A stretch of DNA of 64,000 bases from Euzebya sp. (lineage in GTDB: Bacteria; Actinomycetota; Nitriliruptoria; Euzebyales; Euzebyaceae). Below, in pieces: positions 1 to 64,000 of this stretch; the first letter of the stretch is position 1, and each line of letters opens with the position of its first letter. The notes under the pieces are model-generated. The model worked only from the letters and a program-made list of their open reading frames with translations, was not told the origin of the DNA and ran no database searches. The stretch is from positions 1 through 64,000 of the forward strand of contig NZ_CAXQBR010000089.1 of the NCBI RefSeq assembly GCF_964222135.1. The letters are read 5' to 3'. Both the position numbers and the translations under genes were made by a program.

Positions 1-869
1 GGCCCGAGCTCCCCCCCCTCGGCGGCGCCCTCCGCGGCGGCGGCCTCCGGAGCGCGGGGCTCGGCGTCGGCCGGCGCCGCGGCCTGGTCCCCGGCCCCAC
101 CGCCGCGCCCGCGGGCGCACCCGCCCCCGGCACCCCGGCCGGGTCCCTCGCCCGCCCCGTCGACGACGTGGCGGCCCCCCCGGCGGGACGGGCCCTGGCC
201 CTCGCCGGCGCGCCCTACCTCGTGCTGGTCGGCGTGGTGCTGGTCACCCGGCTCGTCCCGCCGGTCCAGGACGCCCTCCGCAGCGTGTCGTGGAGCTGGA
301 CGGTCGCCGACGCGTTCAGCGGCTCCGTCGAACCGCTGTACCACCCCGGCACCGTCCTGGCGGTCGGCTTCGTCGCCGGCGTGGTCGCCAACCGCCTCGG
401 CCGCGCCGACGTCGTCGCGGTCGTCGGCTACACCGTCCGGAAGCTCGGACCCGTCGCCGTGGCCTTGCTCGGGATGCTCGGCCTGTCGCGACTCATGGTC
501 CACGCGGGCATGACCGACACCCTGGCCACGGCTGCCGCGGGCGCCGCCGGCGGGCTGTGGCCGCTCCTCGCCCCCTTCGTCGGGACGCTCGGGACCTTCG
601 TCACCGGGTCGGCGACGGCGTCGAACATCCTGTTCACCGACTTCCAGGTGTCGACGGCCCAGGCGGTCGACCTGCCCGTGGCGGCCATCGCCGGCGGCCA
701 GAACTTCGGCGCGGCGACCGGCAACATCATCTGCCCGCACAACATCGTCGCCGCGGGAGCGACCGTCGACCTGGCGGGCGCGGAGGGGGAGATCCTCCGC
801 CAGACCCTGTGGGTCGCGGCGCTGTACGCGGCTGCGGGGGGTCTGCTCGCCCTGCTGGTCCTCACCTGA
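1..869 (+). CDS. L-lactate permease (LctP family), C-terminal part
   Basis: Membrane permease for lactate or related hydroxy acids; only the C-terminal 288 residues are in the window. The frame is open to the left edge, so the gene starts outside; the GTG at 168 is internal. The visible part opens with a low-complexity Ala/Pro/Gly linker, then hydrophobic segments starting near LALAGAPYLVLVGVVLV. The family hallmark is clear near the end: GGQNFGAATGNIICPHNIVA, followed by GATVDLAGAEGEILRQTLW. These match the conserved C-terminal stretch of LldP/LctP permeases. The last residues form a final transmembrane helix. The stop at 869 is followed by a strong stem-loop. Upstream partners such as lactate dehydrogenase genes cannot be seen. 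Confidence 0.93.
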   Translation, partial: PELPPLGGALRGGGLRSAGLGVGRRRGLVPGPTAAPAGAPAPGTPAGSLARPVDDVAAPPAGRALALAGAPYLVLVGVVLVTRLVPPVQDALRSVSWSWTVADAFSGSVEPLYHPGTVLAVGFVAGVVANRLGRADVVAVVGYTVRKLGPVAVALLGMLGLSRLMVHAGMTDTLATAAAGAAGGLWPLLAPFVGTLGTFVTGSATASNILFTDFQVSTAQAVDLPVAAIAGGQNFGAATGNIICPHNIVAAGATVDLAGAEGEILRQTLWVAALYAAAGGLLALLVLT

Positions 870-879
870 GGGTCCCGAC

Positions 880-909
880 CGGAGGTCCCGGCCGGCGTGG
901 GGACCTCCG
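880..909 (+). terminator. Stem-loop after the lactate permease
   Basis: A perfect 10-bp inverted repeat (arms 880-889 and 900-909, core GGAGGTCCC/GGGACCTCC) with a 10-nt loop starts 11 nt after the permease stop. There is no T tract, as is common in high-GC actinobacteria. Confidence 0.65.
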
Positions 910-1031
910 TCCCGCGCGGTCAGGGCCGGTCGGCATGTCGCGGACTGAGGGACTCGGCGAACGTGTGGGTCGTCCCGGAGACACCAGGAACCACCAGGTG
1001 TGGGACATCGGCACACGAGGAGTCGATCCAG

Positions 1032-1583
1032 ATGAGCACCATCGAGCGCGAGACCGTCGAGACCACCGAGACCGCCCCCCTGGCGATGAAGCTGCGGACC
1101 CACCGCCTGTTCTCCATCGTCGCCATCGCCGCCATGGTGATCGGCATCGGCTCGGTGCTGGGCGGCTTCGCCGGCGCGGTCTACACCTACGACCAGGCCG
1201 CCACCCAGGACATCACCACCCCGGAGGACGCCCGCATCGCCGAGGCGCCCGTCCGCGGCCCGCTGACGATGTGGGCGCAGTCCGACATCATCACCCACCA
1301 CCAGCTGGACCGGACCGGCGGCCTGTACTACTCCCAGATGGAGCGCGAGGTGCAGGCGGTCGACGAGGAGGGCAACGCGGTCGTGGACGACGACGGCCAG
1401 CCCGTGATGGTGCCGAACGAGGCCCGGATGTCCTGGCTCGACGCGACCACCCTGACCACCAGCCTGAACATGGGGATCATGGCCTACGCACTGGCGGCCT
1501 TCGCGGTCGTCGTCGGCCTGGTCCTGACCGGCACCGGCTGGGTCATCTGGCGCCTCCGCGACGCCGAGGTCGCCCTCCACTGA
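1032..1583 (+). CDS. Putative membrane protein with two transmembrane helices
   Basis: A 183-residue protein of unknown function. The ATG at 1032 was chosen because AGGAG lies about 10 nt upstream; an earlier in-frame GTG at 897 would add an Arg-rich, non-conserved leader. After a hydrophilic N-terminus (MSTIERETVETTE) there is a helix near residues 25-50 (LFSIVAIAAMVIGIGSVLGG), a roughly 90-residue extracytoplasmic loop rich in acidic residues, and a second helix near 150-175 (ALAAFAVVVGLVLTGTGWVI). No catalytic motif is visible. A strong terminator follows, so it is probably a single-gene unit. I do not recognise the family. Confidence 0.8.
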   Translation: MSTIERETVETTETAPLAMKLRTHRLFSIVAIAAMVIGIGSVLGGFAGAVYTYDQAATQDITTPEDARIAEAPVRGPLTMWAQSDIITHHQLDRTGGLYYSQMEREVQAVDEEGNAVVDDDGQPVMVPNEARMSWLDATTLTTSLNMGIMAYALAAFAVVVGLVLTGTGWVIWRLRDAEVALH

Positions 1584-1625
1584 CACGATCGGCGCGACCA
1601 GCCCGCCGACCACCCATCACCGACC

Positions 1626-1652
1626 CGAGGGCCCCGCGACGCGGGGCCCTCG
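1626..1652 (+). terminator. Strong intrinsic terminator
   Basis: Perfect 12-bp GC stem (arms 1626-1637 and 1641-1652, CGAGGGCCCCGC and its complement) with a 3-nt GAC loop, followed by CCCGTTTG. It separates the small membrane protein from the serine hydrolase gene. Confidence 0.85.
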
Positions 1653-1695
1653 CCCGTTTGGGCGGACGGAGGTCGCCTCGCTACCGTCCTGCGCC

Positions 1696-3054
1696 ATGAC
1701 TCGAGTCAGGTGGGTGCTGCTCGTCCTCCTCGGAGTGCTGGTCGTCGCGCTCGGCGGGGCGTACCTCTACGCCAGACCGCTGCTGCTGACCGGCACCGGG
1801 TACGCCGCCCACAACGCCTGCGCGGTCCAGCTGGTCGCCGGTCGCGACGCGGCCGCCCCCGCGCGGGACCTGCCGCCGAACCCGCTGGTCCCGTACCTGC
1901 GCACATCCGTCGACGCCGAGGAGGGGACCGTCACGTCGTCCGTCCTCGGGCTGCTGGCCCGTCAGACCGCGTACCACGCCGAGGGGCTGGGCTGCACCCT
2001 CGCCGACGCGCGGCCCGAGCTGACCGCCCCCGACCCCGTCGAGGCGGGGGAGGGGGAGTGGCCCGCCGGCGAGGACGTCGGCCCCCCGCCGGCGGACGTC
2101 GACGTCGATGCGCTGACCGCCGCGGTCGACGCGGCCTTCGCCGAGGGGCACCCGAGCGGCCTGGAGGTCGGCACCCGCGCCGTCGTCGTCGTCCACGAGG
2201 GCCGCATCGTCGCCGAGCGGTACGCCGCGGGGTTCGACGCCTCCACCCGCCAGCTCGGGTGGTCGATGTCGAAGAGCGTCACGGGGATGGCGCTCGGGCG
2301 TCTCGTCGCCGACGGGGTCATCGACGTCGACGACGCCGGGCTGCTCGAGGCGTGGGACGACGAGCGCGCGGACATCACCGTCGAGGACCTGCTGCGCATG
2401 TCGAGCGGGCTGTCCTGGGACGAGGCCTACGACCTCGGCACCGAGATCACCCGGATGCTCTACCTCGAGGACGACATGGGCGCCTTCGCGGCCGACCAGC
2501 CGCTCGCCCACGACCCCGGCACGTTCCAGTCGTACTCCTCGGGCACCACGAACATCCTCTGCGACGTCATGCAGCAGCGGTCCGGGATGGGCACCGAGAT
2601 GCTGCACGAGCTGGTGTTCGAGCCGCTCGGCATGGCGTCGGCCATCATCGAACCGGATGCCGACGGCGGGCTGGTCTGCGCCTCCTACGTCTGGGCGACC
2701 CCGCGGGACTGGGCCCGGTTCGGCCTCTGGGCCCTGCAGGGCGGTGAGTGGGACGGCGAGCAGCTCGTCGACGAGACCTGGGTCGGCGACACGACGTCCC
2801 TGGTCGACGTCGAGACCGAGGAGCTGGGCCACGCCGCCCACTGGTGGGTCAACGAGACGGCGCAGGGGTCCCTCCGGTTCCCCGAGATGCCCGCCGACGC
2901 GTTCTGGGCGTCGGGCCACGACGGGCAGCGGGTCGTCGTGGTTCCCTCTGCCGACCTCGTCGTGGTCCGCCAGGGCTTCACCCCGGGCCTCCCCGGCGAG
3001 GAGCTCGGCATCGACGTGCTGGTGCGCGACGTGATCGCAGCCCTCGGCGCCTGA
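1696..3054 (+). CDS. Membrane-anchored serine hydrolase, class C beta-lactamase-like
   Basis: A 452-residue member of the penicillin-binding protein/class C beta-lactamase-like serine hydrolases. An N-terminal helix (VLLVLLGVLVVALGGAYLYA, about residues 7-26) probably tethers it to the outer face of the membrane. The active-site motifs are present in order: SMSK (SxxK nucleophile and lysine), YSSG (in the place of YxN), and GHDGQ (the HxG-type third motif near the C-terminus). The fold and motifs support hydrolysis of a peptide, ester or beta-lactam-like bond, but the substrate is unknown; many such proteins are esterases or D-aminopeptidase-like rather than true lactamases. The ATG sits 8 nt after TACCGT, so the mRNA may be leaderless. 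It stands alone between two intergenic regions. Confidence 0.9.
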   Translation: MTRVRWVLLVLLGVLVVALGGAYLYARPLLLTGTGYAAHNACAVQLVAGRDAAAPARDLPPNPLVPYLRTSVDAEEGTVTSSVLGLLARQTAYHAEGLGCTLADARPELTAPDPVEAGEGEWPAGEDVGPPPADVDVDALTAAVDAAFAEGHPSGLEVGTRAVVVVHEGRIVAERYAAGFDASTRQLGWSMSKSVTGMALGRLVADGVIDVDDAGLLEAWDDERADITVEDLLRMSSGLSWDEAYDLGTEITRMLYLEDDMGAFAADQPLAHDPGTFQSYSSGTTNILCDVMQQRSGMGTEMLHELVFEPLGMASAIIEPDADGGLVCASYVWATPRDWARFGLWALQGGEWDGEQLVDETWVGDTTSLVDVETEELGHAAHWWVNETAQGSLRFPEMPADAFWASGHDGQRVVVVPSADLVVVRQGFTPGLPGEELGIDVLVRDVIAALGA

Positions 3055-3073
3055 CCCTGGTCGACCGAGGCCC

Positions 3074-3104
3074 TTGACCCTCAGGTGACCTGAGGGTCGA
3101 TGCT
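3074..3104 (+). promoter_or_regulatory. MerR-type promoter-operator
   Basis: TTGACC (-35, 3074-3079) and GATGCT (-10, 3099-3104) are separated by 19 bp, the stretched spacing typical of MerR-activated promoters. Between them lies a perfect inverted repeat: arm GACCCTCAGG at 3076-3085, centre TGA, arm CCTGAGGGTC at 3089-3098. The ATG of the MerR gene is 6 nt after the -10 box, so the transcript should be leaderless and autoregulated. Confidence 0.9.
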
Positions 3105-3110
3105 GCGCAC

Positions 3111-3941
3111 ATGCCCGCATCGCCTCCGCTGCTCAGCATCGGCAGCTTCAGCCGTCTGGCCCACCTGAGCGTCCCCGCCCTGCGGCACTACCACGAGCTC
3201 GGTCTCCTCGAGCCCGCGGCGGTCGACCCCCGGACCGGGTACCGCCGCTACGCGCCCGAGCAGGCCGAGGCCGCCCACCTGATCCGTCGACTGCGGGCGC
3301 TCGAGATGCCCCTCGAGGAGGTCGCGGCGGTCCTCGCCACCGACGACCCCGACGCCCGCGACCGGGTCATCGCTGCCCACCTCGCCCGCATGGAGGCGGC
3401 CCTGGACCGCACCCGCTGGGCGGTCGCGAGCCTCCGCGCCCTGCTGTCCGATGACGTCGAGGGCGGCCTGGTCGTCGAGCGGCGCCACCTCCCCGCCTGC
3501 CGGGCGCTGACCCGCACGACCGTCGTCGACGTCGACGCGATCAGCGACTGGTTCGCCGACACCCACCCGCGGCTGGGGCGGGCCCTCGCGGACCTGGGGG
3601 TCGCGCCGGTCGGCCCGTTCGGGGCGACCTACGACGATGCGTGGTTCGCCGACGGTGCCGGGACGGTGACCGCGTTCGTCCCGATCGCCACCGCCACCCG
3701 CGTCGGCGCGGACCTGGGCGGCCTTGAGGTCATCGAGCTGCCCGCCGGCGACGTCGCCGTGGCCACCCACGTCGGCGGCTACGGCGACCTCGACCGGACC
3801 TACGGCGCGCTCGGCCGCCACGTGGCGGAGGCCGGCGTCGAAGGGCCCGGCCCGATCCGCGAGCACTACCTGATCGGTCCCGGCGACGCCCCGGACCCGG
3901 CGGGCTGGCGCACCGAGGTGTGCTGGCCCGTCACCCGCTGA
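3111..3941 (+). CDS. MerR-family regulator with GyrI-like effector domain
   Basis: A 276-residue BmrR-like transcription factor. Residues 8-75 are the MerR winged-helix domain: IGSFSRLAHLSVPALRHYHE, then the wing RTGYRRYAPEQ. A linker helix (about 80-115) leads to a C-terminal GyrI/AraC-effector-like domain (about 125-276) that in this family binds hydrophobic or cationic small molecules. The operator lies directly upstream, and the start is leaderless. The VOC gene begins 19 nt after the stop with its own Shine-Dalgarno, so the two are probably co-transcribed and the VOC protein is a likely target of the sensed compound. No cysteines are placed as in the metal sensors, so a drug or small-molecule sensor is the better reading. 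Confidence 0.93.
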   Translation: MPASPPLLSIGSFSRLAHLSVPALRHYHELGLLEPAAVDPRTGYRRYAPEQAEAAHLIRRLRALEMPLEEVAAVLATDDPDARDRVIAAHLARMEAALDRTRWAVASLRALLSDDVEGGLVVERRHLPACRALTRTTVVDVDAISDWFADTHPRLGRALADLGVAPVGPFGATYDDAWFADGAGTVTAFVPIATATRVGADLGGLEVIELPAGDVAVATHVGGYGDLDRTYGALGRHVAEAGVEGPGPIREHYLIGPGDAPDPAGWRTEVCWPVTR

Positions 3942-3960
3942 CGACGAGGAGGAGCACACC

Positions 3961-4335
3961 ATGTCCGCACGCATCGCCCACATCTGCGTCGACGCCGTCG
4001 ACGCCGCCGCCCTGGCCGCCTTCTGGAGCCAGGTGCTCGACCAGCCCGTCGACGAGGGCGCGAGCCCGTACTACGCCGGCATCGGCATCGCCGACCGCCA
4101 GCCGGGACGGACCGCCATGATGTTCCTGATGGTCCCCGAGCCGCCGTCGGGGACGAAGAACCGGGTCCACGTCGACCTGGTCGCCGACGGGGACCTCGCG
4201 GCGGAGACCGCGCGCGTCGTCGCCCTCGGCGCCACCCACGTCGGGGACTTCGACGAGTACGGCACCACCTGGGCCAGCTTCACCGACCCCGAGGGCAACG
4301 CCTTCGACATCGCGGTGGCCGGCGCCCACCAGTGA
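3961..4335 (+). CDS. VOC-family (glyoxalase-like) protein
   Basis: A 124-residue vicinal-oxygen-chelate fold protein with two beta-alpha-beta-beta-beta modules: IAHICVDAVDAAALAAFWSQ opens the first and the stretch ending FTDPEGNAFDIAVAG closes the second. The EGNAFDI motif is the usual C-terminal VOC signature carrying the acidic metal-ligand position. It resembles the small glyoxalase-like domain proteins (Glyoxalase_6 type) that bind or modify small molecules, and no specific substrate can be read from the sequence. GAGGAGGAG precedes the ATG at a good distance. It forms an operon with the upstream MerR gene. Its 3' end converges closely on the CWB2 gene on the other strand (15 nt). Confidence 0.88.
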   Translation: MSARIAHICVDAVDAAALAAFWSQVLDQPVDEGASPYYAGIGIADRQPGRTAMMFLMVPEPPSGTKNRVHVDLVADGDLAAETARVVALGATHVGDFDEYGTTWASFTDPEGNAFDIAVAGAHQ

Positions 4336-4350
4336 CGCCGGCCGAGGGGG

Positions 4351-6543
4351 TCAGCTCGCCAGGTCGCCGACGATGTCGGCGGCCACCGCCTCGCTCACGT
4401 ACGAGGTGTCGCCGATGATGAACGCCGTCGACGCACGGGGGTCGAGCGCCTGCAGGAACCCCGCGGTCTCCGCGGGGCAGCGGTCGCTGCCGACCCCGAG
4501 CTGCGGCGCGTCGTTCCGGGCCGACAGGGGTGCGGAGGCGAGCGTCAACGCCCACCCGTCCTCGCGGTCGAGGTTGGTGATCACGACCTGGTCGACGGGC
4601 CCGTCGAGGACCGCCGGCCACAGGGTGGTGGCGACCGCGGCGGCCGTCCCCATCCGGTTGTCACCCGCGATCCGACGGCTGCCCGGCGCCGCCGCCGCTG
4701 CGACGTCGCTGATCGCGTTCGGACCGCCGAGGACCGTCGTGGTGGTGATGCCCAGGTCGGTCAGCGCCCGCTGGGCTGCGGGGTGCAGGGCGGCGGTGGG
4801 GGTCAGGACGATCGGCACGCCGGCCTCGGCGCCGTACGCACCGCCGGTCACCGCGTCCGGGAAGCGCTCGCCGAAGGCCAGCAGCGCCTCGGTGGCGCCG
4901 GGACGCTCGGTGACCACCCGGCGGGCGATCGCCTCCGCCGTCTCGTAGCGCGTCGGGCCGGCGAAGCGCTCGACGACGTAGCCGGCCGTGGTCAGCTCGG
5001 ACTCGACGGCCGTGGAGACCGCGTTCGTGCCACCCATGATCCGCACGCGTCCGCCGTCGGGGAGGGCGCGGTCGAGCTCGGTCCGCGTGGCCGGGTCCAG
5101 CGCCGCGGTCGGCCCCCCGGCGGTGTAGAGGATGCACGAGTCGTCCGCGGCGAGCGGCGCGCCCGCGAGCGCGTCGGCGAACACGTCGTCGCGGGCCAGC
5201 ACCACCGTGCGGGCCTGGTCCGGTTCGGTGAACAGGAACTGGCACAGGTTGATGGCCACCCGCTGGACGCCGTCGCCCTCGATGCGGGGCACGTCCCCCT
5301 CCACCACCTGGACCGGTGCGGTCGGGCCGGTCGGGCTGACCGTGTGGTCGACGGCCAGCGCGGTCGCCTCGTTGTGGTAGGTGCCCGGCACCGCGCTGGC
5401 GGTGACACCGAACGTCAGGGTCACGGTGCCACCGGCCGGGGCGGTGAGCGGGCCGTCCCAGGTGAGGGTCCGCCCGGTCACCTGCGGGTCGGTGGTCGTC
5501 GCGCCGGTCGTGGTGCCCGCGGTGTAGGTGAAGCCCTCGGGGAGGGTGTCGCGCACCTCGGTCACGGTCACGGCCTCGTCGTTCGGGTTGTGGACGGTGA
5601 TCGTGTAGCGGTCCGGCGCGCCCGGGCCGACCGGCGTGGCCTCCGCCGTCTTCGCCGTCGACAGCGGGATCCGCCCCTCCGGCGAGAACGTCGTCAGGTG
5701 GGAGTAGGTCGCCGCAGCGGACGGGGCCAGGGAGAACGACCAGCTCAGCCCGGCGCCGTTGTCGATCTGCTCGTCGCAGCGGCAGGTGTCGTCGAAGGGC
5801 TGCTGGGCGCCGATGCGGGCCCACACCTCGCTGTAGCCGGCCTCGTAGGAGTGGCTGCCGGGGGTCAGGGGGAGCCACTGCTCCACCCGGTCGCCCGGGC
5901 CGGTGCCGTCGGCGTCCACCGCCACGCAGGCGATCGCGCCGCCGGGCCCCTGGCGGCCGTAGCCGTCGTCGGAGTCCTGGAGGTAGCAGTCACCGGCCCG
6001 GTACAGGATCCCGTCGGCACCGAGGTCGCCGACGTTCTCGACGGTGACGTCGGTGCGGTAGGACTCCTCCCCGGCGACGTAGCTGTCGACCTGGGTGATC
6101 CGGAGGGTGGTGCCGGGCAGGTCGACGGTGGTGGTGATCCGGTGGGGGTCGCCCTGGGTGCCCGACCCGCTGACCGCGGACTGGCTGACCGGCGTGAACG
6201 TGGTCCGCGGTCCGGCCGCGCTCCCGGCGGGGATGTCGGCGGGACCGAACAGGGTCCCCGCCGTCGCGATCAGGGTGGCGCAGGCGGTGTCGCCGTAGAA
6301 CTCGCCCTGGTCGTCGGCGATGTGGCGCACCGCGCAGTTCAGGACGTCGCTGATCTCGATCTCGGTGAGCGCGCCGGTGGGGACCTCGATCGTGGCCGTC
6401 CCCTGAGCGCCTGCGGGTCTGGGCGTCAGGAGCGCGGCCAGGACGACGGCGACGATGACCAGTGCCGTACAGGGGTGGTGGCGGCGCGCGCCGGTGCGGT
6501 GCGGGACGCCGATCGAGGAGCGGTGGGAGACGGACGTGCGCAT
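4351..6543 (-). CDS. Secreted surface protein: DUF11-like domain plus three CWB2 repeats
   Basis: A 730-residue exported protein. The ATG at 6543 has GGAGG 5-6 nt upstream; the open frame continues further but without conservation. A signal peptide covers residues 1-46 (VIVAVVLAALLTPRPAGA, cut before QG). Residues about 50-305 are a Cys-containing extracellular region of unknown type. About 305-420 is a DUF11/conserved-repeat Ig-like domain (YTITVHNPNDEAVTVTEV, DTLPEGF). Residues about 425-730 hold three type-2 cell-wall-binding repeats, with the usual signatures FADALAGAPLAA, FPDAVTGGAYGAEAG and VLGGPNAIS. In Clostridioides such triple CWB2 modules anchor proteins non-covalently to a wall polymer. 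Here the N-terminal part is presumably displayed; its ligand is unknown. Confidence 0.9.
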   Translation of the reverse strand: MRTSVSHRSSIGVPHRTGARRHHPCTALVIVAVVLAALLTPRPAGAQGTATIEVPTGALTEIEISDVLNCAVRHIADDQGEFYGDTACATLIATAGTLFGPADIPAGSAAGPRTTFTPVSQSAVSGSGTQGDPHRITTTVDLPGTTLRITQVDSYVAGEESYRTDVTVENVGDLGADGILYRAGDCYLQDSDDGYGRQGPGGAIACVAVDADGTGPGDRVEQWLPLTPGSHSYEAGYSEVWARIGAQQPFDDTCRCDEQIDNGAGLSWSFSLAPSAAATYSHLTTFSPEGRIPLSTAKTAEATPVGPGAPDRYTITVHNPNDEAVTVTEVRDTLPEGFTYTAGTTTGATTTDPQVTGRTLTWDGPLTAPAGGTVTLTFGVTASAVPGTYHNEATALAVDHTVSPTGPTAPVQVVEGDVPRIEGDGVQRVAINLCQFLFTEPDQARTVVLARDDVFADALAGAPLAADDSCILYTAGGPTAALDPATRTELDRALPDGGRVRIMGGTNAVSTAVESELTTAGYVVERFAGPTRYETAEAIARRVVTERPGATEALLAFGERFPDAVTGGAYGAEAGVPIVLTPTAALHPAAQRALTDLGITTTTVLGGPNAISDVAAAAAPGSRRIAGDNRMGTAAAVATTLWPAVLDGPVDQVVITNLDREDGWALTLASAPLSARNDAPQLGVGSDRCPAETAGFLQALDPRASTAFIIGDTSYVSEAVAADIVGDLAS

Positions 6544-6799
6544 GACGACCTCCGACGTCGGGGAGACCCTCCGATCGTCCGCCTCGCGGGCCGGCCGAGG
6601 TGAGGCCGGTGGTCCTCGGCAGGCGATGACGTTCGGCCCTCGGGAATGCTCCCGCCCGCGCCGACCTTGTAGTTCAAAATCCAACTACGCGGAGGCGATG
6701 ACGTGGAGCTGCGGGACGACGTGACCGGCCGGGCCGGTTCGCGGGCCCGGCGACGGGTAGGGCACCGAGTCCAGAGGTCACCCGAGAGAGGAGCCCGCC

Positions 6800-7024
6800 A
6801 TGGCCCAGGACCACAGCGCGAACGACCAGAAGCCGACGGACCGCCCCACCGACGAGCGCGAGGTGGAGGAGCTGCGCGAGTCCGCCAAGTCGATGGGCGT
6901 CGAGGACGCCGACCAGAAGGACCCCGACGAGGTCGTCGAGGCCGTCCAGCACACCCAGACCGACTCCGAGACCTCACCCAGCGGGTGGAAGGCCGAGGAG
7001 GAGGGCGGTGACCGCGACCGCTGA
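6800..7024 (+). CDS. Small acidic hypothetical protein
   Basis: A 74-residue, strongly hydrophilic and acidic protein (for example DEREVEELRESAKSMGVEDA) with no hydrophobic core segment and no motif I recognise; probably partly disordered. GAGAGGAG lies 7 nt before the ATG, which argues that it is real. Its last 17 nt overlap the GTG start of the monooxygenase gene, and the GAGGAGGAGGG within its own 3' end serves as Shine-Dalgarno for that gene, so the two are translationally coupled. Similar short acidic proteins are often stress-related in actinobacteria, but that is only an analogy. Confidence 0.75.
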   Translation: MAQDHSANDQKPTDRPTDEREVEELRESAKSMGVEDADQKDPDEVVEAVQHTQTDSETSPSGWKAEEEGGDRDR

Positions 7025-8450
7025 TCGCGCACGGGAAGCCATCGCGGCGGTCGGGCCGGACAGCCCGGCCGCCGTCGTGCGTGCGGGCGCTGTCCGCGAC
7101 GTCGAGGTCGTCGTCATCGGCGCGGGCCAGGCCGGCCTGTCCGCGGCGCACTTCCTGTCCCGGCGTGGGTTCGGCGGCGACGAGTTCGTCGTGCTGGACG
7201 CGGACGCGGCGCCGGGCGGCGCGTGGCAGCACCGCTGGCCGACGCTGACCATGCGCGACGTGCACGGGATCCACGAGCTGCCCGGGATGGACGTCCCGCC
7301 GGCGGACCCCGACGCCCGGGCCAGCGACGTGGTGCCGGCGTACTTCGCCGACTACGAGCGGACGTTCGACCTGCCGGTCCGGCGACCGGTCGCCGTGCGG
7401 TCGGTGGAGGAGGCTGGCGACGGGCGACTGGTCGTCCGCGCCGACGAGGGGGTGTGGCGGACCCGGGTCGTCGTGAACGCCACCGGCACGTGGACGCGTC
7501 CGTTCTGGCCCAGCTACCCCGGGATGGGGTCCTTCCGCGGCCGCCAGCTGCACACCCACGACTACGACGGCCCCGACGGGTTCGCCGGCCAGCACGTCGT
7601 CGTGGTCGGCGGCGGGCACTCCGCGATCCAGCACCTGGCCGAGATCAGCCGGGTGACGTCGACGACGTGGGTGACCCGGCGGCCGCCCCGGTGGCGCGAG
7701 GGTCCCTTCGACGAGGAGGCGGGGAGGGCCGCCGTCGCGAAGGTGGCCGACGCGGTCGAGGAGGGCCGGCGACCTGCCAGCGTGGTCAGCGTCACCGGGC
7801 TGGCGGTCACCCCGCCGGTGGAGGAGGCGCGTCGCCGTGGCGCCCTCGCGCGCCAGCCGATGTTCGACCGGGTCGTGCCGGACGGGGTGGTGTGGGACGA
7901 GGGGTCGGAGGGAGGCCCCCGGTTCGTCCGCGCGGACGTGATCCTGTGGGCCACCGGGTTCCGCCACGCCCTGGACCACCTCGCGCCGCTGCGGTTGCGA
8001 GGGCCGGAGGGCGGGATCCGCGTGGACGGGACGCACGTCGCCGGCGACCCGCGGATCCACCTGCTCGGCTACGGCCCCTCGGCCAGCACGATCGGGGCCA
8101 ACCGCGCAGGGCGGGAGGCGAGATCCGCCGGCACCTCGACCGCGGCTGAGCTCGCGGTGGGTGCGGTCGCCGTCTCTGGGAGCGGCTGGTGCACCCGGGT
8201 GGTCGGGGTCGGTTCGGGGTGGGTGCGGTCGCCGTCGCTGGGAGCGGCTGGTGCACCCAGGTGGTCGGGGCCGGTTCGCCGTGGGTGCGGGCGCCGTCGC
8301 TGGGAGCGGCTGGTGCACCCAGGTGGTCGGGGCCGGTTCGGGGTGGGTGCGGGCGCCGTCGCTGGGAGCGGCTGGTGCACCCAGGTGGTCGGGGCCGGTT
8401 CGCCGTGGGTGCGGGCGCCGTCGCTGGGAGCGGCTGGTGCACCCAGGTGA
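7008..8450 (+). CDS. FAD/NAD(P)-dependent flavin monooxygenase, frame disrupted at the 3' end
   Basis: A YUCCA/FMO-like flavoprotein. An FAD-binding Rossmann motif (VVVIGAGQAGLSAAHFL, about residues 35-51) and an NAD(P)-binding one (VVVVGGGHSAIQHLA, about 199-213) are both intact, as is the ATG motif region (LWATGFRH). The reaction is probably oxygenation of a small nucleophile. As sequenced, the frame runs past the expected C-terminus into the tandem repeats and stops at 8450, giving 480 aa with about 107 unnatural residues. One extra base in the GGG run at 8109-8111 would give an ending EIRRHLDRG and a stop at 8147-8149, which fits the family. The GTG start overlaps the preceding gene. Confidence 0.85.
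   Translation: MTATADRAREAIAAVGPDSPAAVVRAGAVRDVEVVVIGAGQAGLSAAHFLSRRGFGGDEFVVLDADAAPGGAWQHRWPTLTMRDVHGIHELPGMDVPPADPDARASDVVPAYFADYERTFDLPVRRPVAVRSVEEAGDGRLVVRADEGVWRTRVVVNATGTWTRPFWPSYPGMGSFRGRQLHTHDYDGPDGFAGQHVVVVGGGHSAIQHLAEISRVTSTTWVTRRPPRWREGPFDEEAGRAAVAKVADAVEEGRRPASVVSVTGLAVTPPVEEARRRGALARQPMFDRVVPDGVVWDEGSEGGPRFVRADVILWATGFRHALDHLAPLRLRGPEGGIRVDGTHVAGDPRIHLLGYGPSASTIGANRAGREARSAGTSTAAELAVGAVAVSGSGWCTRVVGVGSGWVRSPSLGAAGAPRWSGPVRRGCGRRRWERLVHPGGRGRFGVGAGAVAGSGWCTQVVGAGSPWVRAPSLGAAGAPR
8156..8449. repeat. 62-bp tandem repeat array, about 4.7 copies
   Basis: Five units start at 8156, 8218, 8280, 8342 and 8404, exactly 62 bp apart; the last is cut short by divergence after ACCCAGGTGA. Each unit holds GGGTGC and GCACCC about 25 nt apart with GCCGTCGC/GCGGC between them, so each could fold into a hairpin, and a GGTGCACC palindrome. 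Junction variants alternate (TTCGGGG, TTCGCC, TTCGGGG, TTCGCC), suggesting growth by duplication of a 124-bp dimer. Because 62 is not a multiple of three, all frames give similar repeated peptides; none looks like a gene. Confidence 0.95.
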
Positions 8451-8498
8451 TGGCCGTGAGCGTGGACAGCTCGGCGTCACCCGGCCAGGCTGGGATCC

Positions 8499-8900
8499 GT
8501 GATCTCCACCGAGCTGGCCCGGGACCTCCGTGACGCCGGCCTGGTCTGGGACCCCGTCGACGGGGACCGCTTCCTCATCCCCGACCGGGACCTCGACGAC
8601 CGGGTGTTCCGGATCTCCGACATGGTCTGCGAGGTCCGTCACACCCCCGCCGGTGCCGCGATCGCGTTCAACGGCACGACCGAGTGGGCGCTCGACGCGA
8701 TCATGCTGCGCGAGGTGATCTGGTTGCCCCACGAGCACCAGCTCCGCGAGCGGCTCGGGAACGCCTTCGCCGCCCTCGAGCGGGACGGCGACCACTGGCA
8801 CGTCCTCGTCGAGGTCCACGAGGTCCGCACGGCCTACACCGCACCGACCGCCGCGGACGCCTACGGCCGCGCGCTCCTCCACCACCTCCGGCCTGGCTGA
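8499..8900 (+). CDS. Conserved actinobacterial protein of unknown function
   Basis: A 133-residue soluble protein with GTG start. The pattern DLRDAGLVW, DRFLIPDRDLDDRVFRISDM, FNGTTEWALDAI and WLPHEHQLRERLG is one I associate with a small actinobacterial family often labelled as a CpaE-like pilus assembly protein, although it has no P-loop and no resemblance to the CpaE ATPase. Its role is unknown. It has no membrane segment or signal peptide. It lies immediately after the 62-bp repeat array and before a bidirectional terminator, so it is transcribed alone or with the monooxygenase gene through the repeats. Confidence 0.82.
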   Translation: MISTELARDLRDAGLVWDPVDGDRFLIPDRDLDDRVFRISDMVCEVRHTPAGAAIAFNGTTEWALDAIMLREVIWLPHEHQLRERLGNAFAALERDGDHWHVLVEVHEVRTAYTAPTAADAYGRALLHHLRPG

Positions 8901-8902
8901 GG

Positions 8903-8962
8903 ACCGTCCCAGGACGCCGGAGGGCGCCGGACCCCACCGCGGGGGTCCGGCGCCGGGACGGT
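8903..8962. terminator. Bidirectional nested stem-loop
   Basis: A 13-bp stem (GGCGCCGGACCCC at 8923-8935 with its complement at 8942-8954, loop 6 nt) is flanked by an outer 8-bp stem (ACCGTCCC at 8903-8910, GGGACGGT at 8955-8962). It sits between convergent genes ending at 8900 and 8974. Confidence 0.8.
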
Positions 8963-8973
8963 CGCGGCGCTGA

Positions 8974-11502
8974 TCAGCTCATCTGCAGGGCCTTCAGCAC
9001 GTCGACCCGGCTGGCCCGTCGGGCGGGGAGGATCGCCGCGGCGATCCCGGCCAGCGCGGCCGCGACGAACCCGATGACCAGCTGGGCGGCCGGCACCTCG
9101 AAGGTGCTGATCCCCTGGTCGGCGAGGGCGAGCGTCATCAGCCGCCCGAACGTGACCCCGATCGCCAACCCGAGGGTGGCGCCGAGGCCGGCGATCAGCA
9201 CCGCCTCCCAGCGGACCATCGCCCGGACCTGCCGGCGGGAGGCCCCGACGGCGCGGAGCAGCCCGAGCTCGCGAATCCGCTCGTAGACGCTCAGGCCGAG
9301 GGTGTTCACGATCCCGACCAGCGCGATGACGATCGACAGCACCAGGAGCGCCGACATCAGCCCGAGCATTTGGTCGACCTGCGCCTGCAGGTCCGCCTTC
9401 AGCTCCGCCTGGTCCATCAGCCGCGCGGTGGGGAACGGGCCCAACGCCACCTCCAGGTCCGCGCGGGCCTCGTCGACGTCCACGCCGTCGGCCAACCGGA
9501 CGAACAGCTGCCCCAGCGGCGCACCCTCGGTCACCTCGCGGACCGTCGCGTTGTCGAACAGCCACGAGGTGTCGACGTCGGCCTCGAACACCGCGCGGAT
9601 CGGCACGGCGACCTCACCGGCGGAGGGGAAGGTCAGGTCGACGACGTCGCCGACGTGCCACCCCTCGTCCTCCGCCACGGCGGCCTTGACCGCCACCCCG
9701 CCCTCGGCCAGATCGGCCATCGCCCCCTCGACCTCGTCGACGACCAGGGTCTGGCCGAAGGTGGCCGGGTCGACGCCGGCGCCGAAGATCTCGGTGCCCG
9801 CGTGGGTGAAGTCGGTGTAGGTCATCGCGTTGACCGCGGCGACCCCGTCGACGGACTCGACCGCGCCGACGACCTGCTCGGGGATGCCGACGGGGCCGAC
9901 CTGGGTGGAGCGGATGTTGAACTCGGCCAGGAAGGACTCGTCGATCGAGGCCGACGTGGACGCGGTGATCGACGACGCGAAGATCATCGTGAACGTCACC
10001 AGGCCGAGGCCGATCATCAGCGCCGACGCGGTCGACGCGGTCCGGGTCGGGTTGCGCATCGCGTTCTGGCGGGCCAGGTCGCCGCGGATGCCCATCACCC
10101 GGGCGATCGGCACCCCCATCAGCCCGACGACCGGGCGGGCGACCACCGCGGCCAGCAGGGACATGCCGACCATCACCATCGCCGCCCCGCCACCGGCCAC
10201 CGCGGCACCGCCGCCGGCCAGCAGGCCGGCGCTCATGACGGCCAGGCCGCCGAGCAGGACGAGCACGCCGAGGACGTTCCGGACCCTCCCGCCCCGCGGG
10301 GTGGCGGGCACCGCGACGGCCTGCAGGGCCGCGACCGGGGGGACGCGGACGGCGCGCAGGGCCGGGCCGATCGCGGCGAGGGTGGTGACGACCACGCCGA
10401 CGGCCAGGCCGACGACGGCGGTGGCGGGCTCGACGACCAGCGGGCCCTCGGGGAGGGTCAGGCCGAAGGTGTCCAGCACGCTGCGCAGCCCGGCGGCCAC
10501 GCCGACCCCGACGCCGACGCCGACGACCGACCCGACGACCCCGACCGCCAGCGCCTCACCCAGCACCGACGCGACCACCTGACGACGGCTCGCGCCGACC
10601 GCGCGGAGCAGCGCCAGCTCGCGGGTGCGCTGGGCGACGATGATCCCGAAGGTGTTCGCGATGATGAACGAGCCGACGAACAGGCTGATGCCGGCGAAGA
10701 CCAGCAGGGCGGTGGTGATGATCCCCAGCCCCTCGGTGACCTGGGACGCGGCGTCCTCGCCGAGCTGGGCGCTGGTCAGCACCTCGTAGTCCGCCCCGAT
10801 CGCGCGGGCGATCCGGTCGCGGAGGACGTCGTGGTCGACCCCGTCGGCGGCGACGGTGACCATGGCGTAGCCGCCGTCGGTGTTGAACCGCTCGAAGGCG
10901 GTGTCCGGGTCGAACAGCGCCATCGTGGCGCCGGCGAGGTTGTCGAGGTCGCCGTAGCCGATGAAGCCGACGATCGTGTGGGTGGTGGCGGGGCCGTCGG
11001 CGACGACCTGCACGCGGTCGCCGACGACCAGGTCCTCGGTGGTGGCGGTGCCGACGTCGACGACGACCTCGTCGGCGGTCTCGGCGAAGCGGCCCTCGCG
11101 GAGCACGACGGCGGACATCCCCTCCTCGGTGGGCACCGATCCGGCGATGGACGGCGCCTGGGGGTTGCCGAGCTGCTCGCCGTCGAGGTCGAGCAGCACC
11201 GCGGTGCCCTGGACGTCGCCCATGGCGGCGGCGACCCCCTCCACCGCGGTGATCCGGTCCACGACGTCGACCGGGACGCCGGATGCGTCGGTGGCGACGG
11301 CGCTGTCGTCGGACTCCGCGCTCATGACGGCGACGTCGATGTCGGCGTAGGCCTCGGCGAACAGGTCGTCGAAGGTGGCGCGGAGGGTGTCGGTCAGGAC
11401 GAGGGTGCCGGCGACGAACGCGACGCCGAGCACCACCGAGAGGGCGGTCATGGACAGGCGCACCTTGTGCGCCAGCAGGCTCTTGATGACGGTGGAGAGC
11501 AT
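8974..11502 (-). CDS. ABC transporter permease, double FtsX/MacB type
   Basis: An 842-residue permease of the MacB/LolCE superfamily. An N-terminal helix (about 17-37), a large extracytoplasmic domain, and a three-helix FtsX core (IVAQRTRELALLRAVGASRR at about 280-300) are followed by a second half with the same arrangement ending ERIRELGLLRAVGASRRQVR and a final helix pair. The two LLRAVGASRRQ coupling-helix motifs show the tandem duplication. Proteins of this type extrude lipids or peptides, or transmit signals across the membrane, rather than importing nutrients. The ATPase gene ends 2 nt before this start, so the two are translated together. The neighbouring divergent response regulator may control them, but no operator proves this. 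Confidence 0.93.
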   Translation of the reverse strand: MLSTVIKSLLAHKVRLSMTALSVVLGVAFVAGTLVLTDTLRATFDDLFAEAYADIDVAVMSAESDDSAVATDASGVPVDVVDRITAVEGVAAAMGDVQGTAVLLDLDGEQLGNPQAPSIAGSVPTEEGMSAVVLREGRFAETADEVVVDVGTATTEDLVVGDRVQVVADGPATTHTIVGFIGYGDLDNLAGATMALFDPDTAFERFNTDGGYAMVTVAADGVDHDVLRDRIARAIGADYEVLTSAQLGEDAASQVTEGLGIITTALLVFAGISLFVGSFIIANTFGIIVAQRTRELALLRAVGASRRQVVASVLGEALAVGVVGSVVGVGVGVGVAAGLRSVLDTFGLTLPEGPLVVEPATAVVGLAVGVVVTTLAAIGPALRAVRVPPVAALQAVAVPATPRGGRVRNVLGVLVLLGGLAVMSAGLLAGGGAAVAGGGAAMVMVGMSLLAAVVARPVVGLMGVPIARVMGIRGDLARQNAMRNPTRTASTASALMIGLGLVTFTMIFASSITASTSASIDESFLAEFNIRSTQVGPVGIPEQVVGAVESVDGVAAVNAMTYTDFTHAGTEIFGAGVDPATFGQTLVVDEVEGAMADLAEGGVAVKAAVAEDEGWHVGDVVDLTFPSAGEVAVPIRAVFEADVDTSWLFDNATVREVTEGAPLGQLFVRLADGVDVDEARADLEVALGPFPTARLMDQAELKADLQAQVDQMLGLMSALLVLSIVIALVGIVNTLGLSVYERIRELGLLRAVGASRRQVRAMVRWEAVLIAGLGATLGLAIGVTFGRLMTLALADQGISTFEVPAAQLVIGFVAAALAGIAAAILPARRASRVDVLKALQMS

Positions 11503-11504
11503 CG

Positions 11505-12275
11505 CTACGCACCCAGCCCCTTCATGGTGTCGAGGACGGCCTCTGCCGTCGGGTCGGTGAGCTCGCCGACCAGCCGGCCGTCGGCGAGGAAGACGACCCG
11601 GTCGGCGTGGGCGGCGGCGGTCGGGTCGTGGGTGACCATCACGATGGTCTGGCCGTGCTCGTCGACGCTGCGGCGCATGAAGCGGAGGACCTCCGCACCG
11701 CTGCGCGAGTCCAGGTTGCCGGGGGGCTCGTCGGCGAAGACGATGTCGGGGCGGCCGGCCAGGGCGCGGGCGACGGCGACGCGCTGCTGCTGGCCGCCGG
11801 ACAGCTCCGCGGGGCGGTGGCCGAGCCGATCGCGGAGGCCGACCATGTCGACGACCCGGTCGAGCCAGCCGGCGTCGGCCGTCCGACCTGCCAGGCGCTG
11901 GGGGAGGGTGATGTTCTCCGCGGCGGTCAGCATCGGCAGCAGGTTGAAGGACTGGAAGACGAAGCCGATCCGGTCGCGACGCAGGGTGGTGAGCCGGCGG
12001 TCGTCCAGGCCGCTCACCTCGGTGTCGCCGATCGTGACCGTGCCGCTGGTCGGGGTGTCGAGGGCCGCCATGCAGTGCATGAGGGTGGACTTGCCGGAGC
12101 CCGAGGGGCCCATGACGGCGGTGAACTCCGCGGTGCGGAAGTCGACGGACACGCCGGCGAGGGCGTGGACGGCGGCCTCTCCGCTGCCGTAGACCTTCGT
12201 CAGGTCGACGGCGCGGGCGGCGGCCGGGCTGTGCTGCGGACGGGTGGCGTCCGGGATGGTGAGAACAGATGACAT
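11505..12275 (-). CDS. ABC transporter ATP-binding protein (LolD/MacB type)
   Basis: A 256-residue ATPase that powers the adjacent FtsX-type permease. Walker A is GPSGSGKST (about residues 56-64), the signature is LSGGQQQR, and Walker B ends VFADEPPGNLDS, with the H-loop in VMVTHD. The family normally has EPTGNLDS; Pro in place of Thr is an unusual but probably tolerated change because the catalytic Glu and D-loop remain. The start (MSSVLTIPDA) is the first ATG with a plausible leader. It is the promoter-proximal gene of a two-gene operon on the minus strand, facing away from a response-regulator gene 233 nt away. Confidence 0.93.
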   Translation of the reverse strand: MSSVLTIPDATRPQHSPAAARAVDLTKVYGSGEAAVHALAGVSVDFRTAEFTAVMGPSGSGKSTLMHCMAALDTPTSGTVTIGDTEVSGLDDRRLTTLRRDRIGFVFQSFNLLPMLTAAENITLPQRLAGRTADAGWLDRVVDMVGLRDRLGHRPAELSGGQQQRVAVARALAGRPDIVFADEPPGNLDSRSGAEVLRFMRRSVDEHGQTIVMVTHDPTAAAHADRVVFLADGRLVGELTDPTAEAVLDTMKGLGA

Positions 12276-12284
12276 GGGGGCGGT

Positions 12285-12333
12285 TCCTCGTCGGTGGGGG
12301 TGGCCGGTGGCGGTCCCGACCGGTCGACGAGGA
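12285..12333 (-). promoter_or_regulatory. Probable promoter region of the FtsX-type ABC operon
   Basis: On the minus strand a TAGCGT box (around 12330-12337) resembles the TANNNT -10 element used elsewhere in the window. Nearby, a 9-bp inverted repeat (TCCTCGTCG at 12285-12293, CGACGAGGA at 12325-12333) brackets the presumed leader. It could be a regulator site. The rest of the 233-nt divergent spacer shows a possible TACACT -10 for the response regulator near 12443-12448. Confidence 0.4.
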
Positions 12334-12508
12334 CGCTATGGAGGGGACCCGGCGGCGCCGTCGGGCCTTGCGCCGAACGGCGAGTCAGCCCTTCGGCGGA
12401 CCCGGCATCGGCCTCCCGTGCCGCACCAGAAGTGGAGATCGCGTACACTCGGCAGGTCCCCCAGCCGGCGGACGAGGGGTCCGGCGGCGTCCACAGGAGC
12501 CGTTCGCG

Positions 12509-13171
12509 ATGTCCGTCCGCGTCCTCCTGGTCGACGACCACCGGGTCGTGCGCCAGGGCCTCCGCATGTTCCTGTCCCTCGACCCCGACATCGAGGTCGT
12601 CGACGAGGCCGCCGACGGCCGGGAGGCCCTCCACAAGGTCCGCCGCCACACGCCCGACGTGGTGGTGATGGACCTGGTGATGCCCGTGATGGACGGTGTC
12701 GCGGCGATCGCGGCGATCAAGGCCGAGATGCCCGAGGTCGAGGTCGTCGCGGTCACCAGCGTCCTCGAGGACGAGAAGGTCATCGGCGCGGTGCAGGCCG
12801 GCGCGACCGGCTACCTGCTGAAGGACACCGACGCCGACGAGCTGTGCCGCACCATCCACGCCGCCGCCCGCGGCGAGGTGCGCCTGGCCCCCGCGGCCGC
12901 CGCCCGGCTGGTGCGGGAGGTCCGCGGGCCGGAGCAGCCCCAGTCGCTGACCGCACGCGAGACCGACGTGCTGTGCCTGATCGCGCGCGGCTGTTCGAAC
13001 CGGGACATCGCCCGCGAGCTGGTCATCGGCGAGAAGACCGTCAAGACCCACGTCAGCCGCGTCCTGGCCAAGCTCGGCGTGCAGAGCCGCACCCAGGCGG
13101 CCCTCCACGCGATCCGCGTCGGCCTGGTCCCGCCCGCCGAGGCCGGCGTCATGGCCAGCCCGGCGCGGTGA
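12509..13171 (+). CDS. NarL/FixJ-family response regulator
   Basis: A 220-residue regulator. The ATG at 12509 follows CAGGAG at 9 nt and begins the receiver domain directly (VRVLLVDDHRVVRQGLRMF). The acidic pocket is VDD near residues 7-9, the phospho-acceptor Asp is in VVMDLVMPVMDG (about residue 53), the Thr/Ser position is AVTSV and the Lys is in LLKDTD. The C-terminal LuxR HTH spans about 150-215 (SLTARETDVLCLIARG, NRDIARELVIGEKTVKTHVSR). Its natural partner is the GAF-GAF histidine kinase encoded 530 nt downstream on the same strand, separated by a minus-strand pseudo-receiver gene. Targets are unknown; the divergent ABC operon is a candidate. Confidence 0.95.
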   Translation: MSVRVLLVDDHRVVRQGLRMFLSLDPDIEVVDEAADGREALHKVRRHTPDVVVMDLVMPVMDGVAAIAAIKAEMPEVEVVAVTSVLEDEKVIGAVQAGATGYLLKDTDADELCRTIHAAARGEVRLAPAAAARLVREVRGPEQPQSLTARETDVLCLIARGCSNRDIARELVIGEKTVKTHVSRVLAKLGVQSRTQAALHAIRVGLVPPAEAGVMASPAR

Positions 13172-13190
13172 CCCGGCGGGGGAGGGGCGG

Positions 13191-13580
13191 TCAGCAGCGC
13201 CCGCACGGCGTGCCGGCGCGCCGGTCGCAGACCTCGCGGAGCACGGCCAGCAGCGCGTCGTCGCCGTCGTGCATCGACACGAACGCCGTCGCCGACCCCT
13301 CGGACGGGCACGCGGCGCTGTCGTCGAGGCTCACGACCACGACCGGGACGCCCGGGTGGGTGCGCGCCGCCTTGGCCAGCGCGGCCAGCACCGCGTCGTC
13401 GACCCGCCGCGCGCTGAGCACCACCGCGTCGAGCGGCACGCCCGCCGTGGCGCGGGCGTCGGCGGTCGTGGCGACCACCTCCAGGTCCGCCTCGGCGGCC
13501 ACCCGCAGCGCCACGCCGCGCCCCACGCCCGCATCCACGTCGACGACCGCGAGGCGGCGGCGGGGTGGTCGGGTGGGCAC
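13191..13580 (-). CDS. Stand-alone pseudo-receiver domain protein
   Basis: A 129-residue protein with the layout of a response-regulator receiver: strand RRLAVVDVDA, helix GRGVALRVAAEADLEVV, strand LDAVVLSA, later strand VPVVVVSLDD and a last helix ALLAVLREV. The phospho-acceptor strand normally ends in Asp (xVVLLDxxMP); here it reads DAVVLSARRVDD, with Ser at that place, and the conserved Lys is not obvious. It therefore looks like a receiver that cannot be phosphorylated. It lies on the opposite strand between a response regulator and a GAF-type kinase and may modulate that pair. The C-terminus carries two Cys (CDRRAGTPCGRC has three). The gene call rests on fold pattern and codon usage. 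Confidence 0.6.
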   Translation of the reverse strand: MPTRPPRRRLAVVDVDAGVGRGVALRVAAEADLEVVATTADARATAGVPLDAVVLSARRVDDAVLAALAKAARTHPGVPVVVVSLDDSAACPSEGSATAFVSMHDGDDALLAVLREVCDRRAGTPCGRC

Positions 13581-13702
13581 GGCGGTCCTGACGGGCGAGG
13601 GGACGAGCAGGTGACCACAGGGTCCCCCCGCGCCGACGTCGCGGCATGCGGTGTCCGGCGGAGATCGGGTCAGACCTTCGGCGGACCTCCCGGGGGGCCG
13701 CG

Positions 13703-15415
13703 GTGACGAGCCTGCGCGGGGCCACTCCGGACGAGGCCCTGGCCCGGCGCGGGGCGATCCTCGAAGCCGTCCGGCTGGCTGCCGAGAGCTTCCTCGACCC
13801 GGCTGAGCCCTGGGAGGCCAAGATGCCCCAGGCCCTGATCGGCCTGGCGCAGGCCACCGGCACCTCGCGGGTCTACCTGTTCGAGAACTACCGCTGGGAC
13901 GGCGACGGGGAGGTGTGGGCCACCCAGCGCTTCGAGTGGGCGGCGCCCGGGGTCCGCTCGATCGCCGACGATCCCACGCTGCTGGCGATGCCCTACCGGG
14001 GGATCGGCTTCGGCCGGTGGGTCGAGCGGTTCCAGCGCGGCGAGACCGTCCACGGCCTGCGACGCGACTTCAGGCCCGTGGAGCAGGTGCAGCTGACCGC
14101 GGACGAGACCCTCTCCATCGCGGTGGTCCCCATCACCGTCGAGGGTCGCTGGTGGGGGATGATCGGCTTCGACGAGTGCGCCTTCGAGCGGGTCTGGACC
14201 GAGGCCGAGCTGGATGCGCTCCGGGCCGCGGCCTCGACGATCGCCACGGCGATCCGCGCCAGCCGGGCCGAGGAGGCGCTCCGCGGCCGGGTCCGGGCCC
14301 TCGCGGCCGTGGCGGAGAGCCTGACCGTCGACCAGCCGCTCGCCACCACCCTGTCCCGTCTGGCCGCCACCGTCGTGGAGGCCAGCCGGGCGACCGCCTG
14401 CTCGGTGCAGCTCGTCGATCCGGCCACGGAGGGGTTGGAGTCGGTCCACCACCACGGACTGCCCGACGGCTACCCCGAGGCGCTGGCCGAGCTGTGGCGC
14501 AGCGACGTCGAGACCCCCATCGTCACCGCCGTCCGCCGCCAGGAGAGCCTCTGGGTCCCCGACGCCCGCGACATGGTCCTGGCCGACGACGTCTTCGGCC
14601 CGCTCCAGCCGCTGATGCCCCTGGTGGAGTGGACCGGGATGCTGGTCGTGCCCCTCGACCCGCAGCGCCGCAACCTGGGCGGGCTGTGCGTCTACTACCC
14701 GCCCGGGGTCGAGGTCGACGACGGCGAGCGGGCCTTCCTCCGGGCCCTGGCCGACCAGGCGGCCGCTGCGGTGGAGAACGCGCGCCTGTACACGGCGGTG
14801 CAGCGATCGGCGGCCCTCGAGGAGCGCCAGCGGCTGGCGCGCGAGCTGCACGACTCGGTGTCCCAGGCCCTGTACGGGATCGCCCTCGGGGCCAAGACGG
14901 CCCGCCAGGTCGTCGACCGGGGGCCCGAGGCGCTGGTCGAGCCGCTCGACTACGTCGTCGGCCTGGCCGAGGCGGGGCTGGCGGAGATGCGCGCGCTGAT
15001 CTTCGAGCTGCGCCCCGAGGCGCTCGAGGCAGAGGGGCTGGTCGCCGCGCTCGACCGCCAGCTCCGCGCCGTGCGCGCCCGCCACCAGATCGACGTGACG
15101 GCGGCACTGGGTCCCGAGCCGGACCTCCCGATCGCGACGAAGGAGGCGCTGTACCGCATCGCGCAGGAGGCGCTGCACAACGTGGTCAAGCACGCGGATG
15201 CGACGGCGGTCACGGTGACCCTCGGCGTCGACGGAGGGCGGCTGGCGCTGGTGATCGTCGACGACGGCGTCGGCTTCGACCCGACCGCTGACTACCCGGG
15301 CCACCTCGGCCTGCGGTCCATGCGGGAGCGCGCCGTCGGGGTGGGCGCCGAGCTCGGGTTCACGAGCGCCCCGGGCGAGGGCGCGCGACTCGAGGTCCGC
15401 ATCGCGTGCGGGTGA
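13703..15415 (+). CDS. GAF-GAF sensor histidine kinase (NarL partner)
   Basis: A 570-residue cytoplasmic kinase, no membrane helix. Two GAF sensor domains lie at about 20-190 and 210-375. The HisKA_3 dimerisation helix carries the phospho-His in LARELHDSVSQALYG (about residue 384), and the HATPase region has the N box LHNVVKHADA (about 490) and the G box DDGVGF (about 520), followed by LGLRSMRERA. This is the DegS/LiaS/NarX class that phosphorylates NarL-type regulators, matching the response regulator at 12509. The GTG at 13703 was chosen since it starts the conserved part; an upstream in-frame ATG at 13646 is possible. The GAF signal (small molecule, redox or light) cannot be read. Confidence 0.92.
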   Translation: MTSLRGATPDEALARRGAILEAVRLAAESFLDPAEPWEAKMPQALIGLAQATGTSRVYLFENYRWDGDGEVWATQRFEWAAPGVRSIADDPTLLAMPYRGIGFGRWVERFQRGETVHGLRRDFRPVEQVQLTADETLSIAVVPITVEGRWWGMIGFDECAFERVWTEAELDALRAAASTIATAIRASRAEEALRGRVRALAAVAESLTVDQPLATTLSRLAATVVEASRATACSVQLVDPATEGLESVHHHGLPDGYPEALAELWRSDVETPIVTAVRRQESLWVPDARDMVLADDVFGPLQPLMPLVEWTGMLVVPLDPQRRNLGGLCVYYPPGVEVDDGERAFLRALADQAAAAVENARLYTAVQRSAALEERQRLARELHDSVSQALYGIALGAKTARQVVDRGPEALVEPLDYVVGLAEAGLAEMRALIFELRPEALEAEGLVAALDRQLRAVRARHQIDVTAALGPEPDLPIATKEALYRIAQEALHNVVKHADATAVTVTLGVDGGRLALVIVDDGVGFDPTADYPGHLGLRSMRERAVGVGAELGFTSAPGEGARLEVRIACG

Positions 15416-15473
15416 GGCCCGGCCCTGCACGGCGTCGTGGCGCACCACCGCGCGAGCGCGCCCAGCTGGGCCG

Positions 15474-17303
15474 CTACATCCGCGAGCTGGTGCCCGCCTC
15501 CCCCGCGGCGTGCAGGCCGGCGTACAGCCCGCCGGCGGTGACCAGCTCGGCGTGCGGGCCGTCCTCGACGATCCGGCCGCGGTCGAAGACCAGGACCCGG
15601 TCGGCCTGCTCGGCGGTGGAGAGCCGGTGGGCGATGGTCACCGTCGTGCGGCCCTCGGTCAGCCCGGCCAGCGCCCGCTGGATCCGCACCTCCGCAGCCG
15701 GGTCCACCGCCGACGTGGCCTCGTCCAGCACCAGCACGTCCGGGTCGGCCAGGTAGGCGCGGGCCAGGGCGACGAGCTGGCGCTCCCCGGCGCTGAGCGC
15801 GTCGCCGCGCTCGCCGACCTGGGTGGCCAGGCCCTCGGGCAGGGACGCGACCCAGTCGGCCACGCCGAGGTCCTCGACGGCCCGGACGACCGCTGCCTCG
15901 TCCTGTCGCGGGTCACCCATCAGCACGTTGTCGAGGATCGAGCCGCTGAAGAGCATCCCGTCCTGGGGGACCATCACGACCCGGTCGCGGAGGCTGGCGA
16001 AGCGGACCCGGTCGAGTGCGATCCCGCCCACGCACACCGCACCCGCGGTCGGGTCCATCAGCCGCGTGAGGAGCTTCGCGAAGGTCGTCTTCCCCGACCC
16101 CGTCTCCCCGACGACCGCGACCCGGCTCTGGGCGGCGATCGCGACGTCGACGTCGAAGAGGACCTGCTCGCCCGACGTCCCGTCGGCCGTCGGGTAGGCG
16201 AAGTCGACGTGGTCGAAGCGGATGCCGAGCGGCCCCTGGGGCAGGTCGACGCCGTCCGGCCCGGGGTCGGCGACGTCCGGCTCGATGTCCAGCACCTCGA
16301 TCACGCGGCGCCACCCGGCGATGGCGTTCTGCGCCTCGTTGACCGCCTCGCCGAACGCCTGGACCGGCTCCACGAACAGCTGGGCGAGGAAGAGGAACGC
16401 GACCACGTCGCCGACGGTGGTGACCCCGTTGACGGCCAGCACCGCGCCGGCCACCAGCACGCTCGCGATGACGACGGAGCTGACCAGCTCACCCACGCCG
16501 GAGAACGCCGCGGACAGCCAGCCCGCCCGCACCGCGGCCTGGCGGTGCTCGCCGATGGCGGTGTCGAGGCGGTCGCGGATGCGGTCCTCCACCCCGTAGG
16601 CCCGGATGACCTGCGCCCCCACGACGGTCTCGGCGAGGGTCCCGAGGAGCCGGCCGATCCGCTGGCGGACGATCTGGTAGGCGGCGTCGAGCCTGGTCTG
16701 GAACCGCCGGATGACCCAGACGATGAGGGGGATGAGCACCAGGACGACCAGCGCCAGCTGCCAGGACAGCACGAGCATGACGACGAGCGCCAGCGTCGCC
16801 TGCCCCGCGTTGGTGATCAGCTGCAGGCCGGCGAACTGCGTGAACCGGCTGATCTGGTCGATGTCGGTCGTGACCCGCGCGACCAGCACGCCCCGCTGCT
16901 CGGCGGCCTGGTGCAGCATCGACAGGTCGTGGATGTGGGTGAACGCCCGCTGGCGCAGGTTCGACAGCGCCCGTTCGGCGACGGTGGCCAGGCGCAGGTT
17001 CATCACCCCGGTGGCGACGGCTGTCACCGCGACGGCAGCCGCCCCCCAGCCCACCCGGATGGCGACGACGCCGAGGTCGACGGTCCCCGCCGAGGCGTCG
17101 AAGCCGTGGTCGAGGATCTGCTGGACCAGGACCGGCACGATGACCCGGCCGGCGGTGGCGACCGCGGCCAGCGCCAGGGTGACGCCCAGTCCGACGCGCA
17201 GCTCGGGTGACAGGCCGAGGCCGCGGCGGATCGTCGCACCGGCGCCGGCGCCGCTGGGCGTGCCCAGCTCGGGGCTCTCCGCGGTGAGCGCACCGGGCGG
17301 CAT
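15474..17303 (-). CDS. ABC exporter half-transporter, subunit with intact catalytic site
   Basis: A 609-residue type IV ABC exporter subunit: six transmembrane helices (about 30-320), then the nucleotide-binding domain (about 355-600). Walker A is GETGSGKTT, Walker B VLVLDEATSAVDP with the catalytic Glu, and the switch His is in IAHRLS. The ABC signature is degenerate, LSAGERQ rather than LSGGQ. The upstream gene encodes the complementary subunit and the two overlap as TGATG (stop and start share one base), so they are made in equal amounts and form a heterodimer with one working and one degenerate ATP site. This arrangement recalls the mycobacterial Rv1273c/Rv1272c pair. Substrate is unknown; lipids or drugs are likely. 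Confidence 0.94.
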   Translation of the reverse strand: MPPGALTAESPELGTPSGAGAGATIRRGLGLSPELRVGLGVTLALAAVATAGRVIVPVLVQQILDHGFDASAGTVDLGVVAIRVGWGAAAVAVTAVATGVMNLRLATVAERALSNLRQRAFTHIHDLSMLHQAAEQRGVLVARVTTDIDQISRFTQFAGLQLITNAGQATLALVVMLVLSWQLALVVLVLIPLIVWVIRRFQTRLDAAYQIVRQRIGRLLGTLAETVVGAQVIRAYGVEDRIRDRLDTAIGEHRQAAVRAGWLSAAFSGVGELVSSVVIASVLVAGAVLAVNGVTTVGDVVAFLFLAQLFVEPVQAFGEAVNEAQNAIAGWRRVIEVLDIEPDVADPGPDGVDLPQGPLGIRFDHVDFAYPTADGTSGEQVLFDVDVAIAAQSRVAVVGETGSGKTTFAKLLTRLMDPTAGAVCVGGIALDRVRFASLRDRVVMVPQDGMLFSGSILDNVLMGDPRQDEAAVVRAVEDLGVADWVASLPEGLATQVGERGDALSAGERQLVALARAYLADPDVLVLDEATSAVDPAAEVRIQRALAGLTEGRTTVTIAHRLSTAEQADRVLVFDRGRIVEDGPHAELVTAGGLYAGLHAAGEAGTSSRM

Positions 17304-19210
17304 CAGCGCTCACCCGCCACGTCGTCGGGGACGCCGGCGCGGCGGCTGGCGTCGTAGGCGTCGATCAGGGCGGCGTAGCCGGGCAGCGTGGCGTACAGCT
17401 CGTCGTGGGTGCCCCGACCGACGATGCGGCCGCCCTCGACGTAGACGACCTCGTCGGCCAGCGCGATCGACGACCGCCGGTAGGCCACCAGGACCACGGT
17501 CGTGTCGAGCTCACCGAGCCCCTCCAGGATCGCGGACTCGACCGCCGGGTCGACCGCCGACGTCGCGTCGTCGAGGATCAGCAGCCGGGGGCGGCGCAGC
17601 AGGGCACGGGCCAGGGCGATGCGCTGGCGCTGCCCGCCGGAGAGGGACGCGCCCCGCTCGCCGAGCTGGGTGTCGTAGCCGTCCGGCAGCGCCGAGATGA
17701 ACCCGTCGGCCTGCGCCAGCCGGGCGGCCCACCGGACCTCCTCGTCGCTGATCGGCGCGCCGAGGGTGAGGTTCTGGCGGACGTCGTCGTCGAAGAGGAA
17801 CGCCTCCTGGAAGACCAGCGCGACCGAGTCGGCCAGCGACGTGCGGTCGAGCTCGGCCAGCGCGTGCCCGTCGAGCGACACGCGACCTCGCTGGGGGTCG
17901 AACAGCCGGGCCAGCAGGTGGGCGACGGTCGACTTGCCCGACCCGGTCGGCCCGACGATCGCGATCGTCCGCCCCGCCGGCACCTCGAGGTCGAGGTCGA
18001 CCAGGCCGCGGGTGACGTCGGCGACCGTCCCGGCCGGTGCGGCCGCGGTCCGCGCCGCCAGGTCCTCGCGCACCACCGCGGGATGGCGGTACGTCACGGC
18101 GTCGGCGGTGGCGGCCGCCCCCGCTGCACCGCTGGTCCGGGCGTCCGCCGGCCCGCCGAGGACCGTCGGGCCGTAGCCGACCCGGTCGTCGGTGTCGAGC
18201 ACCGCGTCCACGCGCTCCATGCCGACGATGCCGCGAGGCAGCTCGCCGAGCAGCCAGCCGAACACCCGCATCGGCAGGGCGACCAGGCGGAACAGGTACG
18301 CGAAGGTCACGAGGTCGCCGGCGGTGATCGCCCCCGCGGCGGCGCGCTGGGACCCGACGAAGAGGACCAGCAGGATCCCGATGTTCGGCAGCGCCTCCAT
18401 CGCCGGGTCGAACACCGCCCGCAGCCGGCCCACCTGGATCAGCCGGTCCCGCAGGGCGTCGCTCCGCACCGCGAACTTGTCCGACTCGTCGGCTTCGCGA
18501 CCCAGCGTCTTCACGACCAGGGCGGCGTCGAACGACTCGTGGGCGGTCTCGGAGACCTCTGCCCGCAACCGCTGCGCCTCGGCGGCGACGACGCGCATGC
18601 GCCGTTGGTAGACGTAGTTCGCGACGCCGAGGAGCGGCCCGACCGCGAAGCCCACGAGTGCGAGGAAGGGGTCGGTCCGCACGAGCAGCACGGCGGTGAC
18701 GATCAGCATGACCACCACGCCGACCGCCATCGGGAGGGGAGCGGCGATGAAGCTGGCCGCCTCGACGTCGTCGTTGACGTTCGCGAGCAGCTGGCCGGTG
18801 GGGTGGCGGCGGTGCCACTCGATCGGCAGGTCCATGTACCGCTCGGTGACGTCCCGCCGGTCACGCTGCTGCAACCGGAACTGCGCCGAGTAGGCCCCAC
18901 CGCGGCGCAGCGCGATCCCGACCGCGCGGACCATCGAGACCCCGACGACGGCGATCACCGCGACGGCCAGCGCGGCGGTGGTGACATCCCCCTCGGCCAC
19001 GGCGGGGAACAGCAGCGTGTCGGTCACCCAGCCGAGCACCCGGGCGCTGACGACCGTCGCGCCGGCGTAGAGCGTCGTCCCGACCATGCCCCACGCGAAC
19101 TGCGTCGGCGCCCGGCGCAGCTGGCGGCGGATCAACCGCCAGCCGGCGCCTGCGAGCGCGGGGCCACCACCCGCCGCCCGCTCGACGACGGCTGCCTCGT
19201 TCACGCTCAT
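17303..19210 (-). CDS. ABC exporter half-transporter, subunit with degenerate catalytic site
   Basis: A 635-residue partner of the 15474-17303 subunit. Six transmembrane helices (about 40-330) precede a nucleotide-binding domain (about 395-620). Walker A is GPTGSGKST and the signature is canonical (LSGGQRQR), but Walker B ends ILDDATSAVDP with Asp in place of the catalytic Glu, and the switch His is Tyr in VLVAYRRSS. These are the classic changes of the non-hydrolysing site in heterodimeric exporters, and they complement the defects of the partner exactly. The ATG at 19210 (MSVNEAAVVERAAGG) was preferred over longer versions lacking conservation. An insertion between the membrane and ATPase parts (about 360-400) is Ala/Thr rich. 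Confidence 0.93.
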   Translation of the reverse strand: MSVNEAAVVERAAGGGPALAGAGWRLIRRQLRRAPTQFAWGMVGTTLYAGATVVSARVLGWVTDTLLFPAVAEGDVTTAALAVAVIAVVGVSMVRAVGIALRRGGAYSAQFRLQQRDRRDVTERYMDLPIEWHRRHPTGQLLANVNDDVEAASFIAAPLPMAVGVVVMLIVTAVLLVRTDPFLALVGFAVGPLLGVANYVYQRRMRVVAAEAQRLRAEVSETAHESFDAALVVKTLGREADESDKFAVRSDALRDRLIQVGRLRAVFDPAMEALPNIGILLVLFVGSQRAAAGAITAGDLVTFAYLFRLVALPMRVFGWLLGELPRGIVGMERVDAVLDTDDRVGYGPTVLGGPADARTSGAAGAAATADAVTYRHPAVVREDLAARTAAAPAGTVADVTRGLVDLDLEVPAGRTIAIVGPTGSGKSTVAHLLARLFDPQRGRVSLDGHALAELDRTSLADSVALVFQEAFLFDDDVRQNLTLGAPISDEEVRWAARLAQADGFISALPDGYDTQLGERGASLSGGQRQRIALARALLRRPRLLILDDATSAVDPAVESAILEGLGELDTTVVLVAYRRSSIALADEVVYVEGGRIVGRGTHDELYATLPGYAALIDAYDASRRAGVPDDVAGER

Positions 19211-19326
19211 GTCGGGGTCACGCTCGTGGTGGGCACCCGGCCATCTTGGTCGCCGCACCTCCGCGTCGCACCGGCTCGGACCGTCGTGGGCGGCGGGCGG
19301 CGGCGCGGCTGCCACCATGGGCCGCC

Positions 19327-20325
19327 ATGGACCAGGGACCAGACAGCAGCCGGGGGTTCGCAGGCGCACAGGGCCGAGGTGTCGGCATCGTCGCCGTCGC
19401 CGCCGGGTTGTGGGGCACCGACGCGCTGTTCCGGCGCGGGCTGGCGCTGTCCGCCCCCGCGGTGTCGGTCGTGTTCTGGGAGCACGCCGTCATCTCGGTC
19501 CTGCTGGCGACGGCGCTGTGGCGCCGCCGCGGCGAGCTGACCCGGCTGGGCCGGACCGAGTGGCTGCAGGTCGTCCTGATCGGCGGGGGCTCGTCGGTGC
19601 TCGCGACCACCCTGTTCACCCAGGCGCTGTCGATCGGCGACCCCACCCCTCCCCTGCTCCTGCAGAAGGTGCAGCCGCTGATCGCGCTCGGCCTGGCCGC
19701 CCTGCTGCTCGGCGAGCGACCGTCGCGCCGACTCGCCCTCTTCGCCGTGCCCGCGCTCGTCGGGGCCTGGCTCGTGTCCCAGCCCGAGCCGGGCGCGGTC
19801 GACCTCGACTCGGCCACCGCGGCGGCCCTGGCCGTCGGCGCCGCGGCGCTGTGGGCGATGGGCACCGTCCTCGGTCGTGGGCTCAGCGCCGTCGTCGAGC
19901 CGACCACGCTGACCGCGCTCCGCCTCACCGTCGGGTTGCCCGTGGCGGCCGTCGTGCTGGCCGTCGTCGGCGGTCCGGTCCTGCCGGCCGCCGACCAGGT
20001 GCCCGGCCTGCTCGGCCTGTCGCTGGTCCCCGGCCTGCTCGCCCTGGTCCTGTACTACCGGGGCCTGCGGACCGCGCCGGCGTCGCTGGCCACCTGGGCC
20101 GAGCTCGCGTTCCCGCTGGTCGCGATCGTGGTGAACCGGATCGCGTTCGACGCGACGCTGACGACCACCCAGTGGCTCGGGGTCGTGCTGCTGGCCGCGA
20201 GCGTCACCGGCCTGTCCCTCGTCTCCCGGCGCCGGGGTCCCGCAGCGGTCGGCGTGCGGGCTCAGGACCTCGCGCCGGACAGCCCGAGCAGCGCGGCCAG
20301 CCCCAGGGCGCTCCGCGGCCCGTAG
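19327..20325 (+). CDS. EamA/DMT-superfamily transporter
   Basis: A 332-residue membrane protein with about ten helices in two EamA repeats. The first begins VGIVAVAAGLWGTDALF and contains LLQKVQPLIALGLAALLLGE, the second ends with the pattern AELAFPLVAIVVNRIAF and WLGVVLLAASVTGLSLV. Such proteins export amino acids or other metabolites, and the substrate is not predictable. The ATG at 19327 follows a CACCAT box by 8 nt, so the mRNA may be leaderless. The C-terminal 21 residues, rich in Pro, Ser and Arg, are encoded over a 64-nt overlap with the convergent 20262-21746 gene and are probably a cytoplasmic tail of little importance. Confidence 0.92.
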   Translation: MDQGPDSSRGFAGAQGRGVGIVAVAAGLWGTDALFRRGLALSAPAVSVVFWEHAVISVLLATALWRRRGELTRLGRTEWLQVVLIGGGSSVLATTLFTQALSIGDPTPPLLLQKVQPLIALGLAALLLGERPSRRLALFAVPALVGAWLVSQPEPGAVDLDSATAAALAVGAAALWAMGTVLGRGLSAVVEPTTLTALRLTVGLPVAAVVLAVVGGPVLPAADQVPGLLGLSLVPGLLALVLYYRGLRTAPASLATWAELAFPLVAIVVNRIAFDATLTTTQWLGVVLLAASVTGLSLVSRRRGPAAVGVRAQDLAPDSPSSAASPRALRGP

Positions 20326-21746
20326 GGGCAGGTCCACAGCCCGCCGTGCACCGCGGCGTGCGCCTCCTCCTGCCAGACGTGGGTGAGGGTGGGACCGCCG
20401 CCGTGGTGGAGGTCGGCGACCAGCAGCGCGGCCATGAGCGTGTTGGTGGTGTCGGGGTCGAAGATCTCCACGCCGAAGCGGTGGGCGCCGGCGTAGGCGG
20501 CGGCGAGCGCCCGGTTCTTCATCACCGATCGGGTGCGGGTGGCCGGCGCGACGTGCAGGGAGACGACCCCGCCGTCGGCCCTCGCGACCGTGGCGCGCCA
20601 CCGGTGGATCCGCTTGGCCAGCGCGTAGTTGGGCCCCTGCTGGGGCACCAGCGCGTCGCAGATGCCCGGATCCACACCGGGTGCGTAGCCCCGGCGCAGC
20701 AGCCGTCCGGCGGACAGGGTGCGCAGCGGGCGGGCCATCAGCTTCGCCGTCCTCGACCGCCCCTCGTAGGCAGCGGTCGCCTTGTCGACGTCGGAGGCCG
20801 GGACGGCGAACACGTCGGTCGGGGTCGCCAGGAACGCGAGCGCGACGTCGGGCCGCGACGCGTGCACCCGGCAGGTCAGGGCGTCGACGGCGACGGCGGC
20901 GCGGACGTGGGTCGCCCCGTCGGCGTACACGTAGTTGCCGAGCACCGGCGCGGTGCCCTCCAGCCCGGCGATCCACTCCGCGGTGGCGGGGACCTCGCGG
21001 ATGAGGTCCAGGCCGGCGCGCTCCTCCAGCGGTCGGCCGTCCTGGTCGCCGGGCTCGTCGACGGGCACCAGGAGCGTGCCGGCACCTCGTCGTGCGGTGT
21101 CGAGCACGCGGCGCCACAGCTCCGGCCGGCGCAGGTCGACGCCGGCCACGGTCGCGCCCCAGCGCAGCAGCGCCGGCAGCGGCCCCATCTCCGCGCCGGC
21201 GCCCAGCACGACCACGGTGCGGCCGTCCAGGCGCAGCCACTCGGGGTGGGCCATCACCTCGCGGACGGACTCCGCCGCCGACGGCTCGAGGATGCCGTCC
21301 GCCACCCAGCGGTCGAGCTGACCGGCCAGTGCGTCGCCGCGGAGCTGCTCGCCGCGGTACGCGAGGACCAGCTCCTCCTCCGGGTCGGCGTCGCCGCGCA
21401 CTACCTCGGTGGCCGGCACGGCGTCCGGCTCGAGGGTTCTGAGGACGTCGAGGTCGTGCTCGTCCCCCCCGTCGTCGACCACGCGCATGTGGGCGTGGAC
21501 GGCGGCGAGTCCGTCCCGGGCGATGGCGACCGCGCCGTCACGTGACGACAGCCCCGCGACGGTCAGCTGCGCGACGTGGTCGAGGTAGCCCGACCGCCAG
21601 TTGGTCTCGCGCTCGGCGGCGAGCGCCCCGGCGGGGTCGACGTCGCGGAGGGCCGCGGTGACCACGGCCCGGCCCACGGCGGAGGTGCTGCGCGACCCGT
21701 CCTCGGCTCGCCGGAACACGACCCCGGTGTCGTCCTCGGTGCCCAT
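20262..21746 (-). CDS. Uncharacterised conserved protein with a Rossmann-like motif
   Basis: A 494-residue soluble protein of unknown function. In the middle (about 178-200) a Rossmann-type segment reads TVVVLGAGAEMGPLPALLRW, followed by a strand ending in Asp (VAGVDLRRP), which suggests a dinucleotide or SAM-binding fold. Other distinctive stretches are GNYVYADGATHVRAAVAVDA, LAFLATPTDVFAVP, QQGPNYALAKRIHRWRA and FDPDTTNTLMAALLVADLHH. The whole is regular and full-length looking; I recall similar proteins in actinobacteria and photosynthetic eukaryotes but know no activity. The ATG at 21746 lies 6 nt after CATGAT on the minus strand, consistent with a leaderless message. Its 3' end overlaps the EamA gene. 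Confidence 0.88.
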   Translation of the reverse strand: MGTEDDTGVVFRRAEDGSRSTSAVGRAVVTAALRDVDPAGALAAERETNWRSGYLDHVAQLTVAGLSSRDGAVAIARDGLAAVHAHMRVVDDGGDEHDLDVLRTLEPDAVPATEVVRGDADPEEELVLAYRGEQLRGDALAGQLDRWVADGILEPSAAESVREVMAHPEWLRLDGRTVVVLGAGAEMGPLPALLRWGATVAGVDLRRPELWRRVLDTARRGAGTLLVPVDEPGDQDGRPLEERAGLDLIREVPATAEWIAGLEGTAPVLGNYVYADGATHVRAAVAVDALTCRVHASRPDVALAFLATPTDVFAVPASDVDKATAAYEGRSRTAKLMARPLRTLSAGRLLRRGYAPGVDPGICDALVPQQGPNYALAKRIHRWRATVARADGGVVSLHVAPATRTRSVMKNRALAAAYAGAHRFGVEIFDPDTTNTLMAALLVADLHHGGGPTLTHVWQEEAHAAVHGGLWTCPYGPRSALGLAALLGLSGARS

Positions 21747-21789
21747 GGGCCGATCATGCCCGGACCGGCGGGCTGCGGGAAGGGGTGGC

Positions 21790-22104
21790 TCAGCCCTGGA
21801 GCAGGTCCTGGTAGTCGGGGTGCTCGGAGACCCACGACTCGACGAACCCGCACTCGGGCAGGAGCCGCTCACCGCGGCTGCGGATGTCGTCCAGGGCCTG
21901 GCGGACGAGGCGGCCGCCGACGCCCTCGCCGCGCAGCGACTCCGGCACCTCGGTGTGGACCAGCGCGATCACGGGCGGGTCGACGTCGTCGCGCAGCCGG
22001 TAGGCGATCGTCGCGAGGTCGGGGGGTCCGTCGCCCCCGGCACCGTCGAGTCGCCCCTCGTAGCGCTGCGCGTCGGCGTTGCGGGTCACGGTCAGGTCTG
22101 CCAT
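21790..22104 (-). CDS. Small GNAT acetyltransferase (YjdJ type)
   Basis: A 104-residue member of the short GNAT family. The beta-bulge and pyrophosphate loop are in HTEVPESLRGEGVGGRLVRQ, and the C-terminus ends with the family pattern CGFVESWVSEHPDYQDL (often C-x-F/Y-x-x-x-x-x-x-HPEY). The protein would bind acetyl-CoA; these mini-GNATs have no agreed substrate. The start codon overlaps the 3' end of the preceding GGDEF-EAL gene by 13 nt, so it is likely translated from the same mRNA. It ends 43 nt before the start of the 20262-21746 gene, which may belong to the same transcript. Confidence 0.9.
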   Translation of the reverse strand: MADLTVTRNADAQRYEGRLDGAGGDGPPDLATIAYRLRDDVDPPVIALVHTEVPESLRGEGVGGRLVRQALDDIRSRGERLLPECGFVESWVSEHPDYQDLLQG

Positions 22105-25004
22105 CGGGTCTCCAGTCGCGTCGGTGACGACCTTCCCGGCGTGATCGCCTGCGCAACATCGGGCGCGATGGCCGGCGGCCCGGGCGCGGGGCGCCCGATG
22201 CGGAAGCCCTGCAGCCGCCGGCAGCCGGCGTCGCGGTGGACCTCGACCGGGACGGGCTCCTCGACCCCCTCGGCGACGACCTCGAGGTGGAGCTCAGCCG
22301 CCAGCGCCATGACCCCGCGCACGACCGCCACCGAGGCCGCGTCGTCCGGCAGGCCGTCGACGAAGCTGCGGTCGAGCTTGACGCGGTCGACGGGGAGCTG
22401 CTGGAGCCAGGTGAGGGTCGAGTAGCCGGTCCCGAAGTCGTCGAGGGCGAGGCGGGTGCCCATCTGCCGCAGCTCGATCAGCCGCTCGACGACGCCGGGC
22501 AGGTCGGTGAGCGATCGGCTCTCGACGATCTCGAGGCACACCCGCCCCGCGTCGAGGTCGTTCCGCGCCAGCGCCCGGCGGAGCGTCCCCGGCAGCCGGG
22601 GGTCGAGCAGCGTGGCGGCCGCCAGGTTGACGCACAGCATGAGCGTCGGATCAGCCCAGGTCGCGAGGTCGTCGCAGGCGGCCGAGAGGGCCCACAGGTC
22701 GAGCTCGACCACCAGCCCGCTGTCCTCGGCGGTCGGCAGGAACGACCCGGCGGTCAGCTCGCCGAGTCGGGGGTGCGCCCAGCGGAGCAGGCACTCCCCA
22801 CCGACCACGGCGGCGGAGGCCACGTCCACGATCGGCTGGACGTGCAGGTGCAGCTGGTCGGAGGCCAGGGCGACGGCGAGCTCCTCCTCGAGCGAGCGGG
22901 GTGCCGACGTGCTGAGGGGCAGGGGCGTCCGCGCCGTCGCGACCTGGTTGCGGCCCTGCTCCTTGGCCCGGTACATCGCGTCGTCGGCGTGGCGCAGCAG
23001 CTCGTCGCTGCGACCGCCGGTGCCGCGGTGCACCGCGACCCCGACGCTGGTGGTCACCCGGATCTCACGACCTTCGATGCGGAACGGCTCGGCGAGGTCC
23101 TGGACCAGCCGCCGGGCGAGGTCGCCCGCGACCAGCGAGTCGGCGATCCCGTCGAGCAGGACCGCGAACTCGTCGCCGCTCAACCGGCCGACGACGTCGC
23201 CGGGCCGCAGGACGCCGCGGAGCCTGGCGGCGATCTGGCGGAGCAGCTCGTCGCCCGCCGCGTGCCCGTAGCTGTCGTTGATCTGCTTGAACCGGTCGAG
23301 GTCGCAGAACAGGACCGTGACGTCACGCCCCTCCCTGAGCGTCTCGTCGAGCCGCTGGGTGAACGTCTCGCGGTTCGGCAGCCCGGTCAGGGAGTCGTGC
23401 GCCGCCTGGTGGCGCACCGTCGCCATCAGCTGGGCGTTGCGCAGCGCCGTCGCGGCCTGGTCCCCGACGCCGCGGAGCCGGTCGAGGACGTCGCCGATCG
23501 CGTCGGCGGTGTGGGCGACCTCCCAGCCGGAGGCGACGACGCCGAGCAGCTGGTCGCCGCTCAGCAGCGGCACGACGACGACGTGCGGCACGCCGAGCGT
23601 GTCGAGCAGCCCTCGCAGGGTCGGCGTCGCCGACCCTGCGGCCACCACCATCGGCTCGCGGCGACCCAGCAGCTGGGCCAGCTCCGGGATGTCCTCCGCG
23701 CGGAGGCTCGTGGCCATGAGGAGCGCCGACGCGGCGTCGTCGAGCCCGTCGGTCGCCTCGGCGCGCAGCGTCCCGCTCGAGGGGTCCCACAGGAAGACCG
23801 CGGTGCTGTCCGCGCTGACGATGTCGCTCAGTGCGGCGGTGACCAGCCGGGCCACCTCCGCGGGCTCGTTCGTGGTCGCGAGCTGGTGGGCGAGCCGCAG
23901 CAGCGCGTTGGCGCGACGTTCGTCGCGTCGGCTGCCCTCGAGGGCGGTCAGGACGTCCAGCGCGGCGGCGGCGTGCCGCGCGTACGCGTGCAGGAGGGCT
24001 GGTTCGACGTCGTTGTGGACGGTGCGGTCGGTGTACACCGCGGCGAGCCGCCCGTACCAGCGCCGGGCGGACTCGACGTCGGCCACGAGGGCGTGCGGCA
24101 GGTGCCCGGTCGCGAGCAGCTGGCGGGCGAACTCGTCCACGCGGTCCGGGTCGAGGCCGGCGCTGCGGACCAGCGGAGGACCGCCGGCGGGGGGTTCGAC
24201 GGCCAGCAGGTAGGCGGGGGCGAGCACCGCGGACGCCGCGCGCTCGGTGACGCGCTGCAGGACCACCTCGACCGAGTCGGAGTCGACCAGGTCCGACGCG
24301 GCGGACTGCAGCGCCTCCAGCTGGCCGCGGAGCGCGACCAGCTCGGCCTGGTTGCCGGAGCTGCGGTCGCGGCGACGCCACGGCAGACGCGACCGGGGCT
24401 GCCACCCCACCCTGAAGATGCAGGCCGGGTGGCCGTCGACCTGGCAGATGTGGTGGGTCGTGCGCGCCCGCGGCAGGCCGAAGACCTGCGGCACGATCGA
24501 CACCAGGCCCTCGGCGAAGGTGCACACCGCCCGGTCCGGCCGGTGGCCGTCGCGCACCCGGAAGCGGATGACCGCGTGGGTCGGGCCGGTCTCGAGGGCC
24601 GCCGCCTCCGCGGCCGACGTGAACCGCTCCACGACGTCGGGCAGGCGGCCGTACACCTGGCGGGTGGTGTCGAGCGCACGCGCGACCAGCACGAGGGCGG
24701 GGTTCAACCCGTGGCGGAGGGCCTCGGCGCCGACGTCGTAGGCCAGCCGCGGGTTGTCGAGCTCCTCGGCCGCGGCGTGGATCAGCGCGACCCCCACGTC
24801 GTGGGGCACCCAGGTCGAGGCGTCGGCCAGCGACGCCGGGTCGTCGTCCACACCGGCGCGGGCGAGGACCCGGGCGACGGCTGCGTCACCGCCGTGGTCG
24901 CGGACGTGGGCGATGAGCAGGCCGATCGCGGCGCCCGACGTCTCCCGACCCGACGTCTCGCGGGGTGCCGGATCCTCCGCCTCCCGTGCCACTGCGCTCC
25001 CCAC
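22092..25004 (-). CDS. Cyclic-di-GMP enzyme: V4R-like, GAF, GAF, GGDEF, EAL
   Basis: A 970-residue signalling protein. Residues about 25-205 resemble a V4R/heme-NO-binding-like sensor, ending with the Cys motif CQVDGHPACIFRVGW. Two GAF-like domains follow (about 220-350 and 365-500). The GGDEF domain (about 520-680) has the active loop SGDEF preceded five residues earlier by RPGD, an intact RxxD inhibitory site. The EAL domain (about 700-945) keeps ECLLRW for EAL, CVNLAA, EIVESRS, DDFGTGYS and AEGVEE, so both synthesis and hydrolysis of c-di-GMP appear possible. There is no membrane segment. The gene starts a minus-strand unit continuing into the small GNAT gene. The start used is MGSAVAREAEDP, and other starts nearby are possible. 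Confidence 0.93.
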   Translation of the reverse strand: MGSAVAREAEDPAPRETSGRETSGAAIGLLIAHVRDHGGDAAVARVLARAGVDDDPASLADASTWVPHDVGVALIHAAAEELDNPRLAYDVGAEALRHGLNPALVLVARALDTTRQVYGRLPDVVERFTSAAEAAALETGPTHAVIRFRVRDGHRPDRAVCTFAEGLVSIVPQVFGLPRARTTHHICQVDGHPACIFRVGWQPRSRLPWRRRDRSSGNQAELVALRGQLEALQSAASDLVDSDSVEVVLQRVTERAASAVLAPAYLLAVEPPAGGPPLVRSAGLDPDRVDEFARQLLATGHLPHALVADVESARRWYGRLAAVYTDRTVHNDVEPALLHAYARHAAAALDVLTALEGSRRDERRANALLRLAHQLATTNEPAEVARLVTAALSDIVSADSTAVFLWDPSSGTLRAEATDGLDDAASALLMATSLRAEDIPELAQLLGRREPMVVAAGSATPTLRGLLDTLGVPHVVVVPLLSGDQLLGVVASGWEVAHTADAIGDVLDRLRGVGDQAATALRNAQLMATVRHQAAHDSLTGLPNRETFTQRLDETLREGRDVTVLFCDLDRFKQINDSYGHAAGDELLRQIAARLRGVLRPGDVVGRLSGDEFAVLLDGIADSLVAGDLARRLVQDLAEPFRIEGREIRVTTSVGVAVHRGTGGRSDELLRHADDAMYRAKEQGRNQVATARTPLPLSTSAPRSLEEELAVALASDQLHLHVQPIVDVASAAVVGGECLLRWAHPRLGELTAGSFLPTAEDSGLVVELDLWALSAACDDLATWADPTLMLCVNLAAATLLDPRLPGTLRRALARNDLDAGRVCLEIVESRSLTDLPGVVERLIELRQMGTRLALDDFGTGYSTLTWLQQLPVDRVKLDRSFVDGLPDDAASVAVVRGVMALAAELHLEVVAEGVEEPVPVEVHRDAGCRRLQGFRIGRPAPGPPAIAPDVAQAITPGRSSPTRLETRWQT

Positions 25005-25109
25005 CCATCTCCGTCGACTGCGTCGGATGTCTACCCAGGACCCGTGCGGACGGCAACATGTGCGCTCTGCCAGTCTGTCGACCTACCGCACCGAGGGGAG
25101 GGCCACACC

Positions 25110-26369
25110 ATGCCGACCCCGCGATCCACGCCGGACGTCGACGCCGTCGTGGTCGTGGACTGGTCGGCCTCGAGCCGGCCCGCCCGCGCGGGCGGCGGTC
25201 CCGACGGCATCTGGGCGGCGGTGGCCGCGACCGGGCGGGATGACCACGTGCGGTCCTTCCGCACCCGCGCCGACGCGACCGGCTGGCTCGTCGACCACCT
25301 CATCGAGCTGGCCGACGCGGGTCACCGGGTGCTGTGCGGCTTCGACCTCCCGCTCGGCTACCCGACGGGCACCGCGGCGGCGTTGGGCGCACCCCGGGAG
25401 GCCGTCCCGTGGCGCTGGCTGTGGCGGCACCTCGACCGGATCGTGGTGGACGGCGTCCGCAACCGCAACAACCGCTTCGAGGTCGCGTCGGACGCCAACG
25501 CGCGGATGAGCGGTCGCGCCGGACCGTTCTGGGGGGTCCCGCAGACCAGGTCCCTCGCCCACCTCGCCCCGGGTAGGGTCCCCTTCCCCTTCACCCTCGC
25601 GAACGGCGAGCCCATCGCTGAGCACCGCGCGACCGAGCTGGCGGTCCGCGACGTGGGCGGGGCGGCGCGGTCGGTGTGGCAGCTGCTCGGCGCCGGTGCC
25701 GTCGGCAGCCAGGCCCTGCTCGGCATCCCCCACGTCCACCGGATCCGCCACGCGCCGTCCCTCGCCGGCCGCTGCGCGGTGTGGCCCTTCGAGACCGGGT
25801 TCGCGCTCGCCGGAGCTCCCGCGGTCGTCCTGGTCGAGGTATCGGTGTCCCTGCTCGACGTCGATCCGACCCTCCACCCGGTGCGGGAGGCCGCGCAGGT
25901 GCTCGGGATGGTCGACGGGTACCGGCAGATGGCGGCGGCGGGGGAGCTCGCCTCGGCGTTCGACCCGCCGGACGTCGACGAGGCGACCCTCCGGGCGGCG
26001 TCGACGGAGGAGGGGTGGATCCTCCCGGTCCGCCGCGAGGTCACCGGCCCGTCGCCGTGGTCCCAGGGCGTCCTGCTGCCCCCGACCGCGGCGCCGGCCC
26101 ACGGCGAGCGGTTCGAGGAGCTCGTCCACCGCCGCGGGGTGGTCGTCGAGCAGATCGTCAGCTCGTCGTCGCCCGACACCTCGGAGCAGATCCAGGACCA
26201 CGACGAGTGGGTGCTGCTGCTCGACGGCGCCGCGACGCTCGAGGTCGCCGGCGTCCCGCTGGACCTCGCCGCCGGGCAGTGGGTCGTGCTCCCCGCCCGC
26301 ACCCCGCACCGGGTCGTGTCCACAGCGGCCGGCACCCGCTGGCTGGCCGTCCACGTCCACAGTCGCTGA
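25110..26369 (+). CDS. Fusion of an uncharacterised domain with a C-terminal cupin
   Basis: A 419-residue protein. Residues 1-305 match a conserved bacterial family I have seen labelled, without evidence, as a cobalamin or molybdopterin biosynthesis protein: VVVVDWSASSRPAR opens it, followed by LCGFDLPLGYPTG, NNRFEVASDANARM, PFWGVPQTR, WQLLGAGAVGSQALLGIP and VWPFETG. The Asp-containing first strand suggests an RNase H-like fold. That family usually ends near EEGWIL, as here at about 300. Residues 320-419 form a small cupin (DHDEWVLLLDGAATLEVAG, VLPARTPHRVV) with a His as potential metal ligand. The ATG at 25110 has GGGGAGGG 8 nt upstream. Fusion of the two is unusual. A terminator follows immediately. 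Confidence 0.88.
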   Translation: MPTPRSTPDVDAVVVVDWSASSRPARAGGGPDGIWAAVAATGRDDHVRSFRTRADATGWLVDHLIELADAGHRVLCGFDLPLGYPTGTAAALGAPREAVPWRWLWRHLDRIVVDGVRNRNNRFEVASDANARMSGRAGPFWGVPQTRSLAHLAPGRVPFPFTLANGEPIAEHRATELAVRDVGGAARSVWQLLGAGAVGSQALLGIPHVHRIRHAPSLAGRCAVWPFETGFALAGAPAVVLVEVSVSLLDVDPTLHPVREAAQVLGMVDGYRQMAAAGELASAFDPPDVDEATLRAASTEEGWILPVRREVTGPSPWSQGVLLPPTAAPAHGERFEELVHRRGVVVEQIVSSSSPDTSEQIQDHDEWVLLLDGAATLEVAGVPLDLAAGQWVVLPARTPHRVVSTAAGTRWLAVHVHSR

Positions 26370-26370
26370 G

Positions 26371-26398
26371 CCGCGGCGTCGGACGTGCGACGCCGCGG
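26371..26398 (+). terminator. Intrinsic terminator
   Basis: Perfect 11-bp stem CCGCGGCGTCG (26371-26381) with its complement at 26388-26398 and a 6-nt loop, one base after the stop codon of the cupin fusion. Confidence 0.85.
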
Positions 26399-26478
26399 GA
26401 ACCCGGCGCGCGACGCCGGCGTCAGAGGGAGATCGAGCGGCGAGCCCCGCCGCCCCCGTCCAGGAGCCGACGAGCCCG

Positions 26479-27813
26479 ATGTCCCTCCCCTCCCGCCCCG
26501 CGGCGCGTGTCCCCCTCCCCCTCCTGGCCGTCCTCAGCGCGGTGCTGCTGGCGGTCCTGGCCCTCCCGGCGCTGGCCCAGGACGGCGCTCCAGGTGATCC
26601 CAGCGATCCGGGTGGCGAGCCGGTGACCCCCGGCTCCGTGGTCACCGGTCGGCTGGCCGGCGACTCGCGCATCGAGACCGCGGTCGCGATCAGCCAGCGG
26701 GCGTTCCCCGACGGGGCGGCGACGGCCTACCTGGCCAACGCCGACGTCACCGTCGACGCGGTGGCCGGCGGGTCGCTGACCGACGGTCCCGTCCTGCTGG
26801 TGCCGGCCTGCGACCTGCCCCAGGTCGTGGCCGACGAGCTCGCCCGACTGGCCCCCGGCGAGGTGCTGGCCCTCGGCGGCACGGTCGCGGTCTGCGACGA
26901 CGTGCTGGCGGCCGCCGGCGAGGCGGCGGCGACCGGCGGCGGCGACCCCGGTGACGGGGACCAGCCGGATCACCTCATCTCCGCCACCGCCGAGCTCGTC
27001 GACGCGAGCGGCGACGTGCCGTTCACCGTCTCGGCGACCGATCCGGGCATCGCCTACGAGGGCGGGACCTCCACCCACCTGGTCCAGGCCACGGGCACCG
27101 ACGGCACGATCGTGCTGGACGACCCGCGGTTCTCCGGGGTCCTGCGAGACGGCGACGGGCAACTCGTCGTGACCGGCCGCGGGTGCGGCCCGTCGACCGA
27201 GCCCGACGGCGAGCCGACGATCGCCTGCACCGACGACTTCGCCTACGTCGAGGTGGAGGAGGGGGAGACGACGGACTTCGAGGTCACCCTCCACACCGCC
27301 GACGAGTCCGTCGGCGACGCCCCGCTGCTCGACGGCACCTACACCCTCGACCAGCCGGTCCGCTGGGAGGCCGACGCGACCGACCCCACCAGCGGCGACC
27401 CGACCGCAGAGGCCTCGGCCTTCGACGACGGGTCGGCCACCATCCGCGTGACCTACACCGTCACCTCCCCCGACGGTCCGGACGTGCCCGAGGAGCCCGG
27501 CACCGAGGTCGTCGAGTGGGCGACCCCGGACGGGACCTTCCGCACCACCGGCCACCACGACGTCGACCTCGCCCGCATCGAGGAGGGCATCGCCGCCGGC
27601 GAGCACATCGGCATCCCGAACGGCGTCATCCACCGCGGCGACGGCGGGGTGAACGTCGGGCACGACTGGCACCTCACCGACGTCGAGATCGTCGACGTGA
27701 CCATCGAGGTCTGCGACGGCACCGCGGCGTACGTCGACGCGCACCTCGAGGACTTCCTCGAGATCGGCCGCTACTGCCCGTGGGGCGCGATCCCGATCGC
27801 CATCGAGCGCTGA
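26479..27813 (+). CDS. Secreted protein: one CWB2 repeat and a BP74-like C-terminal domain
   Basis: A 444-residue exported protein. The signal peptide ends near residue 33 (LLAVLSAVLLAVLALPALA, then QD). Only one CWB2 repeat is present (about 55-140: GRLAGDSRIETAVAISQRAF and VLALGGTVAVCDDVL), fewer than in its relatives. A central acidic region (about 155-325) has paired Cys (GCGPSTEPDGEPTIACTDD). The C-terminus (about 335-444) reads GVIHRGDGGVNVGHDWHL, EVCDG and GRYCPWGA, which I recognise as the pattern of the BP74 N-terminal-like domain first described in a slime-mould calmodulin-binding protein. The function in bacteria is unknown; a Ca-dependent role is speculation. GAGGAG-like AGGAG lies 12 nt before the ATG. 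Confidence 0.88.
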   Translation: MSLPSRPAARVPLPLLAVLSAVLLAVLALPALAQDGAPGDPSDPGGEPVTPGSVVTGRLAGDSRIETAVAISQRAFPDGAATAYLANADVTVDAVAGGSLTDGPVLLVPACDLPQVVADELARLAPGEVLALGGTVAVCDDVLAAAGEAAATGGGDPGDGDQPDHLISATAELVDASGDVPFTVSATDPGIAYEGGTSTHLVQATGTDGTIVLDDPRFSGVLRDGDGQLVVTGRGCGPSTEPDGEPTIACTDDFAYVEVEEGETTDFEVTLHTADESVGDAPLLDGTYTLDQPVRWEADATDPTSGDPTAEASAFDDGSATIRVTYTVTSPDGPDVPEEPGTEVVEWATPDGTFRTTGHHDVDLARIEEGIAAGEHIGIPNGVIHRGDGGVNVGHDWHLTDVEIVDVTIEVCDGTAAYVDAHLEDFLEIGRYCPWGAIPIAIER

Positions 27814-27839
27814 GCCCGTGCATCGCTGAACCCGTGCGT
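27808..27839. repeat. 16-bp tandem duplication at a gene end
   Basis: CGCTGAGCCCGTGCAT at 27808-27823 is followed by CGCTGAACCCGTGCGT at 27824-27839 and a partial CGCTG. It spans the stop codon of the preceding gene and does not change its protein. Confidence 0.8.
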
Positions 27840-27867
27840 CGCTGTGCCACCGACACCCCCTGGCGGG

Positions 27868-28581
27868 TCACTCCGAGGTGGCCCCCCGCTGGCTGCCGGC
27901 GTAGGCCGGACCGCGGAGCCGGTTGAGCAGCCCGGCCGGGCGCAGGCCCGGTGCGGTGTTCCACGGGTGGAAGCGGATCCGGCGCGCCTCGTCGGCCGGC
28001 AGCCGCCGTTGGAGCTGCAGGTGCGCGACCGGGTGCCACTCCCCGGACGGCGAGGCCACGACGAGGGTGAACGCCGCCTCGCCCCCGTCGACGGCCGCCT
28101 CCAGGTCCGCGATCCGCAGCGGTTCGGCCCGGGGCGGCCCCGCCCAACGCGCACCGACCACGCGGGCGCCCCCCTCCACCCGGTAGGGCAGCAGGCTCGA
28201 GAACGTCCGGCGGTCCACCCCGCGGGTCGGGCGCAGCAGGTGGCGGGCGACCGGCGCGGTCCCCGCGGTGGACAGCAGGAGGTCCTGCGGGCGTCCAGGC
28301 CCGAGGGCATCCGGCAGCCGGACCGCCAGGCCGAGCACGTCGGGGACGCCGTCGGGCAGCCCGGCTCCCTTCGAGAGGCGGACGAGCGCCGGACCAGCCT
28401 CGACGCCGGGCAGGCGCACACCCCGACCGACCAGGGTCAGCGCGCCGGCGAAGGTCACCCCCCGCGGGTGGAACGCGCGGGCGTCCCGGACCCTGGCGAG
28501 CGCGGTGAACAGCGCCGTCGTCGCCCGCCGGATCACCGGCGGCACGGGCTGGTCGTGCGGGGGAGCGGTCTGGTCCATCAC
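27868..28581 (-). CDS. Conserved catalase-fold-like protein of unknown function
   Basis: A 237-residue soluble protein. Stretches such as FHPRGVTFAGALTLVGRGV, ALVRLSKGAGLPDGVPDVLG, LAVRLPDAL, DLLLSTAG and RFHPWNTAPGL match an actinobacterial family with distant similarity to the catalase beta-barrel and sometimes labelled phosphodiesterase. The catalase active-site His/Asn and the heme-ligand Tyr motif are not visible, so I would not assign catalase activity. The neighbouring LLM oxidoreductase gene lies upstream on the same strand, 34 nt away, so the two probably form an operon. Confidence 0.8.
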   Translation of the reverse strand: MMDQTAPPHDQPVPPVIRRATTALFTALARVRDARAFHPRGVTFAGALTLVGRGVRLPGVEAGPALVRLSKGAGLPDGVPDVLGLAVRLPDALGPGRPQDLLLSTAGTAPVARHLLRPTRGVDRRTFSSLLPYRVEGGARVVGARWAGPPRAEPLRIADLEAAVDGGEAAFTLVVASPSGEWHPVAHLQLQRRLPADEARRIRFHPWNTAPGLRPAGLLNRLRGPAYAGSQRGATSE

Positions 28582-28615
28582 CTGGCCCTCCCCCGGTTCG
28601 CGTCACCGCACGCGG

Positions 28616-29512
28616 TCACCCGCGCTCGGCGGCCACCTGCTGGCGGACGGCGGGGGCGACCTCGCCGGCGAAGCGCTCGATGGTCTCCGCCTCGTCGGTC
28701 TGCAGGATGAAGCCGCTGATGCCGTGCTCGAGGGCCATGTCGACCAGGTCCTCGGCCCACCTCTCCGGCGGACCCTGGAGGACCCCCTCGGCTCGGGGTC
28801 CGAACCGGCCCTCGATGTTCAGGAGCCGGCGGACGTCCCCGGGGTCACGACCCGCAGAGGCCGCGCCCTCGTCGATCCGGCGGCTCATGTCCCGGAGGGC
28901 TGCGGGCCCGTCGGAGAGGTAGCCGAGGGACGGCAGCCACCCGTCGGCCAGGCGGCCGATCAGCTCGAGCATCCGCGGCCCGTACGCCCCGACCCAGATG
29001 CCCATGTCGTGCGCCGGCGCCGGCCCGCGCTTCGCCCCGTCCACGCGGTGGTGGTCGCCATCGACGACCAGTCGGCCGCGCTCGTCCGCCGCCCAGATCC
29101 CGCGGATGATGGCGATGGCCTCCTCGAGCGCCTGGACCGACTCCCCGGCCGACAGCCGCCGGCCGCCCATCGCGACGATCGCGTCCCAGAACGCGCCGGC
29201 GCCGAGTCCGAGCTCCACCCGCCCGCCGCTCAGCCGGTCGAGGGACGCGGCGCTGCGAGCGAGGACCGCCGGGTTCCTGAGCGGCAGGTTCGCCACGTCG
29301 GGGACCAGGTCGATGCGGTGGGTGACCGCGGCGACGTAGCTGAGCAGCGTCCAGGTGTCGGCGAACGCCGGTTGGTACGGGTGGTCCTGGAACGCCACCA
29401 GGTCGAGGCCGGCGTGGTCCGCGACCCGGGCGAGCTCGACCGGGCCGTCGGGCGGGTCGGTCACCGGCGTGAGGAACACCCCGAACTGCAGGTCGTGGCC
29501 GAGATCGGGCAT
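28616..29512 (-). CDS. LLM-class (luciferase-like) oxidoreductase
   Basis: A 298-residue TIM-barrel flavin- or F420-dependent oxidoreductase. Diagnostic pieces are FGVFLTPVTDPPDGPVELAR, VAFQDHPYQPAFADTWTLL, the non-prolyl cis-peptide region, RLSGGRVELGLGAGAFWDAI (the cofactor phosphate loop after strand 4) and IWVGAYGPRMLELIGRLADG. Actinobacterial members mostly use F420, though FMN cannot be excluded. The substrate is unknown. The protein is full length. The ATG follows a possible Shine-Dalgarno GGAG at about 8 nt. The gene is divergent from a secreted CWB2 hydrolase gene (101-nt spacer) and is followed by the catalase-fold-like gene. Confidence 0.93.
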   Translation of the reverse strand: MPDLGHDLQFGVFLTPVTDPPDGPVELARVADHAGLDLVAFQDHPYQPAFADTWTLLSYVAAVTHRIDLVPDVANLPLRNPAVLARSAASLDRLSGGRVELGLGAGAFWDAIVAMGGRRLSAGESVQALEEAIAIIRGIWAADERGRLVVDGDHHRVDGAKRGPAPAHDMGIWVGAYGPRMLELIGRLADGWLPSLGYLSDGPAALRDMSRRIDEGAASAGRDPGDVRRLLNIEGRFGPRAEGVLQGPPERWAEDLVDMALEHGISGFILQTDEAETIERFAGEVAPAVRQQVAAERG

Positions 29513-29613
29513 CGGGGGCTCCTGTCCGTCGGGCGTGCGGCAGCCCCAGTTGTACCGGCCTGCGGACCCGGGTCCTCCGGTATGCTCCCGCCCCCGCTCG
29601 AGGAGCAGTCCCC

Positions 29614-31932
29614 ATGAGCCGTGCGCGTGCCCGCGCAGCCCTGTCCGTCGTCGTCGCGGCGGCGCTCGCCCTGGCCGCGACCGCCGTCCCGGCGACCGCG
29701 ATCCCCGAGGGGCCAGACCATCCCTCCCCCGAGTGGACCGCGCGGGAGGCCGCCAACTACGCGCGGACCCTCGAGTCGCCGGCCGAGCACCTGGCCGACC
29801 CGACCTTCCAGGCCCGGCTGGCCGAGCAGGGGATCGCCAACGTCGCGGCGTTCACCGAGCGGACGCTGACCGAGCCGTGGTGGCGCAGCGAGGGCAACAT
29901 CTGCGCGACGTGGGGTGAGGAGTGCGCCGGCGACCCGTTCCGCTACCCGGGCGTCGACCCGTTCCACGACCTGGTCGGCCAGGTCGAGCCGGTCGAGTTC
30001 CACGACGCCCAGGGCGCCCGCCTGAGCGGCCGGGTGTGGGCGCCGCTCGACGCCGAGCCCGGCGACGACCTGCCCGGCGTCGTGATCGTCAACGGCTCGG
30101 TGCAGGCGCCCGAGACCCTCTACTGGTGGCTCGCCCAGGCGCTGGTCCGGACGGGCTACGTGGTGCTGACCTTCGACCCGCGGGGGCAGGGGCGGTCGGA
30201 CTCCGTCACGCCCGACGGGATGCCCGGCTCGAACCTCGAGCCGTCGGTCTTCCAGACGAACCTCGTCGACGCGATCGACTTCTTCCTCTCCACCCCCGAC
30301 CGGCCGTACCCCGGGGAGGGGAACGGGCCCGCCGGGACCGCGCACAACCCGTTCTGGGACGTCATCGACCCCGACCGGCTCGGGGCGGCGGGGCACTCCG
30401 CTGGCGCGGTCGGGGTGACGGTCGTGCAGGGGCTCGAGCCGTGGCCGGGCGTCAGCGGCACCGAGAACCCGATCGACGTGATCGTCGCCCTCGACAACCT
30501 GGCGCTGCAGGACGACCAGATCGACTCCGGCGGGACCGACCTGCCCGCGCCCCCGTCGGGCGTGGCCGCCGACGACGTGACCCCGCGGGTGCCCGCGATG
30601 GGCCAGGCCGGCGACTACTTCCTGACGCCGGTCCCCTTCGTCCAACCACCGGACCCGGAGCTGAAGATGTACGGGTTCGACCTGTGGCGCGACGCGGGCG
30701 TCCCCGCCTACCAGGTGCAGCTGCAGGCCGGCACGCACTTCGAGTTCTCCCAGCTGCCGCTGTTCCCCGCGACGCCGTGGGAGGAGGGGAACGCGATGGC
30801 CCAGCACTTCGCCGTCGCCTGGTTCGACCGCTGGTTGAAGGTCGAGGGGGAGGAGGGGTGGGCCGACGCCGACGCCCGACTGCTCGACGACGCGACGTGG
30901 CGGCAGGACCTGTCCTTCTACTTCCGCTCCGCCCGGGCCTTCGCCGACCGGGGCGGCGCCGCCCACGTGTGCCTCGACATCCGCGCGGGCTGTGACGACG
31001 TGCCCCTGCCGGTCGTCGAGCGGGTGGCCGGGACCGACCGGATCGCCACCGCGGCGGCGGTCACCGACCGCACCGTCGAGCGGGCCGACGTCGTCGTGCT
31101 GGCCCGCGCCGACGACCACGCCGACGCCCTGGTCGGCGGCCCGCTCGCGACGGTCCTGGGCGCCCCGCTGCTGCTGACCTCCTCCGACGGGCTGTCGGCG
31201 GCCGCCGCGGACGCGATCGAGGCCGTCGATGCCCGCCACGCGATCCTCCTCGGCGGCGAGGCCGCCCTCGGCCCGCAGGTCGTCGCGGACGCAGAGGCCC
31301 TGCACCTGACCGTGTCCCGCCTGGCCGGGGAGGACCGGTTCGCCACCGCCGCCGCGGTGGCCGACGAGATCGGGGACACCGAGGTTGTCTTCCTGGCCGA
31401 GGGCGCCGACGTCGACCCGGCCCGCGGGTGGCCGGACGCGCTGTCGGCCTCGGGCCTGGCCGCCGTGCTCGGCGTGCCGGTCCTGCTCGCCACCACCGAC
31501 GACCTGCCGCCACCGACCGCCGAGCGGCTCGCTGACCGCGAGGTCCTGCTCGTCGGCGGGCAGGCGGCTGTGGGCCCGGCGGTCGAGGCCGAGGCAGCGT
31601 CGCTGGCCGCATCCCTCCGGCGCCTGGCCGGCCCCGACCGCTACGCCACGTCGGCGGCGGTGGCCGCCGAGGCGATCGAGCGCGGGGCGGACCCGGCCAT
31701 CACGTACGCCGCCTCCGGCGGGGGCTGGCCGGACGCCCTGCTGGCCGGCGCCGCGACGGGGCACGCCGGCGGGCTGCTCGCGCTGGTCCACCCGACCGAC
31801 CTCGACGCGTCGCCGACGACCCGGGACCTGCTCGCCGCGACCCGGCCCGACATCGAGTCCCTCCGCGTGGTGGGCGGCCCCGCGGCCGTGGCCGACGCGG
31901 TGTTCGACCGCGTGGCCTCCGTCGCGTCCTAG
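29614..31932 (+). CDS. Secreted alpha/beta hydrolase with three CWB2 repeats
   Basis: A 772-residue surface enzyme. The signal peptide ends near residue 29 (VVVAAALALAATAVPATA). Residues about 100-450 form an alpha/beta hydrolase: GVVIVNGSVQAPETLYWWLA for the oxyanion area, VVLTFDPRGQGRSD, and the nucleophile elbow AAGHSAGAVG with Ser near residue 262; a later HFEF probably carries the catalytic His. The substrate is likely an ester or peptide outside the cell. Residues 470-772 are three CWB2 repeats (RVAGTDRIATAAAVTD, RLAGEDRFATAAAVAD, RLAGPDRYATSAAVAA), the cleanest set in the window. A TATGCT box at 29580-29585 and GAGGAG before the ATG give a plausible promoter and ribosome site. Confidence 0.93.
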   Translation: MSRARARAALSVVVAAALALAATAVPATAIPEGPDHPSPEWTAREAANYARTLESPAEHLADPTFQARLAEQGIANVAAFTERTLTEPWWRSEGNICATWGEECAGDPFRYPGVDPFHDLVGQVEPVEFHDAQGARLSGRVWAPLDAEPGDDLPGVVIVNGSVQAPETLYWWLAQALVRTGYVVLTFDPRGQGRSDSVTPDGMPGSNLEPSVFQTNLVDAIDFFLSTPDRPYPGEGNGPAGTAHNPFWDVIDPDRLGAAGHSAGAVGVTVVQGLEPWPGVSGTENPIDVIVALDNLALQDDQIDSGGTDLPAPPSGVAADDVTPRVPAMGQAGDYFLTPVPFVQPPDPELKMYGFDLWRDAGVPAYQVQLQAGTHFEFSQLPLFPATPWEEGNAMAQHFAVAWFDRWLKVEGEEGWADADARLLDDATWRQDLSFYFRSARAFADRGGAAHVCLDIRAGCDDVPLPVVERVAGTDRIATAAAVTDRTVERADVVVLARADDHADALVGGPLATVLGAPLLLTSSDGLSAAAADAIEAVDARHAILLGGEAALGPQVVADAEALHLTVSRLAGEDRFATAAAVADEIGDTEVVFLAEGADVDPARGWPDALSASGLAAVLGVPVLLATTDDLPPPTAERLADREVLLVGGQAAVGPAVEAEAASLAASLRRLAGPDRYATSAAVAAEAIERGADPAITYAASGGGWPDALLAGAATGHAGGLLALVHPTDLDASPTTRDLLAATRPDIESLRVVGGPAAVADAVFDRVASVAS

Positions 31933-31985
31933 CTCCTGCCGTCCCCCTTGGCGCCACCGGGGCCCGGCCCCCCTGTGTCGGGATG

Positions 31986-32642
31986 TCAGGGGTCTCGCGC
32001 CTCGTGGGCCAGCAGCGCGATCTGGGTGCGGTTCCCGAGCCCGAGCTTGGTGAAGATGTGGGAGACGTGGGCCTTCACCGTCGCCACGCTCATGAACAGG
32101 GCCTCGGCGATCTCGGCGTTCGATCGCCCGTCCCCGATCGCGTGCGCCACCTCGCGCTCCCGGTCGCTCAACGCCGCCAGCGCGTCCCGCGCCCGAGCCC
32201 GGGTCGCCTCCGCGTCGAGGGCGAGGTCCAGCAGCCGACGGGTCGCGTCCGGGGACAGGATCGGCTCGCCCCGTGCCACGCGGCGGATGGCGTCGACGAT
32301 GGCCTCCGGCGGGGTGTCCTTGACGAGGAACCCCGTCGCGCCCGACCGCACCGCCGCCAGCACGTTCTCGTCGGTGTCGAACGTGGTGAGGACCACGACC
32401 TCCGGGGCGTCGGGCTTCTGGCGCAGCCGGCGGGTGGCGGTGACCCCGTCGACGTCGGGCATGCGGATGTCCATCAGCACCACGTCGGGTGCCGCGGACG
32501 CCACCGCCGGGGGGACCTCGCGGCCGTCGGCGGCCTCGCCGACCACCTCGACGTCCGGGGCGCCGTCGAGGAGCAGCGCCAGCCCCTTTCGGACCAGCGC
32601 GTCGTCGTCGACCACCAGGACCCGGATCACGGTGCGGACCAC
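31986..32642 (-). CDS. NarL-family response regulator
   Basis: A 218-residue regulator: receiver (VIRVLVVDDDALVRKGLALL, phospho-Asp in VVLMDIRMPDVDG near residue 57, VLTTF, LVKDT) and LuxR-type HTH (LSDREREVAHAIGDGRSNAE, SVATVKAHVSHIFTKLG). It is co-transcribed with the histidine kinase gene, whose 3' end it overlaps by 16 nt. The pair belongs to the DesKR-like class that often controls divergently placed ABC or membrane genes. The DUF6069 gene on the other side of the kinase is one candidate target. Confidence 0.95.
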   Translation of the reverse strand: MVRTVIRVLVVDDDALVRKGLALLLDGAPDVEVVGEAADGREVPPAVASAAPDVVLMDIRMPDVDGVTATRRLRQKPDAPEVVVLTTFDTDENVLAAVRSGATGFLVKDTPPEAIVDAIRRVARGEPILSPDATRRLLDLALDAEATRARARDALAALSDREREVAHAIGDGRSNAEIAEALFMSVATVKAHVSHIFTKLGLGNRTQIALLAHEARDP

Positions 32643-33844
32643 GGTAGTCGGGCGCGGACGCGGAACGACCCCTCCACCGGTCCGACCTCGAGGTCCCCGC
32701 CGGCCAGGGCCACGCGCTCGGCCATGCCGACCAGGCCGGTCCCGCTGCCCGGGACCGCCGCGCCCCCACGCCCCGTCGGGTCGACGCGCACCGGGTTGAC
32801 GACCTCCACGACCAGCGACCCGCCCTCCGCGCCGGCGACCGCCACCTCGACGGGGCGGCCCGGCGCGTGCTTGCGGGCGTTGGTCAGCGCCTCCTGCACC
32901 ACGCGGTACGCCGCGCGACCCGCGGCCGCCGGCACCCCGTCGGGATCGGCGGAGCAGGTGAGCTCGACGATCGCGCCGGCCCGCCGCGAGTCCTCCACCA
33001 GGGCCGGGAGGTCCGACAGGGTCGGCTGGGGCGGGGAGGTGTGGCCGTCGGCGGCGGTCCCGTCCTCGGCGCGGAGCACGTCGATGACCTGGCGGAGCTC
33101 CTCGAGCGCCTGGTGGGCACCGGTCCGGATCACCGATGCCGCCTCGGCCAGCCGCTCGGCGGACGCCTCGCGGTTGTACTCGACCGCGCCGGCGACCATC
33201 GCGAGCAGGCTCAGCCGGTGCGCCAGCACGTCGTGCATCTCACGAGCGATGCGGACCCGCTCGGCGCGACGGGCCTCGGCCACGCGGGCGGCCTGCTCGG
33301 CCTCGGCCCGCTCTGCCCGCTCGGTGAGGGCCACGAGGACCTGGCGGTGGGCCTGGGACCACGCGCCCCAGCCGACCACGGCGGCGTACCCGGCGGCCAC
33401 CGCCACGAGCCACCACCCGAGCAGCCCGCCCTCCGCCGGCCGCCACGCCTGGCGGACGACCTGTGCGGCCACCGCCGCCACCGCGGCCGGGACCGACGCC
33501 GCGAGCGGCACCTGGGTGGCGAGCCACAGCAGCGCGGTCCCCGCGAGCGGCGTCGCGGTCGGTGCCACCGCGCTCAGCGCCACGTACCCGACCGCGGCGG
33601 CGAGCGGCTGGCGGAGGGCCAGGGGGAGCGCCAGGGCCCCGCCGAGGCCGACGACCGCGTCCAGCACCACCACGACGCGGGAGGGGCGGGGGGTGACCGC
33701 CAGCTGTCCCGTGAGGACGCCGGCGACCAGGACGGCGGCCACGACCACCACGATGATCGCCGTGCCCCCGGCCGGGTCGGACGACCGGACCCGCCGTGCC
33801 GCGCCGAGCGCCGCGACGGCGGTGCGTGCGCGCGGGGGTGACAT
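32627..33844 (-). CDS. Membrane-bound sensor histidine kinase
   Basis: A 405-residue HisKA_3 kinase. Four to five transmembrane helices lie in the first 165 residues, forming the sensor, followed by a coiled-coil linker (LTERAERAEAEQAARVAEAR). The phospho-His is in RIAREMHDVLAHRLSLLA and the ATPase domain retains VQEALTNARKHAPG and GTGLVGMAER; the region between is short. The start at 33844 (MSPPRAR) is supported by TAGCGT on the minus strand 7 nt upstream, giving a leaderless mRNA; ATG at 33862 is the alternative. The cognate response regulator gene overlaps its 3' end. Confidence 0.93.
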   Translation of the reverse strand: MSPPRARTAVAALGAARRVRSSDPAGGTAIIVVVVAAVLVAGVLTGQLAVTPRPSRVVVVLDAVVGLGGALALPLALRQPLAAAVGYVALSAVAPTATPLAGTALLWLATQVPLAASVPAAVAAVAAQVVRQAWRPAEGGLLGWWLVAVAAGYAAVVGWGAWSQAHRQVLVALTERAERAEAEQAARVAEARRAERVRIAREMHDVLAHRLSLLAMVAGAVEYNREASAERLAEAASVIRTGAHQALEELRQVIDVLRAEDGTAADGHTSPPQPTLSDLPALVEDSRRAGAIVELTCSADPDGVPAAAGRAAYRVVQEALTNARKHAPGRPVEVAVAGAEGGSLVVEVVNPVRVDPTGRGGAAVPGSGTGLVGMAERVALAGGDLEVGPVEGSFRVRARLPWSAP

Positions 33845-33998
33845 GACGTCGACGCTATGCACCGGGCGGGGCCGGCGAATCCGACCGAAGTCGATGTCCT
33901 GCCGACGGACGGTGGTGGCGGTGCCGACCGGTGCCGGATGCGTGATGCCCGTCGTCCGCGCGACGGTGGTCCGGTCCGATCAGCGAGAGGAGCCCATC

Positions 33999-34439
33999 GT
34001 GCAGACCCGATCCCCCCGTCCCCGAACCCGCATGCGCATCGGCGCGGTGCTGGCCGCCACGGCCTCCGCGCTGATCGCGTGGTCCGCCATCAGCCCGCTC
34101 GGCGGCGTGGACCTCGTCGTGCCCACCGGGACGACCACCCGCACCGTCGACGCGCTCGACGTGGCGTTCGCGGCCGTCCTGTCCGGTGTCGCCGGCTGGT
34201 GCGTCGCGGCACTCCTCCAGCGCCGCGCCGACCGGCCGCGCCGCACCTGGCTGGCCACGGCGACCACCGTGTTCGTCCTCTCCCTCACCGGCCCCCTCAC
34301 CAGCGGTGCGGCGGCGTCGGTCACGGGATCGCTCGTCGCCCTCCACGCCGTCGTCGCGGCCGTGGTGATCCCCCAGCTCGCCCGCACCCTCCCCGCCGGT
34401 CCGGTCCGCGTCGGTCGCGCCGCGCCCGCCCGGTCCTGA
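33999..34439 (+). CDS. Small membrane protein, DUF6069-like
   Basis: A 146-residue protein with GTG start and AGAGGAG 7 nt upstream. Four transmembrane helices are visible (MRIGAVLAATASALIAWSAI, DVAFAAVLSGVAGWCVAALL, TWLATATTVFVLSLTGPL, SVTGSLVALHAVVAAVVIPQ). The layout matches the DUF6069 family of actinobacterial four-helix proteins, whose function is unknown. It is divergent from the histidine kinase gene with a 154-nt spacer and ends in a strong stem-loop, so it forms its own unit that may be controlled by the two-component pair. Confidence 0.87.
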   Translation: MQTRSPRPRTRMRIGAVLAATASALIAWSAISPLGGVDLVVPTGTTTRTVDALDVAFAAVLSGVAGWCVAALLQRRADRPRRTWLATATTVFVLSLTGPLTSGAAASVTGSLVALHAVVAAVVIPQLARTLPAGPVRVGRAAPARS

Positions 34440-34444
34440 TCCGG

Positions 34445-34485
34445 TGTGTCGGTACGCCCGTCACCGGGACCGGCGTACCGACACA
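34445..34485 (+). terminator. Long perfect stem-loop
   Basis: A perfect 14-bp inverted repeat (TGTGTCGGTACGCC at 34445-34458, complement at 34472-34485) with a 13-nt loop, starting 6 nt after the DUF6069 stop. It is most likely a terminator; an operator for the next gene is less likely since its start is 122 nt further on. Confidence 0.75.
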
Positions 34486-34607
34486 GGATGGTCTCGCGGC
34501 CTCGTGCCCGCCCGGCGGTCCCGGCCACCACCGTGCAGCGATCGTGCAGCGGCCCGGCGCACCATCTGGACATGCGATCGACGGGCATGCGGACGGTGGG
34601 GGAGCAC

Positions 34608-36671
34608 ATGGGACGGACGGCGACCAGACGAGCCCGCGGGGTGGTGAGCGGGTTGGTGCTGGTGCTCACCGCGGTGGTGCTCGCACCACCGGCGCAGGCG
34701 CAGGGCTCCGGCACGATCGTGTTCATCCGGGACGCGAACGTCTGGATCATGGCCGCCGACGACCCCGCGTCCGCGCGAGCGGTGACGACCGACGGCACCG
34801 CCGACGCCCCCTACATCGCCCCGACCCAGGACGACGAGGGGACGATCTACGCGGTCACCTCCGACGGCTACGGCCAGATCGTCACGCTGTCCCAGGACGG
34901 GGCCCAGCTCGCACCGCCGTTCCGCCCCCAGGTCCAGCAGAAGATCGACGACCTCGACCTGTCCCCCGACGGCCGGGTGCTCGCGATCACGTCGTACCAG
35001 TCGAACTCGACCTCGATCGGTGCCATCTTCACGTTCTTCATGGACTTCGTGCACGTCGACGGCAGCGGGTCCGACGGGCTCAGCCGCAACGTGGACGGGT
35101 CGTACGGCTCCTTCTACACCGACGATGACGTGGTGCTGGCCCCCTACGCCGACAGCCCGTACGAGATCGCCGGCCTCACCACCCACCGGGTGGGCACGAG
35201 CGGGCAGGACCCCTGGTTCGACACCTGCCGCAAGGCCGATGACATCTTCGGGCCGGACGGCGCCTTCCCCGACGGGTGCGCCATCGTCTCGGAGCCCCAG
35301 ATCGACCGGTCGCTCAGCCGCATGGCCGCGCTCGGGTTCGACCCCATCGCCGAGACCGGCGAGCTGATCGTCTATGCGCTGTCGGGGCCGCCACCGACCC
35401 AGCCCTCCCGGGAGTGCAGCCTGCCGTTGCCCGACGGCTCGGCCAGCTTCGACCGGCCGGATTGGTCCCCCGACGGAGACGCGCTGGTCTGGGGATACGG
35501 AGGGTCGCCGTCCGCCCCGGCGGGCATCTACGTGGCCACCGGCGTGGCCGGCGGCTGCCAGGCGGCGTTGGATGCAGCCCAGCTGGTCGCCCCCGGCGGC
35601 TCCTGGCCCGACTGGAGCCCCGCCCCGCTGGGTGCCAGCCCGTCCGTCCCCGACCCCTTCGACCCGTCCACCCCCACCCCCGGTGGGCCCGGCGCCCCCC
35701 TGGTCGACGGTGCCCGGCTGGACGGCGGCGGGACCACCGACCCGGTCGCCCAGGCCGTGGCGACCTCGCAGGCCCTGTTCGCCGACGGCCGTGCCGACCG
35801 GGTGGTCCTCGCCACGGCCGACCGCTTCCCCGACGCGCTGGCCGGCACCGCCCTCGCCGGCGACGACGGCCCGATCCTCCTGACCGCCGGCCTCGGCGAC
35901 CTGGACCCGCGGGTGGAGGCGGAGATCGCCCGGGTCACCGGCGGTCACGGCACGGTCCTGGTCCTGGGCGGCACCTCCGCGGTGTCGGACCGGGCGGCGG
36001 CCCAGGCGATCGCCGCCGCCGGCAACCGCACCTGCGCCGCCCCGCTGCCGACGTCGTGCCGGTACGCCGGCAGCGGCCGGGAGGAGACCGCGGCACTCAT
36101 CGCGGGGACCGTGATCGCCGAGGCGCCCGACGGCGTGGCGTTCATCGCCCGCGGCGACGACTTCGCCGACGCGATCACCGGTGGGGCCCTGGCCGCCGCG
36201 ACGAGGGTCCCGATCCTGCTGACACCGCCCGATTCCCTGGCGCCACCCACCGCGGCCTTCCTGACCGAGCACGACATCGAGCTGGCGATCGTCCTCGGAG
36301 GACCGGCCGCGGTGGACGAGGCGACGTACGCGGCGTTGCCGGTCCCGCAGCGCAGGCGGGTCGCCGGAGACGAGCGGACCGGGACCGCGGCCGCCATCGC
36401 CACCCAGCTGTGGGACAGCGCCCAGATCGGCCACGGCGGGATCGTCCTGGTCAACGTCCGCGCCGCCGACGGCTGGCAGACGGCCTTGACCGCCGCGGTG
36501 GCCTCGGCGGTGCACGACGCGCCGCAGCTGGGCGTCGAGAACCCACCGGCGGGTCTGAGCGCGCCCACCCGCCAGGTCCTGGCCGGGGTGGAGGGGCCGA
36601 TCATGGCCTTCGGCGGTCCCGATCTCGTCAGCGACGCCCAGCTCGAGGAGGCCACCGCGGCCCGCGGCTGA
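34608..36671 (+). CDS. Secreted beta-propeller-like protein with three CWB2 repeats
   Basis: A 687-residue exported protein. ATG at 34608 has GGGGGAG 4 nt upstream; the signal peptide ends near residue 31 (VSGLVLVLTAVVLAPPAQA). The N-terminal part (about 35-370) has TolB/WD40-like blades marked by DLDLSPDGRVLAITS, FDRPDWSPDGDALVWG and SWPDWSPAPLG. After a Pro-rich linker (about 345-385), three CWB2 repeats follow (RFPDALAGTALAG, DFADAITGGALAAATRVPIL, GWQTALTAAVASAV). The last repeat is closely similar to the remnant at 57817-58397. It is probably a displayed binding or sensing propeller. The SARP regulator gene starts 73 nt downstream. Confidence 0.9.
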   Translation: MGRTATRRARGVVSGLVLVLTAVVLAPPAQAQGSGTIVFIRDANVWIMAADDPASARAVTTDGTADAPYIAPTQDDEGTIYAVTSDGYGQIVTLSQDGAQLAPPFRPQVQQKIDDLDLSPDGRVLAITSYQSNSTSIGAIFTFFMDFVHVDGSGSDGLSRNVDGSYGSFYTDDDVVLAPYADSPYEIAGLTTHRVGTSGQDPWFDTCRKADDIFGPDGAFPDGCAIVSEPQIDRSLSRMAALGFDPIAETGELIVYALSGPPPTQPSRECSLPLPDGSASFDRPDWSPDGDALVWGYGGSPSAPAGIYVATGVAGGCQAALDAAQLVAPGGSWPDWSPAPLGASPSVPDPFDPSTPTPGGPGAPLVDGARLDGGGTTDPVAQAVATSQALFADGRADRVVLATADRFPDALAGTALAGDDGPILLTAGLGDLDPRVEAEIARVTGGHGTVLVLGGTSAVSDRAAAQAIAAAGNRTCAAPLPTSCRYAGSGREETAALIAGTVIAEAPDGVAFIARGDDFADAITGGALAAATRVPILLTPPDSLAPPTAAFLTEHDIELAIVLGGPAAVDEATYAALPVPQRRRVAGDERTGTAAAIATQLWDSAQIGHGGIVLVNVRAADGWQTALTAAVASAVHDAPQLGVENPPAGLSAPTRQVLAGVEGPIMAFGGPDLVSDAQLEEATAARG

Positions 36672-36744
36672 CCCCACAGCGCCCCACGTCCGCGGGCGCA
36701 GACCGGTGTAGGGTCCTCCCAGGTCCACGGCTGGGAGGGATGCC

Positions 36745-39700
36745 CTGGAGTACCGACTCCTCGGGCCGCTGGAGGCGGTCAGCGACGCCGGTGTCGTCCG
36801 CATCGGCCGACCCAAGCCGCGCGCGCTGCTCGCCGCCCTCTTGCTCCGAGACGGCCGCACGGTCAGCAACGCTGCGCTCGTCGACGACCTGTGGGGCACG
36901 GCCCCACCGAGCAACCCGACGGCGACGTTGCACAGCCACGTCGCCGCCCTCCGCCGCTACCTCCGTCCCCACGGAGCCGCCGACGCGCTCGTCACCGAAC
37001 CGGGCGGCTACGCACTGCGCATCCCACCGGACGCCCTCGACGTCGCCCGCTTCGACGCCCTGGCCGCCGCCGGGGCCGCCGCGGCCGAGCGAGGCGCGCT
37101 CGACGAAGCCGACCGGGCCTGCACCGCCGCACTCGCCCTCTTCCGCGGTCCACCCCTCGCAGATCTGCGCGACCTGGCGTTCGCCGCCGCGGCGGCCGCC
37201 CGGCTCGACCGGGCCCGCCTGCAGGTGCGGCACCGCCGCGTCGACGTCCGCATGGCGCGCGGCCGGCACGCCGAGCTCCTCGGCGAGCTCCACGAGCTGG
37301 TGGTCGCCGAGCCGCTCGACGAGCGGTTCTGGTGCCAGCTGATGCTCGCCGAGTACCGGGTCGGCCGGCACGCCGAGGCGCTCGAGACCTACGCGACCCT
37401 CTGCCGCCGCCTCGACGACGAGTTGGGGCTGCGGCCCGGCCCCGAGGCCCAGGCGCTGCAGCAGGCGATCCTCCGCCACGACGCCTCCCTCCTCGTCGCC
37501 GACGTCGAGGCGCCGGCCGGCGCCACGTCGACGGCGTCCCCGCGCACCCGGGAGGTCGTCGGCGCCCCCCCGCCCGCCGACAGGCTGATCGGTCGCGACG
37601 GGGAGGTCGAGGCGGTCCTCCGGCGGCTCCGGACCGACCGGGTCGTCACCCTCACCGGGCCGGGGGGCATCGGCAAGACCCGGCTCGCCGTCGCCGTGGC
37701 CACCGCCGCAGCGGCCCGGGATGACCAGCCGGTCGTCTTCGCCGACCTGGCATCGACCACCGACGCCGAGGACGCGCTCGTCGTCCTCGGCGACCTGCTC
37801 GAGGCAGACCGTCCACCGCACCGCACCGGACTCGAGGCGATCACCGCCCACATCGGCACGTCAGCGGCGCTGGTCGTGCTCGACAACGTCGAGCAGATCC
37901 CTGCCGTCGGGGCCGTCGTCGCCGGTCTGGTCCACGACTGCCCCGCCCTCACCGTCCTGGTCACCAGCCGCCTGCCGCTGCGCATCCCCGCCGAGGTGCG
38001 CCACCCCCTCCAGCCGCTCGCGGTGCCGCCCCCGGACGCGCCGGACCGGGTCGTGGCAGCCGCCGACGCGGTCGTGCTCCTCCTCGAGCGGGCCCGGGCA
38101 GCGAACGCGGACGTCCGCGGGCTCGAGGCCGACCTGTCCGACGTCGCGCGGTTGTGCCGGCTCCTCGACGGCGTGCCGCTCGCCCTCGAGCTGGCCGCGG
38201 CGCGCACGGCCGCGCTCCCGGTCGGCGTCCTGGTCGAGCGCATCCGCGCCGGCCTCGACCTCGGCGACCAGCGATCGGGACGGCCGGCGCGCCACCGCAC
38301 CCTCCACGCGACCCTGGCATGGAGCCACGGGCTGCTCGGTCCGGCCGCCCGACGGCTCCTGGCCCACCTGAGCGTCTTCGCCGGCGGCGCGCCGCTGGCG
38401 GCCGTCGAGGCGGTCTGGGCGGCCCCGGGGGACGACCGCGGCGCGTCCGCCCTCGACGTCCTGACGTCGCTGGTCGATGCGGGGCTGGTCCGCCACGACC
38501 CGGTCGCGGGCCGGCCGAGGTACCGGGTACCCGAACCGGTCCGCGGCTTCGCACGGGACCGGTTGCGCGACACCGGCCAGCTCGACGCGGTGCGGACCGC
38601 CCACGCCGCGCACTTCACCGCGCAGGCCCGCCGGGACGCGCCGCCGTCCGGGTTCACCGACACCCGCCGGCTGCCCCACCTCGACCACGACGTCGAGAAC
38701 CTCCGCGCCGCCCTGCGCTGGTGGCTCGACAGCGGCGCGGTGGGGCGGGCGGCGGAGCTGTCCACCGGCCTGTACCGCTGGTGGTCCTCCACAGGCCGCT
38801 TCGCCGAGGGACGCCGGTGGCTCGAGGCGGTGCTGGCCGCCGACGACCGCGCTGGGCGCGTCCTCTCCGCGCCCGCGCGCGCCGAGCTCCTGATGTGCGA
38901 GGGGTTCCTCGCGGCCAACCAGGCCGACTTCCCCCACGCGCAGTCCCGGTACGCCGAGAGCGCCGAGGTGTGGCGATCCGCCGGCGTCCCCGCCGGCGAG
39001 GCGCGCTGCCGGTACGGCCAGGGGTCGGTGGCCCTCGGGCTCAACCGGCCCGCGGAAGCCCAGCGCCACTACGACGCCGCGCTGGCACTCGCCCGGGAGG
39101 CCGGGGACGACGTGCTGGAGGTCAGGGTCCTGCAGGGTCTGGCCGGGGCCGCCGAAGCGGCGGACGAGGTCCCCGCCGCCCACGACGCGTACCGCATGGC
39201 CCTCGACGCGGCCCGGCGGTCGGGCAGCCTGGCCGACGTCGCGCACGGGGCCGTCGGACTTGCCCTGACGACGCTGGCCGGCGGGGACCCCGAGGGAGCT
39301 GAGGTCCTCGCCGTCGAGGCGCTCGAGGCCGCGGACGCCACCGGGTCGGCTGCGGTCGTGGCCGGCGTGCAGCTGCTCGCCGGCGTCGTCGCCGTCGGGC
39401 GGGGCGATGCCGACGCCGCCGCCCCTCGCTTCGGGGACGTGCTGGTGCGGTCGGTGCAGGCCCAACGGCCCGCCTACGTGAGCGAGGCGCTCGAGGGGAT
39501 CGCCGCCGTGCTGGTGCTGCGCGGTGACCTGGTCGGGGCGGCCCGGTCGCTCGGGACCGCCGCCCGCGTCCTCGACGAGGTCGGTCTGCCCCCTGAGGAC
39601 GGCATCCACCGGCAGGTCTTCGACCGCTGCGCCCAAGAGGTACGGGACCGCCTGCCGCCGGACGAGGTCGACCGCGCGATGGCGGAGGGGGCCGCTCGGG

Positions 39701-39771
39701 GGCTCGCCGACCTCGACGACGACGCGGTCACCGGCCTGCTCGCCGCCGCGGGCCTGACCGCGGACGTGTGA
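36745..39771 (+). CDS. SARP/AfsR-type regulator: DNA-binding, BTAD, NB-ARC, TPR
   Basis: A 1008-residue STAND-type transcription factor. The OmpR-like DNA-binding domain (about 1-95, YRLLGPLEAV, RALLAALLLRDGRTVSNAAL, DDLWG) is followed by the BTAD (about 100-245), an NB-ARC NTPase (P-loop TLTGPGGIGKTRLAV near 300-312, VVLDNVEQ Walker B, LVTSRLPL) and C-terminal TPR-like helices (about 640-1000). No ATG or GTG exists in frame before conserved sequence begins; GGGAGG sits 6 nt before CTG at 36745, so either a CTG start or a missing C in the CCC at 36742-36744 (which would give ATG CCC CTG) is needed. Such proteins activate secondary-metabolite or stress genes on ATP-dependent oligomerisation. 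Confidence 0.9.
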   Translation: MEYRLLGPLEAVSDAGVVRIGRPKPRALLAALLLRDGRTVSNAALVDDLWGTAPPSNPTATLHSHVAALRRYLRPHGAADALVTEPGGYALRIPPDALDVARFDALAAAGAAAAERGALDEADRACTAALALFRGPPLADLRDLAFAAAAAARLDRARLQVRHRRVDVRMARGRHAELLGELHELVVAEPLDERFWCQLMLAEYRVGRHAEALETYATLCRRLDDELGLRPGPEAQALQQAILRHDASLLVADVEAPAGATSTASPRTREVVGAPPPADRLIGRDGEVEAVLRRLRTDRVVTLTGPGGIGKTRLAVAVATAAAARDDQPVVFADLASTTDAEDALVVLGDLLEADRPPHRTGLEAITAHIGTSAALVVLDNVEQIPAVGAVVAGLVHDCPALTVLVTSRLPLRIPAEVRHPLQPLAVPPPDAPDRVVAAADAVVLLLERARAANADVRGLEADLSDVARLCRLLDGVPLALELAAARTAALPVGVLVERIRAGLDLGDQRSGRPARHRTLHATLAWSHGLLGPAARRLLAHLSVFAGGAPLAAVEAVWAAPGDDRGASALDVLTSLVDAGLVRHDPVAGRPRYRVPEPVRGFARDRLRDTGQLDAVRTAHAAHFTAQARRDAPPSGFTDTRRLPHLDHDVENLRAALRWWLDSGAVGRAAELSTGLYRWWSSTGRFAEGRRWLEAVLAADDRAGRVLSAPARAELLMCEGFLAANQADFPHAQSRYAESAEVWRSAGVPAGEARCRYGQGSVALGLNRPAEAQRHYDAALALAREAGDDVLEVRVLQGLAGAAEAADEVPAAHDAYRMALDAARRSGSLADVAHGAVGLALTTLAGGDPEGAEVLAVEALEAADATGSAAVVAGVQLLAGVVAVGRGDADAAAPRFGDVLVRSVQAQRPAYVSEALEGIAAVLVLRGDLVGAARSLGTAARVLDEVGLPPEDGIHRQVFDRCAQEVRDRLPPDEVDRAMAEGAARGLADLDDDAVTGLLAAAGLTADV

Positions 39772-39780
39772 CGGCCTCCC

Positions 39781-39819
39781 TGGTCAGCAGACCTGGTCAG
39801 CAGATCTGGTCAGCCGTCC
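39781..39819. repeat. 13-bp tandem repeat, three copies
   Basis: TGGTCAGCAGACC, TGGTCAGCAGATC and TGGTCAGCCGTCC follow each other at 39781, 39794 and 39807. The third copy holds the stop codon of the minus-strand sigma-factor remnant. Confidence 0.85.
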
Positions 39820-40929
39820 GCGGCGGCGAGCGCCCGACCGTTCAGGTAGCGCTGCTCCGGCGTGCTGGACGTCAGCCGGGCGGCCGTCGCGAAGCGCTCG
39901 GCAGCCGCGGCGCGCTGCCCGGCCATATCGAGGAGGTGGCCGGTGACGGCGTGGAGGCGGTGGTGGCGACGAAGCGACGGGTCGTCCGCCAGGGGCCCGA
40001 CGATCGCGAGGGCCGCGGTCGGCCCGTCCCGCATCGCGACGGCCACCGCCCGGTTGAGGGTCACCGCCGGTCCGGGGGCGACCCGCTCCAGCATCTCGTA
40101 GAGCGCGACGAGCTGGGCCCAGTCCGTCGCCTCCCAGGCGGGCGCCTCGGCGTGCACCGCGGCGATCGCCGCCTGCAGCTGGAAGGCGCCGACCTCGCCG
40201 ACGGGGAGGATCCGCTCCAGGAGGGCGACCCCTTCGGCGATCTGGTCCTGGTCCCACCGGCGCCGGTCCTGGCCCTCGAGGGGGACCAGGTCACCGCGCT
40301 CATCCACGCGCGTGCCGCGACGGGCGTCGGTCAGCAGCATCAGCGCGAGCAGGCCGGCGACCTCCGGGTCCGTCGGCACGAGCTCGCAGAGCGACCTGGT
40401 GAGCCGGATCGCCTCCCCGGTCAGCCGCACGTCGACGAGCCGGTCACCGCGAGAAGCGGTGTGCCCCTCGGTGAAGACGAGGTGGAGCACGTGGAGGACC
40501 GCGGCGCTGGGCGGTCGTCAGGCCCGCAACCGCCCGCAGGGTCAACGCGACCTGGGAGCTCCGCGTCAGGACGGGGTGGCAGCACAGCAGCAGCAGGGGG
40601 AGGGTGTCGTCGCGGTCCGGCACGGCGACGGTCTCCGCATCGGGCGACAGGGCGACGCGCGCCTCGCGGGCGGACCGTGCGCGCTCGCTGCGGATCGCGT
40701 CGACGACCCGGCGAGAGGCGACGCGCACGAGCCACCCCCGCGGGTGGTCGGGCACACCCTCGACGGGCCACTGCACCGACGCGGCGAGCAGCGCCTCCTG
40801 CGCGGCGTCCTCACACCGCTCGACGTCGCCGTACCGGCGGATCAGCGCCCCGAGGACGTGCGGGGCCTCGCGGCGCCACACGTCCTCGAGCCGGACCTGG
40901 CTCACCGCCGGGTCACTGGTCGCCGCCAC
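39810..40929 (-). pseudogene. ECF sigma factor (ECF42/SigJ-like with TPR-like extension), internally deleted
   Basis: The 5' part (GTG 40929) encodes an intact sigma region 2 and linker: RLEDVWRREAPHVLGALIRR, GDVERCEDAAQEALLAA, HPRGWLVRVASRRVVDAI, LPLLLLCCHPVLTRSSQVAL, RAVAGLTTA. The 3' part, in another frame, continues AAVLHVLHLVFTEGHTASRG, EAIRLTRSLCELVP and the long C-terminal extension of this sigma class up to 39810. Between them, near 40505-40515, the region-4 helix-turn-helix that recognises the -35 element is gone, together with a frame change (deleted length is 2 mod 3). The product cannot act as a normal sigma factor. The gene overlaps the end of the YCII gene, the usual ECF42 partner. 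Confidence 0.88.
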
Positions 40930-41305
40930 CGGGCCACATGGCCGGGCGCAGCTCGACGGTCTCGCCGGGGCCGGCGAACGTGGCCGTGATCTCCTCGGCT
41001 CGCGCCAGGCTCTACACGTCGATCAGGAAGAACCCGGCGAGGTGCTCCTTCGCCTCGGAGTACGGCCCGTCGGTCACGACGGGATCGCCGTCGGCCCAGC
41101 GGAAGAGCCGTGCGGTCGAGGGATCCGCCAGCGCCTCGCCGAGGACCAGCTCGCCGCTCGCCTCCAGCTCGGTGAGCAGCGCCTCGAAGGCGGACTCCAT
41201 CCGCTCGCGCTGGGCGGCGGGCAGCGCCTGGAACTCGGGCAGGTGGTCACCCGTCGGGTGGCCCCACGGCTGGGGGTTGGAGTGGATCAGGATCACGTAC
41301 TTCAT
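40913..41305 (-). pseudogene. YCII/DGPF-domain protein with premature stop
   Basis: The family is the YCII-related DGPF proteins that accompany ECF42 sigma factors. The frame starts MKYVILIHSNPQPWGHPTGD and contains VVTDGPYSEAKEHLAGFFLI. At 41012-41014 (minus-strand TAG) it stops after residue 97, but the same frame continues with SLARAEEITATFAGPGETVE and LRPAMWPGGGDQ to a proper stop at 40913. The family expects Glu at the stop position (DVESL), so a single GAG to TAG change explains it. The complete gene would encode 130 residues and overlap the sigma gene start by 17 nt. A truncated 97-residue product may still be made. Confidence 0.87.
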
Positions 41306-41416
41306 GGCATCTCCTCGGGGAGGGAGGGCGCGGGTCGCTGGCCTCGTGTGGGGAGACGTCGGATCCGATCGCGCGTCATCGACATGTCGGGCGCACCGCC
41401 GGTCAGATCGGGTCGG

Positions 41417-42454
41417 TCAGATCGCGGTCGGGTCCTCGTCCATCTCCACGTCGAGCGCCGTCAGCGCCGCGTCGAGCACGCCCATGACCGCGACGGTGTC
41501 GTCGAGGGGCATGGTCGGGCTCTCGGTCAGGCCCTCGGCGAGGCAGCGGTGGACCTCGGCCAGCTCGTGGGCGTACCCGCCGCCCACGGGATCGGCGGTG
41601 ATCTCCTCGGTCGAGGTGATCGAGCGGTCCCCGTCGGCGCGGTGCAGGAGGATCCGGGTGGGGTGGTGGAAGCGCGGGGGCACCTCGATCCAGCCGTCGG
41701 TGCCGTGGATGGCGGCGACGCCGGGGAGGGGGGAGCGCAGGGAGCAGACGGCCGTCCCGGTCCGCCCGCCCTCGCCGCGCCACAGGACCGTGGCCTCGGC
41801 ATCCACGCCGTTGTCCGCCAGGGTGCCGGCCACCTCGATGGACGCGGGGGCGCCGCCCAGGACCATCTGGACCCAGCTGACCGGGTAGACGCCGAGGTCG
41901 AGCAGCGCCCCGCCGCCCTGGGCGGGATCCCACAGCCGGTCGGTCGCGTCGAAGGGCACGCGCAGGCCGAGGTCGGCGCGGACCGAGCGGACCTCCCCGA
42001 TCGCACCCCCGGCCAGCAGCTCGCGGACCCGCACGACGACCGGCTGGAAGCGGGTCCACATCGCCTCCATCACGAAGACCCCGGCTGCGCGGGCGGCGTC
42101 CACGACCTCGCGGGTGCCGGCCAGGGTGCAGGTGAACGCCTTCTCGACCAGCAGGTGCTTGCGGGCCGCGATCGCCGCCATCGCGATGGCGTGGTGCTGG
42201 CGGTGCGGGGTGGCGATGTAGACGGCGTCGACGTCGTCGTCGGCGAGCAGCGCGGCGTAGCTGCCGTACGCCCGCGGCGCGTCGTGGGCGTCCGCGACGG
42301 CACGCGCCCGGTCGAGGCTGCGGGAGGCGACGGCGTGCACCACCCCTCCCCCGATCGCCGGGAGGTCGCCCATCACCAGGGCAGCGATGCGGCCGGGGCC
42401 GATCACGCCCCAGCGGACGGGGTCGGACGGGGCGCGGTGGGCGGGGGCGGTCAC
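41417..42454 (-). CDS. Gfo/Idh/MocA-family oxidoreductase
   Basis: A 345-residue NAD(P)-dependent dehydrogenase. The Rossmann domain opens WGVIGPGRIAALVMGDL; DAVYIATPHRQHHAIAMAAI and the EKA motif (LLVEKAFTCTLAGTREVV, with the conserved Lys) follow. The C-terminal alpha/beta domain includes GALLDLGVYPVSWVQMVLGG, where Asp and the usual His/Tyr region place the sugar or diol substrate. Overall it resembles trans-1,2-dihydrobenzene-1,2-diol dehydrogenase-like members of the family; the real substrate is unknown. The GTG start lies 7 nt after TACGCT on the minus strand, pointing to a leaderless mRNA. It is preceded by the CWB2 gene on the same strand, 43 nt away. Confidence 0.93.
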   Translation of the reverse strand: MTAPAHRAPSDPVRWGVIGPGRIAALVMGDLPAIGGGVVHAVASRSLDRARAVADAHDAPRAYGSYAALLADDDVDAVYIATPHRQHHAIAMAAIAARKHLLVEKAFTCTLAGTREVVDAARAAGVFVMEAMWTRFQPVVVRVRELLAGGAIGEVRSVRADLGLRVPFDATDRLWDPAQGGGALLDLGVYPVSWVQMVLGGAPASIEVAGTLADNGVDAEATVLWRGEGGRTGTAVCSLRSPLPGVAAIHGTDGWIEVPPRFHHPTRILLHRADGDRSITSTEEITADPVGGGYAHELAEVHRCLAEGLTESPTMPLDDTVAVMGVLDAALTALDVEMDEDPTAI

Positions 42455-42497
42455 GGCCGGCAGCGTAGTCGCCGGCCGCGACCCGCTCGGCGCGGGA

Positions 42498-44417
42498 TCA
42501 GCAGGCCTCGAGCGCCGCGGCCACGTCGGCCGAGACGATCCCGGCGCTGCCGGCCAGGAGCACGTCGACGTCGCCGGCCGGGCAGGCCATCTCGGCGGTC
42601 TCCGGCGGGACGGTGTCGCCGACCATGCCGATCGCCGCGCCGGCGTCGGCGGCCAGGCCGGCGGCGGGCAGGCCGAACAGCCAGCCGTCGGGGCGGAACC
42701 CGTTGATGACGACCAGGTCGCGGCGGCCGGTCGGGTCGTCCCAGACCAGCTCGGTGGCGATGGCCTGGGCAGTGCCGGCGCGGCTCGCTCCGGCGATCCG
42801 CCTGGGGGCGGGCACGGCCTGCTCGACGGTCGCCGACAGCGCGACCTCCCCGCCGAGCAGGACGGTCATCGCCGGGTCGACCTCGGCGAGGAAGGCCGCG
42901 ACCGCCGGGTGGACCGCCGCGGAGTCGGTGACCACCGTGGCCATCCGCCCGGCGGCCGTCCACGCACCGACGCTCACGCTGTCGGCCCAGCCCGCCGTCG
43001 GGTTCTCCGCCGGACCGCCCGCGCGGGCGCTCGCCACGACGGGGCCGCCGCCGTACCCGCCGCCGGACGTGGCGGGACCCAGGCGCATCGCCTCCCGGGC
43101 CACCGCGACGGACGTCTCCACTCGGGATGGACCCGCCAGTCGGACGACCTCGAAGGTCGCCGCCAGCTGCGCTTCGATCTCGGCGCTGACCGCGCTGGTG
43201 CCGCCCAGGACGTAGACGCGACCGCCGTCTCCGACGGCGCGGGAGAGCTCGGCCGCGGTCATCGCGGGGAGCACGGTCGGTGAGGTGAACAGCAGCGGCC
43301 CCTCCCCGGTCAGGGCTGCGCCGACGAGGGAGTCGGGGAACGCGTCGTCCCGGCTGAGCACCGCGTGTGCCGCGGCGCCGTCGGCGAAGCGGGCCCGGGA
43401 CACGGCGATCGCGTAGGCGATCGGGTCGGCGAAGTCCGCGCGCTCGGTCGTGGCCGGGTCGCCGTCGAACCCGCCGGGGAGCAGGGGGTCCTGTGAGGGG
43501 GGCGGACCGGGAGGCGGCCCGCTCGGCTGCACCGACCACGGCCCGAGCACCTCGACGGTCCGGTCGGTGAGCGGGCGGAGGTCGGACCCGTCGATCGCGA
43601 CCGTGAAGGCCTGCTCGGACGTGAAGTCCTCGAGGAAGGCGATCCGCTGCCCGTCGGGCGACCAGCGCGGCTGGGACTCCTCCTCCTGCGGGAACGGATC
43701 GAGCAGGGTCGTGTCCCCGGAGGCGATGTCGCGGATGCACAGGGCCTCGACGTCCTCCTTCCGTTCGTCCAGGAAGGCGCAGGTGGCCACCAGGCGGGTC
43801 CCGTCGGGCGAGATCGACACCTCGTCGCCGGCCGGGACCAGGCGCGTGGTCGCCCCCGTCGAGCGGTCGACCTCGTACAGGGCCTCGTAGAAGTCGTCCT
43901 CCGCGTCCGCGGCCACGACCAGCAGCCGGTCCTGGGCGGTCCAGAACAGGTCGTCTGGGGAGCGGTCCAGCTCCACGGTCTGCAGCGGACGCCCGTCGAC
44001 GCCCCCGAGTACCAGGTCGCCGAATCGCAGGAACGCGAACGACTGGCCGTCAGGCCCCCACTGGATCGACTCGGGGGTGTCGCCGTCCTCCGGCAGCTGC
44101 GCGACGACCTGCGGCTCGCCGCTGCCGTCGGCGGGGAGGAGGTGCACGGCGTCGGGGACCGGGACCAGCAGCTGGCTGCCGTCGGGCGAGGCGTCGACGT
44201 CCGCCATCTCGAAGGGGCCGATGAACGTCTCGAGCGTCGTGACCGTGCCGTCGGGCGCGATCGAGACCGGCTCGCCGTCGATCGTGAACGCGTAGATCAG
44301 GCCGTTCTCCCCGGGGTCCGTGGCGCCCGCCGGTGCTGCGACCAGCACCCCGACGAGGAGCGCCGCCACCGCTGCCGTCCCGATCCACCGCCCGCGCACG
44401 CTGCTGACCATCGCCAT
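42498..44417 (-). CDS. Secreted TolB-like propeller protein with three CWB2 repeats
   Basis: A 639-residue exported protein. ATG 44417 follows GGGAGG by 5 nt; the signal peptide ends near residue 32 (TAAVAALLVGVLVAAPAGA). TolB/PD40-like propeller blades (about 40-330) are marked by DASPDGSQLLVPVP, WGPDGQSFAFLRF, SISPDGTRLVATC and PRWSPDGQRIAFLE. A Pro-rich linker leads to three CWB2 repeats (about 345-639: AFPDSLVGAALTG, YVLGGTSAVSAEI, RIAGASRAGTAQAIATE). It is organised like the protein at 34608-36671 and is a second copy of the same design. It is divergent from the AraC regulator. The Gly-rich insertion in the middle repeat (GPATSGGGYGGGPVV) is unusual. Confidence 0.9.
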   Translation of the reverse strand: MAMVSSVRGRWIGTAAVAALLVGVLVAAPAGATDPGENGLIYAFTIDGEPVSIAPDGTVTTLETFIGPFEMADVDASPDGSQLLVPVPDAVHLLPADGSGEPQVVAQLPEDGDTPESIQWGPDGQSFAFLRFGDLVLGGVDGRPLQTVELDRSPDDLFWTAQDRLLVVAADAEDDFYEALYEVDRSTGATTRLVPAGDEVSISPDGTRLVATCAFLDERKEDVEALCIRDIASGDTTLLDPFPQEEESQPRWSPDGQRIAFLEDFTSEQAFTVAIDGSDLRPLTDRTVEVLGPWSVQPSGPPPGPPPSQDPLLPGGFDGDPATTERADFADPIAYAIAVSRARFADGAAAHAVLSRDDAFPDSLVGAALTGEGPLLFTSPTVLPAMTAAELSRAVGDGGRVYVLGGTSAVSAEIEAQLAATFEVVRLAGPSRVETSVAVAREAMRLGPATSGGGYGGGPVVASARAGGPAENPTAGWADSVSVGAWTAAGRMATVVTDSAAVHPAVAAFLAEVDPAMTVLLGGEVALSATVEQAVPAPRRIAGASRAGTAQAIATELVWDDPTGRRDLVVINGFRPDGWLFGLPAAGLAADAGAAIGMVGDTVPPETAEMACPAGDVDVLLAGSAGIVSADVAAALEAC

Positions 44418-44500
44418 CGCCGCCTCCCACTCGCCGTCCGGCCGTGGTGTGCACGGTAGACCGGGGACGCCACCGGCCGACCGGCGTCGTTGGCCGTTCG

Positions 44501-45046
44501 TTGGTCTCCTGGCCCGACGGCCCCGCTCTGGCATCCTGTGCGGCGAGGGCGCCCGTCCCACCCGCCCGCCACCTGCTGCGCGCCAGGGACCTGGCGGACG
44601 CCCGCTACGCCGAGCGGATCGGCGTCGACGACATGGCCGTCGCGGCGGGGCTGAGCCGGGCCCACTTCAGCCGCGAGTTCGCGAACGCCTTCGGCGAGAC
44701 CCCGCGGCAGTACCTGCTGACCCGCCGCCTCGAGCGGGCGGCCGCGCTGCTCCGCGGCACCGACCGGACCGTCGCCGACATCTGCTACATGGTCGGCCTC
44801 GAGAGCGTCGGCTCGTTCACCACCAGCTTCCGCCGGATGTTCGGCCAGACCCCGACGGCGTACCGGGCGGCGCACGCGCCGGCGAGCGCGCTGGCCCGCG
44901 TGCCAGCCTGCGTGGTGCGGGCGTACCACCGCCCGCAGAACCGCACGTTTCGAGAAGACGCCGCCGACCTCGCGTCCGTACCGTCCTCGTCATCGCCACC
45001 GGCTGACGACGGCCGGGCAGACCAGCAGAGGGAGACCCCGACATGA
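44501..45046 (+). CDS. AraC-family transcriptional regulator (HTH only)
   Basis: A regulator of about 181 residues consisting almost only of the AraC double HTH domain: LLRARDLADARYAERIGVDD, MAVAAGLSRAHFSREFANAF, GETPRQYLLTRRLERAAALL, VADICYMVGLESVGSFTTSF and RRMFGQTPTAYRA. The C-terminal tail RAYHRPQNRTFREDA is typical of short actinobacterial AraC regulators paired with VOC genes. The start is uncertain: TTG 44501 is given, GTG 44444 would lie only 26 nt from the divergent CWB2 start, and a shorter version is possible. The stop overlaps the ATG of the VOC gene (ATGA), so the two are coupled. Confidence 0.85.
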   Translation: MVSWPDGPALASCAARAPVPPARHLLRARDLADARYAERIGVDDMAVAAGLSRAHFSREFANAFGETPRQYLLTRRLERAAALLRGTDRTVADICYMVGLESVGSFTTSFRRMFGQTPTAYRAAHAPASALARVPACVVRAYHRPQNRTFREDAADLASVPSSSSPPADDGRADQQRETPT

Positions 45047-45501
45047 TCAAGATCGCCACCGCCCAGCTGTGGGTCCACGACCAGGACGAGGCGCTGGACT
45101 TCTACGTGGACAAGATCGGCATGGAGGTCCGCGAGGACGTCACGGTCCCCGAGATGGGGAACTTCCGCTGGCTGACCGTGGCCCCTCCGGGTCAGGAGGA
45201 CGTCACCATCGTGCTGATGGCCGTCCCCGGCCCGCCGATGCTCGACGAGCAGAGCCGCCAGCAGGTCCTCGACCTGGTGGCGAAGGGCTTCGCCGGCACG
45301 GTGTTCCTGACGACCGACGACTGCCAGAAGGCCTACGAGGAGCTGTCCGCCAAGGGCGTCGAGTTCACCGAGACCCCCGAGCAGCGCCCCTACGGGATCG
45401 ACGCCGGCTTCCGCGACCCCTCCGGCAACTCCGTCCGCCTGACCCAGGTGATGGAGATGTCGCCGGCGTTGGCGTCGCACTGGCGCGCGGCCCAGATCTG
45501 A
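45043..45501 (+). CDS. VOC-family protein paired with an AraC regulator
   Basis: A 152-residue glyoxalase/bleomycin-resistance-like protein. The first module starts IKIATAQLWVHDQDEALDFY and the second ends IDAGFRDPSGNSVRLTQV. The sequence FYVDKIGMEV is a standard VOC feature. It begins at the ATGA overlap with the AraC gene and has GAGGGAG upstream. Substrate unknown. AraC-VOC pairs of this type are widespread in actinobacteria. The stop codon lies within the first arm of a hairpin repeat that also abuts the convergent RtcB gene. Confidence 0.9.
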   Translation: MIKIATAQLWVHDQDEALDFYVDKIGMEVREDVTVPEMGNFRWLTVAPPGQEDVTIVLMAVPGPPMLDEQSRQQVLDLVAKGFAGTVFLTTDDCQKAYEELSAKGVEFTETPEQRPYGIDAGFRDPSGNSVRLTQVMEMSPALASHWRAAQI

Positions 45502-45612
45502 GGGTTGGGTGCGCATACGGACCTGACGCTCAGATCTCAGGCCCAGGTGACCGGATGCCGGGCCCAGATCTGAGGGTTGGGTGCGCAGACGGACCTGAGG
45601 CTCAGATCTGGG
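45491..45612. repeat. Two copies of a hairpin-forming repeat between VOC and RtcB genes
   Basis: The units at 45491-45539 and 45563-45612 are nearly identical over about 49 bp (sharing CCCAGATCTGAGGGTTGGGT, then GCGCA(T/G)ACGGACCTGA). Each is an inverted repeat: in the second, CCCAGATCTGAG (45563-45574) pairs with its complement at 45601-45612. The first copy covers the stop of the VOC gene, and the array replaces the 3' end of RtcB. It may act as a bidirectional terminator. It may also be a small dispersed element; only one locus is visible here. Confidence 0.9.
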
Positions 45613-46688
45613 GTCTGGATCGGCGGCTGCCCCGCTCGACGCCAGGTCCGCCCCTCCATGGCCTTCTCGAGGTCCGCGCCGGTGAACTGCCGGCGCGCGG
45701 CCCCGCGGGACATCCGCCGTCCGGCGCCGTGGGCGGCGGAGTGGTAGCTGGCCGGGTTCCCGAGCCCGCGGACCACGAACGAGCCGGTCCCCATCGAGCC
45801 GGGGATGACGCCGAGCTCGCCCTCCCGCGCGCTGATCGCACCCTTGCGGGTGATCCACAGCTCGCGGCCGTCGTGGGTCTCGCGCCGCGCGTAGTTGTGG
45901 TGGTTGTTGATGGTCCGGACCTCTGCGACGGGTCGGCCCACGCGCTCGGCGAGGACGGTCCGGGCCACCTCGACCATCCGCCGCCGGTTGGCGAAGGCGT
46001 ACGCCTGCGCCCAGGTCAGGTCGCGGATGTAGGCGTCGAACGCCGGGGTGCCCTGGACCAGGAACGCCAGGTCGGGGTCGGGGAGACCGGTCAGCGCGTC
46101 GCGCATCAGCCGCTTCGCGCCCTCGATGTGGCCCAGTGCCAGGCTGTTCCCGGTCCCCCGGGACCCGGAGTGGAGCATCAGCCACACCACCTCTCGCTCG
46201 TCGGTGCACAGCTCGAGGAAGTGGTTGCCCGACCCGAGCGTCCCGAACTGGGTTGGGGCCTTCGCGCGCAGGCGGGCGTCGTCGCGCACCGACGGGGGCG
46301 GGGGGTGGGCGGCGGCGAAGGCCTGCCAGTCCGGGTCCTCCTCGGCGTGTGCGTACCCGAGCCCGGCGGGGATCCGCTGCGCCCACCCGTCGAGGACCGG
46401 GGCCAGGTCGTCGGGGAGGTCGGCGGCGGTCAGGTCGGTCTCGGTCGCGACCACGCCGCAGCCGATGTCGACCCCGACCGCGGAGGGGATGATCGCCTCC
46501 CGCGTCGGGATCACCGACCCGATCGTGCAGCCCATGCCCCAGTGGGCGTCGGGCATCAGCGCGACGTGCCCGTCGATCGCGGCGACGGTCGCGGTCGCGA
46601 GCGCCTGGGCCCGCGCCGTCTCGTCCAGCATCGACGCCCAGCTGAGCACCCCGTCGCCCAGCCGCTGTGGCATCCGGTCCTCACTCAT
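45537..46688 (-). CDS. rtcB: RtcB-family RNA ligase lacking its C-terminus
   Basis: RtcB joins RNA 2',3'-cyclic phosphate or 3'-phosphate ends to 5'-OH ends with GTP and Mn. The conserved ligands are present in order: MPDAHWGMG, VGVDIGCG (metal Cys), GSGNHFLE, LHSGSRGTGN, INNHHNYARRE and SAAHGAGRRMSR with the guanylylated His. The usual C-terminal 50 residues, containing the YKDID motif and the terminal Lys-Gly that contacts GMP, are missing: after GRTWRR the frame reads into the hairpin repeats (QTPDLSLRS, CAPNPQIWA) and stops at 45537. Activity is therefore doubtful. ATG 46688 has GGGAGGGG just upstream. The gene diverges from a Cys-rich mini-protein gene. Confidence 0.87.
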   Translation of the reverse strand: MSEDRMPQRLGDGVLSWASMLDETARAQALATATVAAIDGHVALMPDAHWGMGCTIGSVIPTREAIIPSAVGVDIGCGVVATETDLTAADLPDDLAPVLDGWAQRIPAGLGYAHAEEDPDWQAFAAAHPPPPSVRDDARLRAKAPTQFGTLGSGNHFLELCTDEREVVWLMLHSGSRGTGNSLALGHIEGAKRLMRDALTGLPDPDLAFLVQGTPAFDAYIRDLTWAQAYAFANRRRMVEVARTVLAERVGRPVAEVRTINNHHNYARRETHDGRELWITRKGAISAREGELGVIPGSMGTGSFVVRGLGNPASYHSAAHGAGRRMSRGAARRQFTGADLEKAMEGRTWRRAGQPPIQTPDLSLRSVCAPNPQIWARHPVTWA

Positions 46689-46722
46689 GCCCCTCCCTAC
46701 CCCGCTGGTGCGGCGACGACCA

Positions 46723-46736
46723 ATTGTCCGTACAAT
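46723..46736 (+). promoter_or_regulatory. AT-rich promoter element with short inverted repeat
   Basis: ATTGT (46723-46727), 4-nt spacer and ACAAT (46732-46736) form a small inverted repeat that includes a good -10 box, TACAAT at 46731-46736, 32 nt before the mini-protein start. It is the only AT-rich stretch in the RtcB/mini-protein divergent spacer. Confidence 0.55.
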
Positions 46737-46768
46737 CTGTCCCGGACGCCACGATCGGGAGAGACGCC

Positions 46769-46936
46769 ATGTGCATGCCAGCACGCTGTGAGACCTGTCA
46801 GAAGACGACGTGGTCGGGGTGCGGCCAGCACGTCGACCAGGTGATGCGCGCCGTGCCCGCCGGCGAGCGCTGCACCTGCACCGCCGCGGACCGCTCCCCG
46901 CGGAGCGGCTGGTTCCAGCGCCTCCTCGGCCGCTGA
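46769..46936 (+). CDS. Cys-rich 55-residue mini-protein
   Basis: A short protein with a zinc-ribbon-like pattern: MCMPARCETCQKTTWSGCGQ followed by HVDQVMRAVPAGERCTC. The CxTCxKTTWxGCGxHV signature is shared by a widespread family of about 40-60-residue proteins in actinobacteria and other bacteria. The four or more Cys and one His suggest a structural metal site; the function is not known. GGGAGAG precedes the ATG by 6 nt. The basic tail SGWFQRLLGR is variable among relatives. It stands alone, divergent from rtcB. Confidence 0.85.
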   Translation: MCMPARCETCQKTTWSGCGQHVDQVMRAVPAGERCTCTAADRSPRSGWFQRLLGR

Positions 46937-47045
46937 GCCGGCAGAGCGGGGGAACGGGGTCGTGTCACAGGGTGGGGCTACCGTCGTGGCCTGTTGACCG
47001 TCACCCAGCCGGTCCGCCGGTCCCACCCCGACTACTGACCCACCA

Positions 47046-47759
47046 GTGCCGCGCCCTGCCCCCACCCGACTCCTCATCCCGCTGATCGCGGTGATCGCGC
47101 TGGCCGCCTGCACCGCGACGGGTGAGGGTGCGCTCGAAGTCGCCGAGGCGAGGGACGGTGACTCCTTCGTCGCGACCGACGGGGTGGAGTACCGCGTCGG
47201 CCTCGTCAACACGCCCGAGCTGTCGGAGTGCGGCGGCCACGAGGCGGCGGACCGGACCGCCGCGCTGCTCGCGGACGGGTTCTCCGTCGATGCGTACGCC
47301 ACCGACGACCACGGCAGGTCCGTGGCGCGGATCACCACCCCCGACGGCGACCTCGGCGTGATCCTGGCGGCCGAGGGGCTGGCCGACGACCGCTACCTCG
47401 ACGCCCACCGCCACGAGCACCCGGGCTACGCGGCCGAGATCGACGACGCGCTCGCCCGCGCCCGCGAGGCCCGGACCGGCCTGTGGCGGACCTGTTGGGA
47501 CGACACCGGCCCGCGGCCGACCCCCGACCCCGCCGACCGCAGGAGCATCCCTGATGGGTCCGCCTGCCACCCCGCGTACGTCCAGTGCCTGCCAGTCGGG
47601 CCCGACCTCGACTGCGCCGACGTCGGCCACGCCGTCGACCTGACCGGACCCGACGACCCGTACCGGCTGGACGGGGCGACGACGGCGCGGTCCGACGGGG
47701 TCGGCTGTGACACCTACCCGCCGTGGTCCGCGGACGAGACCTACCCCTACGCCCGCTGA
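47046..47759 (+). CDS. Lipoprotein with staphylococcal-nuclease-like domain
   Basis: A 237-residue exported protein with GTG start. A lipobox (LLIPLIAVIALAACTATGEG, lipidated Cys near residue 22) anchors it to the membrane. Residues about 30-145 are thermonuclease-like: VAEARDGDSFVATDGVEYRV and GLVNTPE match the Arg/Asp-Gly-Asp and pathway of SNc folds (DGDS, R-x-G-L/I-x-x-P-E), and DDRYLDAHRHEHPGY occupies the place of later catalytic residues. The usual E-x-x-A-R-x-x-x-x-G-L-W pattern appears as ARAREARTGLWRTC. The C-terminus (CHPAYVQCLPVGPDLDCADV, DPYRLDG, DGVGCDTY) is an Excalibur-like Ca-binding motif. It is probably an extracytoplasmic nuclease. Confidence 0.85.
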   Translation: MPRPAPTRLLIPLIAVIALAACTATGEGALEVAEARDGDSFVATDGVEYRVGLVNTPELSECGGHEAADRTAALLADGFSVDAYATDDHGRSVARITTPDGDLGVILAAEGLADDRYLDAHRHEHPGYAAEIDDALARAREARTGLWRTCWDDTGPRPTPDPADRRSIPDGSACHPAYVQCLPVGPDLDCADVGHAVDLTGPDDPYRLDGATTARSDGVGCDTYPPWSADETYPYAR

Positions 47760-48319
47760 CCGGACGGGGTCAGCTCCACCCGCCAGTCGTGGGCGTCCAT
47801 CGCGACGCCGTGGACGCGGAGGGCGGCGTGGCGGGTGCCGACCAGGGTGAAGCCGCACCGCTCGAGCACCTTCGCCGAGGCGACGTTCGCGTGGCTCGTG
47901 ACCGCCTCGACCCGGGTGATCCCCCAGCGGGGCGCGGCCGCGAGCAGGTCGGTCACCGCCGCCGTCGCCACGCCGGCGCCCGCGACCGCCTCGGCGACCC
48001 GGTAGCCGAGCGATGCCCGGCCGCTATCGACCTCGACCAGGTTGGCGCGACCTGCCACCCCACCGGCGGGGTCGAGCACGACGTGCATCCGGTCGGTCCC
48101 CTCGGCCCACCACCCGGCCATGCGGACCAGCGACTCGGCCACGGCGGCCGGGGTGTAGTACGCCTCACCCCGGTCCGGGATCCACCGGGCGAAGAACGCG
48201 CGGTTCGCCACCTCGAACGCGTGCAGCGCGGCGGCGTCGACCTCGTGGGCCGGCACGAGCCGGAGGCCCAGGCGGTCCAGGGCACCCGGACCGCCCGGTC
48301 GCGCCGACGGGACATCCAC
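47747..48319 (-). CDS. GNAT-family N-acetyltransferase (RimJ/RimL-like)
   Basis: A 190-residue acetyltransferase. It starts GLRLVPAHEVDAAALHAFEV, contains SLGYRVAEAVAGAGVATAAV, which is the Rim-type acetyl-CoA loop, and ends VTSHANVASAKVLERCGFTL, the highly conserved N-x-x-S-x-x-V-x-E-x-x-G-F motif. The acceptor substrate is unknown; relatives modify ribosomal proteins, antibiotics or small amines. The 3' end overlaps the convergent lipoprotein gene by 13 nt. The acyl-CoA ligase gene lies upstream on the same strand, 27 nt away, so co-transcription is likely. Confidence 0.92.
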   Translation of the reverse strand: MDVPSARPGGPGALDRLGLRLVPAHEVDAAALHAFEVANRAFFARWIPDRGEAYYTPAAVAESLVRMAGWWAEGTDRMHVVLDPAGGVAGRANLVEVDSGRASLGYRVAEAVAGAGVATAAVTDLLAAAPRWGITRVEAVTSHANVASAKVLERCGFTLVGTRHAALRVHGVAMDAHDWRVELTPSGQRA

Positions 48320-48346
48320 CGGCGGCAGTCTCGCCGCCGGGGTCGC

Positions 48347-49867
<1,521 letters not shown>

Positions 49868-49999
49868 GGTCCGTCCCTCCAGGCGGCCGCCGCGGCGACG
49901 GCCGGTGGAGGGACGGTAGGACCGCGCCTGACCGCGGACCCGGGTCGAAGGGCCCGGGGGGACGCGCCGGAGGTCCCGGTGCCGCGCGGCGCGCGCGGA

Positions 50000-51592
50000 T
50001 CAGGTCAGGTGCACCCGCAGCTCGCTCGCGGCGTGGTCGCTGATCGCGGCCGGGCCGCCGACGAGCATGCCGGAGGTCAGCTGCCCGGCGTGCCGGCGGA
50101 TCCAGCGGATCGCGTTGCCGTCACCGGGTGCGCCGGTGCCGTCGATCAGCACCAGCGGGTCGCCCGAGCGGACGGCGACGGGACCGGCGGTCACCGCGTC
50201 CGGCCAGTCCAAGCCCGTCGCGGCCCAGATCCAGCCGTCGAGGGCGACCATGCCCCGGTCGACCATGAAGTCCACGACCGCGGTGGCGGTGGCGTACCGG
50301 TCGGGGCCCTGCAGCCGGTCGACGTGGCCGACGTGGCGGGCGACCGCGGCCTCCACGGCCTCGTCCAGGGCGGCGAGGCCCCCGACCAGCACCGCCCGGT
50401 CGGCACCGGCGAGGGCTTCGTCGACGGCGCCGGGCACCTGCCCCGGGGCGACCGGCAGCAGGGCCCCCGAGGCGCCGGCGGCGAGCGCCGATCCGGTCAG
50501 CGCGTCCGGCCACGACCGCGCGGGGTCCGGGTGGGTGCCGAGCGCGATCACGGCGACGTCGGTGTCGGTGTCGGCCCAGATCCGCTGGGCCAGGGTCACG
50601 GCCACGCGGGGGAGGTCGTCGCTGACCACCAGGTCGACGGACAACCCGGCTCCCTCGAGCGCGGCGATCACCGGCGGCTGGGCCGGACCGACCAGGGTGA
50701 CCTCGGTCGCGCCGAGCCGGGCGATCTCGGCCAGCACGCGGGGGTCGAGCGCATCGGGGAACGTCAGCAGCGACGGGACGTCGAGGTGGGCGGCGTAGCT
50801 CGAGGCGACGAGCGGCCAACCGGGCTGGTGCGCGGTCGACAGCACCACCCGGGGGGCGGCGCCCCAGCTGGCGGTCGACAGCTGGATCGCGGTCGCGAGC
50901 CGGTCGGAACCGGCCTGGCGGGCGACGCCGTCGAGGGGGACGCCCGGGTCGGTGGAGACGTCGCCGCGCGTGCGGGCGGCCACGAGGGAGGGGTAGGGGT
51001 TGATCCGCGTGTCGCCGTACGGGTCGACGACGCGGTCGTCGAAGATGTCCAGGTGCAGGTGCGGACCTGTGCCCTCGGCGTTGCCCGAGTCGCCCATGTA
51101 GGCGATGAACTGGCCGCGGCGCACCTCCACCCCTCGCCGGATGCCGGGTGCGAAGGCCCAGCGGGGACCGCCGCGACCGTCGTCGGTACCCGGCGTGTCG
51201 TTGTTGATGTGCAGGTAGCGGTACTCCCGCCCGTCGACGCCGCACACGGTGACGGCGTAGCCGTAGCCGGGCTCGACGCCGTCCTCGCCGGCGACGTGGC
51301 AGATCCGCCCCTCCACCGCCGCGTACAGCGGGGTCAGCTTCGGACCCATCAGGTCGGTCGCCTTGTGGCGCCGGCTGCAGCCGGAGCGGCAGGCGTCGTA
51401 GCTGTCCCCGAACGACACGTCCGGCCGGGTCGGGAACGTCATGTCGACGACCTGCTGGTAGTCCGTGGACGGCGCGGGCGCGTCCTGGGCGGACGCGGCC
51501 GGCACCAGCCCGACGACCAGGGACGCCGCGGTCAGCGCGACGACCAGCGCGGCCCGCAGGGCGCGGGAGGGGAGGGGGAGGGGGACGGACAT
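50000..51592 (-). CDS. Secreted M23 peptidase with three CWB2 repeats
   Basis: A 530-residue exported cell-wall enzyme. The signal peptide ends near residue 35 (LVVALTAASLVVGLVPAASA). Residues about 55-200 form an LytM/M23 metallopeptidase domain with zinc ligands in RHKATDLMG (HxxxD) and GPHLHLDIF (HxH), so it should cut peptidoglycan cross-bridges or stems. Cysteines CRSGCSRRH precede the first motif. Residues 230-530 are three CWB2 repeats (GSDRLATAIQLSTASW, SWPDALTGSALAAGASG, GPDRYATATAVVDFM), although the first is divergent. ATG 51592 has TGAGG 6 nt upstream. It is divergent from the TetR gene. Confidence 0.92.
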   Translation of the reverse strand: MSVPLPLPSRALRAALVVALTAASLVVGLVPAASAQDAPAPSTDYQQVVDMTFPTRPDVSFGDSYDACRSGCSRRHKATDLMGPKLTPLYAAVEGRICHVAGEDGVEPGYGYAVTVCGVDGREYRYLHINNDTPGTDDGRGGPRWAFAPGIRRGVEVRRGQFIAYMGDSGNAEGTGPHLHLDIFDDRVVDPYGDTRINPYPSLVAARTRGDVSTDPGVPLDGVARQAGSDRLATAIQLSTASWGAAPRVVLSTAHQPGWPLVASSYAAHLDVPSLLTFPDALDPRVLAEIARLGATEVTLVGPAQPPVIAALEGAGLSVDLVVSDDLPRVAVTLAQRIWADTDTDVAVIALGTHPDPARSWPDALTGSALAAGASGALLPVAPGQVPGAVDEALAGADRAVLVGGLAALDEAVEAAVARHVGHVDRLQGPDRYATATAVVDFMVDRGMVALDGWIWAATGLDWPDAVTAGPVAVRSGDPLVLIDGTGAPGDGNAIRWIRRHAGQLTSGMLVGGPAAISDHAASELRVHLT

Positions 51593-51681
51593 GCAGACCT
51601 CAGGGGATCGGGCCCCCGGCTGACTGCGTAGGGGGCTCAGCCCACCTCCATCGGCGACCTGCCGCTGGCCTTGAGGGTTGG

Positions 51682-51724
51682 ACCGCTCGCCCGGCACCTG
51701 CACGGGGGGCACCGGGCGAGCGGT
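51682..51724. terminator. Large stem-loop in the M23/TetR divergent spacer
   Basis: A perfect 13-bp stem (ACCGCTCGCCCGG at 51682-51694, complement at 51712-51724) with a 17-nt loop lies 90 nt upstream of the M23 start and 83 nt upstream of the TetR start. A terminator makes little sense between two divergent genes, so it may be an insulator, an attenuator or a regulator site. Confidence 0.45.
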
Positions 51725-51764
51725 GGCCTGTCAGACCCTGATGGACCCGCCGGCTCGCCCGCAG

Positions 51765-51788
51765 GAACCGGACAGCGATGTCCGGTTC
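51765..51788 (+). promoter_or_regulatory. TetR-family operator, copy 1
   Basis: GAACCGGACA (51765-51774), 4 nt, TGTCCGGTTC (51779-51788): a perfect palindrome just before TACAAC (51795-51800), the likely -10 of the TetR gene. The core AACCGGAC-N6-GTCCGGTT is repeated before the SDR gene. Confidence 0.88.
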
Positions 51789-51806
51789 GGAGTGTACAAC
51801 TGGCAG

Positions 51807-52415
51807 ATGCCCACACCCGACGGCGCACCCCCGCGCGCACCCAACCGAGGGCCGGCCGCGGCTGCGGACAACCGTCGGGCGCTGCTCGACGCCGCGCGGC
51901 GGCTCTTCGCCGAGCAGGGCCTCGACGTCCCGTACCGGGCCATCGCCCTCGAGGCGGGGGTGGGGCAGGGCAGCCTGTACCGCCACTTCCCGACGCGCCT
52001 CGACCTCGCGCTCGCGATCTTCCAGGAGAACTTCACCGAGCTCGAGGCGGCCGCGGCGTCGCCCGGCCCCTCCGCCTTCGCGGACGTGTGGCGCCTCGTG
52101 ATCGAGCAGACGCTCGCGTCGGCGGCCTTCGTCGAGGTGGCGGTCCAGGCACGCCGCGAGCTCGACGACGACACGATGGCCGGTCGGCTCGCCGACGTCC
52201 TGGCCGGACCGCTGGACCGCGCGCAGGCCGCGGGGCTGGTCGACGCGCGGTGGGACGTCGACCAGCTCGTGCTGGTGCACCGCATGGCCTACGGGGTCCT
52301 GGTCACCGAGGTCGATCCGGAGCGGGCGCGGGCGGCGGTGCTCCGGGCGCTGGCCCTGGTCGATCCGGCGCTCGCGGATCCGCTCACCCGAGGAGCGACT
52401 TCATCTTCCGGGTGA
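51807..52415 (+). CDS. TetR-family transcriptional repressor
   Basis: A 202-residue repressor. ATG 51807 is 6 nt after TACAAC, so the transcript is probably leaderless; the longer frame from 51678 would run through the operator and is rejected. The N-terminal HTH (about 15-65) reads NRRALLDAARRLFAEQGLDV and YRAIALEAGVGQGSLYRHFP. The C-terminal ligand-binding part (about 70-200) is all-helical, and its ligand is unknown. The palindrome upstream suggests autorepression, and the identical site before the convergently placed SDR gene makes that gene the target. The 3' ends of both genes overlap by 32 nt. Confidence 0.94.
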   Translation: MPTPDGAPPRAPNRGPAAAADNRRALLDAARRLFAEQGLDVPYRAIALEAGVGQGSLYRHFPTRLDLALAIFQENFTELEAAAASPGPSAFADVWRLVIEQTLASAAFVEVAVQARRELDDDTMAGRLADVLAGPLDRAQAAGLVDARWDVDQLVLVHRMAYGVLVTEVDPERARAAVLRALALVDPALADPLTRGATSSSG

Positions 52416-53187
52416 TCAGGTGCGTCGCGCGGCGCGGGGCGATGCGGGTCGCGAGGCCCATCAGGCGGGAGTCCCGTCCGACGTGGATGTGCAGATCGCC
52501 GGCTTCGATCCCGTCGACGACGATCCGGGCGGCGTTCTCGGCCGACGTCATGGGGAACCGCGAGCGCTCCGCCGACTGCGCGCCGCCGGGGGTGGCGACG
52601 CCGGAGTTCGCGGTGATCTCGGTGGCGACCGCGCCGGGCATCACGACCGACACGCCGACGTGGGTGTCGAGCAGCTCCGCGTAGAGCCCCTCGGTCATCA
52701 GCTTCACGGCGGCCTTCGAGGCCCCGTAGATCGTCTGGCCCGGGACGGGCAGGAACCCGCCCATGCTCGAGAAGGTCGCGATGTGCGCCGCGGGGCGGAC
52801 CAGTAGGTGGGGCAGGAACGCCTTCAGCACGTGGATCGTGCCCCACAGGTTGATGTCGATGACCCGCTGGATGGCGTCGTGGTCGAGCTCGGCCAGCCTG
52901 ACGAACGGCTGGATCACCCCGGCGACCACGATGACGCCGTCGACCTGCCCGAGCGCGTCGATCACCTGGCCCGGGAGTGCCTCGACCACCGCCCGGTCGG
53001 TGATGTCGACGGTCATCGTCATCAGCCGGTCGCCGGCGGCTGCGATGTCGGCGGTCTCGGCCAGGCTGTCCGCCCGGATGTCGGCCGCGGCGACCCGCGC
53101 CCCGCGTCGGAGCAGCTCCAGCACGACCTGTCGACCGATCCCGTTCCCGCCGCCGATGACGGCGATGACCGTGCCCGCGACCTGCAT
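52384..53187 (-). CDS. Short-chain dehydrogenase/reductase (SDR)
   Basis: A 267-residue classical SDR. The cofactor loop is TVIAVIGGGNGIGRQVVLEL with ADIRAD placing an acidic residue that favours NAD(H). The NNAG equivalent is VVAGV, the catalytic Ser lies in ATFSSMGGFLPVPG, and the Tyr-Lys pair is QTIYGASKAAVK. A C-terminal segment (LMGLATRIAPRRATHLITRK) is seen in SDRs acting on steroid- or lipid-like alcohols. It is repressed, most likely, by the TetR protein encoded next to it, because its promoter carries the same operator. ATG 53187 follows GGGAGG at 6 nt. Confidence 0.93.
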   Translation of the reverse strand: MQVAGTVIAVIGGGNGIGRQVVLELLRRGARVAAADIRADSLAETADIAAAGDRLMTMTVDITDRAVVEALPGQVIDALGQVDGVIVVAGVIQPFVRLAELDHDAIQRVIDINLWGTIHVLKAFLPHLLVRPAAHIATFSSMGGFLPVPGQTIYGASKAAVKLMTEGLYAELLDTHVGVSVVMPGAVATEITANSGVATPGGAQSAERSRFPMTSAENAARIVVDGIEAGDLHIHVGRDSRLMGLATRIAPRRATHLITRKMKSLLG

Positions 53188-53202
53188 GACGACCTCCCAT
53201 CA

Positions 53203-53226
53203 GAACCGGACTGTGTTGTCCGGTTT
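53203..53226 (-). promoter_or_regulatory. TetR-family operator, copy 2
   Basis: AACCGGAC (53204-53211), N6 (TGTGTT), GTCCGGTT (53218-53225). Same arms and spacing as the site before the TetR gene. On the minus strand it lies between a TACGAT -10-like box and the Shine-Dalgarno of the SDR gene. Confidence 0.88.
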
Positions 53227-53329
53227 GGTGCTGATCGTATCGAGCCGCACGGGGTGCGGGAGGGACGGACGACCCGTCGCCCGCGGGCCACACGTCCCGG
53301 CACCGCCCCGGCACCCGCGTCCCGGCACC

Positions 53330-54298
53330 ATGGGGCGCGTGGACGAGCCGCGCGCGCCAGCAGCCGAGGAGGGGGAGGGCTGGGCGGTCCCCGGCGCCGC
53401 TGCCGGTGAGCGGGTGGTCGACGTGTGCCGCGACCACCTCGGCGGCGTCGCACGTCGTGCGATCGGACCGTTGATCGCCGCCGGGGACGTGACCGTCGAC
53501 GGACGCCCGAGCCGGATCGCCGATCCCGTCGCCGCCGGCCAGGTCCTCCGGGTGACCCCGGGGACGATGGCGCGGTTGGCCGGCGACGGGCTGGTCACCC
53601 CGCCGTCGGAGCGGGCGCTCACGGTGGTCCACGCCGACGACGACCTGCTGGTGGTCGACAAGCCCGCCGGCCTGCACGTCCACCCGATGGGCGCCCACCG
53701 CGGCGACACCCTCCTCGGCCGGGTGCTGTGGCACGTCGGCGCCCGCCCCGACCAGCCGTGGACGACCTGCCGGCCGTCGCTCGCCCACCGGCTGGACCGC
53801 CCGACCAGCGGGCTGGTGGCGGGCGCCCTCGACGTCGGGATCCGCGACCGGCTCCAGACCCTCCTCGAGCAGCGCCGCGTCGTGCGCACCTACCGGGCGG
53901 TCGTGCACGGGCTGGTGGCCGAGGACGAGGGCGTCGTCGACGTCCCCCTCGGTCGCGATCCCGACGACCGCCGACGGCGGGCCGTCGTCGAGGTCGGCCA
54001 CGGCGGGCAGGCCGCCCGGTCGCGCTGGCGGGTCCTCGACCGCGACCCGGCGGCGGGGACGACCGCGCTCGAGCTGCACCTCGACACCGGCCGCACCCAC
54101 CAGCTGCGCGTCCACCTGGCCCCCCTCGGCCACCCCCTCGTCGGTGACGTGGCCTACGGGGCACCCGCGACCGGCCCGCCGGCGGACCCGCGCGTCGGCT
54201 CGGCGATCAGCCTGCGAGCCGTCGCCCTGCGGCTGCCGCACCCCCGGACCGGCGCGGTGCTCGAGGTCATCGCGCCGCGGGCGGCCCCCACGTCCTGA
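53330..54298 (+). CDS. RluA-family pseudouridine synthase
   Basis: A 322-residue RNA-modifying enzyme. The N-terminal part (about 25-80) is S4-like (VVDVCRDHLGGVARRAIGPL, AGDVTVDGRP). The catalytic domain begins LTVVHADDDLLVVDKPAGLH and has the active-site Asp in SLAHRLDRPTSGLV (about residue 150), followed by RTYRAVVHGLV and the RluA motif TGRTHQLRVHLAPLGHPLVG. It converts specific uridines in rRNA or tRNA to pseudouridine; RluD-like 23S targets are most likely but unproven. The start is ATG 53330 or GTG 53339; the latter lies 7 nt after CACCAT, as expected for a leaderless mRNA. Confidence 0.93.
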   Translation: MGRVDEPRAPAAEEGEGWAVPGAAAGERVVDVCRDHLGGVARRAIGPLIAAGDVTVDGRPSRIADPVAAGQVLRVTPGTMARLAGDGLVTPPSERALTVVHADDDLLVVDKPAGLHVHPMGAHRGDTLLGRVLWHVGARPDQPWTTCRPSLAHRLDRPTSGLVAGALDVGIRDRLQTLLEQRRVVRTYRAVVHGLVAEDEGVVDVPLGRDPDDRRRRAVVEVGHGGQAARSRWRVLDRDPAAGTTALELHLDTGRTHQLRVHLAPLGHPLVGDVAYGAPATGPPADPRVGSAISLRAVALRLPHPRTGAVLEVIAPRAAPTS

Positions 54299-54379
54299 CG
54301 GCCACCACGTCAGTGGTCATGGACTGGACCGTGCGCGGCCTGACCTCGAGTGGACGGCCTGCCGGCCGATGGAAGAACC

Positions 54380-55215
54380 ATGCGGAGGGGACGACAGCCC
54401 GGCGACCGGCCGACGTCGTGGAGCCTGCCGGCCCACCGACCCGCCCGTGACCGGTCTCGGTGGCGCCGGCTCCACCACCACCTCCGCACCACCGAGATCC
54501 GCACGCGGTCAGGGGCGGTCGTCGCGGCGTTGGCCGTCCTGGCCGCCGTCGCCGGCCCCGGCGTCGTCGTCAGCACCCGTGCCGCCGCGCTACCGACCAC
54601 CCTCGCGCTGGTGGTCGCGGTCCCCGAGGGCACCACCGCCGGCCCCGACCTGGTCGCTGCCGTCGAGCACGAGGCCCAGCTGGCCGCTGCGTGGCTCGAG
54701 GCGCAGACCGGCGGGACCCTCCGCGGCGACCTCCGCTCGGCCCGCGTGGTGGAGGTCCCCCTCGACGACGCCCCCCTCCCCGGCCACGAGGACGACGCCG
54801 CGGCGGCCGTCGAGGACGCCGTCGGCCTCCGCCGGATCGACCCCGACCTCCTGCCGGTCGTCGTGACCCCCCTCGCGCTCGCGGACGCACCGGACACCTG
54901 CGGCCTGGGCGGCCCGGTCGGTGTGGTGGTGTTCCTCGGCAACTGCGACGCGAGGCGCGGATGCCCGCCGGCACGTTCGGCGACGGGGTCAACCGGACGA
55001 TCGCGCACGAGCTCGTGCACGCGCTCGGCGGCGTGGCCGACTGCGCGCCGAACGCCGGGGAGGAGGGGCACGTCACCGACGACCCGCGCGACCTGATGGT
55101 GGCCCGATCGGTCGCCGGCTCGGGTCCGCCGGTGCTGGACGTGGCCGGCGACGACTACCTCGGTCGCGGCCAGAGCGCCTGCGCCGACATCATGGCCAGC
55201 TCGCTGTGGCGGTAG
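54380..55215 (+). pseudogene. Secreted zincin metalloprotease, frame disrupted
   Basis: The first part encodes a hydrophobic leader (AVVAALAVLAAVAGPGVVVS) and a domain up to GLGGPVGVVVFLGNCDARRG. The second, one base out of frame, continues MPAGTFGDGVNRTIAHELVH with the zinc motif HELVHALGG, then DDPRDLMVA and LDVAGDDYLGRGQ. Inserting one C in the CCC run at 54963-54965 joins them as GCPAGTFGDG with no residue lost, giving about 278 residues. HExxH followed by Gly suggests a metzincin-like or related protease that acts outside the cell. The start is uncertain; ATG 54380 is one option. Either a recent mutation or a sequencing deletion is responsible. Confidence 0.72.
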
Positions 55216-55226
55216 GGTCGGCCGGG

Positions 55227-55574
55227 ATGGAGCTGTGGCACAACCCCCGGTGCACCAAGAGCCGCCAGGCGAAGGCCCGCCTCGACGACGCCGGCGTCGA
55301 GTACGTCGAGCGGCGCTACCTCGACGACCCGCCGACGGTGGCCGAGCTGGCCAGCGTCGTCGCCGCGCTGGGGATCGAGCCGCGGCTGCTCATCCGAACA
55401 GCTGACGCGCGGGCGCTCGAGCTGGACCTCGACGCCGCCGGGGACGACCCGCAGGCGCTCCTCGAGCTGATGGCGGCCAACCCGCGGATCATCCAACGGC
55501 CCGTCCTGATCGCCGACGACGGCCGCGCGGTGCTCGGCCGTCCGCCCGAGAGCGTCGACTCGCTGATCGGCTGA
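55227..55574 (+). CDS. ArsC/Spx-family reductase-like protein
   Basis: A 115-residue thioredoxin-fold protein of the ArsC/YffB group. The N-terminal strand and active Cys read MELWHNPRCTKSRQAKARLD; downstream are RRYLDDPPTVAELASVVAAL, the Arg that helps bind arsenate in LLIRT, and the C-terminal pattern NPRIIQRPVLIADD with GRPPES. The Arg-Pro triad pieces (NPxIIxRP) are conserved, so arsenate reductase (glutaredoxin type) activity is possible, though in an actinobacterium without glutaredoxin the electron donor is unclear. No arsenical pump or ArsR gene is nearby. ATG 55227 is 11 nt after the protease stop. Confidence 0.9.
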   Translation: MELWHNPRCTKSRQAKARLDDAGVEYVERRYLDDPPTVAELASVVAALGIEPRLLIRTADARALELDLDAAGDDPQALLELMAANPRIIQRPVLIADDGRAVLGRPPESVDSLIG

Positions 55575-55606
55575 CAGGCCCTCGTCGGGCTCGCTAGCGT
55601 GAGCTG

Positions 55607-56107
55607 GTGCGCACCCCGACGACGTCCCGACCCCGGCTCCTCGTCCTGGTGGCGGTGCTGACCCTCGCCTGGGGGTGCGGGACGGCCGACGACCCGACGC
55701 GAGACGCCGGTGCGACGTCCGAGCCCACCACCCTCGGCGATCCCCAGGGCGTCGAGGTCGACCGGATCTCCGTCCTGCCCGAGGAGGTCGACGCGATCCC
55801 GGCCGTCGCCGTCGACGCCGCGGGTCTGGAGGCGCTGATCGCCGCCACCACCCCCCACGGCGCGGACGCCGACGCCCTCGGGGCCGTCGACCTGGATGGC
55901 CAGCTGGTCGCCGCCCTCCACGTCGGCGAGTGCCCGACCGGCGAGGCCCGGCTGGTGCTCGACGGCACCACCCTCACCCTCGAGGGTCGCGGGTCCGACG
56001 GCGTCTGCGAGGCCATCGACGAGGAGATCCAGCTCTGGGCCGTCGACTGGGACAGCCTGCCCGACGAGGTCGTGATCCGCGGCACGACGGCCACCCGACC
56101 CGGCTGA
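55607..56107 (+). CDS. Putative lipoprotein of unknown function
   Basis: A 166-residue exported protein with GTG start lying 6 nt after TAGCGT (leaderless). The leader RLLVLVAVLTLAWGC ends in a likely lipobox Cys near residue 24. The mature part is acidic, with strands such as VVALHVGECPTGEARLVLDG replaced here by LVAALHVGECPTGEARLVLD and TLTLEGRG. Two Cys (GECPTGE and GVCEAID) may form a disulphide. It resembles no family I can name. A bidirectional terminator follows its stop. Confidence 0.75.
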   Translation: MRTPTTSRPRLLVLVAVLTLAWGCGTADDPTRDAGATSEPTTLGDPQGVEVDRISVLPEEVDAIPAVAVDAAGLEALIAATTPHGADADALGAVDLDGQLVAALHVGECPTGEARLVLDGTTLTLEGRGSDGVCEAIDEEIQLWAVDWDSLPDEVVIRGTTATRPG

Positions 56108-56114
56108 CCCGACC

Positions 56115-56144
56115 CGCGCTGACCCGATCCGCGGGGTCAGCGCG
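56115..56144. terminator. Bidirectional terminator
   Basis: An 11-bp perfect stem (CGCGCTGACCC at 56115-56125, complement at 56134-56144, loop 8 nt). It includes the minus-strand stop of the Rieske gene and follows the lipoprotein stop by 7 nt. Confidence 0.8.
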
Positions 56145-57000
56145 AGGTCGCCGCGCGGATCTCGATCAGCCCCTGCACCTCACGGACCTCGAAGACCGGC
56201 TGGGGCGAGGCCGCCGGCCCGCGGACGACGGTCCCGTCCGGCTCGTACCGGCTGCCGTGCCACTCACACGTCACGCAGCCGTCGGCCTGCACCGCCCCCT
56301 CGCCCATCGGCAGCCCGGCGTGGGTGCACCGGTTGGCCATCGCCATCACCCGCCCGTCGCGGCGGTGCAGCAGCACCTCGCGGCCCGCGACGGTGACGAC
56401 CGACGTCGCCCCGTCCTCGAGCTCGCCCGCCGGCATCGCGGTCGTCCACTCGTCGGGTCCCTCGTCGAAGGCGGTGTGGTCGACGCCGATCCCGTTCACG
56501 TAGCTGAGGTGCCCACCCAGGTAGCCGCCGACGCCGACGCCCGCCATGGCCGCCAACGACCACATCGCCCCCCGGATGTGCTTGCCCTGCCGCCGGGCCC
56601 GGAACGAGCGGGTCTGCATCGCCAACCCGACCACGTTGACGGCGCCGTGCACCAGCGCAAGGCGTCGAGGACCGCCGTACAGGTCGGCGTAGTCGCTCAG
56701 CCCGGCCGCGGCGGTGACCGGGCTGGCGAGGATCCCCACCCCGACCAGCGTCGTCGCCGCCCCCCGCGCCTTCTTGCCCGCCATCACGTCGAGGATCGAC
56801 GCCGACATCCAGGCCCCGATCACCACGTCGGTGAGCATCGGGTGCAGCCGGTGACCCAACCAGGTCCCCGACAGCGCGTTCTTCACCGGATCGGACTCCG
56901 TCAGCTTGGTGGCGAGGTCGGCGACGGCGGCCGCAGCGGGCTCCAGCTGCTCCGACGTCGTGATCTGCTCGGTCAGCTCGTGGGGGAGTGGGTGCGCCAT
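56137..57000 (-). CDS. Membrane protein (DUF2231-like) fused to a Rieske 2Fe-2S domain
   Basis: A 287-residue protein. The N-terminal half (about 30-170) is a DUF2231-like membrane domain starting SGTWLGHRLHPMLTDVVIGA, with about four helices (WMSASILDVMAG, TTLVGVGILASPVTAAAGLS, LALVHGAVNVVGLAM, SLAAMAGVGVGGYLGGHLSY). The C-terminal half (about 185-287) is a Rieske ferredoxin-like domain with the cluster ligands in RCTHAGL and CVTCEWHG (C-x-H and C-x2-H). It probably passes electrons at the membrane. The combination is known in actinobacteria and proteobacteria, but the partner is unknown. The CDS starts MAHPLPHELTEQ. Confidence 0.92.
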   Translation of the reverse strand: MAHPLPHELTEQITTSEQLEPAAAAVADLATKLTESDPVKNALSGTWLGHRLHPMLTDVVIGAWMSASILDVMAGKKARGAATTLVGVGILASPVTAAAGLSDYADLYGGPRRLALVHGAVNVVGLAMQTRSFRARRQGKHIRGAMWSLAAMAGVGVGGYLGGHLSYVNGIGVDHTAFDEGPDEWTTAMPAGELEDGATSVVTVAGREVLLHRRDGRVMAMANRCTHAGLPMGEGAVQADGCVTCEWHGSRYEPDGTVVRGPAASPQPVFEVREVQGLIEIRAATSR

Positions 57001-57030
57001 GCCGCGATCATCGCCCGTTCCGGCGTCGGG

Positions 57031-57617
57031 TCAACCGCTGGTCCGCGCAGCGACCGCCTGCTCCCGCCCCCTCGACCCGGTCGGGATCGCGAAGAGCCAG
57101 GCGAACACGGCCATCAGCGCGGCGTACACGAGGTAGGCGATCACGCTTCGCACCAGCCCCAGCTCGGCCGCTTGGGCGGCGGTCACCGCCACGAGCAGGC
57201 CGACCCCGCCGACCGCTCCGAGCGCCGACGCGATCCGCACCCACCGTGCCAGGTCCGACGGCCCCACGCGAGCCCGCCAAGCACCCAGACGGGGACTGTG
57301 ATCGCGCCCGGTCCCGCCGCGATGAGCAGGAACGCGGCCGCGCCGACGATCCGCACGACGCCGCGCACGCCTCGCCGCCGGGCGCGTCGGCGGACGGCGT
57401 CGACGATCGACACCACCAGCGCGACCACGGTGACCAGGCCCACGATCGCGAGCGTCCCCGCCCAGGAGAACGACGGCTCGGTCGACACCAGGCGCATGAA
57501 GCCGCGGAAGGCCGCGCCCAGCGCGACCCCGCCGCTCAGCCCGCGGGCCACGATGCCGACCACGCCGGGACCGGAACCGCCGGAGGGGGAGAGGTGGGCG
57601 TCGCCGTCGACCGCCAC
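57031..57617 (-). pseudogene. Membrane protein, frame disrupted
   Basis: Two overlapping frames together give one protein of about 195 residues: the first from GTG 57617 (VAVDGDAHLSPSGGSGPGVV, then GTLAIVGLVTVVALVVSIVD and AAAFLLIAAGPGAITVPVWV), the second ending ARWVRIASALGAVGGVGLLV and VIAYLVYAALMAVFAWLFAI. A missing G in the GGGG run near 57263-57266 (minus strand TGGGGCC) would join them as LGGLAWGPSDLARWVRIAS. Five or six helices are predicted. Function unknown. It lies between the Rieske gene and the CWB2 remnant, in the same stretch as another single-base frame error. Confidence 0.6.
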
Positions 57618-57816
57618 GGGGGCGGTGGGACGAGCGGGGGGGCGGGAGCGGAAGCGGGGGTGGCGGGCAACGGGTCCTCCAGGGCGATGTCGGTGATGTG
57701 CCAGCGCTGTCGCGCACCGTCGTCGCCGCGGTTCCCGGAGCACGCGGAATGGACGTGTCGGCTACATTTCTCCGGTCCGGGGAACCGGGGAGCACCTCCC
57801 GTGCGACAGCGCGGGC

Positions 57817-58397
57817 ATGCGGACAGGAACGCTCGTGCGGGACGACCAGGAGCTGGTCGCGAGGGTGGCGGAGGGGGCCCGCGGCGACGCGTTCGCCGAC
57901 GCGATCACCGGCGGCGCCTACGCCGCGGAGGCCGGCGTGCCGATCCTGCTCACCCCCCGTCCGAGCTGAACGAGACGACCCGACGGTTCATCGTCGACCA
58001 CGGCATCGGCGAGGTCATCGTCCTCGGCGGCACCGCCGCGGTCGACCCGCCGACCGTCGACGCGATCCCCACCCTCACCCGCCGGATCGCCGGTGGCGAG
58101 CGCACCGGCACCGCCGCAGCCGTCGCGACCGAGCTGTGGGCCGCCGAGGGCCTGGCCGGCGGCGGTGTCGTGCTGGTCGACGTCCGCGCCGACGACGGCT
58201 GGCAGACCGCCCTGTCCGCGGCGGTGGTGTCGGCTCTGGCCAACGCGCCGCAGCTCGGGGTCGAGCCCCCTCCCGCCGGCGCCTCGTCGGCGACGCTGCA
58301 GACCGCGGCGCAGCTGGGCGCGCCGGTCATGGGCTTCGGCTCGACCGCCCAGGTGAGCGACGACCAGATCGCGGAGGTGACGACCGCAGCGGGCTGA
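57817..58397 (+). pseudogene. CWB2 repeat remnant, frame disrupted and 5'-truncated
   Basis: The frame from ATG 57817 reads MRTGTLVRDDQELVARVAEG and then the CWB2 core GDAFADAITGGAYAAEAGVP and ILLTP before a stop. One added C in the six-C run at 57953-57958 restores ILLTPPSELNETTRRF, IVLGGTAAVDPPTVDAI, RIAGGERTGTAAAVATE and GWQTALSAAVVSALANAPQL to the stop at 58397. No signal peptide or N-terminal module precedes it, so besides the frame error the gene has lost its 5' end. It is most like the last repeats of the protein at 34608-36671. A terminator still follows. Confidence 0.8.
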
Positions 58398-58429
58398 CCC
58401 GGGGGGGGCCGGACCGACCACCCCCCGGG
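58398..58429 (+). terminator. Intrinsic terminator after the CWB2 remnant
   Basis: CCCGGGGGG (58398-58406) pairs with CCCCCCGGG (58421-58429) across a 14-nt loop, directly after the stop codon. Confidence 0.75.
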
Positions 58430-58504
58430 CACGGCTGCCTCCCGGGCCGCTGCTGCGCCGCCGTGCCATCCTCGGGCACCAGCCCCGACCCGAGGACCGT
58501 GCCC

Positions 58505-59521
58505 ATGCCCCGCGCCCTGACCCGCTTCGCCGCCACCGCCACCACGACCGCGTTGGGGGTGGCGGCCTGGCGGGGGCTCGCGGACCGGCGTCGGCGGATC
58601 GCCGACGTCGTCCCCGAGCTGCGGGCCTGGTTCCTGCACCTCCCCCTCCACCTCACCAGCCGGACGGTCCTGCGCGCGGTCCGCGCCCTCCCCGAGACCC
58701 CCGCACCGGTCCTCGACGGCGTGGCGGTGACCACCCGCACGGTCGTCCGCGACGGCGAGCCCCCCGTGGAGGTCGTCTGCTACGAGCCGCCCACCCGCCC
58801 CTCCCCCAGCGGCGCCCTGCTGTGGATCCACGGCGGCGGGTTCGTCATGGGGACCGTCGGCCAGGGGCACGCCACGTGCAGCCGGGTGGCGGCCGAGCTC
58901 GGCGTCCTGGTCGTCAGCGTCGACTACCGCCTGGCGCCCGAGCACCCGTTCCCCGCCGGCCTGGGTGACTGCCACGACGCGCTGCGCTGGCTGCACGACC
59001 ACGCCGACGAGCTGGACGTCGACCCGGCCCGGATCGCGGTCGGCGGGGACAGCGCGGGGGGAGGGATGGCGGCGACCCTCTGCCAGCGCGCACGTGACCT
59101 CGGCGGTCCGCCGATCGCCTTCCAGGCCCTCGTCTACCCGATGCTGGACGACCGCACGGCCCTGCGCGACGACGTCGACGGCGTCGGGGACTTCGTGTGG
59201 ACACCGGCGTCGAACGCCTTCGCGTGGGAGGCCTACCTGGGTCATCCCGCAGGGGCCCCCGAGGACCGCCCCCATGCGGTCGCCGCTCGCGCCGACGACC
59301 TGGCCGGCCTGCCGCCCGCGTGGATCGGAGTGGGGACCCTCGACCTGTTCCTCGACGAGGACGTCGCCTACGCCCGCCGGCTGGAGGAGGCAGGTGTCGC
59401 CGTCGACCTGGACGTCGTCGAGGGGCTGTACCACGGCGGTGACGGCCTGCGCCCGGACGCGCCGATCTCGACCGCGTTCTCCCAGCGGATGCGCGACGCC
59501 CTGCGCGGGGCGATCACCTGA
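58505..59521 (+). CDS. Alpha/beta hydrolase of the HSL (lipase/esterase) family
   Basis: A 338-residue esterase. The HSL-family oxyanion motif is LLWIHGGGFVMGTVG, the Ser elbow VGGDSAGGGMAAT (Ser near residue 182), the catalytic Asp is in GVGTLDLFLDED and the His in VVEGLYHGGDG. It hydrolyses short to medium acyl esters, most likely. A short hydrophobic N-terminus (ATATTTALGVAAWRGLA) may associate with membrane but does not look like a cleaved signal. ATG 58505 was chosen because it follows a GAGGA-like leader at 8-10 nt and begins conserved sequence. It converges with the MarR gene across a shared terminator. Confidence 0.92.
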   Translation: MPRALTRFAATATTTALGVAAWRGLADRRRRIADVVPELRAWFLHLPLHLTSRTVLRAVRALPETPAPVLDGVAVTTRTVVRDGEPPVEVVCYEPPTRPSPSGALLWIHGGGFVMGTVGQGHATCSRVAAELGVLVVSVDYRLAPEHPFPAGLGDCHDALRWLHDHADELDVDPARIAVGGDSAGGGMAATLCQRARDLGGPPIAFQALVYPMLDDRTALRDDVDGVGDFVWTPASNAFAWEAYLGHPAGAPEDRPHAVAARADDLAGLPPAWIGVGTLDLFLDEDVAYARRLEEAGVAVDLDVVEGLYHGGDGLRPDAPISTAFSQRMRDALRGAIT

Positions 59522-59541
59522 TCACGACCCCTGATCAGGTG
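59515..59541. terminator. Bidirectional terminator
   Basis: A 10-bp stem (CACCTGATCA at 59515-59524, complement at 59532-59541) with a 7-nt loop overlaps both the hydrolase stop and the MarR stop. Confidence 0.85.
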
Positions 59542-60017
59542 GGGGCGCCGACCAGCCGGCTGAGCAGCTCGGCCATGACCGCCAGCTCCGCCGGCTCGTA
59601 GGCGGCCAGCAGCGCGCGCTCGGCATCCGACACGAGGGGCAGCGCCCGCTCGAGCGCCGCCCACCCCGCCTCGGTGAGCGCGAGCACCGCCACGCGCGCG
59701 TCGGCGGCCGACCGCTGCTTGGTGACCAGCCCCGCGTCCGCCATCCGACCCGACAGCCACGACATGTTGGGAGGGGTGGTGACCAGCCGGTCGTTCAGCT
59801 CGTACAGCGCCAGGGCCCCGTCCGGCGTGACGGCGAGCTCCATCAGCACGTTGAACTGCGGCAGGGTGAGCCCCGCCTCGGCGAGCGCCCGGTCGAGCGC
59901 GCGGGAGACGGTCGCGTTGGCCCGCAGGACCGCCACCGCGGCGCGGCTCCGCTCCCGATCGCGACCGGCGCCGCGGGCCAGGGCGGTGAACCGGGCGGGT
60001 TCGGGGGACGGGCTCAT
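59535..60017 (-). CDS. MarR-family transcriptional regulator
   Basis: A 160-residue repressor. ATG 60017 has CTGGAG 9 nt upstream. The winged HTH spans about 35-110 (ALDRALAEAGLTLPQFNVLM, ALYELNDRLVTTPPNMSWLS and GRMADAGLVTKQRSAADARV, where the wing Arg residues contact DNA). No regulatory Cys is visible, so an electrophile-sensing mechanism by thiol oxidation is not supported. It is divergent from the F420-reductase-like and VOC genes, and the palindrome between them sits on both promoters, indicating autorepression and control of those two genes. This module resembles MhqR-type quinone-response units, by analogy only. Confidence 0.93.
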   Translation of the reverse strand: MSPSPEPARFTALARGAGRDRERSRAAVAVLRANATVSRALDRALAEAGLTLPQFNVLMELAVTPDGALALYELNDRLVTTPPNMSWLSGRMADAGLVTKQRSAADARVAVLALTEAGWAALERALPLVSDAERALLAAYEPAELAVMAELLSRLVGAPT

Positions 60018-60041
60018 CGACGGCTGCTCCAGAGAAAAAGA

Positions 60042-60060
60042 TTCCAACTGGAAATATACA
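60042..60060. promoter_or_regulatory. MarR operator over divergent promoters
   Basis: TTCCA-AC-TGGAA at 60042-60053 is a short palindrome in an AT-rich island. TATACA at 60055-60060 is a -10 box for the plus-strand genes, and TATATT on the minus strand overlaps the same place. Confidence 0.82.
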
Positions 60061-60119
60061 CGCACCGGTCCGGGTTCACCTCCTCACACACCCCGACCCG
60101 TCCCACCAGGAGGACCCCC

Positions 60120-60749
60120 ATGCAGATCGCCATCATCGGCGCCGGCGCCGTCGGCAGCGCCGTCACCCGCGCCGTCACGTCGGTCGGCCACGACGCCGTC
60201 GTCGCCGCCCGGACCGACGAGAAGCTCACGCCGCTGGCCGAGGAGCTCGGTGTCCGCACCACCACCTCGAACGCCGAGGCCGTCACCGGCGCGGACGCCG
60301 TCGTCCTGGCCGTCCCCTTCGACGACGCCGTCGAGGTCGTGTCCCAGCTGGGCGACGCGCTCCGCGACACGATCGTCGTCGACGCGACCAACCCGCTCGC
60401 CGCCGACCTGTCCGGGTTGTCGGTCACCGACACCTCCGGTGCCGAGGAGATCCAGCGCGCCAACCCCGGTGCCCGGGTCGTGAAGGCGTTCAACACCGTC
60501 TTCGCGTCCAACCAGGCCGACCCGCAGGTCGACGGCGCCCCCCTCGACGGGTTCGTCGCCGGCGACGACGCCGAGGCGAAGCAGACCGTCAGCGACCTGC
60601 TCGCGGCCGTCGGCTACCGGCCGATCGACGTCGGAGGACTGCCCGCCGCCCGCCACCTCGAGGGCATGGCCTTCCTGAACATCGCCCTCAACGCCACCGG
60701 TGGCTGGGCGTGGCAGAGCGGCTGGAAGCTCGTCGGCCCGACCGGCTGA
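60120..60749 (+). CDS. NADPH:F420 reductase-like oxidoreductase
   Basis: A 209-residue single-domain Rossmann protein. The cofactor loop is MQIAIIGAGAVGSAVTRAVT, with AARTDEK giving an Arg that favours NADPH. DAVVLAVPFDDAVEVVSQLG, VDATNPLAADLS and the motif VVKAFNTVFASNQADPQV are the family hallmarks shared with NADPH-dependent F420 reductases and the Fno-like domain of some ferric reductases. F420 reduction or reduction of a quinone by NADPH is possible. CAGGAGG precedes the ATG by 7 nt. It is the first gene of a two-gene unit with the VOC gene under MarR control. Confidence 0.9.
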   Translation: MQIAIIGAGAVGSAVTRAVTSVGHDAVVAARTDEKLTPLAEELGVRTTTSNAEAVTGADAVVLAVPFDDAVEVVSQLGDALRDTIVVDATNPLAADLSGLSVTDTSGAEEIQRANPGARVVKAFNTVFASNQADPQVDGAPLDGFVAGDDAEAKQTVSDLLAAVGYRPIDVGGLPAARHLEGMAFLNIALNATGGWAWQSGWKLVGPTG

Positions 60750-60809
60750 TCCCGTCCCGTCCCGCATCCGCACCCGACCCCGAACGCCCAACCCGACGAG
60801 GAGCCCGAC

Positions 60810-61322
60810 ATGCCCATCTCACCCGTCCGCCTGAACCACGCCGTGCTGTTCGTCAGCCAGCTCGACCGCGCCGAGCGCTTCTACACCGAGGTCTTCGGCA
60901 TGGAGGTCGTGGCCCGCGAGCCCCGTGCGAACGCCGCCTTCCTGCGCCTGCCCCGATCGGGCAACCACCACGACCTCGGCCTCTTCGGCGTCGGCGGCCA
61001 GAAGCCCCCACGCGGCTCGGTCGGGCTGTACCACCTGGCCTGGCAGGTCGACACGATCGACGAGCTGGCCGAGGCCCGCAGGGCACTGCTCGAGGCCGGG
61101 GCGCTGGGCGGCGAGTCCAGCCACGGTGCGACGCTGAGCCTGTACGGCGCCGACCCCGACGGGAACGAGTTCGAGGTCATGTGGATGCTGCCCCGCGCCG
61201 AGTGGGGCGCCTACGAGAACGCCGCCCCCGTCGACCGTCTGGACCTCGCCGCCGAGGTGGCGCGCTGGTCCGGCGTGCAGACCGCTGCCGAGCTCACCCC
61301 GCGGCTGGGCACCACATCCTGA
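60810..61322 (+). CDS. VOC-family dioxygenase-like protein
   Basis: A 170-residue protein of the catechol-2,3-dioxygenase/glyoxalase-like superfamily. The N-module begins VRLNHAVLFVSQLDRAERFY, and YHLAWQVDTIDELAEARRAL opens the second half, where His is the second metal ligand, followed by LYGADPDGNEFEVMW with the Glu ligand. The H-x-E pattern (NHAV, YHLAW, NEFEVMW) fits an Fe/Mn site, so ring-cleavage or thiol-dependent detoxification is plausible. ATG 60810 has GAGGAG 8 nt upstream, 60 nt after the reductase stop. It is the last gene of the MarR-controlled unit and ends in a stem-loop with a single bulge. Confidence 0.92.
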   Translation: MPISPVRLNHAVLFVSQLDRAERFYTEVFGMEVVAREPRANAAFLRLPRSGNHHDLGLFGVGGQKPPRGSVGLYHLAWQVDTIDELAEARRALLEAGALGGESSHGATLSLYGADPDGNEFEVMWMLPRAEWGAYENAAPVDRLDLAAEVARWSGVQTAAELTPRLGTTS

Positions 61323-61344
61323 GGGGCCGACCGGCCGGCCCTCA
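61320..61344. terminator. Stem-loop with one bulge over convergent stops
   Basis: TGAGGGGCCG (61320-61329) pairs with CGGCCCTCA (61336-61344) with one bulged G and a 6-nt loop. It includes the stop codons of the VOC gene and the convergent ABC fusion gene. Confidence 0.6.
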
Positions 61345-63777
61345 CCGGGGGACGCGGCGGACCAGCACCACGGCGGTGAGGGCGAGGAATGCCACGGCGA
61401 TCCCACCGAGCACCGCCCACTGGGTCCAGCCGACCACGTCGAACTGCTCGGCGTACGTCGCGAGCAGCGTCGGGGCGGCCCGCTCGGACGACACCTCCCA
61501 CACGCCGACCAGGTCGACGGTGCCGGCCGCCGCCTGGAAGGCGTAGCGCAGCGGCATCGCCACGCTGATCGCCTCGCCCACCCCGATCATCGACGCGATC
61601 GGGAACAGCCCGCCGGCGAACAGCACCTGCGGCATCACCCAGGCCAGGACCAGGTCGTTGGCGGCCTGCGGGTTCGGCGCGAACGACGAGGTGAACAGGG
61701 CGAGCGCGAGGCCGACCAGCACGCTCAGGACCATCGTGACCAGCACGGCGCCGAGCTGGCCGGCCGACAGGTCCGGCAGCCGGTCGGTCACCCGCAGCAC
61801 CACCAGCATCAGCACCGACCCGACCGTCAGCGCGGGCGCGAGGAGGGTCAGCTTCGACAGGACGTAGGGGACGACGCGGAGGTCGACGAGCCGCTCGCGG
61901 CGGACGATCGCGAACTCGGTGACGATCTCCTGCACGCCGAGGATCAGCCCGAACAGGAACACGCTGAAGGGGAGGAGGAAGACCAGCAGGACGGTCGACC
62001 CGAGGTTCGCCGAGTCGGGCTCGATCAGGCCGGGCTCGAACAGCGCCACCATCAGCAGCGCGAAGGCGACCGGTTGGATGAACAGCGGCGCCAGCCGGTC
62101 GCGGTTGCGGACGAACACCGCGGCGTTGCGCCGTGACAGGGTCGCGAACTGCCGGACCGACCGGCGCACGCCGCCGCGCCGGGTGGCGGAGACCTCGGGG
62201 GAGGAGGGTGAGGGGCCGGGTCCCGGTCCGATCGGCGTCGCCGCGGGATCCGTCGGGGCGCGCACGGCCGCGAAGCGGCTCGCCCACCCCTCCGGCGTGC
62301 CCTCCTCCTCCAACCGGGTGTAGATCTCGTCGAACTCGGCGACCTCGAAGTGGGCGAGGGCGTCGTCGGGGGGACCGGCGAAGGCGAGGTGCCCGCCCCG
62401 CGCCAGCACGACCACCTCGTCGCACAGCCGCACGTTCTTCGTGGCGTGGGTCGTCAGCACGACCGTCGACCCGCGGCGACTGAGCTCCCGCAGCTGGCGC
62501 ATCAGCGCCGTGTCGGTGGCCGGGTCGAGCCCCGACGTCGGCTCGTCGAGGAAGAAGACCCGCGGCTCGGTGAGCAGCTCGACCCCGATCGACGCCCGCT
62601 TGCGCTGCCCGCCGGACAGCGCCGAGACGACGGTGTCCGCGTGCGGGGTCAGGCTGAGCGCCTCCATCGCCTCGGACACCGCGGCGTCGCGGGCGGCGGC
62701 GTCGGTGTCGTCGGGGAGCCGCAGCCGCGCGGCGTAGCCGAGGGTCGCCCGGACCGTCAGGTCGGTGTGGATGATGTCGTCCTGCGGCACGTAGCCGAGC
62801 ACCGCGCGGAACCGGTCGCGCTGGGCCCGGGCGTCCTGGCCGTTGAACAGCACCGTCCCCGACGTGGGCGGGCGGACCCCCGACAGGGCGTCCATCAACG
62901 TCGACTTGCCGGCGCCGGACCCGCCGACGATCGCGACCATCGTCCCGGCGCCGATCGACAGCGACACGTCCTGGATCAGGTTCACGCCGTCGGCGACGTC
63001 CTTGCGGAGCCCGACCGCGTCGATCCGGATCGCGTGCGGCTCGACGACGGTGGCCATCGCGTCGCCGGCCAGCACCAGGTGGGTGTCAGCCAGGAAGACG
63101 TGATCCCCCTCCTTCAGCAGCTGCCGGGTCACCGGCGCCCCGTTGACGTACGACGCCCCGTCGGTGGAGGTGTCCTCGAGCACCAGACCCTCGGCGGTCC
63201 GGGAGATCCGTGCGTGGTGGCGGCTGACCATCCGCGAGCCGAGCACCACGTCGTTGCCCGGGTCCCGGCCGATCCGGACCGACTGGCCGGGCTGCAGGCC
63301 CACGACCCCCCGGAGGGTCTCGGTGTCGACGCCGTAGTCGGCCTGCGCGCGGTGGCGGGCGCGCAGGGCGGCGGCGCGGGTCACCTGGTCGCGCAGCTGC
63401 GGGTGGGCGGCCCCGAGCCGGTGGAGCACCTCGACGTCCAGGGCCCACAACCGCGCCGGCGTCCGGGCGCGGACCGTGGCGGTGCGGTACCCGCCGCCGG
63501 TCAGCGCCCCCTCCCCGAACCACTCGCCGGCACCGAGCCGGGCCAGCACCTGGCCGCCGGGGAGCTCGACCTGCACCTCCCCGTCCTCCACCAGGTAGAG
63601 GGCGCCGGCGCGGTCGCCGGCGGCCACCACCACCTCCCCCGGGCTCGCCGCGACGGACTCGAGGGCCTGGGCGACGGCACGCAGGTCGAGCGGGCTGATC
63701 CCCTCGAACAGCGAGGTGCGCTCGACCGCCCGGAGACGCCGGGCCGCCTCGTCGGCGTCCGTCGGCGGTGCGGCCAT
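61342..63777 (-). CDS. Fused cNMP-binding, FHA, ABC ATPase and ABC-2 permease
   Basis: An 811-residue ABCG-like half-transporter with regulatory domains. Residues about 15-125 are a cyclic-nucleotide-binding domain (FEGISPLDLRAVAQALE, YLVEDGEVQVEL, WFGEGALTGG). Residues about 160-240 are FHA (VRIGRDPGNDVVLGSRMVSR, HHARI), which binds phospho-Thr. The ATPase (about 255-480) has Walker A GGSGAGKST, signature ALSGGQRKR, Walker B FFLDEPTSGLDP and TTHATKN. Six helices follow (about 545-811), typical of ABC-2 permeases. Export of a lipid or polymer precursor under second-messenger and Ser/Thr-kinase control is implied. ATG 63777 (MAAPPTDADEAA) was chosen over a longer form without conservation. Confidence 0.94.
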   Translation of the reverse strand: MAAPPTDADEAARRLRAVERTSLFEGISPLDLRAVAQALESVAASPGEVVVAAGDRAGALYLVEDGEVQVELPGGQVLARLGAGEWFGEGALTGGGYRTATVRARTPARLWALDVEVLHRLGAAHPQLRDQVTRAAALRARHRAQADYGVDTETLRGVVGLQPGQSVRIGRDPGNDVVLGSRMVSRHHARISRTAEGLVLEDTSTDGASYVNGAPVTRQLLKEGDHVFLADTHLVLAGDAMATVVEPHAIRIDAVGLRKDVADGVNLIQDVSLSIGAGTMVAIVGGSGAGKSTLMDALSGVRPPTSGTVLFNGQDARAQRDRFRAVLGYVPQDDIIHTDLTVRATLGYAARLRLPDDTDAAARDAAVSEAMEALSLTPHADTVVSALSGGQRKRASIGVELLTEPRVFFLDEPTSGLDPATDTALMRQLRELSRRGSTVVLTTHATKNVRLCDEVVVLARGGHLAFAGPPDDALAHFEVAEFDEIYTRLEEEGTPEGWASRFAAVRAPTDPAATPIGPGPGPSPSSPEVSATRRGGVRRSVRQFATLSRRNAAVFVRNRDRLAPLFIQPVAFALLMVALFEPGLIEPDSANLGSTVLLVFLLPFSVFLFGLILGVQEIVTEFAIVRRERLVDLRVVPYVLSKLTLLAPALTVGSVLMLVVLRVTDRLPDLSAGQLGAVLVTMVLSVLVGLALALFTSSFAPNPQAANDLVLAWVMPQVLFAGGLFPIASMIGVGEAISVAMPLRYAFQAAAGTVDLVGVWEVSSERAAPTLLATYAEQFDVVGWTQWAVLGGIAVAFLALTAVVLVRRVPR

Positions 63778-63928
63778 CCGGCCTCCTCTGCTGGTCGGCT
63801 GCGGGCAGCCTGCCACCGCGACCGGGTCCGGGGAAGTGGTGTCCGCACGTCGTCACATCCGGCGCCGTCACATCTGCGGCTCCCGGTCGTTCTCACGGGT
63901 GTCGGCCCCACGCCCAAGGACATCCACC

Positions 63929-64000
63929 GTGCAGACAGCCCGCCTCGCCCGCCTCGCCACCGCACTCCTCTCCGCCGTCGCGCTGACCCTCGCGCTGCTC
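63929..64000 (+). CDS. 5' end of a secreted protein gene
   Basis: GTG 63929 begins a signal-peptide-like leader running off the right edge; the visible 24 residues read MQTARLARLATALLSAVALT followed by LALL. AAGGA lies 9 nt upstream. The first residues resemble those of other exported proteins in the window, but nothing of the mature part is visible. The 150-nt spacer to the divergent ABC fusion gene contains CGTCACATC twice (near 63849 and 63867), of unknown meaning. Confidence 0.6.
   Translation, partial: MQTARLARLATALLSAVALTLALL

Follow-up and report, generated by a model that had tools for sequence, protein, structure and literature searches.

A probably recently inactivated ECF42-type sigma factor/YCII module in a Euzebya genome

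The ECF42 arrangement consists of a YCII gene, an ECF sigma gene and a DUF6596/TPR-like extension (PMC8999054; PMC6180224). The activity of these sigma factors depends on the extension and on its contact with region 4 (PMC8999054; PMC9023288), and the promoters of one of them, S. meliloti RpoE10, have the form TGTCGG-N17-CGTC (PMC6180224). Here we describe a module of the same composition that carries two lesions, found in a stretch of 64,000 nucleotides of a Euzebya sp. genome (assembly GCF_964222135.1, contig NZ_CAXQBR010000089.1, positions 1 to 64,000, hereafter the window). Judged from its sequence, it is a degenerate member of the ECF42 type, with the YCII gene, the ECF sigma gene and the DUF6596/TPR-like extension all recognizable; the initial annotation had already named it an ECF42-type sigma factor with a YCII partner, and both domains and gene order agree with this assignment. 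Sigma-70 region 2 is present and region 4 is not, the long C-terminal extension is there but out of frame, a YCII/DGPF-type gene lies adjacent, though interrupted by a TAG, and a TGTCG-N17-CG(T/A)C promoter is predicted by sequence match. Since region 4 is absent, the locus would be a degenerate relic rather than a functional ECF42 member. The features are collected in Table 1.

Table 1. Features of the broken module, in window coordinates.
Feature	Position	Strand	Description	Basis
Predicted ECF42-type promoter, TGTCGA-N17-CGAC	41358..41384	(-)	79 nt upstream of the YCII ATG	pattern match only
Shine-Dalgarno-like GAGGAG	41311..41316	(-)	precedes the YCII ATG	sequence
YCII-domain gene	40913..41305	(-)	130 codons, broken at codon 98; natural stop TGA at 40915-40913	PF03795, homologue alignment
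In-frame TAG (lesion 1)	41012..41014	(-)	YCII product cut to 97 aa; strand with the family's invariant Arg removed	
Sigma gene, 5' part	40510..40929	(-)	GTG start overlapping the YCII stop, region 2, through ...AGLTTA	PF04542, alignment
Deletion junction CAGC (lesion 2)	40506..40509	(-)	loss of 125 nt and with it region 4; frameshift	homologue alignment
Out-of-frame tail of the truncated sigma ORF, up to its stop	40444..40509	(-)		GC3 down to 0.455 in that frame
Sigma gene, 3' part (DUF6596-containing C-terminal extension)	39810..40505	(-)	frame differs from that of the 5' part	PF20239 110 bits, GC3 0.944

The YCII gene, which has the DGP motif and overlaps the sigma gene downstream of it, reads MKYVILIHSN...DGPYSEAKEHLAGFFLIDV from its ATG up to the TAG, and then continues in frame for a further 32 codons, SLARAEEITATFAGPGETVELRPAMWPGGGDQ, to the natural stop. 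Several lines of evidence indicate that this tail belongs to the gene, as had been claimed when the remaining frame was called intact. The Pfam profile score (PF03795) rises from 29.9 to 41.1 bits once the TAG is read as X, the tail retains coding composition (GC3 0.935), and a codon-usage HMM, trained on the contig that carries the module, spans the TAG in one segment without a break. In the alignment, all 162 homologous YCII stretches extend at least 14 residues at and beyond the stop column, and the tail retains the near-invariant Ala of the family and the invariant Arg of its VELRP strand. What did not hold is the statement that the family has Glu at the stop column: this column is variable, with Arg the commonest (41 of the 162 homologues), followed by Ala (24), Pro (22), Lys (19), Glu (13) and Asp (13). 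A Glu codon, one substitution away from TAG, is nevertheless a conceivable ancestor.

The sigma gene is broken in a different manner. Region 2 is preserved (PF04542, 35.8 bits) and no Pfam match to region 4 was obtained in the broken copy, while the DUF6596 extension is encoded in a different frame from region 2. The frame runs to ...LRAVAGLTTA, is followed by CAGC, and the extension resumes with AAVLHVLHLVFTEGH... in another frame, the predicted truncated product being of 161 aa. In intact relatives region 2, region 4 (PF08281) and DUF6596 share one frame, and region 4 maps at the deletion site. Exactly 43 residues separate the two junction residues in 104 of 105 aligned homologues (35 in the remaining one), that is 129 nt where this copy has 4, and therefore 125 nt, or 41 codons and 2 nt, are missing. 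The initial annotation had placed the break at 40505-40515 and described a loss of region 4 together with a frameshift, both rightly; it was equally right that the two lesions are of different kinds and that neither lies at a homopolymer. No convincing repeats that might have caused the deletion were found at the junction. Directly downstream of the 3' end of the sigma gene, at 39779-39819, the 13-nt unit CCTGGTCAGCAGA is present in three tandem, imperfect copies.

Upstream of the operon, the predicted promoter reads TGTCGATGACGCGCGATCGGATCCGAC. A related sequence, TGTCGA-N17-CGTC, precedes YCII genes in three genomes of the genus, at about -79 to -90 (counted from the end of the scanned stretch). 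The ECF42-type pattern is present before four modules in the genus genomes, not before all of them, and no match was found at the three intact modules of this same genome nor at the other modules of the same genus genomes. With the loose form of the pattern (TGTCGA or TGTCGG, spacers of 14-19), 0.04 matches are expected per 250 nt on one strand.

The genome contains four DUF6596 genes, namely the broken copy and those of the modules C68, C14 and C19, which are uninterrupted and each adjacent to a YCII gene. These three modules of the same genome (G000) have the gene order and the domains of the broken one, but are intact, and they support the alignment on which the two lesions were called rather than showing it to be wrong. 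Their aligned sigma regions are about 34-56% identical to that of the broken copy, so they are paralogues and not recent duplicates, and no second, intact allele of the broken module was found elsewhere in the genome. Among 66 genomes of the class, the closest relative of the extension (53% identity) belongs to genome G007, in a module with the same order of YCII and sigma genes, both intact, which is the nearest class relative found; no orthologue above about 53% identity was detected in the class, and the nearest contig matches beyond the class set are 45-54% identical. Furthermore, no syntenic copy of the module was found in the class genomes, nor near the 70% relative of the neighbouring Gfo/Idh/MocA gene in genome G003. 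In G003, a relative within the genus, a different ECF42-type module has a YCII gene (G003:C3, L147, about 3873-4240) that is interrupted in frame by a TAA near codon 32 (...TQEAFGR*GRALAEAG...); the sigma gene of that module is open, and the stop is independent of the TAG at 41014-41012. Altogether, two of about 94 YCII matches in the class contain a stop, both from this genus, numbers too small for a claim.

As to the age of the inactivation, GC3 is 0.94-0.96 on either side of each lesion. At 90 sigma columns with a conservation of 90% or more among the homologues, the broken copy departs from the consensus 7 times, compared with 2-9 times in most genus members, 24-30 times in three divergent paralogues and 1-5 times in the listed members of the class from outside the genus. 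Mean identity to the family is 0.436, as against 0.431-0.437 for the two nearest homologues. Accelerated evolution as a mark of old decay was considered and rejected, there being no excess of departures relative to genus members; an apparent excess, 7 where the median for the full set of homologues is 1-2, disappeared once the comparison was made with the genus. Outside its two lesions, the module appears free of any long decay. Both lesions had been correctly read when the whole module was called decayed, but the word itself is too strong, given that nothing unusual is seen in the promoter, the ribosome site, the codon composition or the conserved residues. As these elements and the start codons are normal, the module would have been disabled recently, unless the lesions are assembly errors. 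In turn, stop-creating changes make up about 2-2.7% of single substitutions in both genes, so a stop is an unusual change, yet it can be the first one.

Other genes in the window are also broken. An rtcB gene on the minus strand (46784-45537; region 45489-46784) matches profile positions 1-378 of 426, the last 48 or so being missing, and at its 3' end the gene passes into a 71-nt palindromic repeat (GGCCCAGATCTGAGGGTTGGGTGCGCA...), present in two copies, the core of which was found nowhere else in the genome. A search for RtcB gave no second match in this genome and none in the three other genomes of the genus. In addition, there is a remnant of a CWB2 (cell-wall-binding repeat 2) gene at about 57840-58397, which lacks its 5' part and has a frameshift at a C6 run near 57950.

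We consider it probable that the ECF42-type operon bears in the living organism both lesions present in the assembled sequence, and that it was inactivated recently. That one or both are instead errors of assembly or sequencing, the organism carrying an intact module, seems unlikely to us, even if the assembly is in 111 contigs (97.1% complete, 2.08% contaminated), the flanks of the lesions look fully functional and the promoter intact, and only two lesions within about 1.4 kb, with all else seemingly functional, are what local errors would produce too. Such an explanation would need two errors of different kind inside 510 nt, neither at a homopolymer, in a genome whose other contigs lack an intact allele; the further broken genes nearby (rtcB and the CWB2 remnant) also weigh against it, though one of them is broken at a C6 run. 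It is far less credible that the pieces still work as separate proteins (a 97-aa YCII, a region-2 fragment, a DUF6596/TPR extension), which might, for example, titrate away core polymerase or a partner. The extension frame is indeed open from a GTG at 40490 with normal codon use, conserved positions are kept and the shortened YCII keeps its motif; however, a search for a ribosome site before this GTG found none, the pieces lack both region 4 and the strand that bears the invariant Arg, and the extension of ECF42 factors acts through region 4 (PMC9023288). Moreover, the same split occurs in 0 of 105 aligned homologues, a set picked for having both sigma parts in one frame, from whose count splits elsewhere would escape. 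Least plausible of all is the idea that one locus makes a protein of region 2 alone and a free-standing DUF6596/TPR extension, which would constitute an ECF42-derived regulator without region 4.

A refinement of recent inactivation is that only one of the lesions mattered to selection. The deletion in the sigma gene may have silenced an operon that regulates itself, after which the stop in YCII arose as a neutral change, or else the stop in YCII may have been the earlier of the two. We regard this as possible but somewhat doubtful. The predicted ECF42 promoter before the operon is consistent with such a refinement, and the G003 module, where YCII has a TAA and the sigma gene is open, indicates that YCII loss can come first, but the evidence gathered here places neither lesion before the other.

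Under recent inactivation by both lesions, the 125-nt deletion would have shifted the sigma frame and removed region 4, whose roles are to recognize the -35 element and to dock the C-terminal extension. The nonsense substitution would separately truncate the YCII partner, with the loss of its last conserved strand, and since the sigma start overlaps the end of YCII, it may interfere with translational coupling as well: with ribosomes terminating about 83 nt short of the sigma start, coupled translation of the sigma gene may be lower. A sigma product devoid of region 4 should be unable to read the -35 element or to dock the extension, and the copy should thus be dead; with both lesions, the operon would yield no functional sigma factor and no complete YCII protein. 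We infer that both lesions are real, that function was lost and that selection was relaxed; loss of selection on the module, in particular, is likely. This would be ordinary pseudogenisation of one of several paralogues.

If real, the case is a data point on how multi-copy ECF42 modules turn over, with one of the genome's four freshly dead; beyond this, it is routine pseudogenisation. The natural module of G003, with a broken YCII and an open sigma gene, could serve to test the need for the YCII partner in ECF42 control.

Compared with known ECF42 modules such as those of S. venezuelae Sven_0747, P. putida ECF-10 and S. meliloti RpoE10 (SMc01150, with the YCII protein SMc01151), the module described here is alike in having a YCII-related gene directly upstream of the ECF sigma gene, and likewise shares with them region 2, the DUF6596/TPR-type extension and, by prediction, a TGTCG-type promoter before the YCII gene. 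It differs from them in that the broken copy is devoid of region 4, its frame is broken and its YCII gene is truncated.
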